From an uncultured Clostridium sp. (GTDB lineage Bacteria > Bacillota > Clostridia > TANB77 > CAG-508), in assembly GCA_948435735.1 (NCBI GenBank), contig CAOJGX010000006.1:1-47676 (forward strand): a stretch of 47,676 bases of DNA, written 5' to 3'. Numbering within the stretch: position 1 is the stretch's first letter; every line of letters starts with the position of its first letter. A model generated the notes under the pieces. It was not told the DNA's origin. It was given only the letters and a program-made list of their open reading frames with translations, and ran no database searches. This document shows positions 1-47,676 of the stretch, piece after piece. The position numbers and the translations under genes were made by a program.

Positions 1-30
1 TTAAGTGAGTATACATTTGTGGAAAATTAA
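1..30 (+). CDS. 3' end of a paralog of the membrane protein gene at 2758-3438 (partial)
   Basis: The first 30 bases read LSEYTFVEN-stop. These are the same last nine codons as the gene ending at 3438. Identity continues past the stop: bases 1-55 equal 3409-3463. The window therefore starts at the end of a second copy of that gene, and a duplicated BlaI/M56-type operon probably lies upstream, out of view. The terminator that follows the 3438 copy is not preserved here: the left arm is present but the right arm is replaced. Confidence 0.6.
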   Translation, partial: LSEYTFVEN

Positions 31-120
31 TAGAAAATAATTGAGAGGAACACTCAGATTAGATAAAAATATTATAATTTATATAATATTTGGAAAAAGA
101 TAAAATTTTGAAGTAAAAAT

Positions 121-178
121 AGAAAATAAAATATATACAGACAGAATCAGAAGTCTACCTGTATATATTATTTTATAT
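121..178. terminator. Possible bidirectional terminator hairpin
   Basis: Arms AATATATACAG and CTGTATATATT flank an imperfect loop. A-runs on the left and T-runs on the right would suit termination of transcripts from either side, including the minus-strand gene that stops at 241. The rest of 56-240 is AT-rich with no gene that I can support. Confidence 0.4.
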
Positions 179-240
179 GAAAGATGGGAATGTGTTAGGT
201 TAAATGTTAACTACTAAAGAAACTATATTTTCTAATTGTA

Positions 241-708
241 TTAATCAGAAAATAATTTAGTCTTTTTAGAAAATACAGCTGTTGCATTGGTCTTTTTAAT
301 GTTATCGCTTCCACTAAAATTCATCTTGTATTCTCCGTCAGGTAACGAGATGGTGAAAGTTTCAGGTTCTCCATCAGCTTTGAAAGGAATACTTAAACCA
401 ATATGCTTATTATGCTCACTTACACCGATAAGACGAAAAATAAGTTCATCTACCTGACCATTTTCGCAATATCCTACAAGAGATAAAATGTCAATATCGG
501 TTTCAAAAGCCTTATACTCAGGGGTACTCCGCCCATAGAATGCCCATGAATTGTGGGTATCTACATTTATGAGACCAGATCGTTGAATTGCTGTCGGTGT
601 TGTTTTTGCGTACGTCTGGTTAGCAGCTTTTGTTGACATGGTGGGTAAAGTTAAAACTGACAGTGCTAACATTAATGTTAACATTATTTTTGTAACGTTT
701 TTTTTCAT
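241..708 (-). CDS. Secreted protein of unknown function
   Basis: This 155-residue protein has a clear Sec signal peptide: basic MKKNVTK, a hydrophobic core to about residue 24, and an AxA-like site near STKAANQ. The mature part is about 128 residues, polar, with one Cys and no family I recognise. An AAGGAG site sits 8 bases before the ATG. The gene points away from the blaI operon and shares an intergenic region of about 290 bp (709-995) with it. Its base composition looks less AT-rich than its neighbours, and it sits between a truncated gene end and a second copy of that end, which suggests a later arrival. Function unknown. Confidence 0.75.
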   Translation of the reverse strand: MKKNVTKIMLTLMLALSVLTLPTMSTKAANQTYAKTTPTAIQRSGLINVDTHNSWAFYGRSTPEYKAFETDIDILSLVGYCENGQVDELIFRLIGVSEHNKHIGLSIPFKADGEPETFTISLPDGEYKMNFSGSDNIKKTNATAVFSKKTKLFSD

Positions 709-921
709 AGTTTTTTTCTCCTTGTTTTTTCTTTTGTGTGAACATTCCCATCTTCCAATATGAAAAAGACAAAAAAGTATAAAATTTGTCTTATTTCAAC
801 AATTTTTCAAAAAACTACAAACATCATTCAAACTATAATATGATTTTCATAAAATGTCAAGAAAAAACATTCGACAAAATTTGACAAAATGTGCATTGCC
901 TTAGATTTTAAACGTAAAAGT

Positions 922-951
922 ATTGACTTTTTTTGTCAATTATTGTAAAAT
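922..951 (+). promoter_or_regulatory. Promoter of the blaI-like operon with overlapping palindrome
   Basis: TTGACT at 923-928, a 17-base spacer and TAAAAT at 946-951 form a SigA-type promoter. The -35 box lies inside a perfect inverted repeat, ATTGAC-N7-GTCAAT (922-940). A second dyad, GTAG-AAAA-CTAC, is at 955-966 near the expected transcript start. BlaI/MecI-type repressors bind dyads placed like this, so autoregulation is a reasonable inference. Confidence 0.6.
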
Positions 952-995
952 AAAGTAGAAAACTACCAATGTAAAATAGAAGTGGGGGGATTAAT

Positions 996-1376
996 ATGGT
1001 CAGAATATCGGATGCAGAATTAGAAGTTATGAAAATTATATGGAAGGAAAAAGAAGTAACGTCTTTAGAAATTATAAAAAAGTTAGAAGATTGTAATTGG
1101 AATGATAATACAATTAGAACGCTAATTAATCGACTAATTACTAAAAAAGCAGTGGGAATATCGAAAAAAGAAGGGAAGACGTATACGTATGTTCCATTAA
1201 TAAAAGAAAATGAATACAAGGTAAAAAGAAGTATAAATTTTGTAAAGCAGTTTTATAATGGCTCTATAAATGAGATGATGTTAAATTTTATAGATGCAAA
1301 AGAAATGTCAAAAGAAGATTTACAATATTTGATGGATAAAATTGATAAAAAGAAGAGAAAAGGAGGGGATGAATAA
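996..1376 (+). CDS. BlaI/MecI-family transcriptional repressor
   Basis: A 126-residue protein with the typical opening MVRISDAELEVMKIIW and a winged helix-turn-helix over about residues 5-75, including the NTIRTLINRL recognition helix region. A C-terminal helical dimerisation part follows. Length is normal for the family (about 120-130). It is followed at once by an M56 metalloprotease gene, the usual partner: the sensor protease triggers cleavage of the repressor. BlaI/MecI control beta-lactam resistance genes, but no beta-lactamase or PBP2a is in view, so the regulon is not known. The ribosome site is GGGGGG (983-988). Confidence 0.9.
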   Translation: MVRISDAELEVMKIIWKEKEVTSLEIIKKLEDCNWNDNTIRTLINRLITKKAVGISKKEGKTYTYVPLIKENEYKVKRSINFVKQFYNGSINEMMLNFIDAKEMSKEDLQYLMDKIDKKKRKGGDE

Positions 1377-2743
1377 TATTTCAAGAATTGATAGTAAATG
1401 TGTTTTTAAGAATAATTTATATGTCAATTATTGGGACAGTAATTGGTTTGGTAATTTTGCTGTTAAGAAAAAAATTGAGTAAATGGATTTCGCCAAAATG
1501 TTATGCTATGATATGGCTGGTGTTTATTATTGCGTTAATTTGGCCAGTTCCAATTCCAAGTAGAATTAGTGTTTATAACTATTTTGATGTTGAAAAAGTA
1601 AAACAAAGTGAGAAGCAATATGCAAATGATGTATTGAGTTTATCGAATGAGGAAAACGGACAGAATGAAGAGATAAAATTAAAAGAGAAGATTAAGTTTA
1701 ATTATGAAAGCATGGGTAAAAACTATTTGATATATATTATTTCAGACATTTGGTTTATTGCGTTCTTGCTATTGCTAAGTAGAGTGATTTACCAATATGG
1801 AAGAGCGATTTATTTAACAGGAAATCTTGAAATAGAAGACGAGAGAATCAATAACATATTAGAAAAATGTAAAAAGAAGTTAAAGATTAAAAGGAATATA
1901 AAGTTAATAGAACAGTATGAAATACAAAGACCGTGTACGATGGGAGTTTTTAAAGTAAAGATTTTCTTGTCGGATAATATGTTTGATATGGATGAAATTT
2001 GCCTAACAGATATTTTTATGCATGAATTATCGCATTACAAGAGGAAAGATAATTTGTTAAATGTATTTATTATGTTTACTAAAGCGGTGCATTGTTTTAA
2101 TCCAATTATTTATTTTGGTTTAATGAATTGCTTGAAAGTAGATATGGAACTTGCGACAGATGAAATGGCGATAGAAAATTTAGGGCAAGATGAAAGAGAT
2201 GAATATTCAAAGATAATTGTAGATGTAGCAAAGATTGAAAGTTCAAAATTCGAAGCAGTGCTTGGTTTATCGGAAGATGTGAAGATTTTAGGGAAAAGAA
2301 TTGATATGATATTGATGAAAGATGAATTTGAGAAGCATACGAAATTGATTATGAGTTTTACAATGTTAATCGTGATATTGATGTGGTTAGTATTGTATCC
2401 GACTTCTTATGGAATGTTTGGAGTACCTAGTTTGTATTTGGAGATGAGTGATGGAAGTGTGATTGCGGTGAAGAGAGTGGAGGATAAGGATGAGAGATTT
2501 ATAAAAACAATAAGTTTGAGTAAAGGTGAAACTTTAAGATTGGTTGTTGAAGGAGGGCGTTGTGAGGATTATGTGAGTTTTTGTAGAACGAATTTAGAGG
2601 ATATGAATAGTAATGTTGAAATAATTGATATGAAGAGAGATACAATTAAATATTTTCTAGAAGGAGAATATATTTATAAATTTAATTTAAAATATGGAAA
2701 TCATAAAAGTGCAGATTATGAAATAAAAATTGTGGTGGAATAA
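1376..2743 (+). CDS. BlaR1-like M56 family membrane metalloprotease
   Basis: A polytopic protein with membrane segments near residues 10-30, 45-60, 115-135 and 330-350. The zinc site is HELSH at about residues 212-216, followed by ELATDEMAI, the typical third-ligand region. The extracellular C-terminal part (about 110 residues after the last membrane segment) is much shorter than a penicillin-binding sensor, so the ligand is probably not a beta-lactam. Start choice: the first standard in-frame codon is TTG at 1388, 19 bases past the GGAGGGG site (1362-1368). The non-standard ATA at 1376 has ideal spacing, overlaps the repressor stop (TAATA) and would give the family-like start (M)FQELIVNVFL. 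Confidence 0.85.
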   Translation: MFQELIVNVFLRIIYMSIIGTVIGLVILLLRKKLSKWISPKCYAMIWLVFIIALIWPVPIPSRISVYNYFDVEKVKQSEKQYANDVLSLSNEENGQNEEIKLKEKIKFNYESMGKNYLIYIISDIWFIAFLLLLSRVIYQYGRAIYLTGNLEIEDERINNILEKCKKKLKIKRNIKLIEQYEIQRPCTMGVFKVKIFLSDNMFDMDEICLTDIFMHELSHYKRKDNLLNVFIMFTKAVHCFNPIIYFGLMNCLKVDMELATDEMAIENLGQDERDEYSKIIVDVAKIESSKFEAVLGLSEDVKILGKRIDMILMKDEFEKHTKLIMSFTMLIVILMWLVLYPTSYGMFGVPSLYLEMSDGSVIAVKRVEDKDERFIKTISLSKGETLRLVVEGGRCEDYVSFCRTNLEDMNSNVEIIDMKRDTIKYFLEGEYIYKFNLKYGNHKSADYEIKIVVE

Positions 2744-2757
2744 AGTTGGAGAATAGA

Positions 2758-3438
2758 ATGGAAAATAAGTTTATAATAATAAAACGTTTGATAATTGCTT
2801 TAGTGATTGTTTTAGTAATTTTATTATTGTTAGTATTAAGTAGAGTATATTATCTAGTAGTTATAAATCATGTATTTGAGGCAATTCAAAAATTTAAAGA
2901 TGAAGAAAATAGAGAATATTGTGTAGAGATGAAAGTGAATGAAAATACAATTTTAAAGGAACAGATATTGTTAAAACAAGAAATAATGAAATATATTAAC
3001 AGGAAGAATAGTTTGGATATTAATTGTGTATGGAAAAATTTTAAAAGCAAAGAAAAGTATTCTTTTGGTGTAAAGCAAAAGACTGTATATATAAATGATT
3101 TAATTATGGAAAGTAAAGACATTCTATTCAATCTTCCAAGTTTAATGGGATATACAGCTGAGAATGGAAAGTTTGATATATCTAAAATTTTTGAAGTTCT
3201 ATATATTTTACCAATTAAATACCAAGATAAACTTTGCTATAAAATAATAACCAAAAATGAAGTAATCATAGTTGAAAAAGATACATATTTACCAATTTAT
3301 TCATCAATAAAAAGAATGAAATCGAATGAGGAATCTAAAAGTGTAATAGAAAGAAGGTATGAATTCAAAGTAGGAGAAGTGACGGATGAAGATGTTGCAC
3401 TACCGGATTTAAGTGAGTATACATTTGTGGAAAATTAA
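2758..3438 (+). CDS. Single-pass membrane protein of unknown function
   Basis: A protein of about 226 residues with one membrane segment (residues 10-32, LIIALVIVLVILLLLVLSRVYY) and a presumed extracytoplasmic C-terminal part of about 190 residues without a recognised domain. The ATG at 2758 has GGAG six bases upstream and is preferred over TTG at 2746. It follows the M56 gene closely, so it is probably the third gene of the repressor/protease operon, perhaps its regulated or sensory part. The last nine codons and the downstream 25 bases are repeated exactly at the window start, showing that a paralog exists nearby. Confidence 0.7.
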   Translation: MENKFIIIKRLIIALVIVLVILLLLVLSRVYYLVVINHVFEAIQKFKDEENREYCVEMKVNENTILKEQILLKQEIMKYINRKNSLDINCVWKNFKSKEKYSFGVKQKTVYINDLIMESKDILFNLPSLMGYTAENGKFDISKIFEVLYILPIKYQDKLCYKIITKNEVIIVEKDTYLPIYSSIKRMKSNEESKSVIERRYEFKVGEVTDEDVALPDLSEYTFVEN

Positions 3439-3455
3439 TAGAAAATAATTGAGAG

Positions 3456-3485
3456 GAACACTCGGAAATTAGAGTGTTCTAATTT
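3456..3485 (+). terminator. Terminator of the blaI-like operon
   Basis: A perfect 8-bp stem, GAACACTC and GAGTGTTC, with loop GGAAATTA, followed by TAATTTATT, lies 18 bases after the stop codon at 3438. Confidence 0.8.
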
Positions 3486-3557
3486 ATTGTGTCTTAAATG
3501 GAAATATTACAATTATATTACAGTCACATTACATTTGTATAACATTGTCTAAAATTG

Positions 3558-3586
3558 TTGATAAAAATTTGTTTATGTAGTACAAT
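3558..3586 (+). promoter_or_regulatory. Promoter of the Tad-like cluster
   Basis: TTGATA at 3558-3563, 17 bases, TACAAT at 3581-3586. It lies about 60 bases ahead of the first gene of the cluster, and the genes that follow are tightly spaced up to about 11330. Confidence 0.6.
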
Positions 3587-3646
3587 AAAGTAAAATGATA
3601 TTTTGTAATATTATAAATTTTGATAGAAATATTAGGAGGTTTTATT

Positions 3647-4621
3647 ATGGCAATGAATCCGATGCAAAGAAGAGCAAGAAACTCGTTTTTAATAGGCTTT
3701 TTAGTGGCTTTAATTATTATGGCGATGGTAGTTATTTTATTATTATATAGAATACAAGGGCTAAATAAAGATTTTGAGGCTTTAAAAGCCTTACAAAAAC
3801 AGGTATATGTAGCAAGTGATTACATACAATCTGGAACACAAGTAACCATGGCCTCGTTTAAAACAGATACTGTACAAACAAGTTTAGCAAAAGACGAACT
3901 TGTAACTTCAGATGATTTTGAGTACATAGATGAAAAAACAGGAGAAGTTATTTTAAAATACGATTCTGACGGTAATCCAATGGAAAAGAAAATGATGGTA
4001 AAAACCAATATTCCAGCAGGGACTGTAATAACCAAAGATATGCTAGAAGAACTAGATGACCAAACAACTGCAGACCAAAGAATGCAAGAATACAATATGA
4101 TTCTTCTTCCTACCTTGCTTACCAATGGCGATTACATAGATGTAAGATTACGCTTGCCAGAAGGTGAAGATTATATCGTTGTTAGCAAAAAGAAAGTAAT
4201 TTATACAGATTCATCTACTGTTTGGTTAAAAATGACAGAAGATGAAATATTGACTTTAGGAAATGCAATTGTAGAAGCCTATACCATTGTTGGTTCTAAA
4301 TTATATGCAACAACCTACACAGAAGCAGGTCGTCAAAATGCTGCTACACCAACTTATGCGGTAAGTCAAGCGGTGATGAATTTGATTAATACAAATCCAA
4401 ATGTTAGAAAAGAAGCAAGAGAAGGTTTATGGCAAAGATACAACGACCAAGAACAAGTAGAACAAAGAAATAATCATATTAATACAGCATTAGAACCATA
4501 CTATGAAAATATGAAAGAATCTGTTGAAACTGGTTTACAAGAAGAAATCACAAAATTGCAAGAAGCTAGACAAGAATATGTAGAGTCTTTGGAAGGAACC
4601 GGTACCGTAGGAACAGAGTAA
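3647..4621 (+). CDS. CpaB/RcpC-like SAF-domain membrane protein
   Basis: 324 residues. A membrane anchor (about residues 12-34) is followed by a SAF-like region with the two marks of the family: VYVASDYIQSGTQVTMASF near residue 56 and NIPAGTVITKDMLEEL near residue 125. CpaB-type proteins work in the assembly of Tad pili. The C-terminal half is a helical region rich in Gln and Glu. The start at 3647 follows AGGAGG; an in-frame ATG at 3620 lies upstream of that ribosome site and is rejected. First gene of the pilus cluster. Confidence 0.75.
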   Translation: MAMNPMQRRARNSFLIGFLVALIIMAMVVILLLYRIQGLNKDFEALKALQKQVYVASDYIQSGTQVTMASFKTDTVQTSLAKDELVTSDDFEYIDEKTGEVILKYDSDGNPMEKKMMVKTNIPAGTVITKDMLEELDDQTTADQRMQEYNMILLPTLLTNGDYIDVRLRLPEGEDYIVVSKKKVIYTDSSTVWLKMTEDEILTLGNAIVEAYTIVGSKLYATTYTEAGRQNAATPTYAVSQAVMNLINTNPNVRKEAREGLWQRYNDQEQVEQRNNHINTALEPYYENMKESVETGLQEEITKLQEARQEYVESLEGTGTVGTE

Positions 4622-4644
4622 ATTTTAGGAAGGAAGTAGTACGA

Positions 4645-5337
4645 ATGAAGAAATATGTATTTATAGGCGCTTATGATAAGACAGATATGTTACTTTATGT
4701 TGCCAAAATACTAACTATGATGGGAAAAAAAGTAATGCTAGTAGATACAACGATTCTGAAAAAAAGTCGCTATATCGTTCCTACTATGCTACAAGAGAAA
4801 CAGTACATCACAACTTTTGAAAATATCGATGTTGCAATTGGTTTTGAAAGTTTTGAATCAATTGTACAATACCAAAGAAAAACCTTGGGAAGAGAAACAC
4901 AATATGATGTTGTACTATTCGATATTGACCGTGCTATAGCCTATCAAAAATTTAATGTGCAGAGTGAAGATAGACATTTCTTTGTCACCTCCTTTGATGT
5001 ATTTAATTTGAAAAGAGGCGTTCAGGTTCTTGCTCATATACACAAAGAAGCGAAAGTTACCAAAATTTATTATACCAAAAGTATGTTAGCAGAGGAAGAT
5101 GACTATTTGAATTATTTAGCAAAAAATTTCAATATTAATTGGGATAAAAAAGATGTTATATTCTTTCCATTTGAAACAGATGATTTGAATGCGATATTTG
5201 TAAATCAAAGGTCAGGAAGAATACAACTGAAAGGTTTGAGTAGTGTGTATATTGATTCAATTCTATTTTTGGTAGAAGAAATAACAGGCGAAGGAAGTGG
5301 CAAAGTCAGAAAAGCCTATAAAATGATAGATGACTAA
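4645..5337 (+). CDS. CpaE-like (MinD/ParA fold) protein with degenerate P-loop
   Basis: 230 residues. The opening MKKYVFIGAYDKTDMLLYVAKILTMMG keeps the strand-loop-helix pattern of a deviant Walker A ATPase but lacks the GKGGxGKT lysines, and VMLVDTT and YDVVLFDID match the second and third strands. CpaE-like proteins place Tad machinery in the cell. Without the P-loop it is probably not an active ATPase. The gene lies 23 bases after the cpaB-like gene and 17 before a second relative, suggesting a heterodimer. Assignment rests on fold pattern and context. Confidence 0.6.
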   Translation: MKKYVFIGAYDKTDMLLYVAKILTMMGKKVMLVDTTILKKSRYIVPTMLQEKQYITTFENIDVAIGFESFESIVQYQRKTLGRETQYDVVLFDIDRAIAYQKFNVQSEDRHFFVTSFDVFNLKRGVQVLAHIHKEAKVTKIYYTKSMLAEEDDYLNYLAKNFNINWDKKDVIFFPFETDDLNAIFVNQRSGRIQLKGLSSVYIDSILFLVEEITGEGSGKVRKAYKMIDD

Positions 5338-5354
5338 AATGGAGGGATATATAG

Positions 5355-6200
5355 ATGGCTGTTTTAAGTTTTTGGAGTAACAGTAAAAAAGAAACAGGTC
5401 AGACATTATCGATTGTAGCGATGGCTACCTATATGTCTGTGGAACATAATTATAAAACTTTGGTAATTGATGCAACTCTATACGATGATACCATTCAAAG
5501 ATGTTTTTGGAATATGGATATAAATAAAGACATAAAAAAAGCATTAAACAGAGGAAAATTAGACATTGCAGCTGGCACAGAAGGGTTGCTTAGCGCCATT
5601 GCAAGTAATAAAACAACACCTGAGATTATTTCAAATTATACAAAAGTTGTTTTTAAAAATAGATTAGATATTTTGCTTGGTTTACAAACACAAAGCGTGT
5701 CAGAACATGAGAAAAATTTGCGCCTCTATATAGATTTGATTAAAGCAGCAAACCAATATTATGATCTTGTGATTGTGGATTTGTCAAAAACGGTTGAGCG
5801 AGAGACTACACATAAGATTTTGCAAATGTCTGATGTAATCATGTATACAATGGCTCAAAATTTAAAACAAATTAATGAATATATAGAAAGTAGAAATACT
5901 GTACCAGAACTATCGAAAAGGAATGTAATTCCTTTATTAGGAAGTACAAATCATTATTGTAAATATAATCCTAAAAACGTTGCTTCCTTTATAAAAAATA
6001 GAGAACTTGCTTATATTACTTACAATAATACTTTCCTTGAAGCAGCAAGTGAAGCCAAAGTTGCAAATTTCTTTTTGAATACGAGAATTAGTAAAAAGGC
6101 AATGGACCGAAATTCACAGTTTTTAGAGTCTGTGGCAAATGCTTCTCAAAAAGTCATTCAGAAATTTGAAGAAATAAAATATGGTAAAGTACAGTCTTAA
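5355..6200 (+). CDS. CpaE/ParA-like protein, second copy, deviant P-loop
   Basis: 281 residues. The N-terminus has a strand, the loop SNSKKETGQTLS in place of KGGvGKT, then the helix IVAMATYMSVEH and TLVIDATLYDD, the order seen in MinD/ParA and CpaE. YYDLVIVDLSKTVERET corresponds to the Walker B region. The loop keeps one lysine pair and a Thr but not the normal glycine pattern, so nucleotide binding is uncertain. It is co-transcribed between the first CpaE-like gene and the ATPase gene; the ribosome site is GGAGG. Confidence 0.6.
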   Translation: MAVLSFWSNSKKETGQTLSIVAMATYMSVEHNYKTLVIDATLYDDTIQRCFWNMDINKDIKKALNRGKLDIAAGTEGLLSAIASNKTTPEIISNYTKVVFKNRLDILLGLQTQSVSEHEKNLRLYIDLIKAANQYYDLVIVDLSKTVERETTHKILQMSDVIMYTMAQNLKQINEYIESRNTVPELSKRNVIPLLGSTNHYCKYNPKNVASFIKNRELAYITYNNTFLEAASEAKVANFFLNTRISKKAMDRNSQFLESVANASQKVIQKFEEIKYGKVQS

Positions 6201-6224
6201 GAAAAAAGAAGGGGGAACCTTTAA

Positions 6225-8383
6225 ATGATTGCAAATGGTATATTAATGTTTGTGGTGTTGGTAATTGTATTTGTTACAATTGCACACTTACTAAAAAAGA
6301 ATAAAGAAGAAGTTGTTGATGAGCAAGTTGTTGTTGACGATAAAACGTATACGTTAGAATTGATGATTAAATTTATCAAAAAAAGATTGGATGAAATCAC
6401 AAAAATCAACCTTTACGATATTGGTTTATCCGAAGAAGAGTTAAAAAGAAGAAAGAATAAAAAATACGAACTAAAAAAAGCCTTAAAAGGTTGTACATAT
6501 GGTGATGTAAACGATAAAAAATATGTCAAAGAATTAATTTATGATTTACTTTCCAAAGAATATGGTGTCAACGAAACGAACATTTCAAGAGTTTTGCCTT
6601 TTGATACTCCTTCGCTTTTAACTGCACAAGATAAATTTGATATTTTAATTCATGAATACAAAAAAACATTTGCGTATGAAGCTTTAACAGAAATGATTAA
6701 AAAATATAATTTAGCTGTTTTAAAATACGTAGAAGGCGAATCAAAACCATGCTATGTTATCACAGAAGAAGAAATTAATGATATTTATGAAAAAGAAAAT
6801 TTTGAATTAGATTTTACGGATAAATTAGAAGTGATTGTTCAAAGAATTTATCAACAATACAAAGGATTTAGTAGCATTGACGAAGTACGCGATATGAATA
6901 TTGATGGTATTTCAGGTGGTGTATCGGGTCTTCCAGAAAGCTTCTTGAGCCAAGTTGCTCAAACAGATGGCGATTATTTAAGACAAGCCATGGAAGCAAA
7001 AATTCCAAGAGCGTGTGATAGTATTTGGATTATGTTCCAAGGTAAATCCATTCGTTTAGCTTTCTTATCGTTTGGAACAGAAGCAGAACTAAAAAGAGTA
7101 TGTCAAAATATTTATAAATATAATAATCCAGGTCAGTTGTCTGATACGAATGGATACAAAATTAATGAAATGAAAGATGGTTCGCGTGTTGTTGTTGTGA
7201 GACCATCGATGTCAGAAACTTGGGCATTTTTCGTTAGAAAATTTGACGTAAAAAGAGCTTCTTTGGAACAAATGTATCGTAAGGCTAGTGGAGGAGATGA
7301 ATTAATCGATTTACTAAAATTCTTAGTAAAAGGTGCTAGAATTATTTCGCTTACTGGTGAACAAGGTTGCCGGAAAAACCACCTTGCTTATGGCGATGAT
7401 TGATAATATTTACGAAACTATGAACTTACGTATCACAGAAACGGCGTTCGAGTTGCACTTAAGAAAAATTTATCCAACAAGAAATATTTTGTCCATGCGT
7501 GAAACAGAAACTATTTCTGGTCAAGATTGTTTGGACGTTCAGAAAAAGACTGACGGTTCTGTAAACATTATCCGGAGAGGTTGCAACAGACCCCGTAGCA
7601 TCTTGGATGATTCAATCTGCGCAGGTTGCGTCTAAGTTTACCTTGTTTACGCACCACGCAAAAACATTCCCAGATTTAGTAACAGCACTTCGTAACTCGA
7701 TGTTAAGAGCAGGTGTTTTCACAGATGAAAGAACTGCAGAAGAACAAGTTGTGCAAGTTTTGAATTTTGATATTCACCTTGTGAAAGACTTTAGAGGTGT
7801 TAGATACATCGAGAGAATTACAGAATGTATTCCAGTAGAAGAGAAAAATGAATATACATTTGACCATAGAAACGAAACAACCTTAGAAGGAAAGTTTGAC
7901 AAATTTATGGATAATGCTGCGATTTTCTTTGGTAAAACAACCAATCGAGAATTATACAAATATCGTAATATTATGGAATATGTCAATGACAGCTATGTTT
8001 TGACAAATCCAATTAGTGATAAAAATATCAAAGAAATGAGAATGAACATGGAAGATTCTGATATGGCAGGATTTGACCGCTTTTTACAAAAAAATTGGGG
8101 CATCAAACCACCTAAAATGATAGCTGGTGGCATGAATCAAGCACAAGATATTGATGATATGATTCAAGAAGCAGTTCCTGTTTCAGCACCTACTGAAGCA
8201 GTGAAAAAAGCAGAAGCAAGAACAAAATCTGTCAAAAGAACTCCAGAAGAACTTGCTAAATTAGCAAAGAAAAGACAAGAAATGGAAGCAAGAAGACAAA
8301 AAGCAGCAGAAGGCCAAGATAGGCCAAGAAAACAAAACAAATCTTCAATTTTAGGAAATGTTGATTTTGAAGAAAACGAATAA
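6225..8383 (+). pseudogene. CpaF/TadA-like secretion ATPase, reading frame broken by two single-base insertions
   Basis: Three overlapping frames (6225-7403, 7333-7635, 7607-8383) join into one protein of about 718 residues if one base is removed near 7370 and one near 7572. Removing one C from GCCGG restores the Walker A GEQGCGKTT (about residue 378); removing one from TCCGG restores NIIGEVATDPVASWM, the Walker B region, then SKFTLFTHHAKT, the His-box-like region. It should power pilus assembly or secretion. Unusual points are an N-terminal membrane segment (residues 4-21), absent from typical soluble CpaF, and a long Lys/Glu/Ala-rich tail. All other sequence is intact, so a sequencing or assembly error is more likely than real loss. 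Confidence 0.8.
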
Positions 8384-8414
8384 AACCTTATAGAAAGTGA
8401 GGTGTAAAAACGAT

Positions 8415-10487
8415 ATGACAAATCAGATGCTCATGTATATTATGATAGCAAGTGGTGTTTTACTAATGGCAATTTTGATTGCCTACATGGTTCTTAATAA
8501 AAAGCTAAAGTCCAAAGAAACTAGATACATAGCACAATTGGTAGAAGGAACCAAAACAAGTGGATTTAATATGGATGTATTCTACCAAAAGGTATATATT
8601 TATTGTTCAAAAGTACCTTTTTTGAGGCGATATATCTTAAAAATTAGACGAAGACTAGAAATCATCAATTTAGAAGATGAATATTTAACAAGAAAACAAA
8701 CCGCTGAAATTGTTTTCAAAGGATTAATCGTAATTCTTCCTTTGACCATATTGATTATTTATTTAACCAGAAAAAATCCTGTTTTGATGCTTACCTTATT
8801 CTTATTTGAATTGTTCTTTGTTGAAACCTTTATGGAAGGTATGGTTGATAAAATTGATAACCAATTATTAAGACAACAAATTGAAATGTTTGGTGAAATG
8901 CGTCACAGTTATCACGAATACAACATGGTAGAAGAAGCTTTATATGATGTTGCACAAAATGATGAAGTGGAAGTTTCCAGACAAGTTGAAAAAATCCACG
9001 AAGTTTTATTGGCAGATGACCCTGAAACGGAATTAGAAAAATATTATGATATTGCACCCAATAGTTATTTAAAAGAATTTGCGGGAGTATCCTATTTAAC
9101 AAAAGAATTTGGTGATAGAAAAGATCGAGATGGAGCTTCCTTGTACTTAAAAAATTTGAATAATATTGTCCAAGAAATGCAATTAGAAATTTTGAAAAGA
9201 GATAAATTGGATTATGTATTTCAGAGTTTATCTATGATTGCAGCGATTCCCATTCTATTTTTAGATGTGCTGAAAAATTGGGCCATTAGTCAATTCTCAT
9301 TTACAAAACAATTTTACAATGGAACAGGTGGATTTTTGGTACAAATGGCAATTGTTATTATCACAATCGTTTGTTATATTTTAGTACGAACCTTGAAAGA
9401 TAATGGTAGTGTCAATACTACTCGAAATTCAGAAAATCCTTGGCAGAAAAAATTGTATGATAAAAAGCTAGTTAAAAAATTTATTGATTATATTATGCCA
9501 AAAGATGGAACCAAAGAATATCGAAAAGTTGTAAAATTATTAAAAGATAATGCTTCTAAGTTGAAAATGGAATGGTTATATATAAACAGAGTTGCTTGTG
9601 TTATCATTGCTTTTATAGCTTCGATGTTTATTATTTTAGAATCTCATCATTATGCAATTAATTATGTATATACAGAACCAACAAGTGATTATAATTTGCT
9701 AGGGAATATGTCTGAAAGAGAAGAAATGACAGCAATGGAGAAAACCCAAAAAGACAATGTATTTTTGGACAAATTCAGAACAGATTTATCAGTAACACAA
9801 GAACAATTGAAAAAAGAAATTATGAAATCAGACGAATATGGTGATTGTAATGAAAAAGAAATTGATACGATTACAGAAAGAATTTGGGATAAATTACAAG
9901 TCGTACAATCACAATATTTAAAATGGTTTGAATTATTGATTAGCTGTGCCATTGCAGCAGTTGCTTATTATGGACCAATTTTCCTACTTCAATTCCAGAA
10001 AAAAATGCGACAAATGGAAATGGAAAACGAAGTTATGTCATTCCAAACAATTATATTGATGCTGATGAAAATTGAAAGAGTCAATGTTGAGATGATTTTA
10101 GAATGGCTTGAAAGATATGCGAATATTTTCAAAGAGCCAATTGCAAGATGTGTCAATAACTTTGAGAGTGGTGCATGGGAAGCATTAGAAGAATTAAAAA
10201 ATGAATTATCTTTTCATCAATTAATTCAATTGGTAGAAGGCTTACAGTCAGCTGTTGAATCAATCCCGATTCGAGAGGCTTTTGATGAGTTAGATTCCGA
10301 AAGAAATTACTATCAAGAAAAGAGAAAGGAATCCAATGATAGACTGATTTCAAGAAAATCGATGATTGGTAAAGTAATTGGATTTGCTCCAATGGTAATT
10401 TTATTTGTATGCTATTTGATTATACCATTATGTGTAATTGGATTTACAAGTATGACAGAGGCGTTTAATACGATGTCTTCTATGTAA
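8415..10487 (+). CDS. Fused TadB/TadC-like type II secretion F-domain membrane protein
   Basis: About 690 residues. There are hydrophobic segments near 7-27, 115-155, 275-300, 315-335, 395-415, 505-525 and 660-685. Two helical cytoplasmic domains of the T2SSF type (roughly 155-260 and 540-650) suggest that the two platform proteins TadB and TadC, usually separate, are one polypeptide here. It would form the inner-membrane platform driven by the upstream ATPase. The ATG at 8415 follows GAGGTG; the GTG at 8397 would precede that site. The gene starts 31 bases after the ATPase gene. Confidence 0.75.
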   Translation: MTNQMLMYIMIASGVLLMAILIAYMVLNKKLKSKETRYIAQLVEGTKTSGFNMDVFYQKVYIYCSKVPFLRRYILKIRRRLEIINLEDEYLTRKQTAEIVFKGLIVILPLTILIIYLTRKNPVLMLTLFLFELFFVETFMEGMVDKIDNQLLRQQIEMFGEMRHSYHEYNMVEEALYDVAQNDEVEVSRQVEKIHEVLLADDPETELEKYYDIAPNSYLKEFAGVSYLTKEFGDRKDRDGASLYLKNLNNIVQEMQLEILKRDKLDYVFQSLSMIAAIPILFLDVLKNWAISQFSFTKQFYNGTGGFLVQMAIVIITIVCYILVRTLKDNGSVNTTRNSENPWQKKLYDKKLVKKFIDYIMPKDGTKEYRKVVKLLKDNASKLKMEWLYINRVACVIIAFIASMFIILESHHYAINYVYTEPTSDYNLLGNMSEREEMTAMEKTQKDNVFLDKFRTDLSVTQEQLKKEIMKSDEYGDCNEKEIDTITERIWDKLQVVQSQYLKWFELLISCAIAAVAYYGPIFLLQFQKKMRQMEMENEVMSFQTIILMLMKIERVNVEMILEWLERYANIFKEPIARCVNNFESGAWEALEELKNELSFHQLIQLVEGLQSAVESIPIREAFDELDSERNYYQEKRKESNDRLISRKSMIGKVIGFAPMVILFVCYLIIPLCVIGFTSMTEAFNTMSSM

Positions 10488-10505
10488 AATAGAAAAGGAG
10501 AAGGT

Positions 10506-11327
10506 ATGGACAATTCATTAAGTAAAGCATTGATTATGGTTGGCAGTGTATTGTTAGCAATGATTGTAATGGCATTTGCAGCCCATGCTTTCATGAAAAT
10601 TGGGGGCTGGGCTACTACACAAGATGACGAAGTCTTGATTGCACAAAAAGAGGAATTTAATAGAGAATATGAAGTTTATGATAAAAACTTAATGTATGGA
10701 GTGGATGTTATTTCTTGTTTGAATAAGGCTTTGAGTAATAATGAAAAAATAACTAATAGAAGCGTTGTAAATGGGAATACATATGATGAGACTTATGAAG
10801 TTAAAGTTAAAGTTACTTTAACGAAAACAGGTACTAATCAACTTAAACCACTGGAAGAATCTATAACTGTAAGTTATAGAGATAATACAGGAAAGGAACA
10901 TGACTATACTTCAGATGAAGGACCTAAAGATGGTAGTGCAATGGTAAAATTGTCAGACATGAATAGGCAGTTTCAATTTTTAAATAAATCATATAGAAGT
11001 ATAAGTAAATTTAATGGAAATACTAGTTTAGTAACACAAACTGAAACATGTGATAAGTTGAAAAATGTATTTGAATTTAACATAACAAAAGATGGAAGTG
11101 GAACTAATGAAGAGGAAACAAGAGACCTATTATCGCTTGCGGATACAGTATCTGAAACAATCAAGAATACTGATTCAAAAACAAATGCTAAAGGAAAATA
11201 CGAAGGTTGGACGAAAGCAGAATTTAAATCCGCTCTATATGATTTAAAAACAAGAAGATTTAGATGCACAAGTTTGACTTATTCAGACATAGGTAGAGTA
11301 AATTATATAGAATTTGAAGAAATATGA
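10506..11327 (+). CDS. Pilin-like protein 1
   Basis: 273 residues. A short polar start MDNSLSKA is followed directly by a membrane helix (LIMVGSVLLAMIVMAFAAHAFM), like a mature pilin without a leader. After it comes the motif FNREYEVYDKNLMYGVDVISCLNKAL, shared with the next genes as (F/H)NSxFExY...G..V..L...I. The remainder is a beta-rich polar domain. It starts 18 bases after the platform gene with AAAGGAG. It is longer than the others in the set and may be a minor or tip subunit. No prepilin peptidase site is visible. Confidence 0.65.
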   Translation: MDNSLSKALIMVGSVLLAMIVMAFAAHAFMKIGGWATTQDDEVLIAQKEEFNREYEVYDKNLMYGVDVISCLNKALSNNEKITNRSVVNGNTYDETYEVKVKVTLTKTGTNQLKPLEESITVSYRDNTGKEHDYTSDEGPKDGSAMVKLSDMNRQFQFLNKSYRSISKFNGNTSLVTQTETCDKLKNVFEFNITKDGSGTNEEETRDLLSLADTVSETIKNTDSKTNAKGKYEGWTKAEFKSALYDLKTRRFRCTSLTYSDIGRVNYIEFEEI

Positions 11328-11351
11328 ATGATTAGAAATTACCGAAATGTA

Positions 11352-11379
11352 TTGACAAAATAAGAATTTGATGTATAAT
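11352..11379 (+). promoter_or_regulatory. Promoter of antisense RNA A
   Basis: Consensus TTGACA (11352-11357), a 16-base spacer and consensus TATAAT (11374-11379). It faces the convergent peptide gene A, and no plus-strand gene follows before the hairpin at 11452. Confidence 0.8.
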
Positions 11380-11385
11380 TATCTT

Positions 11386-11485
11386 AAGTATGATATATGA
11401 ATGAAGAATATATTGTATAAAAGGATAATTTTGCTTCAAAAAACAAAAAGGAAAAGTAGGTAGCGGTGACTACCTACTTTTCTAC
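11386..11485 (+). ncRNA. Predicted antitoxin RNA A (about 100 nt)
   Basis: The predicted transcript runs from about 11386 to the hairpin at 11452-11481. It holds two segments that are direct repeats of the peptide gene region, hence antisense to its mRNA. TGATATATGAAT (11391-11402) equals 11657-11668 in the peptide 5' UTR. A 17-base segment, 11422-11438, equals 11612-11628 at the peptide start codon. Together with the shared terminator this is the layout of a par/RNAII-type antitoxin. Ends are inferred from promoter and hairpin only. Confidence 0.75.
11452..11481. terminator. Bidirectional terminator of module A
   Basis: A perfect 12-bp stem, AAAAGTAGGTAG and CTACCTACTTTT, with loop CGGTGA. 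The A/T runs at both ends allow termination of the RNA on the plus strand and of the peptide mRNA on the minus strand. Confidence 0.85.
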
Positions 11486-11629
11486 TTAAAAATCGAAGAT
11501 GTTCTTAATTTTTTCTAAAATAGTTAGAAAAAGAATAAGATATTTAATAAAAGTATGTACCCAATTTTTAAGTTTTTTGCCAAACTTAGAAGTAAGTTTT
11601 ATCTTAGGTATAGGATAATTTTGCTTCAT
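11486..11629 (-). CDS. Small cationic/hydrophobic peptide, candidate type I toxin A
   Basis: A 47-residue peptide, too short for usual gene calling. The start is MKQNYPIPKIKLTSKFGKKL; a hydrophobic helix follows (WVHTFIKYLILFLTILEKI) and then KNIFDF. The ribosome site AAAGGAGGTGATAAAT-ATG is very strong. A promoter (TTGCAA, 17, TATAAT) lies about 90 bases upstream on the minus strand. The 5' UTR can form a small hairpin, GCTCA-loop-TGAGC. The basic N-terminal half plus membrane-type helix suggests a pore-forming or membrane-acting toxin. The sequence does not look like Fst, whose hydrophobic part comes first. Toxicity is inference from architecture. Confidence 0.8.
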   Translation of the reverse strand: MKQNYPIPKIKLTSKFGKKLKNWVHTFIKYLILFLTILEKIKNIFDF

Positions 11630-11717
11630 ATTTATCACCTCCTTTCAATAGAAGTGTGATATATGAATAAGCTTCTTGGAAATCTTGCTCAGAACTTGAG
11701 CGGATAAGAATGTACAT

Positions 11718-11746
11718 ATTATAACACATAAAAATAAATTTTGCAA
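11718..11746 (-). promoter_or_regulatory. Promoter of peptide gene A
   Basis: Read on the minus strand: TTGCAA (11741-11746), 17 bases, TATAAT (11718-11723). Confidence 0.75.
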
Positions 11747-11783
11747 TCTAAAAATAAAGTGAATAAAAAATTACCGAAATATA

Positions 11784-11811
11784 TTGACAAAAAGAAAGTT
11801 TGATGTATAAT
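11784..11811 (+). promoter_or_regulatory. Promoter of antisense RNA B
   Basis: TTGACA (11784-11789), 16 bases, TATAAT (11806-11811), as in module A. Confidence 0.8.
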
Positions 11812-11817
11812 TATTTT

Positions 11818-11914
11818 AAGTATGATATATGAATGAAGAATATATTGTATAAAGGGATAATTATCGTTCAAAAAGAACAAAAAAAGTAGGTAGCTGTCAC
11901 TACCTACTTTTCAC
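11818..11914 (+). ncRNA. Predicted antitoxin RNA B (about 97 nt)
   Basis: It carries TGATATATGAAT (11823-11834), equal to 12086-12097 in the peptide B 5' UTR, and GGATAATTATCGTTCA (11855-11870), matching the peptide B start region (12042-12057) at 15 of 16 positions. Against the start of peptide A only 13 of 16 match, so pairing appears tuned to its own mRNA. It ends at the shared hairpin 11882-11911. Confidence 0.72.
11882..11911. terminator. Bidirectional terminator of module B
   Basis: Stem AAAAGTAGGTAG and CTACCTACTTTT, loop CTGTCA. The arms equal those in module A, and the loop differs. Confidence 0.85.
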
Positions 11915-12058
11915 TTAAAAATCAAAGATGTTCTTAATTTTTTCTAAAATAGTTAGAAAAAGAATAAGATATTTGATAAAAGTATGTACCCAATTTTTAA
12001 GTTTTTCACAAAACTTAGAAGTAAGTTTTATCTTAGGTATAGGATAATTATCCTTCAT
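11915..12058 (-). CDS. Small cationic/hydrophobic peptide, candidate type I toxin B
   Basis: A 47-residue tandem paralog of peptide A. It differs at three positions: Gln3 to Asp, and Gly17-Lys18 to Cys-Glu. Most other base changes are silent (for example TTC to TTT in the last NIFDF), which indicates selection on the protein. The same ribosome site AAAGGAGGTGATAAAT-ATG and a 5' UTR hairpin of the same sequence are present. Its promoter lies under the upstream region of the pilin gene at 12202 and points the other way. Confidence 0.8.
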   Translation of the reverse strand: MKDNYPIPKIKLTSKFCEKLKNWVHTFIKYLILFLTILEKIKNIFDF

Positions 12059-12146
12059 ATTTATCACCTCCTTTCAATAGAAGTGTGATATATGAATAAG
12101 CTTCTTGGAAATCTTGCTCAGAACTTGAGCGGATAAGAATGTTTAT

Positions 12147-12175
12147 ACTATAACATATTAAAATGAATTTTGCAA
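12147..12175 (-). promoter_or_regulatory. Promoter of peptide gene B
   Basis: Minus strand: TTGCAA (12170-12175), 17 bases, TATAGT (12147-12152). It lies between the peptide gene and the divergently oriented pilin gene. Confidence 0.7.
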
Positions 12176-12201
12176 TACTAAGTAAAACAGAAAGGAATGC
12201 T

Positions 12202-12756
12202 ATGGAAAATGCAAGTAAAGCCTTAATTATGGCTGGTGGATTGTTGATTTCAATATTAGTTGCTAGTTTCATGATACTTGTTTTAAGAAAAGCAGGAAAA
12301 ATAAATGCAGAATATGATGCACAAATGTCAGACAATGAACTAGCAAGATTTAATAGTCAATTTGAGCTATATGTTCGAGATGATAATACGTTTTTTGATG
12401 TCATTACAGTGGCAAATCTTGCTTATGATATTAATCAGAGAAATGGTTGGGATGAAAGCAATGGTGTTGATGTAAAGATTTATGATAAGGATAGTCCTAC
12501 CGTAATGTACAGTATTTTAGTAACACAAAATGCTTCTAATGAAGGAGGACTAAAAAAAGATTATTTTTTTAAAAAAGAAGATGTTGATGAAGCTAACCAA
12601 GAATACATTTATGGTCAAATTATTTCAGAAAATACAGCTAAAAAAAATGACGATGAATCGGTTTTTAAATATAAATTTGAATGTAAAAATGAAATTAGTT
12701 ATAATGAAATAACTGGAAAAGTCAGAGAAATAAAATTTAGACGTAGAGAAAATTAA
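12202..12756 (+). CDS. Pilin-like protein 2
   Basis: 184 residues from the ATG at 12202, which follows AGAAAGGAATGCT. The in-frame ATG at 12163 has no ribosome site, lies inside the peptide B promoter, and would add residues absent from the paralogs. It opens MENASKALIMAGGLLISILVA, the same leaderless pilin-like helix as at 13322 and 13797, followed by ARFNSQFELYVRDDNTFFDVITVANLAYDIN. The C-terminal domain ends with EISYNEITGKVREIKF, a strand pattern seen at the ends of the sister proteins. Probably a pilus subunit. Confidence 0.7.
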   Translation: MENASKALIMAGGLLISILVASFMILVLRKAGKINAEYDAQMSDNELARFNSQFELYVRDDNTFFDVITVANLAYDINQRNGWDESNGVDVKIYDKDSPTVMYSILVTQNASNEGGLKKDYFFKKEDVDEANQEYIYGQIISENTAKKNDDESVFKYKFECKNEISYNEITGKVREIKFRRREN

Positions 12757-12774
12757 TAATTTTTCAAAAAAATA

Positions 12775-12803
12775 TTGAAAAAAATTTTGTTATATGGTAT
12801 AAT
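12775..12803 (+). promoter_or_regulatory. Internal promoter ahead of pilin-like gene 3
   Basis: TTGAAA (12775-12780), 17 bases, TATAAT (12798-12803), in the 64-bp gap before the gene at 12821. Confidence 0.6.
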
Positions 12804-12820
12804 AATATAAAGGATAAAAG

Positions 12821-13255
12821 ATGAAAAAAACTATTTTTGTATTATTATTAATATTTTTGGTGATTATTGTATGTATTTACATGAATTATAAACAAGCTCT
12901 TGTAGCTCAAAATCAAGCAATTAAATTTAATTCGCAATTTGAGTTTTACAATAGAGAATCGATTTTAGGAACAGATATTACAACTTTAATCAACAAAGCC
13001 ATTGATAATAACGAAAAATATAACATACCAAAAGATGAAAATGATGTCTATATAGCCGATGATGAAAATAGCATAAAAATATATGTATACATGCTGATAA
13101 ATGATACTACTTATCCAATGGAAACACTAAATACAAGAGGCTTGCAAGAATTTACAAGATATTTTGGAGAAGTAGAGTTTGAATGCACAGCTGTGAAATA
13201 TCATAAAGCAACTGGGAAAATTGCAGAAATGACATTTGCAGCCAAACAAGAGTAG
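12821..13255 (+). CDS. Pilin-like protein 3
   Basis: 144 residues. MKKTIFVLLLIFLVIIVCIYMNY is a membrane helix with a basic start, so this member could also be read as a signal-anchor. It keeps the family motif IKFNSQFEFYNRESILGTDITTLINKAIDNNEKY and the C-terminal FECTAVKYHKATGKIAEMTF strand pair. The N-terminus differs from the MENASKA type, so it may be a minor subunit. It has its own promoter. Confidence 0.65.
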   Translation: MKKTIFVLLLIFLVIIVCIYMNYKQALVAQNQAIKFNSQFEFYNRESILGTDITTLINKAIDNNEKYNIPKDENDVYIADDENSIKIYVYMLINDTTYPMETLNTRGLQEFTRYFGEVEFECTAVKYHKATGKIAEMTFAAKQE

Positions 13256-13321
13256 TTTTTAATATATACAAAAGTATATTAGAATAAATTTATTTTTGAA
13301 AAAACAAAGGAGGAATATATT

Positions 13322-13774
13322 ATGGAAAATGCGTCAAAAGCGTTAATTATTGCAGGAGCTATACTTTTATCAATTTTAATTATTACGTTGGGATTAGGAG
13401 TATACAATAATGCAAAATCTGCAACAGGAAATGCAGATTTAAGTGGACAAGAAATTAATGCCCATAACTCACAATTTACTGCCTATGAAGGTAGACAAAG
13501 AGGAAGCCAAGTGAAGGCTTTAATAACAACGATAAAACGTAATAATAAGGAATATTCAGATAGGCAAATTAAAATTTTTTATTCTAACAGTATTACAGCA
13601 GATGCAGACTATAAAAACTATACTGTCGACAATATGGAAACAGCTGATGAGGATATAAATAGTGATTATCCAGAAGATTTGAAAAATGGAACTACTTATT
13701 TTGTTAACTTTAAAGAAGGTGACAATGGAGTAATAAATGCATGTGATATACATGTATATTCACAAGATGACTAA
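13322..13774 (+). CDS. Pilin-like protein 4
   Basis: 150 residues. It opens MENASKALIIAGAILLSILI and has the motif EINAHNSQFTAYEGRQRGSQVKALITTIKRNN. The GSQV(K)xLI part is shared with the next gene. The small size and the neighbouring near-copy suggest a major subunit. The ribosome site is AAAGGAGGAATATATT. The first 29 bases of the gene are identical to those of the gene at 13797, a possible site for recombination. Confidence 0.72.
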   Translation: MENASKALIIAGAILLSILIITLGLGVYNNAKSATGNADLSGQEINAHNSQFTAYEGRQRGSQVKALITTIKRNNKEYSDRQIKIFYSNSITADADYKNYTVDNMETADEDINSDYPEDLKNGTTYFVNFKEGDNGVINACDIHVYSQDD

Positions 13775-13796
13775 TGGATTAAGGAGTGTGATATAA

Positions 13797-14255
13797 ATGG
13801 AAAATGCGTCAAAAGCGTTAATTATCGCAGCTTCGGTTCTAGTAGCTATTTTGATTGTTGCAATGGGTGTAACTATTTTCAATAGGGCACAAAACTCAGC
13901 TGATATGACGAGTCTAGATACAACTGAAATTAACATGTTTAATTCCAAATTTGAAAGATATGCAGATAACCAACTAGGTTCGCAAGTAAAGTCATTAATT
14001 TCATTTGCTATTTCAAATGCGAGTACCAATAAAGATGATCCATCAAAGTTGCCGACTATTAATTTGACTAATTCTGACAAGTATAATGCAGGACCAGTAA
14101 ATGGAAGTACAGATGCAAGTAATGCAATAAATACTTATGTTACAAACTTAGGAACAATAAGAAATGCAATTGTTTCTACACATACATATAAAGTAACCTG
14201 TAATTATGCTGGAAGTGGATTAATTAGTGAAATAATAATAGATTATAACACCTAA
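13797..14255 (+). CDS. Pilin-like protein 5
   Basis: 152 residues. It starts MENASKALIIAASVLVAILIVA, then has EINMFNSKFERYADNQLGSQVKSLISFAISN. The C-terminus ends with YKVTCNYAGSGLISEIIIDY, which fits the two-strand pattern of the set. It lies 22 bases after protein 4 and is its closest relative, so the two may be alternative or co-assembling major subunits. Confidence 0.72.
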   Translation: MENASKALIIAASVLVAILIVAMGVTIFNRAQNSADMTSLDTTEINMFNSKFERYADNQLGSQVKSLISFAISNASTNKDDPSKLPTINLTNSDKYNAGPVNGSTDASNAINTYVTNLGTIRNAIVSTHTYKVTCNYAGSGLISEIIIDYNT

Positions 14256-14270
14256 AAAAGAGGATAAATT

Positions 14271-14954
14271 ATGGAAAATGTTACACGAGCGATTATTATG
14301 GCTTTCAGTATGTTAATATTTGTTATAGGATTTTCCTATTCCATGTATCTAATCAACAGCTTGACAACAACTTCAAACACGCTACTAAGTTCTGTAAATA
14401 CCAAGAATTATTATGACAATATTAAAGTATCTGGGCAAGATACAACAACCAGAGACGTTGGAATTGATACAATCATATCGACTTTATATCGATATTATAA
14501 GGAAAATTATGCAGTAAAAATTTATGATGATGATATTTTAATTCAAGTATTCGATGTAAATTTAGAAGGAAAAATTGCTAGAGCAGCAGCGTATACGAAA
14601 AGCGATGACAAAGAATTGACATCACTTAAAAATTCAATTTATAATGAGAAAAGCAATAAAGCCTATCTATTTGAAGCACCTTGGACAGGTAGTACAGATG
14701 AAGATACGAGAGCAAGGATTGATTTTTTCTTAAATGGAACAAAGGGATATATTAATAATACGTTAGTGGATTATTCAACAACAGGTCCTACTGGGGGAGG
14801 CTTTATAGCAAATTATGGTGACAGAACTTTTAGAGAAAGCTTTGTAGAATATGCCTACGAAGGAGAAACAATTTCTACTGAAGAAGGAGTGGAAACAATA
14901 ACAGGAAATACACAGGAAAATTCAAAAATAATTATAACTTATACAGTAAAATAA
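14271..14954 (+). CDS. Pilin-like protein 6
   Basis: 227 residues. MENVTRAIIMAFSMLIFVIGFSYSMYLIN is a leaderless membrane helix. It is followed by STNTLLSS and a region with GIDTIISTLYRYYKENYAVKIYDDD that parallels the G..V..LI..I..N part of the smaller paralogs. The C-terminal domain is larger and ends with a conserved-looking KIIITYTVK strand. Probably a minor pilin. It starts 15 bases after protein 5. Confidence 0.62.
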   Translation: MENVTRAIIMAFSMLIFVIGFSYSMYLINSLTTTSNTLLSSVNTKNYYDNIKVSGQDTTTRDVGIDTIISTLYRYYKENYAVKIYDDDILIQVFDVNLEGKIARAAAYTKSDDKELTSLKNSIYNEKSNKAYLFEAPWTGSTDEDTRARIDFFLNGTKGYINNTLVDYSTTGPTGGGFIANYGDRTFRESFVEYAYEGETISTEEGVETITGNTQENSKIIITYTVK

Positions 14955-14981
14955 GACTAAAATAGAAAAGGAGATGGAAAA

Positions 14982-15527
14982 ATGGGAGACACTCTAATGA
15001 CAGTGATTGCTATATTTCTAGCAGTTATATTAATGTTTTTATTTCCTATGTTATCTGTATCAGAAAGAGCAGATGATATTTCACAATTGGCAGTAGAAAC
15101 AGCAGTCAGTAACTTTGTTGATAACTCAAGAGCAATTGGTAAAATAACCATTGAAAATTACGAACAATTGGTAAATGCCTTGAATGCAACAGGAAATTCA
15201 TATGATATCGAACTAGAAGTAAAAAAATTAGATGAAAATGTAGGAAAGAAAACAGCCTGGACCAATGGACAAGTAATTGGAGAAAATGTATATTATTCAG
15301 TTTATACTTCTCAAATATTAGATACGCTTTTAGGAGATTCTGCAAGTGGCAGACAGCCAGCTGATTATTTAATGAAAGAGGGGGATATTTTAGCTTGCAC
15401 AGCAAAAAATAATAATACAACTTTTTCTCAAACTTTGAGAAGTGTATTCTATTCAATTTCTTCTAATAATGCATATCAAGTTGGTGCAGAGCGTTCAGGA
15501 ATGGTGACTGCTACTGGAATAAGATAA
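14982..15527 (+). CDS. Pilin-like protein 7
   Basis: 181 residues. MGDTLMTVIAIFLAVILMFLFPMLSVSERADDI is a membrane helix, followed by AVETAVSNFVDNSRAIGKITIENYEQLVNALNATGNSYDIELEV. That last part resembles extracellular domains of TadE-type or archaellin-like accessory proteins in the similar place. The final segment has SQTLRSVFYSI. The ribosome site is AAAAGGAGATGG. Role inferred from position and helix only. Confidence 0.6.
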   Translation: MGDTLMTVIAIFLAVILMFLFPMLSVSERADDISQLAVETAVSNFVDNSRAIGKITIENYEQLVNALNATGNSYDIELEVKKLDENVGKKTAWTNGQVIGENVYYSVYTSQILDTLLGDSASGRQPADYLMKEGDILACTAKNNNTTFSQTLRSVFYSISSNNAYQVGAERSGMVTATGIR

Positions 15528-15544
15528 GTAAAAATTGATTGATG

Positions 15545-15567
15545 GAGCATAGAAATATGCTCTTTTT
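15545..15567 (+). terminator. Terminator after pilin-like gene 7
   Basis: Stem GAGCAT and ATGCTC with a short loop, then TTTTTATAT. Confidence 0.75.
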
Positions 15568-15653
15568 ATATGACGAAAAATTTTTTCTTTTTTTGCTATT
15601 GAAAAATGAGTAAAATTGTGTTAATCTATATCTATAGAGGGGAGGTGAGAAAT

Positions 15654-15857
15654 ATGGAGGAATTATTAATTAATATTGAGAAGATTGGAAAAAAACTTGA
15701 TATTATTCTTGATTATATTACCATGCAACAGGAAAAAGAGGAAGAAGAGCTTCAGCAAATACGTCAATTACAAAAAAGAATGATACAAAATGAAGTTCAA
15801 ATTTTAGATCATGAAAAACGAATTCTAGTTCTAGAAAAAAGAATGCTAAAAAATTAG
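15654..15857 (+). CDS. Small coiled-coil protein
   Basis: 67 residues from the ATG after GGGGAGGTGAG. Apart from MEELLINIEKIGKKLDIILDYI it is almost wholly charged heptad-like sequence (QQEKEEEELQQIRQLQKRMIQNEVQILDHEKRILVLEKRM), a predicted coiled coil. No known family. The strong ribosome site supports it as a real gene. It sits inside the pilus cluster between two terminators, so a link to the pilus is possible but not shown. Confidence 0.65.
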   Translation: MEELLINIEKIGKKLDIILDYITMQQEKEEEELQQIRQLQKRMIQNEVQILDHEKRILVLEKRMLKN

Positions 15858-15891
15858 AAATTTAGTCATTCATCAAAGGTCTATTCTAGCC

Positions 15892-15917
15892 AAAGATTAA
15901 TAGGAATTAATCTTTTC
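15892..15917 (+). terminator. Terminator after the coiled-coil gene
   Basis: Stem AAAGATTAA and TTAATCTTT with T-run TTTT partly in the stem, 34 bases after the stop codon. Confidence 0.6.
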
Positions 15918-15928
15918 AATCAGATTTA

Positions 15929-15985
15929 AAATAGAGAGTATATATATTGTTTTTAAGAGAGAAATAATATATATACTCTCTATTT
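15929..15985. repeat. Perfect 20-bp inverted repeat
   Basis: Arms 15929-15948 and 15966-15985 are perfect complements (AAATAGAGAGTATATATATT and its inverse) around a 17-base loop, GTTTTTAAGAGAGAAAT. The length and perfection exceed those of the ordinary terminators in this window. It could be a bidirectional terminator or an RNA structure. Confidence 0.85.
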
Positions 15986-16046
15986 CTATGGAATTTTTCC
16001 AGAAAAAATTGGTAGGAAGAAAAAATGAAAAATTACGCAAAAACAA

Positions 16047-16075
16047 TTGAATTCATTTTCATTAGTTGATATAAT
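16047..16075 (+). promoter_or_regulatory. Promoter of the 16120 gene
   Basis: TTGAAT (16047-16052), 17 bases, TATAAT (16070-16075), 45 bases before the start codon, after the hairpin. Confidence 0.6.
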
Positions 16076-16119
16076 AAAAAGAGAGACTTTTTTAATAAAC
16101 GAAAGTAAAGGAGAAAACG

Positions 16120-18405
16120 ATGAAAGTAGATGGATTAGGTATTGTGTTAGCCATAATTTTATTACCAATTATACTGGTTGTTACCTATTATGTTCAATTA
16201 CAAGTTGATACGATTGCGACGGAAAATTCCTATAATACCAAATTATTAGGTGCTACCTATGATGCCATGTCTGCTTTTGAGATAAACACAGCAAATGAAG
16301 AACTATCAAGTGTTGCAGATTCAATGAGAAGTATTGTTCTTGCTTCAAATAATATATTTTTGAATACATTAGCCACAAATTTAGGAATTTCCAATGCAAG
16401 TAAAGAATACTTGCAACCATATATTCCAGCTGTTTTATATACCATGTATGATGGATATTATATTTATGCGCCAACCGAGACGGCAAAAGTGGCAGAAAAA
16501 ACAGAAAGAGATAATGAAACAGGATTAATTACAACACAAGGATATATATCTGTTGGAGATGAGGGAACAGAGGATTTAGATGGAATATATGGAGATATTG
16601 TATACGAAAAAGAAAATGGAGGTTATACAATTAAGAAAGAAGAAGCTAAAAAAGAGACAGATTATATCCTAAAATCCTATGTTCAATATTCTGCAAACTA
16701 TAAAAAAGGCGATCCAGATGTAAATGGAAAAGATGTTACGATTAATTATACTTTAGATAATTATTTGAATATTGTAGGGAAAGTAAAGGGAGTTTATTAT
16801 ACAAAAACGGGATATTTAATAAAAAAAGACCTAGTAAAAAATGCCAAAATAAATGAAGCAGATTATAATTTAGATGCAAATAATGAAGATGATGCTAAAA
16901 ATGCAATTTTAGGTTTAAAAACGAATGCAGATGAAACAACAATAAAGGCTGCAGATAAAGCAAGCGTTAAAGTAAATGATACATTAATAAGTTCAAATTT
17001 TGCAAATATAAAAAATATAATAAGTAATGCAACAAATGACGCAGTTAATATTTCTACAATAACGGAGGCTGAAACTTATTTAGAGAAATTTTATGAAACT
17101 TATGATGCAGACAAAGTTACTAATGCTGCGCCATTAACGGATATTCAAAACCTAGAATACGAAATCCAAAACTGCAAAGCAGTTGCCTATTATGTAAGCT
17201 CGGCATGTTTTTCAAATTGGGTTTATACCAATTTAGGGGATTTAAAATCTAGCGATATACAAGATGATGCAATGACAAGATATTATGAAGGTGCAAATGT
17301 AAATTACCAATTTTCTTCTGGTGTAAATGATTTATATTATGATTTTTCACAAAATCCAGAAATTACAATTTTTGATGGAGAAGACCCAGAAGACACAGAA
17401 TCCAACTTCAACACGCACAAAATGGAAGTCATCAAAAATTCCATAAAATACAATTTAAACTTGTCCATGTCTGCCTATAACAATATCTATACACAATATG
17501 AGTCAAGCATGCCTGTACTGCTAGATGAAGAATGGGATAAAATACTAAGCAATATTTCCATTGTTTCTTTTATGCAGGGCTGGGAATGTGGATTAAGTAT
17601 TTATAACAATTATCAGATTGTGTCTAGCACAAATAATGAATTAACTGTAACGCCAAGTGAAATTTACTATGTGAAGAAAGATGAATTTAATAAGGAAGAG
17701 GGAAGTTATCACAGAATTGATTGTCCATATTTAGAGGAAAGTTCGGATACTGACCAATATATTTCTTTTAAATCCAAAGAAGTGAAGTATGATAAAATTT
17801 ATGATAAATCATCTGGTCAATATAAATTTGACCATAAAAATTTGGCGTGTTATACATGTATTAATACGAATAATTATGATGGTTTGTTTGCGCCAGAAGG
17901 TAGCGATTTTTATACAAGTAGTGGAAAAAGATATACTTCATATTATGATCGAATAAGTTCATTAAATAGTGATGATAAAAAGAAAGCAGGGTATATTGGA
18001 CTAGCAAAAGAAAGACAAGATATCTATAAGACAAATGCTTTGCCAGTGTCGGAAGGATATAAAATAATTTATGATAATAGTACGAATAGTATTATTACTA
18101 ATAATGAAAATGTAAGTTTTAGTAATGTAATAAATCTTAGAGAAGTAAAAAAATTACAACTTACATTTTCAGATACCAAATCAGGAAATTCAGGTGGTAG
18201 TAGAGAGCCAGTATTGAATTTGACAGTAAATATTAATGGAATTTTTTATCCAATATCTCTAAATTTAGACCAAACGAAAGAGCAAACTGTAATAGTAGAC
18301 GTGTCATCCATTGCTGGAAATATGAATGGAATGAGTTTCTCAAAAACATCGCCTAATTATAATGTAACTTATAAAATAAAAAGCATCAAAGCAATTTATA
18401 AATAA
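16120..18405 (+). CDS. Large pilus-associated surface protein
   Basis: 761 residues. MKVDGLGIVLAIILLPIILVVTYYVQLQV is an N-terminal membrane helix, then TENSYNTKLLGATYDAMSAFEINTANEE, a long helical region like TadE/TadG accessory pilins. Near residues 520-590 there is a cysteine motif, YYVKK...YHRIDCPYLEES...HKNLACYTC. It resembles the YHxxxCxxL...CxxC signature of small Ada-like metal-binding domains. The C-terminal 100 residues are beta-rich. It is last in the cluster and the largest, which suits a tip or scaffold protein; this is inference. Ribosome site AAAGGAG. Confidence 0.65.
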   Translation: MKVDGLGIVLAIILLPIILVVTYYVQLQVDTIATENSYNTKLLGATYDAMSAFEINTANEELSSVADSMRSIVLASNNIFLNTLATNLGISNASKEYLQPYIPAVLYTMYDGYYIYAPTETAKVAEKTERDNETGLITTQGYISVGDEGTEDLDGIYGDIVYEKENGGYTIKKEEAKKETDYILKSYVQYSANYKKGDPDVNGKDVTINYTLDNYLNIVGKVKGVYYTKTGYLIKKDLVKNAKINEADYNLDANNEDDAKNAILGLKTNADETTIKAADKASVKVNDTLISSNFANIKNIISNATNDAVNISTITEAETYLEKFYETYDADKVTNAAPLTDIQNLEYEIQNCKAVAYYVSSACFSNWVYTNLGDLKSSDIQDDAMTRYYEGANVNYQFSSGVNDLYYDFSQNPEITIFDGEDPEDTESNFNTHKMEVIKNSIKYNLNLSMSAYNNIYTQYESSMPVLLDEEWDKILSNISIVSFMQGWECGLSIYNNYQIVSSTNNELTVTPSEIYYVKKDEFNKEEGSYHRIDCPYLEESSDTDQYISFKSKEVKYDKIYDKSSGQYKFDHKNLACYTCINTNNYDGLFAPEGSDFYTSSGKRYTSYYDRISSLNSDDKKKAGYIGLAKERQDIYKTNALPVSEGYKIIYDNSTNSIITNNENVSFSNVINLREVKKLQLTFSDTKSGNSGGSREPVLNLTVNINGIFYPISLNLDQTKEQTVIVDVSSIAGNMNGMSFSKTSPNYNVTYKIKSIKAIYK

Positions 18406-18410
18406 AAATG

Positions 18411-18441
18411 AAAAAGCAGAATTTTAAATTTCTGCTTTTTT
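18411..18441 (+). terminator. Terminator of the 16120 gene
   Basis: AAAAAGCAGAA and TTCTGCTTTTT form a strong stem with a T-run, six bases after the stop. Confidence 0.85.
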
Positions 18442-18484
18442 GATACACTAATATTTACAGATGTAAAATATTCTCATAAAATTA

Positions 18485-18513
18485 TTGATTTCTTTGAAAA
18501 AATATGATAAAAT
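18485..18513 (+). promoter_or_regulatory. Promoter of peptide gene C
   Basis: TTGATT (18485-18490), 17 bases, TAAAAT (18508-18513). The leader that follows (about 85 nt) contains a stem-loop, TTTCTGC-ATTC-GCAGAAA, near 18533-18550, a possible mRNA-stabilising or translation-blocking structure. Confidence 0.6.
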
Positions 18514-18606
18514 ATTTTTAATTTTCTAAATTTCTGCATTCGCAGAAAAATTTTCCCAAATTATTTCATTCATATATAGCAACCTTTTGAAAGGAGGTGG
18601 TTAGAT

Positions 18607-18738
18607 ATGAAAGGCAAGCGTATACACAAGAAAAAGAAAAGTAAATTAATGTTACATATAGGCAAAATACTAATGTTAATACTTGATTTGATAAAAACAG
18701 CTCTAGACATTATTAATTACTTTTTTAAATTTTAATAA
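18607..18738 (+). CDS. Small cationic/hydrophobic peptide, candidate type I toxin C
   Basis: 43 residues. The N-terminus MKGKRIHKKKKSK is very basic; the hydrophobic helix LMLHIGKILMLILDLIKTALDIIN ends with aromatic YFFKF. The ribosome site GAAAGGAGGTGGTTAGAT-ATG is strong. The overall design (basic half, membrane helix, aromatic end, 42-47 residues, strong ribosome site, own terminator) equals peptides A, B and D, although sequence identity is low. It is transcribed towards a promoter of the opposite strand at 18815-18842. Toxicity is inferred. Confidence 0.78.
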
Positions 18739-18774
18739 AAATGTAGCAATCTATACGGGATTGCTACATTTTTT
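18736..18774. terminator. Bidirectional terminator of module C
   Basis: AAAATGTAGCAAT (18738-18750) and ATTGCTACATTTT (18760-18772) form a perfect 13-bp stem with loop CTATACGGG. T-runs on both strands. Confidence 0.85.
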
Positions 18775-18808
18775 CATTTTTTAAATGAAAGGCAAACATT
18801 CATTTATT
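18740..18808 (-). ncRNA. Predicted antitoxin RNA C (about 70 nt)
   Basis: Transcribed from the promoter at 18815-18842 on the minus strand and ending in the shared hairpin. The plus-strand segment ATGAAAGGCAA at 18785-18795 repeats the first 11 bases of the peptide gene (18607-18617), so the RNA is antisense to the start codon region. A second short repeat, CATTCAT (18797-18803), matches 18567-18573 in the peptide 5' UTR. Confidence 0.7.
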
Positions 18809-18814
18809 ACTTAT

Positions 18815-18842
18815 ATTATACACCAAATAAAAATTTTGTCAA
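18815..18842 (-). promoter_or_regulatory. Promoter of antisense RNA C
   Basis: Minus strand: TTGACA (18837-18842), 16 bases, TATAAT (18815-18820). The same 16-base spacing occurs in modules A and B. It points away from spoIVB and towards peptide gene C. Confidence 0.8.
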
Positions 18843-18873
18843 TATTTTTATCAAAATTGGTTATCCTAAGCTT

Positions 18874-20061
18874 ATGAAAAATTTAAAGATGATGATAACT
18901 TTTTTTATTTTAATAATTCTCTATATATACATTGCTAATATTACGTTAATTCCTGAGAAAATACTTCTACTAGAAAACGAATCTTACCAAATAAAAAAGT
19001 TCCTAGGAGTTGATACCATAGAAACAGTAACCACTTCAAATGACAATGGAAATACGCTAAATGTAGATGTAACGTTATTTGGCAAAAAAGTCAAACAAGT
19101 AACGGTTGATACAATTGAAAATGTGGAAGTTGTGCCTATTGGCAAAATAATTGGTATGAAATTATATACCAATGGTGTTCTGATTGTAGGAATGAGCGAG
19201 ATTGAAAATATGAATAATGAACTTGTTAGCCCTTTTGCTAATTGCGATATTAAAGAAGGTGACACAATTGTAAAGGTAAACGAAACAGAAATTGAAACCA
19301 TTGATAATCTCAAAACAGTAGTCAATAGCAGCAATGGTGAAAATGTCTTGCTAACACTTGTGCGAGATGGCACAATTGTTACTTCTAACATAACACCTGT
19401 CCAAACAGAAACGGACGAATACAAACTTGGTTTATGGGTAAAAGATGCAGCTACTGGTGTTGGAACAATTACGTACTACGAAAAAAACACAGGAAATTTT
19501 GCTGCCCTAGGCCACGGAATTGTTGACAACGATACTGACAAACTCATCAATATTGACTCAGGCGAAGTGGTAACCTCTCAAGTGATATCCATTACAAAAG
19601 CCCAAATCAACAGCCCCGGAGAAATTAGAGGAACCATTCTAAATCAAAAAACCATTGGTCAAGTCAAAAAAAATACGCAATTTGGAATTTATGGAAGTCT
19701 AGATAATTTAGCAAGTTTAAATGTAGATACAAGCCAAGCTATACCAGTTGCTCTGCGAGATGAAATCCAAGTTGGAGATGCAAAATTAGTGTGTAGTTTA
19801 GATGGAAAAAACAATCAAGAATATGATATAAAAATAGAAAAAATTTATACCAATAATAATTACGACAACAAAAGCATGCTAATCCGTATAACAGATGACC
19901 AATTAATTAAACAAACAGGAGGCATTATACGAGGGTTATCTGGTTCACCAATTTTACAAAATGGCAAGTTCGTTGGTGCAGTTACAAACGTACTTGTAGC
20001 CAACCCTGAAATTGGGTATGCCATTTTTGGTGATATGATGATAAAAGAAATGAGAAAATAA
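18874..20061 (+). CDS. spoIVB: SpoIVB sporulation serine protease (S55)
   Basis: 395 residues. An N-terminal membrane/signal segment (residues 5-23), a PDZ domain at about 100-175 (FANCDIKEGDTIVKVNETEIETIDNL), then the S55 peptidase domain. His in AALGHGIVD (about 214) and Ser in RGLSGSPILQNGKFVGAV (about 356) match the known catalytic His and Ser. In Bacillus it is made in the forespore and cleaves SpoIVFA to release pro-SigK processing. In many Clostridia the next gene is spo0A; here it is not. No good ribosome site precedes the ATG. Confidence 0.93.
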   Translation: MKNLKMMITFFILIILYIYIANITLIPEKILLLENESYQIKKFLGVDTIETVTTSNDNGNTLNVDVTLFGKKVKQVTVDTIENVEVVPIGKIIGMKLYTNGVLIVGMSEIENMNNELVSPFANCDIKEGDTIVKVNETEIETIDNLKTVVNSSNGENVLLTLVRDGTIVTSNITPVQTETDEYKLGLWVKDAATGVGTITYYEKNTGNFAALGHGIVDNDTDKLINIDSGEVVTSQVISITKAQINSPGEIRGTILNQKTIGQVKKNTQFGIYGSLDNLASLNVDTSQAIPVALRDEIQVGDAKLVCSLDGKNNQEYDIKIEKIYTNNNYDNKSMLIRITDDQLIKQTGGIIRGLSGSPILQNGKFVGAVTNVLVANPEIGYAIFGDMMIKEMRK

Positions 20062-20086
20062 GCAGGCGATGCTGTCTGCTTTTTTT
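20060..20086 (+). terminator. Terminator of spoIVB
   Basis: AAGCAG and CTGCTT stem followed by a T-run, directly at the stop codon. Confidence 0.8.
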
Positions 20087-20100
20087 ACGGTATTAATAAA

Positions 20101-20234
20101 TTACTATAAAACGTAAATATAATAAAATTATTAGATTAATTTACAATATATAATACAAAAATTAAAATTATATATTTAATTACGATATATCGTAATTAAA
20201 TATATAAATACAAAAAAATTACGGTATAAAGTAA
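20101..20234. promoter_or_regulatory. Three TTAC-N8-GTAA operator-like palindromes
   Basis: TTACTATAAAACGTAA (20101-20116), TTACGATATATCGTAA (20180-20195, extended to a perfect palindrome by flanking AATTA/TAATT) and TTACGGTATAAAGTAA (20219-20234). The third ends four bases before the -35 box of the next promoter. The 240-bp gap 20062-20299 otherwise holds no gene. Confidence 0.65.
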
Positions 20235-20238
20235 ATTA

Positions 20239-20267
20239 TTGACAAAATCATAAAAATACGATATAAT
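20239..20267 (+). promoter_or_regulatory. Promoter of the DUF4143-type ATPase gene
   Basis: TTGACA (20239-20244), 17 bases, TATAAT (20262-20267), consensus in both boxes. Confidence 0.8.
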
Positions 20268-20299
20268 TAATAGAGTGGAGGTAAAGGGGTGATATTTTT

Positions 20300-21496
20300 A
20301 TGATAAAAAGAGAAAAATATCTAAAAAAGATGAGAGGCTTTTATGAACAAGATTTGATTAAAGTAATTACAGGAATACGAAGATCTGGAAAGTCTACTTT
20401 ATTAAAGCAAATTATGAGCGAGTTACGAGATAGTGGTATAGAAGATAATAGAATTATTTATATTAATTTTGAAGATATTAATATGAAATTTATTAAAACA
20501 GATATGGATTTAAATGCGTATATAAAAAGAAAAATAAAGACAGAAGAAAAGTATTATTTATTTTTTGATGAAATACAAAATGTAGTTGACTGGGAGAAAG
20601 CAATCAATTCGTTTAAAGCGACAAAAAATGTATCCATTTTTGTAACGGGTTCGAATAGTAATTTATTGTCTGGAGAATTAGCAACCTTATTGGCAGGAAG
20701 ATATGTATCCTTTAAAATACAGCCATTCTCGTTTAAGGAAGTTTGTGAATTAAAAGGTTTACAAGATAGAAGTCAAATAGAGCAAGCATTTGAAGAATAT
20801 ATGAAATGGGGTGGCATGCCGCAAAGATTTTATTTTCAAGAGGAACTAGAAACTAAGAATTATTTGATGGATTTATACGATTCAATTGTTATAAAAGATA
20901 TTGTAAGTAGATATAAAGTAAAAGATGTAGAATTATTGAATAAAGTTTTAGAATATCTAATGGCTACGCCTGCTCAGCAGTTTTCTGTGAAAAATATTGT
21001 CAATTATTTAAAAAGTGAAAATAGAAATTGCTCAAATGAAACACTTTATAATTATTTATCGTATATTACAAATTCGTTTATTATGAATAAGGCAAAAAGA
21101 TATGATATAAAAGGAAAAAGAGTACTCAGTACAAATGATAAATATTACTTGACAGATTTAGGGCTAGGTCAAGTGAAAAGTTCGCAAAAGGCAAAAGGGA
21201 AAGGTAGTATTTTAGAAAATATTGTTTATAATGAATTAATCGATAGAGGCTATGAAGTTTTTGTAGGAAAATCAAATCGTTCCGAAATTGATTTTATTGC
21301 TACGTATTTTGAGGAAAAAATATATGTTCAAGTAGCGTATATTTTGACGGATGAACTAGTGATAGAAAGAGAATTTGGAGCGTATAAAGGGATTGAAGAT
21401 AATTATCCGAAATATGTTCTGACAATGGATAAATTTGATTTTTCTCAAAATGGGATTATTCACAAAAACGTAATGGATTGGTTATTAGAAGAATAA
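20300..21496 (+). CDS. AAA-family ATPase with DUF4143-type C-terminus
   Basis: 398 residues. Walker A is GIRRSGKSTLL (about 25-35), Walker B YYLFFDEIQNV (about 91), and VTGSNSNLLSGELATLLAGRY a typical sensor region. The C-terminal part, with KGSILENIVYNELIDRGYEVFVGKSNRSEIDFI, is the nuclease-like DUF4143 half. This is a large family, common in mobile and accessory DNA, with no settled role. The gene stands alone, with its own consensus promoter and operator array, so it appears tightly controlled. Confidence 0.88.
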   Translation: MIKREKYLKKMRGFYEQDLIKVITGIRRSGKSTLLKQIMSELRDSGIEDNRIIYINFEDINMKFIKTDMDLNAYIKRKIKTEEKYYLFFDEIQNVVDWEKAINSFKATKNVSIFVTGSNSNLLSGELATLLAGRYVSFKIQPFSFKEVCELKGLQDRSQIEQAFEEYMKWGGMPQRFYFQEELETKNYLMDLYDSIVIKDIVSRYKVKDVELLNKVLEYLMATPAQQFSVKNIVNYLKSENRNCSNETLYNYLSYITNSFIMNKAKRYDIKGKRVLSTNDKYYLTDLGLGQVKSSQKAKGKGSILENIVYNELIDRGYEVFVGKSNRSEIDFIATYFEEKIYVQVAYILTDELVIEREFGAYKGIEDNYPKYVLTMDKFDFSQNGIIHKNVMDWLLEE

Positions 21497-21571
21497 AAGA
21501 AATTTATGGTAAATTTAAGCTTTTTGTGATACAATACAAACAATAAAAAAATACGAATGGAGGGATACAAA

Positions 21572-24163
21572 ATGAATGTTGCAAATTTCACAGAAAAATC
21601 AAAACAAGCCATCACAATGGCTAGCAATCTTGCTACTACTAACAAAAATGCAGAAATCACAGAATATCATATGCTGTCAAGTTTGATTTCTGCAAATGAC
21701 AGTTTGGTAACTTTGTTATTCAAAAAAATGGACGTGGATATTAATTCGTTAAGAAACGCTAGCCAAACAGAAATTGATAAATTATCGAAAATCACAGGAA
21801 GTGTTGCATTACGTTTTTCAGAGAAGGTAGAAAAGGCATTAGAAAACGCAGAAAAACAGGCTAGGTCTATGAAAGACGAATTTATTTCTGTCGAACATAT
21901 TATGCTTGGCATGATTGAAGAAGCAGGGCAAGACTTCAAACAACTTCTAAAGTTATATGGTATTACAAAATCCAAGTTTTTAACTGCTTTAAAAGATGTC
22001 AGAGGCAATACAACAATCACTTCAGATACACCAGAAGAAACCTATGATGCGTTATCCAAATTTGGTCGAGATTTAACTGCCTTTGCTAGACAAAATAAAC
22101 TAGAACCAGTCATCGGTCGTGATGACGAAATCCGTAATGTTATTCGCATTTTAACACGTAAAACCAAAAATAATCCTGTTCTCATTGGTGAACCGGGTGT
22201 TGGTAAAACCGCCATTGTAGAAGGCTTGGCACAAAGAATTATACGAGGCGATGTACCAACGAGCCTAAAAAATAAAACCATTTTTTCGCTAGATTTAGGA
22301 ACTCTAATTGCAGGAGCCAAATATCGAGGCGAATTTGAAGAACGTTTGAAAGCAGTTTTGAATGAAATCGACAAAAGTAACGGAAATATTATTTTGTTTA
22401 TTGACGAAATTCACAACATTGTTGGTGCTGGTGCTTCAGATGGTGCAATGGATGCCAGCAATTTGTTAAAACCAATGCTAGCACGTGGCGAATTGCACTG
22501 TATGGGAGCAACAACGTTGGATGAATACCGTGAATATATTGAAAAAGATGCCGCTTTAGCAAGGCGTTTTCAGCCTGTTATCGTAAATGAACCAACGGTG
22601 GAAGATGCCATTACGATTTTGCGTGGGATTCAAGAAAAGTTTGAGATTTTTCATGGGGTAAAGATTCAAGATCAAGCCTTAATTGCGGCTGTAACTTTGT
22701 CAAATCGATATATTACCGACCGTTATTTGCCAGATAAGGCGATTGATTTGGTGGATGAAGCGTGTAGTATGATTCGTACAGAAATGGAATCCATGCCAAT
22801 TGAATTAGATGAAATTGCTAGAAAAATTATGCAAAGCGAAATTGAAGAGGCAGCTTTGCAAAGGGAAGAAAGTGAGGAATCAAGTGAAGATTTAGAAAAA
22901 GTACGAAATCGATTAACAAAATTAAGAGAAAAATTCACCAACCTAAAAGCCAAATGGGATGCGGAGAAAAAAGGTGCTGAAAAAATTACAAAATTGAAAA
23001 GTAAAATTGATGAAACAAACGCTCAAATCGAACAAGCAGAACGTGTCTACGACTTAAATAAAGCAGCAGAATTAAAATATTCCACCTTACCAAATTTACA
23101 AAAGGTATTAGAGCAAGAAGAAAAAGAATTTGAAAAGTCACAAGGAAAATCTACTTTAGTACGAAACAAAGTAACCGAAGATGAAATTTCAAAAATTGTA
23201 GCAAAATGGACAGGAATTCCAGTTACCAAATTGGTGGAAGGCGAAAGAGAGAAAATCTTGAATTTGGAGTACATTCTACATGAAAGCGTGATTGGTCAAG
23301 AAGAAGCTGTTAAAAAGGTAAGTGATGCGATTGTTCGTTCGCGTGCAGGAATTGCTAATCCAAATCGACCAATTGGTTCGTTTTTGTTCTTGGGCCCAAC
23401 GGGTGTTGGTAAAACAGAACTTGCCAAAACGTTGGCCAGAACGTTGTTTGATGATGAGAAAAATATGGTGCGTTTTGATATGTCTGAGTATATGGAGAAG
23501 TTCAGTGTTACGAGATTAATTGGTGCACCTCCAGGTTATGTTGGGTATGACGAAGGCGGCCAATTGACGGAAGCGGTTAGAAGAAGACCCTATTCTGTAT
23601 TATTGTTTGATGAAGTTGAAAAGGCTCATCCCGATGTATTCAATATTTTCTTGCAGATCTTAGATGATGGTCGTGTGACCGATTCGCAAGGAAGATTGAT
23701 TGATTTTAAAAACACGATTATTATTTTGACATCGAATTTAGGCTCTAGTGCAATTTTGGATAGTATTTCAGAATATGGAGAAATCACAGAAGAAGCAAAA
23801 AGTATGGTAGATTTAGCTTTGAAAAATCATTTTCGACCAGAGTTTTTGAACCGATTAGATGAAATTATTTACTTTAATGCGTTGTCGAAAACAGAGGTTT
23901 ATGGTATTGTTAAATTGCTATTGGGAGATTTGAGAAAAAGATTGTTGGCAAAGGGAATTGAGTTGAAGATTTCGAAAGAGGCGATTGAATTTATTATTGA
24001 AAAAGGATATGATATTAATTTTGGTGCTAGACCGCTAAAAAGAACGATTCAAGCTGAGATTGAAACCATGGTTGCAAAGGCAATTGTCGCACAAAAGATT
24101 GTGGATGGCTCTACGGTTCAAGTTGTTTTGAATCGAGATGAGGAGAGGTTGGAAATAAAATAG
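21572..24163 (+). CDS. clpB: ClpB disaggregase
   Basis: About 863 residues. A Clp N-terminal repeat domain (1-145), first AAA with GEPGVGKT (about 207), an M-domain coiled coil (about 400-530), second AAA with GPTGVGKT (about 608), and a C-terminal D2-small domain. [43 protein letters not shown] is the usual D2 block, and the long M-domain separates it from ClpC and ClpA. With DnaK it dissolves protein aggregates. The ATG at 21572 follows TGGAGGG; the ATG at 21557 lies upstream of that site. Confidence 0.93.
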
Positions 24164-24180
24164 AAAAATTGATAAAAGGT

Positions 24181-24208
24181 TAAATATGACATTAGAATGT
24201 CATATTTA
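24181..24208 (+). terminator. Terminator-like hairpin after clpB
   Basis: TAAATATGACAT and ATGTCATATTTA form a perfect 12-bp stem with a 4-base loop. The following T-run is weak. Confidence 0.55.
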
Positions 24209-24237
24209 AAATTTGTAATAAAAATGTAAAAAAAGTA

Positions 24238-24266
24238 TTGAGTTTTATGTAAATTTATGGTATAAT
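24238..24266 (+). promoter_or_regulatory. Promoter of the 24343 gene
   Basis: TTGAGT (24238-24243), 17 bases, TATAAT (24261-24266). Confidence 0.6.
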
Positions 24267-24342
24267 GTAATTAGAATCACATGTATTTTTTAATTGAAGG
24301 AGAATGCTCTTTCTACATAACAAAATAAAAGGAGGATTATTT

Positions 24343-25401
24343 ATGCATGAACCTGTTGTATATTCAACATATTGTGGGGATGTATCAAAAAATCGGACAT
24401 TAGTTGTAAGGATTGTTGCTCGATTTGGGACTGTATATTCAAAACAGTCTGCTGTAAGCCGATGTTTTTGTTATTCAGAAGATATCGGAAATGTAGAATA
24501 TGAACTTAAAGGAACAGAGATAGCTCTTCTGCTTCCGCCTAAAACACAATGGCTTATAGAAATAGAAGAAGACCAGCATTTGGCTTTGGTGTCTGTTACC
24601 GAGTGGACCAAAATGCTTCAAACGCCGTTTGATGATGAAATCAATAACATCATTAATCAAAAAGTAAAAGAGGCACAGAGAGAATATAGAAAGAGAAAGG
24701 AAAGTGAAAAGCGCCTATATTTCTATGATGCCAAAAACGGCAGCCTTAAATTGTATACGGATGGTACTAGTTGGTATAATGACGGATGTCGGTATCAATT
24801 AGATCGTTCAGCGTTCTATCAGGCAATTGATAAGAGATGGTCTACACCAAAGGAAAGCTGCTTTATTTTAGGGCGAGTTCGGCGGACAATCGGTACCAAA
24901 GACGGGGAGTTGATGGACTTTATAGAACCAATTTCCCAGTTTAAAGAGGAGGAAGATTACTGGTTGTTTGGCGATGAAAAAAGGTGTTTAGGAAATGCGC
25001 TATTTAAAATGCTTCGATTTTCTATTTTAAAGAAGGAGCCTACTGGTGTAAACGCACTTAGAATTCAAAATAAAATGCACTGGAGTGTGCAAAAGTTTTT
25101 GAAAGAGTTGAATATGGCTTTAGAAGCAGGGGATGTAGAAAAACTGAAGATTTTTTATAAGGTTGTAAATGAACCGCAGGACTGCTCCGATCAAAAGTTT
25201 ATCCTTATGAAAGATGAATTTGGAAAAGCTTTTGAAGAAGGCGAAGAACTTTTTTGCGCTATAAACAAAAGTCTCCAAATTTATTATGAAAACGGAGAGG
25301 CCGAAACAAGAGAAGCGAGTTGGGTATATCAGAATATTTCAAGATGTACCAATAAGGCTGGTATTTACCTTGAAAAAAGACAGCAATATAATTTTTATTA
25401 G
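24343..25401 (+). CDS. Hypothetical protein of unlike composition
   Basis: 352 residues, not recognised. The start at 24343 follows AAAGGAGGATTATTT; the ATG at 24304 has no ribosome site in the right place. The N-terminal 100 residues look beta-rich. The middle holds RLYFYDAKNGSLKLYTDGTSWYNDGCRYQLDR, then a helical C-terminal part. Codon choice (CGG, GCC, CCG, GGC) is less AT-biased than that of the neighbours. It is monocistronic with its own promoter and terminator and lies between clpB and yqfC, so recent gain is likely. Confidence 0.7.
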   Translation: MHEPVVYSTYCGDVSKNRTLVVRIVARFGTVYSKQSAVSRCFCYSEDIGNVEYELKGTEIALLLPPKTQWLIEIEEDQHLALVSVTEWTKMLQTPFDDEINNIINQKVKEAQREYRKRKESEKRLYFYDAKNGSLKLYTDGTSWYNDGCRYQLDRSAFYQAIDKRWSTPKESCFILGRVRRTIGTKDGELMDFIEPISQFKEEEDYWLFGDEKRCLGNALFKMLRFSILKKEPTGVNALRIQNKMHWSVQKFLKELNMALEAGDVEKLKIFYKVVNEPQDCSDQKFILMKDEFGKAFEEGEELFCAINKSLQIYYENGEAETREASWVYQNISRCTNKAGIYLEKRQQYNFY

Positions 25402-25410
25402 TTATGGAAG

Positions 25411-25449
25411 GGGACCTTATCACGTAAATGGTGGTAAGGTCTCTTTTAT
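25411..25449 (+). terminator. Terminator of the 24343 gene
   Basis: GACCTTATCAC and GTGGTAAGGTC pair (one G-T wobble), followed by TCTTTT. Confidence 0.8.
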
Positions 25450-25519
25450 TGTCATAAATTTCTACTTTTGGAATATATAATATCATAGTTTAGAAATACT
25501 GTATAAAGGTGGTGTTTTG

Positions 25520-25795
25520 ATGAGAAAATTGAACAGAATTAATGAATTATTAGAAATTCCAAGAGAAGTTGTGAGTAAGGTTCCCAAGATAACGGTGACC
25601 AGTTTTGATGAGGTTTTGATTGAAAATTTTAAAGGTATTTTGGAATATGAGGATTTTTTTGTGAGAATTAGTACTCATATCGGAAATATTAATATCAATG
25701 GGTTTAATTTGAAATTAAGTCAGATGACAGAAGATGATATTTTGGTTAGTGGCAAGATTGAGAATTTGGATTTTGAAAGTAAAAGAGGTGATTAA
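25520..25795 (+). CDS. yqfC: YqfC sporulation protein
   Basis: About 91 residues, matching the small YqfC family: a beta-rich protein with KVPKITVTSFDEVLIENFKGILEYEDFFVRIST and GNININGFNLKLSQMTEDDILVSGKI. In Bacillus it is SigE-controlled and is followed by yqfD, as here. The ATG at 25520 follows AAAGGTGGTG; a TTG directly before it is the alternative. The stop and the next start are two bases apart. Confidence 0.88.
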   Translation: MRKLNRINELLEIPREVVSKVPKITVTSFDEVLIENFKGILEYEDFFVRISTHIGNININGFNLKLSQMTEDDILVSGKIENLDFESKRGD

Positions 25796-25797
25796 TT

Positions 25798-26973
25798 GTG
25801 ATTTTTAAGTGGTTGTATCTGTATATTTTTGGCACAGTGGATATTGTGGTAGAAGGTTTTTTTATTGAAAGATTTATCAATATTTGTAAAACAGAGAATA
25901 TCATTTTGTGGAGTTCTAAGGTGGAAAAAGGAACGGTTTTGACGGCTAGAATTAGTAAAAGTGATTTTAAAAGTCTTCGTCATATTGCTAAGAAGACATC
26001 TTGCAGAGTAAGCCTAGAGGGAAAAAGTGGACTTCCTTTTGTGATGAAAAAATATAAGAAAAGAAAAATTTTTGCAATTGCGCTTCTTGTGATTGCAATT
26101 TTTTGTTTTGCTATTACACGCTTTGTTTGGAATATTGAGATTTCTGGTATACAAACCATTTCAAAAGAAGAGATTTTGTCTGACTTAGCAAACTATGGAA
26201 TTAAAGAAGGAAAATTAAAGGCAAAACTGGATTTAGATGAAATTAAAAATGAGATGCGTCTTAATCGAAATGATTTAGCTTGGATTGGAATTGATGTCAA
26301 AGGTACCAATGTAATGGTAACTGTTGTTGAGGCAATTCAGGAGCCGGAAATTATGGATGAAAATACACCTTGCAATATTGTTGCTGATAAAAATGGAACG
26401 ATTTCCAAAATGGTCGTACGAAATGGAACAGCACGTGTTAATGTCGGAGATACTGTTTCCGTAGGAGATATTTTGATTGAAGGTGTAATGGAAGGCCAAT
26501 ATACAGGAATTCGTGAAGTCCATAGTGATGCAGATATTTATTCCGTAAGTGTGTATGAAAAAGAGAGAAAAGAGGCTTTTATACAAGAAATTAGCGAACG
26601 AACGGGTCAGGAGGAGAAAAAGGTAGAAATTTATATGAATAATTTTAAAATAAATTTCAAGAAAGGGGTTACAAAATTTGAAAACTATGATACAATAAAA
26701 ACATATAAAAAAGTAAAACTATTTTCCAATTATTATATCCCAATTGAAATCGTGAATATTACGAATTTTGAGACAGAAAAAAGCTTTAAAACCTATACGG
26801 AAGATGAACTCAAGGAGAAATTAACAAAAGCGTTACAAGATGAATTAAATCAAGAATTGGATATTTCAGATTCTACGAAAATCGAGCCAAACGTTACTTC
26901 CGTAACAGAGGAAGATGGCGTAAGTGTGAAAGTAGTTTATTCAATCGAGGAGAAAATAGGAACGAAAGAATGA
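25798..26973 (+). CDS. yqfD: YqfD sporulation protein
   Basis: 391 residues starting at GTG. The N-terminal region (1-90) has a typical YqfD segment, FFIERFINICKTENIILWSSKVEKG. A membrane helix follows (about 91-112, IFAIALLVIAIFCFAITRFVW), then WNIEISGIQTISKEEIL, a POTRA-like module, and a beta-rich C-terminal domain. SigE-dependent mother-cell membrane protein in Bacilli. The stop overlaps the next start (ATGA), so the three genes are coupled. Confidence 0.9.
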   Translation: MIFKWLYLYIFGTVDIVVEGFFIERFINICKTENIILWSSKVEKGTVLTARISKSDFKSLRHIAKKTSCRVSLEGKSGLPFVMKKYKKRKIFAIALLVIAIFCFAITRFVWNIEISGIQTISKEEILSDLANYGIKEGKLKAKLDLDEIKNEMRLNRNDLAWIGIDVKGTNVMVTVVEAIQEPEIMDENTPCNIVADKNGTISKMVVRNGTARVNVGDTVSVGDILIEGVMEGQYTGIREVHSDADIYSVSVYEKERKEAFIQEISERTGQEEKKVEIYMNNFKINFKKGVTKFENYDTIKTYKKVKLFSNYYIPIEIVNITNFETEKSFKTYTEDELKEKLTKALQDELNQELDISDSTKIEPNVTSVTEEDGVSVKVVYSIEEKIGTKE

Positions 26974-28166
26974 GAAAGGAATTTATGAGTATGGAAGAAA
27001 GAAGTTTAAAAGTACTTGCCAATGACACAACCTTTTTTAACAAAATATCAAATACGTTAACAAAATTATTAATTCCTACCAAAGTAGGAATCAATGGGAT
27101 GATGATTAGCATAAAAAGAAATGCACTTTTGAAAACGTATGAGAATTACAAAACAGTGGATAAAGACAATCATACCAAAGAGGAAACAACGAGAAATCGT
27201 TATGAAGAAAGTTATACGTTGTATTTGGAGTCAATTGATAAATACATCATGGATTCTGTTTACAAAAAAGTAAAAAATGGGAGTGCTTCTACTTTTGAAC
27301 AAAATGCGTTATCCAATTATTATAATGTGGTGCACTTGAAAGAAAGAGATTACGCAGAATATAAGGCTAGAAAACAGAAATTTTTACTTGATTTGGATTA
27401 TGAAAGTGTTTTAAGTGCCGGAAAAGAAAAAGTAATCAAAAAGTTTAGACAATTATATATTGAAAAAAGTGATGAATTGTATAAATCCATTTTGAAGAAT
27501 TATTCGATAAAGCTTGCTGATGGCGTAAAAGAAAAGAATCTAAATCAAGTTGAATTGTATAAAAATATCTTTTTGACATTAGATGAATATGTCAAAGAAA
27601 TTTTGCCATTAAAGTTAGAATATGATTTTGCAGATTTTGAAAAAATCAGAAAAGATTATGATGAATTAGATACGTATGAAATAGGTAAACTAGATGAAAA
27701 GGATTTCTTAGAGAAAAATATGATTTTGCTTGGTATGAGTCGTACTTTGTTTACGCACAGTTTGCCATTAGTTGCAGCAGAGCAGTGCTATCAAAAATTA
27801 TTAAGAGATGCTCGAAATTTGATTCTTTCTACTAAAAAAGAGAATAAAAAAGAAGAAGTATATGGGGCGTTGTTAAAAATTATTCAAAATTATAATGAAA
27901 AATTGTTGTCAACCAAAGTTTATTGGGAGAACCAAGAGGAAAGAGAGATTTACAAGAAGTTCTGGAAAGAATATGAGGCAGCAAAATCAGATGACCAAAA
28001 AGAGATTGCTATTCTAAAAAAAGAATTGCATGATGTGCAAGACAATGGCCCAAAAGCAAAACAAATTCGCCAATATTATAAAAACAAATTAGTAGAATTT
28101 GGAGCTATGAAACAGTACAAAAATACCTGCCGAACCATTGAAAATATAAAATACACCAAAAAATAA
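26970..28166 (+). CDS. Helical protein of unknown function in the yqf operon
   Basis: 398 residues, largely alpha-helical and charged, without a membrane segment or recognised motif (Walker, metal or nuclease motifs not seen). It overlaps yqfD by four bases (ATGA). In many Firmicutes the genes after yqfD are phoH and the HD-domain gene yqfF (pgpH). This protein stands in that place but resembles neither, as it lacks a P-loop and an HD motif. It may be a lineage-specific sporulation or translation-linked protein. Confidence 0.75.
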   Translation: MRKEFMSMEERSLKVLANDTTFFNKISNTLTKLLIPTKVGINGMMISIKRNALLKTYENYKTVDKDNHTKEETTRNRYEESYTLYLESIDKYIMDSVYKKVKNGSASTFEQNALSNYYNVVHLKERDYAEYKARKQKFLLDLDYESVLSAGKEKVIKKFRQLYIEKSDELYKSILKNYSIKLADGVKEKNLNQVELYKNIFLTLDEYVKEILPLKLEYDFADFEKIRKDYDELDTYEIGKLDEKDFLEKNMILLGMSRTLFTHSLPLVAAEQCYQKLLRDARNLILSTKKENKKEEVYGALLKIIQNYNEKLLSTKVYWENQEEREIYKKFWKEYEAAKSDDQKEIAILKKELHDVQDNGPKAKQIRQYYKNKLVEFGAMKQYKNTCRTIENIKYTKK

Positions 28167-28171
28167 TGTAG

Positions 28172-28192
28172 GGGTCGATGCCCAATCGACCC
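28172..28192. repeat. GC-rich palindromic hairpin (REP-like)
   Basis: GGGTCGAT-GCCCA-ATCGACCC, a perfect 8-bp stem, high in GC for this genome, placed between the stop at 28166 and ybeY. It resembles short palindromic repeats scattered in many Firmicute genomes. No T-run follows, so it is not a standard terminator. Confidence 0.6.
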
Positions 28193-28213
28193 TATTTCAG
28201 AAACGAGGCAAAC

Positions 28214-28678
28214 ATGAAACAAATCGTTGACCTAGAATATAGAGAATTAGAACAAACCTACCATTTTGATAAATTCATTAACCAAATCATGAACCAATGT
28301 TTTGAAGCAGAAAATTTACAAAACACCAACTTATATGTTAGTGTGATTTTAACAACTCCTGCCGTGATAAAAAACATCAACAAGGAATTTAGAAATATCG
28401 ACCAAGAAACGGACGTGCTGTCTTTTCCGATGTTTGAAAAAGAGGAAATATATCATATAACAGAAGAAGAGGCACTAGGTGATATTGTTATTTCAATTGA
28501 CAGAGTTAAACAGCAAGCAGAAGAATATGGTCACAGTTTTGAACGTGAATTGGCGTATATGTTGGTTCATGGGTTTTATCATTTAATGGGCGAAGACCAT
28601 ATGAACGAAGACGAAAAAAAACTGATGAGACAAAAGGAAGAAGACGTTTTGGCAAAATTAGATATGACAAGATTGTGA
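28214..28678 (+). CDS. ybeY: YbeY endoribonuclease
   Basis: About 154 residues. The zinc motif HGFYHLMGEDH (residues about 119-129) matches HGxLHLxGYDH, with Tyr replaced by Glu. INKEFRNIDQETDVLSFPMFE is the conserved substrate-side block. It acts in 16S rRNA 3' processing and ribosome quality control. ATG 28214 follows a weak GAGG site; the upstream ATG at 28178 would begin inside the palindromic hairpin and is less likely. Its place before dgkA and era is normal. Confidence 0.9.
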   Translation: MKQIVDLEYRELEQTYHFDKFINQIMNQCFEAENLQNTNLYVSVILTTPAVIKNINKEFRNIDQETDVLSFPMFEKEEIYHITEEEALGDIVISIDRVKQQAEEYGHSFERELAYMLVHGFYHLMGEDHMNEDEKKLMRQKEEDVLAKLDMTRL

Positions 28679-28737
28679 TAAAATTACGATATGATTATAT
28701 TATAATTTTGATAAAGTTATGATAAAGGACATAAAAT

Positions 28738-29118
28738 ATGAAACAGAAAAATTGGAAAAATAAAAATCTTTTAGAAGCACTTTGCCATAGTTTAGATGGT
28801 ATAAAATATGCTTTTCAAACAGAACGAAGCTTGAAAATTGAACTGGTATGTGCAGCATTAGCTACTATTTTAGGGCTTATTTTTGAATTAAATGATGTTG
28901 AATTTGCTGTGCTTTTTTTAACAATTGGTGTGGTATTATTAGCCGAGTTGATGAATACCACAATTGAAGTTATGCTTGATTTGTATAGCCAAGAATATAA
29001 TGAAAAAATAAAGCTTGCAAAAGATATCGCAAGTGGTGCAGTTTTAATTATATCAATTATATCAGTTATGGTGGGGGCAGTTTTGCTATTGCCAAAAATA
29101 TTTAATAAATTAATTTAG
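28738..29118 (+). CDS. dgkA: Diacylglycerol/undecaprenol kinase, DgkA family
   Basis: 126 residues with three membrane helices (about 33-50, 55-75, 98-120). The active-site motif is AELMNTTIEVMLDL (family: E-x-NTAIE). The N-terminal AFQTERSLKIEL is typical. Gram-positive members phosphorylate undecaprenol for cell-wall lipid recycling. It is placed between ybeY and era, as in Bacillus. Confidence 0.9.
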   Translation: MKQKNWKNKNLLEALCHSLDGIKYAFQTERSLKIELVCAALATILGLIFELNDVEFAVLFLTIGVVLLAELMNTTIEVMLDLYSQEYNEKIKLAKDIASGAVLIISIISVMVGAVLLLPKIFNKLI

Positions 29119-29129
29119 GGGAATTAGAT

Positions 29130-30215
29130 ATGGATAAAAAAATGAAAGTATGGATTGGAATTGCAGTTGTAATTGTAATAGGACTGGTAGCAGTTTTGGG
29201 TGTAAAAATTTATAATAAAACACATAAAGCTGAAGAAATTGCGGTGGAGAAACAAGAGGAGCCAGTCGAAGAAGAGCCTGTAGAAAAGGAAAAAAGCAAC
29301 ATAAAAATTTTTAGTGGAAATAGTAGACCAATTGCCTTTATGATTGATAATAATGTGAATGCTCAGCCACAAGCATCTTTAAATAAAGCTTATCTGGTAT
29401 ATGAAATTCTTGTGGAAGGTGGAGAAACGAGATTGATGGCCTTGTTTAAAGGGCTTGATGTGTCAAAAGAAGATGTTACAGTTGGCCCAATTCGAAGTGC
29501 AAGGCATTATTTTATTGATTACGCTTTGGAAAATGATGCAATTTATGCGCATTTAGGTCAAAGTCCGCAAGCAGAATCGTACATAAAAAATTTTAATGTG
29601 GCAGATATCAATGGTCAAATTTATGATACTGGAAAAGCTAGAACGTCAAAATCTTTATATTGGAGAGAAAAAGCTAAAAAGGCACCGCATAATGCTTATA
29701 CAAGTATAAAAAGTATTCAGGAAATTTGTCAAAAGCAAAATTATAAAACGACTTCTAATAAAAAAAGTGTGTTAAATTACGTTGCTGAAGAAGTAAATTT
29801 GGATAGACCAAATGCGAAAGTTGCAAATTCCATAACGATACCATATGGTACAAATCATTCTGTAAAATATGTTTACAATGAACAGGCAGGAAGGTATACA
29901 CGCTATTCAAAAGGCAAAAAACAAACAGATGAGGCAACAGGGGAGGATGTGACAACGAAAAATATTATTATATCATTCATCAAAAATACAACTTTAGATG
30001 ATGGTGAAGGAAAAGGCAGACAAGAGTTGAGCAATTTTACGAATGCAGATGGTTATTATATAACAAATGGGAAAGCTGTTAGAATTACGTGTAAAAAGCA
30101 ATTTGTAGGTGGTCAGACGGAATATGTTGATGAAAATGGAAATGAAATTAATGTCAACGATGGAAATACGTGGATTAATATTTGTCCAATTGATGCTAAA
30201 TTAATTTTTGAATAA
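29130..30215 (+). CDS. DUF3048-type (YerB-like) membrane-anchored protein
   Basis: 361 residues. An N-terminal anchor (7-27), then a Glu/Pro/Val-rich linker (EEPVEEEPVEKEK), then the DUF3048 domain with RPIAFMIDNNVNAQPQASLNKAYLVYEILVEGGETRLMALF and GPIRSARHYFIDYALENDAIYAHLGQSP. No lipobox Cys is seen, so it is anchored by the helix. Function in the envelope not established. It starts 11 bases after dgkA and ends 10 before era. Confidence 0.88.
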   Translation: MDKKMKVWIGIAVVIVIGLVAVLGVKIYNKTHKAEEIAVEKQEEPVEEEPVEKEKSNIKIFSGNSRPIAFMIDNNVNAQPQASLNKAYLVYEILVEGGETRLMALFKGLDVSKEDVTVGPIRSARHYFIDYALENDAIYAHLGQSPQAESYIKNFNVADINGQIYDTGKARTSKSLYWREKAKKAPHNAYTSIKSIQEICQKQNYKTTSNKKSVLNYVAEEVNLDRPNAKVANSITIPYGTNHSVKYVYNEQAGRYTRYSKGKKQTDEATGEDVTTKNIIISFIKNTTLDDGEGKGRQELSNFTNADGYYITNGKAVRITCKKQFVGGQTEYVDENGNEINVNDGNTWINICPIDAKLIFE

Positions 30216-30225
30216 GGAATAAAAC

Positions 30226-31128
30226 ATGAATGAAAATTTTAAATCAGGATTTGTGTCATTTGTTGGCAGAACGAATGTTGGAAAATCAACTTTGCTGAAT
30301 TCTTTGATGCATGAAAAGATTGCTATTATTGCTAACAAACCACAAACGACTAGAACAGCCATCAAGGCAATTTTAAATGATGAAAATTATCAAATTATTA
30401 TTACAGATACACCAGGTATTCACAAACCTAAAACGAAATTGGGAGAAGCAATGATAGAAACTGCTTTCACAACTTTGGAAGAGGTTGATGTTGTGGTATT
30501 TTTAATTGAGGCAACTTCGACAGAAATTGGAAAAGGTGATAGCCGAATTTTGGAGAAATTGAAAGTTGCTAATAAAAAGTGTATTTTGGCGATTAATAAA
30601 ATTGATTTAGTCGAGAAGGAAACGTTGTTAAAGTTGATAAAAATTTATAGCGAAGAATATGCTTTTAGAGCAGTTGTGCCGATTTCTGCTACGTCAGGTG
30701 AAGGAACGGACAAGTTAATTGAGGAAATTGTGAAATTATTGCCAAATGGGCCGAAGTATTATAGCCAAGATGAATACACTGACCAAACGACAAGGCAAAT
30801 GATTGAGGAAATGATTCGTGAGAAGGCTTTGCGATTCTTGAATGAAGAGGTTCCGCATGGAATTTATGTGGAACTTGAGAAGTTTAAAACAGGAAAAACC
30901 ATGAAAAATGAGAAGATTTTTAATATTGACGCTGTGATTTATTGTGGGAAAGAATCGCATAAAGGGATTATTATTGGAAAAGGTGGAAATATGTTGAAAA
31001 GAATTTCAACTTCGAGTCGTTATGATATTGAGAAAATGTTGGGCGAGAAAGTGAATTTGAAAATATGGGTGAAAGTGAGAGAAGGTTGGCAAGAAAAAGA
31101 AACAATTGTAAAAAAATTTAGAATTTAA
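30226..31128 (+). CDS. era: GTPase Era
   Basis: 300 residues. G1 GRTNVGKST (about 14), G2 PQTTRTAI, G3 DTPGIH (about 65), G4 NKID (about 124), then a C-terminal KH domain with KGIIIGKGGNMLKRI. A ribosome assembly GTPase binding 16S rRNA. Length and motif order are normal. Confidence 0.96.
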   Translation: MNENFKSGFVSFVGRTNVGKSTLLNSLMHEKIAIIANKPQTTRTAIKAILNDENYQIIITDTPGIHKPKTKLGEAMIETAFTTLEEVDVVVFLIEATSTEIGKGDSRILEKLKVANKKCILAINKIDLVEKETLLKLIKIYSEEYAFRAVVPISATSGEGTDKLIEEIVKLLPNGPKYYSQDEYTDQTTRQMIEEMIREKALRFLNEEVPHGIYVELEKFKTGKTMKNEKIFNIDAVIYCGKESHKGIIIGKGGNMLKRISTSSRYDIEKMLGEKVNLKIWVKVREGWQEKETIVKKFRI

Positions 31129-31247
31129 AATGAAATAAGATGAGCTCTCTTAAAAGAAAATGGAAGATATTGTCACTCAAAAATGATTATCAAATAGGAT
31201 ATTTTGGATAAACTAACAAAAGAAAAATGTAAGGGAGCTGATTAAAA

Positions 31248-31370
31248 ATGATGACAGATTTAGCGTGGAATGTTTTTAAGAAAACAGGAGATATTAATAT
31301 GTATCTGGAGTTTCGAGAAATGAAAAGATTGAAGGAAAAGATAAAGGGAAGTTCAAATGAAGCAAATTAA
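31248..31370 (+). CDS. yqzL: YqzL-family small protein
   Basis: 40 residues, opening MMTDLAWNVFKKTGDINMYL, close to the known YqzL pattern (DLxWxxFxxTGxIxxYL). As in Bacillus it lies between era and recO. Ribosome site AAGGGAG. Its last 14 bases overlap the start of recO in another frame, implying translational coupling. Function of the family unknown. Confidence 0.85.
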   Translation: MMTDLAWNVFKKTGDINMYLEFREMKRLKEKIKGSSNEAN

Positions 31371-32085
31371 GGTAAATGGAGTAATTTTAGTTGAAAATAA
31401 TATGGGCGATTTTGATAAAATGTTAACTATGTTAACGCCAAATTTAGGTAAAATTGGGTGCAGTGCAAGAGGTGCGAGAAGACCGAAAAGTCTTCTACTT
31501 GCAGGCACTCAATTTTTGTGTTTTGGAGAATATATGTTGTTTAAAAGTGGCGAAAGTTATTCGATGAATTCGTGTGAAACGATTGAGATGTTTTACAATA
31601 TACGAACAGATTTAGATAAGCTTACTTATGCGACTTATATCACAAAAATCGTGAATGATGTGACAACGGAAAATCAGAATTCGTATCATACGTTGAAATT
31701 GTTTTTGAATACATTGTATGTGATTTCGGAGACGGATAAGGATTTGGATTTTGTTACAAGTGTGTTTAAGTTGAGGCTTCTGAAGATAATTGGTTTTTCG
31801 CCGAATATTCGAGAGTGTACGTCCTGCAAAACGAAGGAGAATTTAACGCATTTTAGTTTTAGGGATAATGGATTTAAGTGTAGGGCATGTGCGAAACAGG
31901 ATACTGGGGCTGTGGAAGTGTCGGAGGCGACACAGAATGCGATAAAATATATTATGATGGTAGATGCGAAGAAGATATTTGGTTTTGAGTTGTCGGAGAA
32001 AGGTAGGAAGGAATTGGAGATTGTGGCGAATATTTATTTGAATGAGAAGTTGGAGAAGGAGTATCGATTGGAGAAGTTGTTTTGA
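31357..32085 (+). CDS. recO: DNA repair protein RecO
   Basis: 242 residues. An N-terminal OB fold (KVNGVILVENNMGDFDKMLTMLTPNLGKIGCSARGARRPKS), a helical middle, and the zinc motif CTSCKTKENLTHFSF...CRACAKQ (about residues 150-180). It loads RecA with RecR. Normal length and neighbourhood (era-yqzL-recO). Confidence 0.94.
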   Translation: MKQIKVNGVILVENNMGDFDKMLTMLTPNLGKIGCSARGARRPKSLLLAGTQFLCFGEYMLFKSGESYSMNSCETIEMFYNIRTDLDKLTYATYITKIVNDVTTENQNSYHTLKLFLNTLYVISETDKDLDFVTSVFKLRLLKIIGFSPNIRECTSCKTKENLTHFSFRDNGFKCRACAKQDTGAVEVSEATQNAIKYIMMVDAKKIFGFELSEKGRKELEIVANIYLNEKLEKEYRLEKLF

Positions 32086-32091
32086 AAAGTA

Positions 32092-32120
32092 TTGCAAATT
32101 ATGTGAAGTTGTGTTATAAT
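32092..32120 (+). promoter_or_regulatory. Promoter of the 32178 gene
   Basis: TTGCAA (32092-32097), 17 bases, TATAAT (32115-32120). Confidence 0.7.
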
Positions 32121-32177
32121 ATAATGAAAATAGATACTTATAGAAACCTTTTTAAATAATTTAGGAGGAAGAATGGA

Positions 32178-32675
32178 ATGAAAATAAAAAAAGTAAAAGA
32201 TTTACGCAAATGTCATTGGCGGAAATTAACGGAACGAGAGTGGGCGGAAGTGCCAATCCATTGGCAAAGATGCTTGTTGAGAAAAAGACTTTTTGTTAAG
32301 AAAAAAGATGTAAAGTGTTTTTTTAGAAAATACTATACCAAAACTGCAAGAGAATTTGGCTTATCTGTAGAAGAAGTTGATGAATTTTTACATGAACAAA
32401 ATCATGTTTTTCACAAGAAGTTGTCAGATTCTGCAAAATGTTCGTTTTTTACCGAAGAATTAAGAATATTAGAAGAGGATTTTTTACAATTGAAAGAACT
32501 ATTAGAGATACCAGTTTTTATTAGTGAGGAGGGGAAGATAGAAAATATTCTTGAGCAGGTTAATCAGTTATCTGACGAAGAAAAGCTGATATTTGCTGGC
32601 GAGATTTGGAAAAATTATTTATATCCCGCATTGAGATGGCAGGAGCATGAAGATATGCGTGAATTTTTCAAATAA
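32178..32675 (+). CDS. Hypothetical protein
   Basis: 165 residues, unrecognised. The N-terminus is very basic (KIKKVKDLRKCHWRKLTEREW), with several Lys/Arg-rich stretches up to about residue 55, then an acidic helical C-terminal half. A nucleic-acid-binding start is possible from charge alone. Own promoter, AGGAGG ribosome site and terminator: a single-gene unit. Confidence 0.65.
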   Translation: MKIKKVKDLRKCHWRKLTEREWAEVPIHWQRCLLRKRLFVKKKDVKCFFRKYYTKTAREFGLSVEEVDEFLHEQNHVFHKKLSDSAKCSFFTEELRILEEDFLQLKELLEIPVFISEEGKIENILEQVNQLSDEEKLIFAGEIWKNYLYPALRWQEHEDMREFFK

Positions 32676-32712
32676 AAAAGTATGCTGGGGAGTTCCTCAG
32701 CATTGCTTTTGT
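32676..32712 (+). terminator. Terminator of the 32178 gene
   Basis: AAAAAGTATGCTGGGG and CCTCAGCATTGCTTTT form a long stem with loop AGTT and a T-run. Confidence 0.8.
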
Positions 32713-32733
32713 TAATAATATTGAGAAAATGTA

Positions 32734-32762
32734 TTGACAAAAGAATAAAAACATAGTATATT
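32734..32762 (+). promoter_or_regulatory. Promoter of antisense RNA D
   Basis: TTGACA (32734-32739), 17 bases, TATATT (32757-32762). No plus-strand gene follows before the hairpin. Confidence 0.7.
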
Positions 32763-32768
32763 AAAAAT

Positions 32769-32856
32769 GTAAATAAGAAAAATGATTTTATTTATAAAAA
32801 CAAACTTAGTTTAAGAAATACCCAGCAATCAGTGCGATGATTACTGGGTATTTTTT
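32769..32856 (+). ncRNA. Predicted antitoxin RNA D (about 88 nt)
   Basis: It includes AACAAACTTAGT (32799-32810), an exact repeat of 32963-32974 covering codons 4-7 of peptide D, and ATGTAAA (32767-32773, at the predicted RNA 5' end), equal to 32984-32990 between the ribosome site and start codon. It ends in the hairpin shared with the convergent peptide mRNA. Confidence 0.65.
32816..32856. terminator. Bidirectional terminator of module D
   Basis: A 16-base stem, AAATACCCAGCAATCA and TGATTACTGGGTATTT, with one C-A mismatch on the plus strand that becomes a G-U pair in the minus-strand RNA. T-runs on both sides. Confidence 0.8.
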
Positions 32857-32983
32857 AATTTTCTAAGAATTCTAAAATCATGATGATTAGTTTTAATTTC
32901 CATATTTCTAATAATAAATGCAAAAGTTCTAGGATGTCTTTAGGAAATTTTTTCTTTGGTTTAACAAACTTAGTGTTTTTCAT
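32855..32983 (-). CDS. Small cationic/hydrophobic peptide, candidate type I toxin D
   Basis: 42 residues. A basic start, MKNTKFVKPKKKFPK, is followed by the Leu/Ile-rich helix DILELLHLLLEIWKLKLIIM and then ILEFLEN. It has the same plan as peptides A-C. Ribosome site AAAGGAG eight bases before the ATG. A second AAAGGAGGTG lies about 45 bases further upstream without a useful start codon. The 5' leader holds an inverted repeat, AAATGTTTTTA / TTAAAAACATTT. It lies between an unknown gene and hpf, far from the pilus cluster. Confidence 0.72.
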   Translation of the reverse strand: MKNTKFVKPKKKFPKDILELLHLLLEIWKLKLIIMILEFLEN

Positions 32984-33115
32984 ATGTAAAACTCCTTTCA
33001 TACTAAATTAAAAAAACTTACATCACCTCCTTTGCAAATTAAAATTAGTATGAAATTTAAATTTTTTGGGAAAATGTTTTTAAGAAAATAAAAACATTTA
33101 GAATAAATTTATAAA

Positions 33116-33144
33116 AGTATATAACAAACTTCAAGATTTTGCAA
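33116..33144 (-). promoter_or_regulatory. Promoter of peptide gene D
   Basis: Minus strand: TTGCAA (33139-33144), 17 bases, TATACT (33116-33121). The -35 hexamer is the same as for peptides A and B. Confidence 0.65.
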
Positions 33145-33219
33145 GAGTTATTTGATTAAGTTTTGAAATTTCTAATAGGTTGAGGAGAATTTTTAAAATA
33201 AACTTTTTTGAAATACTAC

Positions 33220-33248
33220 TTGCAAATTTCAAAAATAATAGATATAAT
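33220..33248 (+). promoter_or_regulatory. Promoter of hpf
   Basis: TTGCAA (33220-33225), 17 bases, TATAAT (33243-33248). Confidence 0.7.
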
Positions 33249-33276
33249 ATTTTTACAAAGTGAAAGGAGTGATAGT

Positions 33277-33819
33277 ATGAAAATAACAATCACAGGAAAA
33301 GATTTAAAAGCAACAGATGCAATCAAGGAATATGCGGAAAAGAAATTAGTTAGAATAGAAAAATATTTTGATGAGGATAATGCAAAAGATGTAGAAGTCA
33401 ATGTCACCATTAAAAATGAAAGAGATGCGCAAATCGCTGAAATGTACATATATACAAGAGGAACTTCTTATAAAGCAGTAACAGAATCCAAAGATTTATA
33501 TGCTTCGATTGATAAAGATATCGATATTTTAGAAGGTCAAATGAGAAAAACAAAAGCGAAAAAAGAAAAAATGCAACGTGATTCTTCTTTAAAACAAATC
33601 ACAATTTCTGGTGATGAGGAAAAAGCAATTGAAAATGAAATTATCAAAAATGCATATTATGATATTAGACCAATTTCTGTAGAAGATGCAAAAATCAAAT
33701 TAACCGAAAAAACAGGAAGCATGTTTTACACATTTATCAATGTAGATACTGGAAAAGTAAATGTTATTTTTAAATTAAAAGATTCAAAAAATTTTGGTTT
33801 AATTGAACCAGCTAATTAA
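33277..33819 (+). CDS. hpf: Long-form ribosome hibernation promoting factor
   Basis: 180 residues from the ATG after GAAAGGAGTGATAGT. The N-terminal RaiA/HPF domain (1-100, MKITITGKDLKATDAIKEYAEKKL) is joined to the C-terminal dimerisation domain (about 125-180, YDIRPISVEDAKIKLTEKTGSMFYTFINVDTGKVNVIFK). The long form makes 100S ribosome dimers. The in-frame start at 33208 lies in the promoter and is rejected. Confidence 0.94.
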   Translation: MKITITGKDLKATDAIKEYAEKKLVRIEKYFDEDNAKDVEVNVTIKNERDAQIAEMYIYTRGTSYKAVTESKDLYASIDKDIDILEGQMRKTKAKKEKMQRDSSLKQITISGDEEKAIENEIIKNAYYDIRPISVEDAKIKLTEKTGSMFYTFINVDTGKVNVIFKLKDSKNFGLIEPAN

Positions 33820-33827
33820 GATTTTTA

Positions 33828-33866
33828 AAACAGGTAATTTTCCCAAAAATTACCTGTTTATTTTTG
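33828..33866 (+). terminator. Terminator of hpf
   Basis: AAACAGGTAATTTT and AAAATTACCTGTTT stem, then TATTTTTG. Confidence 0.85.
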
Positions 33867-33874
33867 TTCATTTC

Positions 33875-33904
33875 GCACATGATATATATTGAAAATACAT
33901 TATA
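33875..33904 (+). promoter_or_regulatory. Possible SigG-type promoter of the SASP gene
   Basis: CATTATA (33898-33904) resembles the -10 of SigF/SigG promoters; GCACA 18 bases upstream is a weak -35. SASP genes are normally SigG-controlled. Confidence 0.35.
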
Positions 33905-33942
33905 TGTTTTTTCAATATGTTTAAATAGCGGAGGTGAATAAG

Positions 33943-34143
33943 ATGGCAAGAAATAGTAGAAAAGCAGTTCCAGAAGCAATGGATTCATTAGATAGATTCA
34001 AATATGAAGTAGCTTCAGAAGTTGGTGTTAACTTAAAAAACGGTTACAACGGAAATATATCTGCAAAAGACGCTGGAAAAATCGGTGGACAAATGGTTAA
34101 AAAAATGATCGAACAAGCTGAAAACCAAATGATTAACAAATAG
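33943..34143 (+). CDS. Alpha/beta-type small acid-soluble spore protein
   Basis: 66 residues from the ATG after GGAGGTGAATAAG. It has the GPR cleavage block FKYEVASEVGVNL and a C-terminal GKIGGQMVKKMIEQAE, the second conserved helix of the family. It coats spore DNA and is a nutrient store after germination. It is strong evidence that the organism makes spores. Confidence 0.93.
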   Translation: MARNSRKAVPEAMDSLDRFKYEVASEVGVNLKNGYNGNISAKDAGKIGGQMVKKMIEQAENQMINK

Positions 34144-34170
34144 TCATAAACGATATATTTTAGTTTAATA

Positions 34171-34216
34171 AAACGGGTTTAAAAATGAGAGTTTCTTATT
34201 TTTAGATCCGTTTTGT
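34171..34216 (+). terminator. Terminator of the SASP gene
   Basis: AAACGG ... CCGTTT with inner stem TAAAAATGAG / CTTATTTTTA and a T-run after. Confidence 0.7.
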
Positions 34217-34250
34217 TATACAGAAAACAGAAAAAAACATTTACATAATA

Positions 34251-34279
34251 TTGACATTTTATGGAAATTATGTTATAAT
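34251..34279 (+). promoter_or_regulatory. Promoter of the 34313 gene
   Basis: TTGACA (34251-34256), 17 bases, TATAAT (34274-34279), full consensus. Confidence 0.8.
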
Positions 34280-34312
34280 TAAATAATAGGAATGTAAAAA
34301 AGGAGAATTAGG

Positions 34313-36685
34313 ATGTCTAAAAAAGAGATTAGAAATATGACGATGAAAGAAATAATTGAAAAAGTAGGTATTATATTACTACAAGGTCAAATTACATTGA
34401 TTTTAAAGGATGAATATTATGAAAAAGAAATTGTGGAAGATAAATGTTTGAATTTAAAGGGAGCAGAAGCTATTAATTATATCTTAGAAAATTATGATAA
34501 GATAGATAAGGAAAGAGCTATATTTTTGAGTGCTTGGAATCTAAAAATGCATATAGAGGGTGCAGCAAATGTAAAAATACAAGACTCACAAGATGTTTTA
34601 CCAGTCTCGAAAGCAAAGGAAAATTATGCATTTGCTAGCAAATTGATTCGAGATTTAGATATCGAAATACCAAATCTTTCATTTAAAAAAGGAAGAACCA
34701 CTATAAAGGAGTTTTGGACAACCAATGATTTATTCCCAGATAAGAAAACTCAAAAAAATAAAGAACGAAAAAAGAATAATTTAGAAATAGTCCAAGATTT
34801 AAAGGATACAGGATTTTTAGACAGAATTTTTAATATTTCAAGTCTTGACGATTTTCAAGATTATTTGTGCTATTATCCCGGTAATGGCAAGTATTTTAAT
34901 ATTATGATACAAGAAAATGGAGATAAAAACTATCAAAGCATTATGCAGGATAGAAGTGATAAACAATCACAAGAAGAAAAATATCAATTATTAATTGAGG
35001 AGTATAGAAAAGAGTTTGATGACGTTATAGAGAAATATTGTGATAAATTTGATATGGAGAAATTTTTGCTAGTATCTGCGTATCGTGCTAAGGTTATTTT
35101 AGAAAATGATAAAGAATTAACAGCACAAGACAGAAAAGAGTTAATAGAGATAATGGATTATGCGAGTGAGCATTTATCGAATAAACGAATGAAAGTGTAT
35201 GGAAAAGTTTATGTGCCAACAATTCAAGGTAAGGCTAATATAGAATATTCCTATAAAGAATTACAAGATGATTTGTCAAGAGTCCTAGATGAAACTTTTT
35301 ATTTTTCAAAGCAAGATTTAGTTGGAATCAAAAAACTATTGTTAACAGGTCAAAGAAATCTTTCTACAATAAATGGTATACAAGGATTAGTTGAATTATT
35401 AAACTTTAATACAATGGAAAAAAATAAATTGATCGAATTAGATCCATCAAATTTTAAAGCATTATTGTCTGTCAATGCTTTGAATCGAGAGGAAATTGAC
35501 AATATTATTAAAAATGATAGACTGAACGGCTATAAAATAGATGATATTTGTTTGTTATACTTATATGAAGAAGGCTTAATAGAAAAGAGTGATTTAGTAA
35601 AATTGTATATGGTAAATCAAGTGGATTTATCTAAAATGGTTGATTTTGCATGTATCCATGATGGTTTACAAGCAGAAATTACAACACAGCAATTGATGGA
35701 ATATTATCAACAAGCTAAGCAAATTCCTGAAAAAGAAAAGGATTTTGACCGCTATCGTTTGTTGTTTATAGAACTGAAAATAAAAGGTAAAAGACCAGAA
35801 GAACAAGAAAAAATAGCAGAACAAATCGTAGAAGAAATCTACCAAACAGATAGTGAATATGACCATGATTTTAAAAATTTATACCAAGCAAATCTATTGC
35901 CAATTCAGACACTGATTGCTTGGAATGGGGAAGATATTATCTATGATTTAATCAAAAATAGTGCATTACGACCACGAGATACAAAGTCTTTGCTGATGTC
36001 GCAAGAATTGGATTTGCCAAAAACATGTCATGCACTGAGAGTCTCCAATTTATCCGATGAAGAAAAACTGAATTTCATATTTAGCAGTTTTAATGGAACA
36101 GGCAATAATGAAGAGGAAATACAAATGCAGAATGAGGCAAGAATGTATTTGTTGCAGGCAATTCATGTATCCAAAGAAAACGTTGATATCCAAAGAAATG
36201 TACATAATTTAGGAAAGAGAACGAAAACGGCTGCAAAGTCAAAGGAAAATCGTTATGTAATAGATCCAGTCTATCGTTGGCAATTGTTTTCTGAATTAGA
36301 TGAAGATTGTAACATTGATTTATATTTAGATGGAACAGCCAAAGTTAGCTTGCCAAATTTAAATAAAGTAATTATTGAAAAATTGTTTAAAAGTACGAAA
36401 GAAGGAACCAAAATAAATTATGGTGCAGCAACATATATCATGAGCCAAGAAGAATTTTATCATCATAAAGAAAAGATAGAACAAGATGGAAGGGTAAACA
36501 GAAGGGCTTTAGTTGAAATGGGAGAAAATCAAGTGGCAGACAGGCTAGTTCATTCGTCAAAGTGGGGCCGAGCATTAAAACAAAATTTAGAGATTTCACA
36601 AGAAAATGGGTATGACCAAGAGAAGATTGAAAGAATTGATACATTAGTCAATCGAATTGAAAAGGCAAGAGAATTACTAGATTAA
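34313..36685 (+). CDS. Large helical protein of unknown function
   Basis: 790 residues, almost wholly alpha-helical by composition, no signal peptide or membrane segment, and no motif I recognise. The first 110 residues have leucine-rich helices; around 105-150 there is KGRTTIKEFWTTNDLFPDKKTQKNKERKK, a basic patch. The middle looks like repeated helical pairs (LLLTGQRNLSTING, LLSVNALNREEIDNIIKND). The end has YRWQLFSELDEDCNIDLYLDGTAKVSLPNL. A cytoplasmic scaffold is one guess. Consensus promoter and AGGAG site; probably in operon with 36703. Confidence 0.7.
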   Translation: MSKKEIRNMTMKEIIEKVGIILLQGQITLILKDEYYEKEIVEDKCLNLKGAEAINYILENYDKIDKERAIFLSAWNLKMHIEGAANVKIQDSQDVLPVSKAKENYAFASKLIRDLDIEIPNLSFKKGRTTIKEFWTTNDLFPDKKTQKNKERKKNNLEIVQDLKDTGFLDRIFNISSLDDFQDYLCYYPGNGKYFNIMIQENGDKNYQSIMQDRSDKQSQEEKYQLLIEEYRKEFDDVIEKYCDKFDMEKFLLVSAYRAKVILENDKELTAQDRKELIEIMDYASEHLSNKRMKVYGKVYVPTIQGKANIEYSYKELQDDLSRVLDETFYFSKQDLVGIKKLLLTGQRNLSTINGIQGLVELLNFNTMEKNKLIELDPSNFKALLSVNALNREEIDNIIKNDRLNGYKIDDICLLYLYEEGLIEKSDLVKLYMVNQVDLSKMVDFACIHDGLQAEITTQQLMEYYQQAKQIPEKEKDFDRYRLLFIELKIKGKRPEEQEKIAEQIVEEIYQTDSEYDHDFKNLYQANLLPIQTLIAWNGEDIIYDLIKNSALRPRDTKSLLMSQELDLPKTCHALRVSNLSDEEKLNFIFSSFNGTGNNEEEIQMQNEARMYLLQAIHVSKENVDIQRNVHNLGKRTKTAAKSKENRYVIDPVYRWQLFSELDEDCNIDLYLDGTAKVSLPNLNKVIIEKLFKSTKEGTKINYGAATYIMSQEEFYHHKEKIEQDGRVNRRALVEMGENQVADRLVHSSKWGRALKQNLEISQENGYDQEKIERIDTLVNRIEKARELLD

Positions 36686-36702
36686 GAAAAAAGGAAAGGT
36701 AA

Positions 36703-37473
36703 ATGAACAAAATCATAACGAATATAATCGATTTAATAAAAGATAATAAAGCGATTTTAGAAAAAATAAAAAAAGAAGATGATGAAATTTTTGCATTTGA
36801 ATTTGATATCAACCGCTTGCTTGATATGTTGTCAAACTATAAAAATGTAAAATGTAAGCAAACAAAGCCAAAGAAAATTTTTGTTAGTAGCTTAGGAAAT
36901 CCATATATTACACTGATGCTTTGCATTGAGACAATTTTTCATAATTGCGAACTTGTACTTGGCATACAAGAAATTTGCTATGGTTTAAATGTTGCACTTG
37001 TAAAGATCGTACAGGATAGTTTGAAGGAGCAAAAAATGCATATCAAAATTTCTCTGAAAATGAATGTGGGCAAAAAGGAACTTGAAACAGAAAATTGGGA
37101 TAAAATCATTTGTTTAGGGAATTCAAATGATTATATGAATTTAAGAAAACTAGAAGGTTTCGAAGTAAAATATGTTCCGTTTTTTGATATTGTATTGTAC
37201 TATGACTCGATTGAATTTGAAGAATTGGTTGAGACACTGAGGAATTTTGCAATTCAGAATTTGTGCGAGATAGAAATTTTTGATGAAACAGAAGATTTTG
37301 AAGAGGTGATTTATGAGATAAATCATACTCTGCCTAAGTTTTGTGCGGTTATTTTGAGTAAGGATATGCAAAAGCAGGAACGTTTTAAGAAAGAAATTGG
37401 TTCACATGTGGTTTGTGTTAATCAAAATCCGTTTCATAAATTTGAAATAAAGATTCCAGAAGAGATATTTTAA
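36703..37473 (+). CDS. Hypothetical protein, possibly of aldehyde-dehydrogenase-like fold
   Basis: 256 residues, unrecognised. KKIFVSSLGNPYITLMLCIETIFHNCELVLGIQ loosely recalls the N-P-x(n)-G-N cofactor region of the aldehyde dehydrogenase superfamily, and the later INHTLPKFCAVILSKDMQ resembles the part after the catalytic site, but no catalytic Cys/Glu pair can be placed. It starts 17 bases after the 790-residue gene, so the two are probably one operon. Function unknown. Confidence 0.6.
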   Translation: MNKIITNIIDLIKDNKAILEKIKKEDDEIFAFEFDINRLLDMLSNYKNVKCKQTKPKKIFVSSLGNPYITLMLCIETIFHNCELVLGIQEICYGLNVALVKIVQDSLKEQKMHIKISLKMNVGKKELETENWDKIICLGNSNDYMNLRKLEGFEVKYVPFFDIVLYYDSIEFEELVETLRNFAIQNLCEIEIFDETEDFEEVIYEINHTLPKFCAVILSKDMQKQERFKKEIGSHVVCVNQNPFHKFEIKIPEEIF

Positions 37474-37490
37474 ATAAATTAAAAAAGTTG

Positions 37491-37519
37491 TTGTCAAATC
37501 ATGATATTTAATATATAAT
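37491..37519 (+). promoter_or_regulatory. Promoter of the first pilin-like cassette
   Basis: TTGTCA (37491-37496), 17 bases, TATAAT (37514-37519). The transcript would carry a leader of about 255 nt before the start at 37783. Confidence 0.7.
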
Positions 37520-37559
37520 AAAAATGTAAATTTATAAAGTTATGGGAGAAAAATGAAAG

Positions 37560-37604
37560 ATGGCTAGAAACCTTGCGGTAGTACACACACACACACACAT
37601 GTAG
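37560..37604 (+). CDS. His-Thr leader peptide ORF 1 built on (AC)8
   Basis: A 14-codon ORF, MARNLAVVHTHTHM. The His-Thr run is encoded by (AC)8 at 37583-37598. GGGAG lies 11 bases upstream, the same distance as in the second copy at 42102. With seven AC units instead of eight the frame would continue to VVLKG, like copy 2. It could be a leader peptide, or its RNA may matter instead. Translation is not proven. Confidence 0.45.
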   Translation: MARNLAVVHTHTHM

Positions 37605-37645
37605 TTTTAAAAGGATAAAAAATATATTTATAAAAATAATAGAAG

Positions 37646-37703
37646 AAAGACAATTTACACATAAGGCCGAACAAAATGTTCGGTCTCCGTATAAGTTGTC
37701 TTT
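37646..37703 (+). promoter_or_regulatory. Leader double hairpin (attenuator-like), copy 1
   Basis: Outer stem AAAGACAATTT (37646-37656) with AAGTTGTCTTT (37693-37703), and inner stem CCGAACA (37667-37673) with TGTTCGG (37677-37683), followed by a short T-run. The outer stem is the same as in copy 2 at 42195; the inner stem has different sequence but still pairs. Confidence 0.6.
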
Positions 37704-37782
37704 TAATGTTGTAGGCTGAAAGAGGTAGGTAGAATAAAAATAAATAAAAGATAACAAAATAATGTAGAAAGAAGGGGAAAAG

Positions 37783-39438
37783 ATGGAAAGTTTAAAAAAG
37801 AAGAACGCTATTACCTTAGTAGCTTTGGTAGTAACAATAATAGTATTATTAATCCTAGCAGGAGTCACCTTAAGCTTCGTGGCAGGAGAGAATGGCATTT
37901 TAAAAAGAGCAACGGATGCTGTTGAAGTCAATGAAATAGCAACAGCACAAGAACAAGCCAATTTATTAGTGGCAGATATTGTAACCCAATATTATGAAGA
38001 AAAATATGTTGAACATAAAGAAACAGAAGGTCTGGATTCACATATACAAAAAGAATTAGATAAAGGAAGAGAAACAGCAACAGGAGATTATATTGTAAGT
38101 GCAGATATAAATGGAAATGTAGAAGTTACAAAAGCAGGAAAGGTAATTACAACAGGAAAAGTAGCAAATGGAAAAATTGAATGGCTAGAGGAGGAAATAG
38201 AAGGCGTAAAACCAGAAATAAAGGCTGAAATAGTGACAAATGGATATGTATTAGAAGGAAATTCCGTTCAAATAAAAATCACAGCGAAAATAGCAGAAGG
38301 AACAGTGGAAGTTACGGAATTAGAAGGAATGACAGTTGAAAGCCAAACAGAAAAAGAGAAAGTCTATCGATATACTGTAAATCAAAATGGAAATTATACT
38401 TTTACAGCAGAAGGAGATAGTGGAAGGAAAGCAACAACAACGATAAAAGTAAATCAAATTATTAATAAACCACGCATTAATATTAATAATAATACAGGAA
38501 CAGCTATAACACTTAATGTAGAAAATGATTATCCAGCAGAAGCTAATGTAACGTACACATATTATTTGGAAAAAACGGCGAAAGCAACCAATATTACAGA
38601 GAAAAGTTTTACAATAGATGGGCTAACAGAAGAAACAGAATATACAGTAAAAGTAGTCATAACACTGAATGGAACTTCGCTAGAATCGGATGTAATAAAA
38701 GTTAGTACAATAGGAATTCCAACACCACCAAAAACAGTCATGACTTCACTTGAAGAAAATCCTGAAAAAACAGCTTTGGAATATCCGATTTTAACATTGA
38801 GTGGAGTAATGAATAGTACTGTAAATTGTAAACAAGGGGACAAAGTAAGAATAGAGATAGAAAATGTAGAAGGTACAATGAATTATTATAGTATCGATGG
38901 AGGAGAGAATTGGATAAAATATACCAATGCTGTTGAAATTGCTTATCCAGGAGATGGGTTGTTAAAGGCAAAATCCGAAAATGGCCTTGGGAGTTCAGAA
39001 ATTAAAAGTATTATGCCGTATTCTTATGATAGCAATATTAATTGTACAGGACCAACCACTGAAGCTAAATTAGTTTTAAATAAAGAAGCTTATGATAGAG
39101 ATTATTTAACATATACTAATTGTGATGCTCCTACAGGAAAAGCTTATTATATACAAGTAGATTCGGAATGTTGGAAAAAATATGTAACATTGTACACTAA
39201 AACGGAAGGTGGTTTTTATGGTGTAATGAGTTGTCTTGATTCTTCAGGAAGTATATTGAAAAATGGATATATTAGAACATTAACGGGTGAGGATATGAAT
39301 ATGTTGACAGCAAAAAGTATAGAAATTCCCAAAGAAACCTATTATATAGAATTTCATGATGGGACATATCAAACAACCCAATTTTACCTTTATGAAGTTT
39401 GGTGTAGTGAAGAAAATTTGAATGGAAAAACTTATTAG
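37783..39438 (+). CDS. Pilin-like surface protein with Ig/fibronectin-type C-terminus
   Basis: 551 residues. The N-terminus KKKNAITLVALVVTIIVLLILAG is of type IV prepilin kind (basic leader, then ITLxAL and a helix), but Glu5 of the classical motif is absent. Next comes VTLSFVAGENGILKRATDAVEVNE, shared almost exactly with two paralogs at 42330 and 43830. The C-terminal part has beta domains, including one like fibronectin III (about 265-305, KSFTIDGLTEETEYTVKVVITLNG). Exposed adhesin or pseudopilin is likely. The ribosome site is GAAGGGGAAAAG. Confidence 0.75.
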   Translation: MESLKKKNAITLVALVVTIIVLLILAGVTLSFVAGENGILKRATDAVEVNEIATAQEQANLLVADIVTQYYEEKYVEHKETEGLDSHIQKELDKGRETATGDYIVSADINGNVEVTKAGKVITTGKVANGKIEWLEEEIEGVKPEIKAEIVTNGYVLEGNSVQIKITAKIAEGTVEVTELEGMTVESQTEKEKVYRYTVNQNGNYTFTAEGDSGRKATTTIKVNQIINKPRININNNTGTAITLNVENDYPAEANVTYTYYLEKTAKATNITEKSFTIDGLTEETEYTVKVVITLNGTSLESDVIKVSTIGIPTPPKTVMTSLEENPEKTALEYPILTLSGVMNSTVNCKQGDKVRIEIENVEGTMNYYSIDGGENWIKYTNAVEIAYPGDGLLKAKSENGLGSSEIKSIMPYSYDSNINCTGPTTEAKLVLNKEAYDRDYLTYTNCDAPTGKAYYIQVDSECWKKYVTLYTKTEGGFYGVMSCLDSSGSILKNGYIRTLTGEDMNMLTAKSIEIPKETYYIEFHDGTYQTTQFYLYEVWCSEENLNGKTY

Positions 39439-39470
39439 AGAATGGGGACAGTCTTAAAAATAAGATTGCC
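39434..39470 (+). terminator. Terminator of the 37783 gene, GGGGACA-type hairpin
   Basis: GGGGACAGTCTTA pairs with TAAGATTGCCCC (one bulge), then TAATTTTTTC. It shares GGGGACA and TCTTAA with the larger hairpin at 41399. Confidence 0.75.
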
Positions 39471-39556
39471 CCTAATTTTTTCTTGCTAAAAAACTTTTTC
39501 TGCGGTATAATAAATAAAAATGACAAACCAAGTTTCATTCGCATAAACTATTATGG

Positions 39557-40051
39557 GTGATAAAATTGAGAGAAAAACAATACGATCGACAAAAATGTGT
39601 TGAATATGCGAATAAATGGGCATTATCGAGAAATCCTAAGTATTATGATTATGAAAAAATTGGTGGAGATTGTACAAATTTTGCTTCACAGTGTATTTTC
39701 GCAGGAAGTAATGTCATGAATGATAAATCTTGGTATTATAGAAATGCCAACCAAAAATCTCCATCTTGGACGGGCGTAGAATTTTTGTATGATTTTTTAG
39801 TTCGTAATCAAGGCATTGGCCCACACGGAAGGGAAGTTGCTCAAAACCAAATTGAATTAGGCGATTTAATTCAACTATCAAGCAATGGCCAAAGATTTTC
39901 ACATAGTTTAATTGTGGTAGGAATTGGAAATGTAAATTATTTGAGTGATATTTTAATTGACACCCATTCTTTTGATGCTTTAAAAAGACCAGTTGCAACG
40001 TATGATTTCAAGAAAATACGATTTGTACACATTGATAAAGTATATTTTTAA
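39557..40051 (+). CDS. Amidase_6-type hydrolase domain protein
   Basis: About 164 residues. The core GGDCTNFASQCIFAGSNVMNDKSWYY and FSHSLIVVGI give the Cys and His of the putative catalytic pair, with DTHSFDALKRP after. The family includes cell-wall and spore-related amidases. No signal peptide is seen. Start uncertain: GTG at 39557, or TTG at 39566, which has GGGTGA at better spacing. Confidence 0.8.
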   Translation: MIKLREKQYDRQKCVEYANKWALSRNPKYYDYEKIGGDCTNFASQCIFAGSNVMNDKSWYYRNANQKSPSWTGVEFLYDFLVRNQGIGPHGREVAQNQIELGDLIQLSSNGQRFSHSLIVVGIGNVNYLSDILIDTHSFDALKRPVATYDFKKIRFVHIDKVYF

Positions 40052-40063
40052 AAAGGAGGAAAC

Positions 40064-40915
40064 ATGAGAATAGCCATTCTATCCGACATTCATGGAAATT
40101 TAGAAGCTTTAAAAACCACATTAGACGATATCAAAAAACGAAACATTGACAAAATTTTTTGTTTGGGTGATATTGTAGAAAAAGGCTGTCATGCAGAAGA
40201 ATGTGTGAATTTAGTAAGAGAAAATTGCGAAGTTGTGGTGCAGGGAAATTGTGATGTTGATATTGATCCTTCGGTTTATCAAGTAAGTAAGCATAATATT
40301 CCTGTTGAGTTGATGCAAAAAAGAGCGAACTGGTTAAAACGTTTGTTGTCAGAAGAGGCGAAGCAGTATCTATTAAATTTGCCTTTTTCGTATGAATTTT
40401 ATATGAGTGGAAGTTTAATTCGTATGTTTCATGCACATCCTGAGAAAAAAACAGGAGTTATCATCAATGAAGATAGCTATGAAACGAAGTATAGAATGTT
40501 TGAACCAAGTGAAAATACGGTTTCACAGGAAGTTGCGGATATTGTGATTTATGGACATTTGCATGCACCGTTTATGAATAAACTGTATAATAAAACTTTG
40601 ATTAATGTTGGAAGTGTGGGAAATAGTTTTAATGTTATAAGAGATGATGAAAAAGATAGCAATTATCTAGAAACAACAGCGATTCATTATTTGATTTTAG
40701 AGGGCGAATATGGTGGGAAAGAATATGGTGCCAATTTTAGTTTTGAATTTGTGCGTGTGCCATATGATATTGATAAAGAATTAGAAGATTTGCCCAAGAA
40801 TCTTGAGCCAGAAGCCTATAAAAAAGAGTTAAAAGAGGGTAGATACAGAAATATGAGTAAAATTTTGGAGAAAAGTGAAGAGTTGAAACGAAAAAATCAA
40901 CAAAATCTAGTTTAA
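40064..40915 (+). CDS. YfcE/MJ0936-type calcineurin-like phosphodiesterase
   Basis: 283 residues. Metal motifs: SDIHGNLEAL (about 8), GDIVEKG (about 37), GNCD (about 65), FHAHPE (about 124), YGHLHAP (about 167). All five calcineurin-like blocks are present, so it should be an active metallophosphoesterase. Substrate unknown. It lies 12 bases after the amidase gene with AAGGAGG. Confidence 0.88.
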   Translation: MRIAILSDIHGNLEALKTTLDDIKKRNIDKIFCLGDIVEKGCHAEECVNLVRENCEVVVQGNCDVDIDPSVYQVSKHNIPVELMQKRANWLKRLLSEEAKQYLLNLPFSYEFYMSGSLIRMFHAHPEKKTGVIINEDSYETKYRMFEPSENTVSQEVADIVIYGHLHAPFMNKLYNKTLINVGSVGNSFNVIRDDEKDSNYLETTAIHYLILEGEYGGKEYGANFSFEFVRVPYDIDKELEDLPKNLEPEAYKKELKEGRYRNMSKILEKSEELKRKNQQNLV

Positions 40916-40967
40916 AATTTTGATTTTTACCGATACTAATCATAGATTGAATTAGGAGGTAAAAAAT

Positions 40968-41378
40968 ATGTTAATACCAAGAAAAGATTTTTTTGATGAA
41001 ATGTTCGGAAATGATTTCGATTCATTTTGGGGAAGAAAAGAGAACAAATTGATGAGAACAGACATCCAAGAAAAGGACGGAACCTATATTCTAGAAATTG
41101 ATGTTCCAGGATACGACAAAGACCATATTAAAATTGAACTCGAAAATGGTTATTTAATGATTACAGCTGAACGTAATAAAAGTAGTGAAGAAAATAACGA
41201 AGGCTATATTCACCAAGAGAGATTTTTTGGGACTTGTTCAAGAAGTTATTATGTAGGAAAGAATGTAAAACAAGAAGATATTAAGGCAAATTTTAAAAAT
41301 GGAATTTTAAAGGTAAGTTTTCCAAAGGAAGAAATGAATAAAGTAGAAAGTAAAAAATATATTCAAATAGAAGATTAA
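40968..41378 (+). CDS. Hsp20 small heat shock protein
   Basis: 136 residues. The alpha-crystallin domain covers about 25-120: YILEIDVPGYDKDHIKIELENGYLMITAERN and the closing FKNGILKVSFPK (G-x-L motif). A holdase chaperone. Ribosome site AGGAGG; followed by a very strong hairpin. Confidence 0.93.
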   Translation: MLIPRKDFFDEMFGNDFDSFWGRKENKLMRTDIQEKDGTYILEIDVPGYDKDHIKIELENGYLMITAERNKSSEENNEGYIHQERFFGTCSRSYYVGKNVKQEDIKANFKNGILKVSFPKEEMNKVESKKYIQIED

Positions 41379-41398
41379 ACAAAGAAATGGAAAAAATG

Positions 41399-41438
41399 GG
41401 GACGGGGACACTCTTAAAACAAGAGTGTCCCCGTCCCT
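41399..41438. terminator. GC-rich terminator/REP-like hairpin after hsp20
   Basis: GGGGACGGGGACACTCTT (41399-41416) pairs with AAGAGTGTCCCCGTCCC (41422-41438), a stem of about 17 bp that is unusually GC-rich for the region. It is related to the hairpin at 39434, so these may be copies of a dispersed repeat recruited as terminators. Confidence 0.75.
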
Positions 41439-41461
41439 AAAAATAAAAATAATTTAATTAC

Positions 41462-41490
41462 TTGACGAAATTTTACTTTATTTATATAAT
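41462..41490 (+). promoter_or_regulatory. Promoter of the 41530 gene
   Basis: TTGACG (41462-41467), 17 bases, TATAAT (41485-41490). Confidence 0.75.
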
Positions 41491-41529
41491 AGGAACATAG
41501 AAAATACAATTCCAATATGGAGGAACAAA

Positions 41530-42099
41530 ATGAGTGTAGTAATTACAAGAGAAGACTTGGTTGCTTATGCAGAAGTAGACTATGTCATTAAGCATATGAA
41601 TGAAAGATATATTGCTAAGCTACCAGAAAATTTACTGAATTTTTTTGAAACCATGAAAGATCCAGAACATGAAATTTATATAAATCCACATAAGCCTTTG
41701 CAAGAGCAAGGTTTAAAAAAGTATGCTCTTGAAATTATTGCCTTGTTACATGTAAAATATTGGTGTGATAATCAAGACAGAAAAGAAGAGTTATTACAGA
41801 AAATGAAGGAAAATGAAGAAAAATTTGAAGCACAGTTGCGTGAAAAATTTAGTGCAGATAAGTTATTTGAAAACCAAAATGGAATACATAACGATAAAAC
41901 AGAGAATCAAGACCCAATGGTAACAGCTTATAGCAAATATATGCAACAAAATCCAGACATACAAGATTATACAGACTTAAGAAAAGAGCCACTGGCAGAA
42001 GAAACGATGGAGGCAGTTCTAGAGAAAAAATCTTTATTTCAAAAAATAAAATTAGTTGTTTTAGGAATATTACACAAAAGTAAAAAGGAGAAAAAATGA
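41530..42099 (+). CDS. Hypothetical protein upstream of the second pilin-like cassette
   Basis: 189 residues, not recognised. The N-terminal 90 residues are helical with YVIKHMNERYIAKLPENLLNFFETMKDPEHEIY; the middle is Gln/Glu/Lys-rich; the C-terminal end FQKIKLVVLGILHKSKKEKK is a possible short membrane-binding helix. The stop lies three bases before the His-Thr leader ORF start at 42102, so transcript and possibly translation continue into the pilin-like cassette. Confidence 0.65.
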   Translation: MSVVITREDLVAYAEVDYVIKHMNERYIAKLPENLLNFFETMKDPEHEIYINPHKPLQEQGLKKYALEIIALLHVKYWCDNQDRKEELLQKMKENEEKFEAQLREKFSADKLFENQNGIHNDKTENQDPMVTAYSKYMQQNPDIQDYTDLRKEPLAEETMEAVLEKKSLFQKIKLVVLGILHKSKKEKK

Positions 42100-42101
42100 A
42101 A

Positions 42102-42158
42102 ATGGCTAAAAGCGTTGCAGGAGTACACACACACACACATGTAGTTTTAAAAGGGTAA
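42102..42158 (+). CDS. His-Thr leader peptide ORF 2 built on (AC)7
   Basis: An 18-codon ORF, MAKSVAGVHTHTHVVLKG, with AAGGAG 11 bases upstream. An in-frame ATG at 42096 overlaps the preceding stop (ATGA). The AC tract at 42125-42138 has seven units against eight in copy 1. The pattern MA(R/K)xxAxVHTHTH is common to both. It may be a leader peptide controlling the downstream double hairpin. Not proven to be translated. Confidence 0.5.
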   Translation: MAKSVAGVHTHTHVVLKG

Positions 42159-42194
42159 AGAGAAATCATAGCACTACAAATGTAAATAAAGAAG

Positions 42195-42250
42195 AAAGAC
42201 AATTTATTATGAAGACGTAAAAAAGCGTCTTTGTATGAGTTGTCTTTTTT
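42195..42250 (+). promoter_or_regulatory. Leader double hairpin (attenuator-like), copy 2
   Basis: Outer stem AAAGACAATTT (42195-42205) with GAGTTGTCTTT (42237-42247), inner stem AAGACG (42212-42217) with CGTCTT (42226-42231), then TTTTTT. This is a good intrinsic terminator shape, placed between the leader ORF and the pilin-like gene at 42330. Confidence 0.65.
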
Positions 42251-42329
42251 ATATAAAAATTTGAAAGAAGGTGATTGAATAAAAATTAAAGCAAAAGAAA
42301 AAAATAAATAGAAAGAAAAGGAGAATAAA

Positions 42330-43795
42330 ATGTTAAAAAGAAATCAAGGGATAACGTTAATAGCTTTAGTAGTAACGATAATAATATTGCTGATTTTAGC
42401 AGGTGTAACATTAAGCTTTGTTGCAGGAGAAAATGGAATCTTAAAAAGAGCCACAGAAGCGGTTGATATAAATGAAAAAGCAACTGCTGAAGAGGAAGCT
42501 AATTTATTATTAGCAGAATTAGCCATCCAATATTATGAACAAAAGTATGTCGAGCATAAAGAAGTGGAAGAGACACTAGATGCTTATTTAGAAAAACAAT
42601 TAGAAACAGGAAAATCAACAGGAACAGGAGAATATACAGTCAAAATAGAAAATGGGCAAGTAATTGTGTCAAAGGGAGACAAAGAAATTTCCAAAGGAAC
42701 GTTAAGTGATGGAAGCGTATTGGAGTGGTCTGGAAGTTCGGACAAGCCAAATAAACCAAATATCGAAAATGAAGATTGGAAAAAAATATTAGATTTAGCA
42801 GGAGTAGACGCTTCAAGATTTAATACTTATGAAGAAGCGTTAGAGGAAGAAACGGTTAGAAATGCAATAATAGCTAATGGAGAAGCTGTAGACTGTTTAT
42901 TAAACTCATCCGATAATATAAAAAATACGACTATCAATAACGACAAAATGCTAGAGAATTTAGCTACAAATGAAGATACAGCCAAAAAGATAATAAGTGA
43001 TGAAAAATGGTATGCAAAAGTAGAAGATAAAACAAAATTTTTTGAAAATATCAATATAAATGGAACGGAACCACTTAATTTTGTAGAAGATGAAAATCCA
43101 TACTATACATTCAAAGCAAAAGCCAACAAAACTTATTTCATACAATGTTATGGTGCACAAGGTGGATCCTATGTTAATCCGGGTGGATATGGAGGTCTTT
43201 CTTATGGAAAATTTAAGACAACAAAAGAGACAGATTTATATATTTATAAAGGAGGTCAGGGAATTGGAGGTATTCAGAATAATCCAATTGCCGGTGGATA
43301 TAATGGTGGTGGAGCAGTACTTCTTAGTTGGTCAGATGGAAATGAAAAAAGATCAAGTGGTGGAGGTGCAACACATGTAGCTTTAGTTCCACGGTCTATT
43401 GTCAACTTTAGAAAATAAACAATCAGATATTATTATGGTTGCTGGTGGAGGTGGTGGCTCTGCTGGGAATAGTCGTGTCTTTGCTTCAACAAATGGAGTT
43501 GGTGGAAGCGGTGGTGGAACAGAAGGAACAGCTGGAGTAGCTACCAGAGATATTCCCGGCACGGGTGGTACACAGACTACCCCAGGTTTAGACGCTTCGT
43601 TTGGTAAAGGAGGAGAAAGTAGTACAAATGGATTAATGAGTGGCGGTGGAGCAGGTCTATTTGGTGGAGGAAGAGCTTGGCTTGCTGCTGGTGGCCGGTT
43701 CAGGTTATGTAAATAACACTTTTTTTAAAACAGCTAGGACGACAACCTCAAATCATACAGGAGATGGGGAGTGTAAAATAATAGTATTAGATTAG
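42330..43795 (+). pseudogene. Pilin-like protein with glycine-rich C-terminus, two single-base insertions
   Basis: The N-terminus (NQGITLIALVVTIIILLILAG, then VTLSFVAGENGILKRATEAVD) matches the paralogs. The C-terminal Gly-rich domain starts about residue 265 and runs in three frames: 42330-43418, to 43716, and then GSGYVNNTFFKTARTTT...ECKIIVLD to 43795. Removing one base near 43390 and one C from GGCCGG near 43695 gives one protein of about 487 residues that ends in the GDGxCKI-type strand usual for this domain. Sequencing error or real decay; the otherwise intact frames favour error. Confidence 0.75.
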
Positions 43796-43796
43796 C

Positions 43797-43817
43797 CATG
43801 AAGTTTTAGAAGGATAA
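43797..43817 (+). other. Remnant of the leader ORF 3' end before the third cassette
   Basis: CATGAAGTTTTAGAAGGATAA resembles the 3' part of the leader ORFs (CATGTAGTTTTAAAAGG(A/G)TAA) and in the same frame reads HEVLEG-stop against HVVLKG-stop. The AC tract and double hairpin are missing in this copy. Confidence 0.4.
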
Positions 43818-43829
43818 GGAGAAATGATA

Positions 43830-45242
43830 ATGTTACAATTGAGAGATACGAGAGGGATTACATTGATAGGATTAATTGTTACGATAATCGTATTATTAAT
43901 TCTAGCAGGCGTGACCTTAAGTTTTGTCGCAGGTGAAAATGGAATTTTAAAAAGAGCAACTACTGCTGTAGAGGTTAATGAAAAGACATCTGCGGAAGAA
44001 GAAGCAAATTTATTAGTAGCAAACATTGTGACACAATATTATGAAGAAAAATATGTAAATCATAAAGATTTAAAAGAATTAGATGAGTATATCAAAAAGG
44101 AATTAATAACAGAAAAAGCGACAGCAACAGGAAATTATAGAGTAGTCTCTGATGAAAATAAAAATGTGCAAGTTTTAAGAGATGAAAAAGTAATAGCAAA
44201 AGGAGAGATAATAGATGGAAAAATAGAATGGTCTAGTGAAAATATAAGTGATACAAAACCAATTAAGCCAGAAAACCCAACAGCAGGAAAAGAAGATACA
44301 AGTAAAAATAGAGATTTAGCTGGAGCAACAACGAATTATAGTTATAAAAATCCAATTATTCCACAGGGATTTTTAGCCATAGATACAACAGATGCAAAAT
44401 GGGAATATACAGATACAAATAAAACAGTAGTAAAAGGGTGGAATGAAGGGCTAGTTATTCAAGATGAAATTGGAAATCAGTTTGTGTGGGTACCAGTTGA
44501 TGGAACCAATGTAAAATATGAAAAATGGTGCACAATGGGTAAATTATATTCGGAATGTTCAGATGATATAAATGCAATACCCGTTACTCAAACAGATCAA
44601 ATAAATACGTATCAAGGCTTTTACGTAGCAAGATATGAAGCAGGATTAGGAACAAACACAATGTCACATAGTGTTAGTTTGAACAATGTATATACAGAAA
44701 TACCAGTAAGTAAGGCAGGAAGTAAAGTATGGAATTTTATAGATTATGAACATAGTTGTGCAGTTGCAGAAAAAATGGTAAATAATAGTGAGATTTATGG
44801 AAATAATAAAAGTGGTCTAATTACAGGAACACAGTGGGATACCATTATGAAATGGTATGAAAATGCAAGCATAAAAGTAGATGCAACACAAGATTGGGGA
44901 ACTTATTATAATTTTGTATATAATGGAAATGATATATATTTTACATTTACCAATTCCTACAGTGCATGGAAAACAGGAAGTTTTTCGCATGTAGCAGGGA
45001 GTACATCTGCGTATCATTACCATGCTTCAGGAATAAATACTAATGGAATTAAGAAAAATATTGCAGATATGGGAGGAAATCTGCATGAATGGACAAGTGA
45101 AGTTTGCTCAAGTAATCGTATAAATCGTGGTGGAAATGCAGGTGTTAGTTCTGTAAATCATGCGGTTTCTTATCGAGAGAGTATTGCTTTAACAAGTACG
45201 AGTTACCGTCTTGGATTTCGTTGTGTACTTTATGTTCAGTAG
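43830..45242 (+). CDS. Pilin-like protein with FGE-sulfatase/C-type-lectin-like C-terminus
   Basis: About 470 residues. RGITLIGLIVTIIVLLILAG and VTLSFVAGENGILKRATTAVEVNEK are the shared N-terminus. The C-terminal 270 residues form an FGE-sulfatase-type domain: QFVWVPVDGTN, YVARYEAG, TGTQWDTIMKWYE, IADMGGNLHEWTSE, NRGGNAG and the final YRLGFRCVLYV. This fold serves as enzyme or as variable ligand-binding platform. Here the catalytic Cys pair of true formylglycine-generating enzyme is not evident, so binding is more likely. ATG 43830 has better spacing to AAGGAG than 43824. Confidence 0.78.
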   Translation: MLQLRDTRGITLIGLIVTIIVLLILAGVTLSFVAGENGILKRATTAVEVNEKTSAEEEANLLVANIVTQYYEEKYVNHKDLKELDEYIKKELITEKATATGNYRVVSDENKNVQVLRDEKVIAKGEIIDGKIEWSSENISDTKPIKPENPTAGKEDTSKNRDLAGATTNYSYKNPIIPQGFLAIDTTDAKWEYTDTNKTVVKGWNEGLVIQDEIGNQFVWVPVDGTNVKYEKWCTMGKLYSECSDDINAIPVTQTDQINTYQGFYVARYEAGLGTNTMSHSVSLNNVYTEIPVSKAGSKVWNFIDYEHSCAVAEKMVNNSEIYGNNKSGLITGTQWDTIMKWYENASIKVDATQDWGTYYNFVYNGNDIYFTFTNSYSAWKTGSFSHVAGSTSAYHYHASGINTNGIKKNIADMGGNLHEWTSEVCSSNRINRGGNAGVSSVNHAVSYRESIALTSTSYRLGFRCVLYVQ

Positions 45243-45271
45243 TATGGTTGCAAAATAGAGAGTACAATATT

Positions 45272-45307
45272 TTAAGGAAATAATCCAAAAAGATTATTTC
45301 CTTTTAA
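45272..45307 (+). terminator. Terminator of the 43830 gene
   Basis: AAGGAAATAATC and GATTATTTCCTT, perfect 12-bp stem, then TTAAAAT. Confidence 0.8.
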
Positions 45308-45399
45308 AATATAAACATTATTTTCTAAAATTTTCAAAAAAACTCCCACAAGCATAAAAAGTATGATATAATATAAAAAATTTAAAACGAGGAGTTAGT

Positions 45400-47064
45400 A
45401 TGAAAAAACAAAATTCGGATAAAACAAGAAATATAATATTCAATATCGTAGTAATTCTAAGCATGATTTTATTTGCCATAGCCATTTCTCCCAAAAGTTT
45501 GCAAAATGATACATTTTATACCATAAAAATAGGAGAATATATCTATCAAAACGGAATTTCTGATTTAACACAAGACCTATTTTCCTGGCATGAGTTACCC
45601 TACACGTATCCCCATTGGTTATATGATTTAGGGATTTATTTGATTTATCATATAGCAGGCCAACTTGGAATTTATATTTCAACCATTATATTTGTTGCTG
45701 TTTTAGGCTGGACCATTTATTTAGCAAGCACTAAATTTTCAAAAAATAAAGTAGTAGCTTTTGTATTAACCATTCTTACGATGTATTTACTAAAACCATA
45801 TTTAGCAGCCAGAGCGCAATTGGTGACGTTTATCCTATTTTCATTAACCGTATATTTTATAGAAAGGCTGTTAGAAACACATCAAAAAAGATATGTCATT
45901 CCCTTATTTATCATACCCATTTTAATTACCAATTTACATTGCGCCGTTTTTCCTTTTTATTTTGTGCTATTTTTACCATACATTGGGGAATATTTGTGGC
46001 TTACAATCATTGATTGGAATTTGGATTATCGTTTGATTGGTTTACTTTTGAAAATAATCATCAAACTCCCAGTTAAAAAAAGCATAAAAGAAAATTGCCA
46101 AGCAAAATTGCAGAGAATTCCAGCTGTTATTGAAAGAAAAAAAGAAAAAAGAGAAAAAAGAAGAGAAAATCCTTATAAAATAAAAGTTAGAAAAGATCCA
46201 TTTGTCAAATGGCTAATTGTTATAGCAATTTTAGCAGGATTTACAGGGTTTATTAACCCAGCGGGGACAGGTGCGTATACTTATACGTACAAAATTTATC
46301 AGGGCAATACAACGGATTCGATCAATGAACATTTACCAGTTACTTTAATAGATAGCAAAGAATTTTTATGTGCTTTGTGTTTATTTGCAGCAATTCTTGT
46401 TTTTACAGATACGAAAATAGAATTATCAGATTTATTTATGTTAGGAGGCTTGGTTCTGCTTGCCTTAATGTCAAGAAGACAAATCTCGATGTTTGCTATA
46501 TTTTGTTGTCCGATTCTTGTAAAGCTAATTTCTGCGATGTTTGAAAAATATGATAAAAACACTTGCTATAAATTATTTAAGTTTGCCACTTCTATTTTGG
46601 GAATTTTAATTATATTGCTTGTATTTTCAATTTATACAGTCGACAAACAAAAAGACATGAGAAGAAGAAAGACGCAATATATCGATGAAAACACCTATCC
46701 AGTGCAAGCTTCCGATTGGATTTTGGAAAACTTGGATGTACAAAATCTAAAATTATATAATGAATATAATTATGGAAGTTACTTACTATTCAGAGGAATC
46801 CCTGTTTTTATTGATTCGAGATGTGATTTATATTCACCAGAATTTAATGAAGACAAAGAAAAAGGCATCGAAGGTCGCGATATCTTTTCAGATGCGCTAA
46901 ACATTGCAGGAATTTCTCTTGATTATGATAAAAAATTTGAAGAATATGGCGTAACACATGTGATTGCTTATTCCAATTCAAAGCTAGTCATGTTATTAAA
47001 AGAAAACGATGCCTATAAAAAAATCTATGAAGACGACCATTTTGCAATATTTGAAAGGTTATAA
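45400..47064 (+). CDS. Polytopic membrane protein, GT-C glycosyltransferase-like
   Basis: 554 residues with about ten membrane helices in the first 400 residues. NDTFYTIKIGEYIYQNG near the start, with an acidic residue in the first outer loop and SWHELPYTYPHWLYDLGIYL, resembles GT-C-type membrane glycosyltransferases. A basic cytoplasmic loop (RKKEKREKRRENPYKIKVRK, about 245-265) and a soluble C-terminal domain (NEYNYGSYLLFRGIPVFIDSRCDLY) follow. Donor and acceptor unknown. A TATAAT lies about 25 bases upstream without a clear -35. Confidence 0.6.
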   Translation: MKKQNSDKTRNIIFNIVVILSMILFAIAISPKSLQNDTFYTIKIGEYIYQNGISDLTQDLFSWHELPYTYPHWLYDLGIYLIYHIAGQLGIYISTIIFVAVLGWTIYLASTKFSKNKVVAFVLTILTMYLLKPYLAARAQLVTFILFSLTVYFIERLLETHQKRYVIPLFIIPILITNLHCAVFPFYFVLFLPYIGEYLWLTIIDWNLDYRLIGLLLKIIIKLPVKKSIKENCQAKLQRIPAVIERKKEKREKRRENPYKIKVRKDPFVKWLIVIAILAGFTGFINPAGTGAYTYTYKIYQGNTTDSINEHLPVTLIDSKEFLCALCLFAAILVFTDTKIELSDLFMLGGLVLLALMSRRQISMFAIFCCPILVKLISAMFEKYDKNTCYKLFKFATSILGILIILLVFSIYTVDKQKDMRRRKTQYIDENTYPVQASDWILENLDVQNLKLYNEYNYGSYLLFRGIPVFIDSRCDLYSPEFNEDKEKGIEGRDIFSDALNIAGISLDYDKKFEEYGVTHVIAYSNSKLVMLLKENDAYKKIYEDDHFAIFERL

Positions 47065-47068
47065 ACAA

Positions 47069-47545
47069 ATGAAGAAAAATAAAATAATCAAATTAATAAT
47101 AAGTCTTACCATATTACTCATATTGCTTGACCAAATTACGAAAATAATTGTACAATATTATTACCAAGAGCCAATCGGAGGCGACATTTTATCCATCACC
47201 TTAATCCAAAATACAGGAATGGCGTTTGGTTTTCATGATGGAAATACGAAAAATATCATCTTAACAAGTTTGATATTGTTCATCATCATCAATTTTATAC
47301 GAAATCAAAAAGATAGAATAGACGCTAAAACAGCGGTTGCGATTAGTATGATTTTAGCAGGTGGTATTAGCAATTTAATCGATCGAATTATACAGGGAGG
47401 AATTGTAGATTTTATCAAACTTAAGAATTTTGCTGTTTTTAATGTGGCAGATTGTTATATTGTAGTTGGTTGGATATTATTAGTTATCTTTTTAATCAAA
47501 TTTAATCAAGAAATAGTAGGAGGAAAAGATTGCGAAAAACCGTAA
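47069..47545 (+). CDS. lspA: Lipoprotein signal peptidase (SPase II)
   Basis: 158 residues, four membrane helices. LLDQITKIIVQ, IQNTGMAFGF, GGISNLIDRIIQGGIVDFI and FNVADCYIVVG give the catalytic Asp pair (NLIDR and NVAD). It cleaves signal peptides of lipoproteins in the membrane. ATG 47069 follows GAAAGG; the in-frame start at 47009 lies inside the upstream gene. Confidence 0.95.
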   Translation: MKKNKIIKLIISLTILLILLDQITKIIVQYYYQEPIGGDILSITLIQNTGMAFGFHDGNTKNIILTSLILFIIINFIRNQKDRIDAKTAVAISMILAGGISNLIDRIIQGGIVDFIKLKNFAVFNVADCYIVVGWILLVIFLIKFNQEIVGGKDCEKP

Positions 47546-47676
47546 AAATATTAGGCATAGAAATTGATAATGTAACACTAGAAGAAGCAGGAGAAATCAC
47601 AAAGCATTTAATCGAAAATAGTCATAAGACTTGCGAATTAATTGTAGCACCCAATGTAGAATTTATTATGAAGGCA
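47530..47676 (+). CDS. WecG/TagA/CpsF-family glycosyltransferase, N-terminal part (cut by window end)
   Basis: 49 codons from TTG at 47530, after GGAGG at 47519-47523. The segment VKILGIEIDNVTLEEAGEITKHLIE and then IVAPNVEFIMKA fits the TagA start pattern, which ends in TPNxExxMxA. TagA transfers N-acetylmannosamine to undecaprenyl-linked GlcNAc. It overlaps lspA by 16 bases in a different frame. The rest is out of view. Confidence 0.75.
   Translation, partial: MRKTVKILGIEIDNVTLEEAGEITKHLIENSHKTCELIVAPNVEFIMKA

Follow-up and report, generated by a model that had tools for sequence, protein, structure and literature searches.

Does a pair of short tandem units in the DNA of an uncultured Clostridium sp. 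represent two toxin genes, each held silent by an antisense RNA of its own, and what would tie each RNA to its own gene? The window, by which we mean the whole stretch of 47,676 nucleotides that was analysed (contig CAOJGX010000006.1), carries at 11336-12179 two units of about 430 bp, and the layout claimed for them in the original prediction is real: each has a peptide gene, a convergent promoter, a hairpin and two repeats, located as follows.

11486..11629, minus strand: peptide gene of unit A, 47 aa (ATG at 11629, stop at 11486)
11915..12058, minus strand: peptide gene of unit B, 47 aa (ATG at 12058, stop at 11915)
11352..11379, plus strand: antisense promoter of unit A, TTGACA-16-TATAAT (promoter scan, 12/12 consensus positions)
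11784..11811, plus strand: antisense promoter of unit B, TTGACA-16-TATAAT (promoter scan, 12/12 consensus positions)
11718..11746, minus strand: peptide promoter of unit A, TTGCAA-17-TATAAT with TG before the -10 (10/12)
12147..12175, minus strand: peptide promoter of unit B, TTGCAA-17-TATAGT with TG before the -10 (9/12)
11451..11482, no strand assigned: terminator hairpin of unit A, between both transcripts (terminator scan)
11881..11912, no strand assigned: terminator hairpin of unit B (terminator scan)
11386..11482, plus strand: predicted antisense RNA of unit A, about 97-100 nt (from promoter and hairpin)
11818..11912, plus strand: predicted antisense RNA of unit B with its own start-codon repeat (from promoter and hairpin)
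11630..11711, minus strand: predicted 5' leader of unit A with a small 5' hairpin (predicted fold, putative RNA start)
11612..11628, minus strand: start-codon repeat of unit A, the target (sequence comparison)
11422..11438, plus strand: copy of the start-codon repeat in antisense RNA A (sequence comparison)
11386..11402, plus strand: copy of the upstream repeat in antisense RNA A (sequence comparison)

The two peptides are 94% identical, GAAAGGAGGTGATAAAT precedes each of their genes, and both frames have a strong ribosome-binding site upstream. The convergent promoters are called by consensus sequence only; a scan of 11200-12300 returns 12 sites against 7.5 expected, and the ten besides the two antisense promoters reach at most 10/12. 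The terminator scan calls both hairpins on the minus strand (2 versus 0.2 expected). Of the bidirectional terminator proposed for each unit, the shared hairpin stands, while the plus direction is less clean, with the T run inside the 3' arm; judged by their sequence, the hairpins are likely to terminate in both directions. The repeat counts given earlier are right, RNA A matching its own start codon target at 17/17 and RNA B at 15/16, as are the cross matches of RNA A with target B (14/16, or 15/17) and of RNA B with target A (13/16). The upstream repeat (11386-11402 against 11652-11668) matches at 16/17, is the same in units A and B, and in the peptide gene of unit A sits 5' of the ribosome-binding site. 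Peptide mRNA A is predicted to fold at -63.7 kcal/mol (z -5.8) and antisense RNA A at -24.4 kcal/mol (z -5.0), with 0 of 200 shuffles equal in either case, and in the predicted mRNA structure a hairpin that includes the upstream repeat (11652-11668) takes up the Shine-Dalgarno sequence (SD) and the start codon. A consensus fold of the mRNA has two-sided changes in 1 of 66 pairs, and covariation supports it neither way.

We consider it highly probable that both units are chromosomal modules of the type I toxin-antitoxin kind and follow the plan of par (RNA I/RNA II), a layout that the convergent promoters, the hairpin and the two repeats support. From this arrangement we infer transcription, silencing and toxicity of the peptides as follows. 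The minus-strand mRNA would encode a small cationic helical peptide destined for the membrane, and in the fold of its leader the ribosome-binding site and the start codon would be masked by the upstream repeat. A short plus-strand RNA would start at the strong convergent promoter, end in the common hairpin and carry copies of both repeats. This RNA may meet the mRNA first at the terminator loops, after which pairing would spread over the repeats and the start codon and so prevent translation; the repeat at that codon would be the address that ties the RNA to its own peptide, both changing together.

Convergent promoters, as in units A and B, are described for par of pAD1 (Fst/RNA I-RNA II), Fst-Sm/srSm, Lpt and SprA1. 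So are a shared terminator, at whose place the units have the common hairpin with a T tail scored on the minus strand only, direct repeats that both RNAs traverse, with a repeat at the start codon as here, and an SD sequestered in a stem-loop, which here is a predicted fold only (PMC7472228, PMC5608710, PMC3543317, PMC8309996). At the place of the upstream helix found at the 5' end of par mRNA, unit A has a small predicted 5' hairpin; among 52 modules of the kind described below, a 5' mRNA hairpin beats 95 of 100 shuffles in 16, units A and B being outside those 16, and by this test, which demanded G+C-rich stems with at least 3 G or C per arm, it is without support as a general feature. The ZorO-OrzO/ZorP-OrzP loci of E. 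coli O157:H7 are tandem duplicated type I loci as well (PMC3919570), yet their RNAs are divergent, whereas those of units A and B are convergent. Within Clostridia, where a review states that few type I toxins have been found by homology searches (PMC6563280), C. difficile has CD0977.1-RCd11 and others, convergent pairs of a small gene and an antisense RNA (PMC6563280, PMC7699646); three of the peptides have 50-53 aa, similar in size to A and B, a likeness drawn from published descriptions. The accounts of these modules report a long overlap of the two RNAs (PMC6563280, PMC7699646), and the term 'direct repeat' is absent from both main texts. A long overlap of this type is not what we find, as the predicted RNA A, taking the ends deduced for it, does not extend past the shared hairpin into the coding region.

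The site itself was thought to lie within a pilus cluster, a view that our search does not confirm: 14 of 20 window proteins are without a Pfam match, both genes flanking the A/B locus among them, and one further protein has a match only under the cut-off. Elsewhere in the window, a gene for a BlaI-type repressor lies beside one for a BlaR1-type M56 peptidase (996-2743, plus strand). The two flanking genes have related N-terminal parts. Matches to the downstream gene (12163-12756) occur in 44 of 53 genus genomes; site occupancy was judged in the 11 of these with the best matches, and in every one of the 11, relatives of both flanking genes stand side by side. A module lies between them in six (G000, G005, G013, G020, G036, G042), and in five (G025, G029, G038, G044, G052) the frames abut within a few bases, which leaves no space for a module; the A/B locus is therefore a chromosomal site that can hold a module or stand empty. 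In G000 and G013 it holds a tandem pair, and a third pair, of another peptide type, is found elsewhere in G036. Peptide A, used as query at E <= 0.01, has matches in 12 of 193 genomes, its own included, a few of the weakest in long unrelated frames; an alignment of 13 relatives at E <= 0.1 reaches 29 of 53 genus genomes, with many weak matches in long frames or across stops. One locus of the own genome (L004 1501-1700, C12:39578-39640) is a decayed copy, having lost the first half of the peptide while retaining the hairpin, a repeat-like stretch and the antisense promoter; DNA that by eye resembles the start of obg adjoins this copy and also intact relatives in L010, L011 and L017.

What kind of peptide do the units encode? 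Peptide A is modelled as one helix over residues 9-46 (AlphaFold2, mean pLDDT 78.7, 8 sequences). Its net charge is +8 and that of peptide B +5, the range over eight peptides of the window type being +5 to +9, and the hydrophobic moment is high, equalled in 2 of 200 shuffles for A and 5 of 200 for B. The helix model, the positive charge and the hydrophobic moment together fit a membrane-acting peptide; most likely, as modelled, A and B are small cationic helical peptides that insert in the membrane. Pfam and NCBIfam assign none of 12 module peptides to a family above cut-off, PADLOC (6 peptides) and PHROGs (7 peptides) yield only one weak PHROG match (E 0.046), PDB sequences contain no match to the peptide, and Rfam has no match over the gathering score in the window. 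Weak matches below cut-off to DUF3930, DUF4535 and DUF4389 (E 0.012-0.033; in 4, 2 and 1 of 13 members) were set aside. Carriage of the peptide by mobile elements was considered and rejected on searches without relatives: none among 517 pattern stretches from viral contigs, four phage matches at E 7 or more, and none in plasmids.

Cationic amphipathic peptides, with charges of +5 to +9 in these eight, could also be useful to the cell in secreted or membrane-bound form, resembling bacteriocins or serving as signals, with an antisense RNA of this kind adjusting their translation; the recurrence in six genomes of a module flanked by the same gene pair speaks for such a role. We regard this as unlikely. 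No transporter or immunity gene appears among the window proteins scanned (14 of 20 being without a Pfam match), published par toxins are silenced at the start codon by way of two repeats (PMC7472228), and the empty site in five relatives indicates that the peptide is dispensable there.

Given a layout and mechanistic features such as those described for par loci (PMC7472228), might the peptides be true members of the Fst/Ldr family that have diverged too far for its profile? The original prediction of a family unlike Fst agrees with the profile searches: PF13955 matches none of the 13 members of the peptide alignment at E <= 0.1 and none of 10 representatives of other peptide types at E <= 1, and against the own genome its best E is 0.129, with nothing over the cut-off. 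Family membership by profile was rejected on these searches. In addition, peptides A and B, inspected by eye, have no PxxxG motif, and their 47 residues are basic in the N-terminal half instead of ending in a charged C-terminal tail. A diverged Fst is thus quite improbable, and the best reading is that of type I modules on the par plan whose peptides belong to new families, newness being judged from the openly licensed literature. Compared with par/Fst, the modules found here carry a peptide outside the Fst profile (47 aa, a basic helix), the plan is used by several unrelated-looking peptide types in one genus, and tandem pairs have separate start-codon repeats.

The same layout recurs within the window, in two modules with shorter peptides.

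18607..18735, plus strand: third module, 42-aa basic peptide, repeat ATGAAAGGCAA at 11/11
18842-18815, minus strand: antisense promoter of the third module
32855..32983, minus strand: fourth module, 42-aa peptide, repeat ACTAAGTTTGTT at 12/12

The third has an unnamed 761-aa frame on one side and a gene for a SpoIVB-type peptidase on the other; the fourth, with promoter TTGACA-17-TATATT (one mismatch), lies between the frame 32178-32675 and an S30AE gene at 33208. The own genome has 145 matches to the promoter; scanning 30 of the 100 listed added no module to those known, and the own-genome count is a lower bound. Among the matches listed are four pairs of perfect promoters set back to back, with -35 boxes one base apart (C1:55475-55533, C2:20868-20926, C3:47438-47496, C30:7549-7607), and near-identical scattered promoters with TTTTATGTAAA between the boxes (C13:21323, C24:1280, C32:8810, C34:7101), perhaps a repeated element or a regulon.

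For a wider view we used a search pattern of promoter, gap and ribosome-binding site that is blind to both peptide and repeat. Across the 53 genus genomes it finds 29 places in 14 genomes with a gap of 196-226 and 27 places in 13 genomes with a gap of 227-257; the reversed pattern finds none in any genome listed in the genus, family and class searches. Outside the genus only the range 227-257 was covered, giving 30 of 292 genomes and 14 of 39 genera in the family and 9 of 291 genomes in the class (own genome and genus included in each). Of 33 family and class places, 11 score at least 10 at the start region; each of these came from the family search and encodes a peptide of 28-34 aa, and 0 of the 12 class-search places reach that score. 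Seven places in other genera of the family (L133, L139-L142, L145, L146), which serve as a contrast set, have the same convergent promoter spacing with membrane-type peptides of 50-52 aa, no repeat match and own scores of 4.0-8.0; these are perhaps another type I class.

Pattern places and homology loci together give 55 architecture-only modules, of which 53 have an RNA body no shorter than 25 nt. L070, L081 and L103, which have no fitting reading frame, were dropped, as were the two modules with shorter RNA bodies; L117 and L118, whose starts are probably misassigned, were kept. The 53 entries are 52 distinct modules, one place (L071) having been entered twice, left in the 53 and removed for the 52-module tests. 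They come from 17 genomes, two of which (G017, G051) contribute only places without a convincing repeat, and the fullest are G005 with 8 modules, G036 with 7 and G052 with 6. By eye, several peptide groups without evident kinship can be told apart: basic, mostly amphipathic peptides of 37-49 aa, themselves divided into several families, and short peptides of 26-31 aa that end in an acidic tail.

Does each RNA then match its own start region? Each of the 53 RNA bodies was compared with the start region of every module, in a set that mixes promoter-pattern and peptide-homology loci and was gathered with no repeat criterion; it supersedes an earlier test with 44 of 50 strictly best, which was circular since the modules had been picked for the repeat. 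The own target is strictly best for the RNA in 42 of 53 modules and the own RNA strictly best for the target in 41. The mean match is 13.53 for own against 6.58 for other pairs, and the summed own score of 717.0 compares with 355.5 under permutation (sd 11.5, maximum 418.0, 20000 permutations). Three control segments of equal length were compared in the same way: +40..+82 in the coding part gives 0 of 53 strictly best (355.0 versus 345.0, sd 7.8) and -110..-68 gives 2 of 53 (408.5 versus 395.4, sd 8.6). The third, -60..-18, which holds the upstream repeat, is strictly best in 5 of 53, yet its sum of 479.0 exceeds all permutations (371.4, sd 10.9, maximum 416.0). Duplex energies average -23.6 kcal/mol for own and -10.7 for other pairs; by this measure the own target is strictly best in 40 of 53, the own RNA for its target in only 30. 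Of the 11 modules whose own target is not strictly best by match score, two are the doubly entered L071, two (L053, L098) lose to a near-identical sister, L117 has the probably misassigned start, L086 encodes another kind of membrane peptide and lacks a repeat, and L008, L054, L082, L091 and L120 are plain misses.

Matching also holds within peptide families. In the window family, tested with seven of its eight units (L009 left out), 6 of 7 are strictly best, and the observed arrangement ranks first among all 5040; it is likewise 1 of 120 in the EEK family, 1 of 24 in the QKKKLKK family, 1 of 20001 (sampled) in the acidic class and 1 of 6 in each of two families of three, while in one family of four 2 of 24 arrangements are as good. 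An obg-side family of two members was left out. The claim that the RNA has changed together with its own target is thus borne out over 53 modules and within families; layout, repeats and matched change are read directly from the DNA of many modules. That local gene conversion or slippage, and not selection for pairing, keeps the repeats alike, the matched change having no regulatory meaning, would suit two copies only about 190 nt apart in units that are 91% alike, but is very improbable, given that the matching is limited to the start region and, less strongly, the upstream repeat, is 0/53 at +40..+82 of the coding part, and recurs in unrelated-looking peptide families.

How far are the sisters of a tandem pair insulated from each other? 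Units A and B, 91% alike over the unit, differ at 2/19 positions of the start target and 4/18 of its RNA copy, against 2/73 in the leader, 5/125 in the rest of the coding part, 0/15 at the ribosome-binding site and 0/36 in the 5' part of the RNA. This concentration is suggestive, not exclusive, because the spacer next to the RNA copy (5/11), the promoter zones (4/29 and 5/34) and the hairpin (4/35) differ too. Own duplexes of A and B are calculated at -29.0 and -23.2 kcal/mol and cross duplexes at -21.6 and -14.3; cross matches fall short by only 2/17 and 3/16, and both units carry the same upstream repeat. The start-codon repeats differ more in the other two pairs, with own values of -24.7 and -18.7 against cross values of -10.7 and -17.8 in G013, where the cross value of -17.8 almost equals the same RNA's own -18.7, and own values of -22.4 and -20.2 against cross values of -15.1 and -7.6 in G036. 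The literature offers examples of either kind: in ZorO/OrzO a stretch of three bases determines the toxin that a given RNA silences (PMC3919570), whereas in C. difficile the interaction tolerates at least 3 mismatches and an antitoxin silenced a non-cognate toxin (PMC7699646). With so few mismatches, a divergence of A and B that avoids cross-talk, as first proposed, is one possible reading. Coexistence of different par loci without interference has already been reported (PMC7472228). In a tree of eight units A and B group with support 80 and the G013 pair with support 69, values too weak to date the duplications.

That the par-type plan is a general chassis, used in this genus to silence several unrelated peptide families with up to 8 modules per genome in the set analysed, and the start-codon repeat a fast-changing address that separates modules even in tandem, is a proposition to which we give an even chance. 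If true, the par silencing plan would not be bound to Fst toxins and would serve many peptide families. The three tandem pairs and dozens of relatives would then be natural sets of sister modules in which change and insulation of an antisense address can be measured, and an unannotated class of small genes would be added to the uncultured Clostridia.
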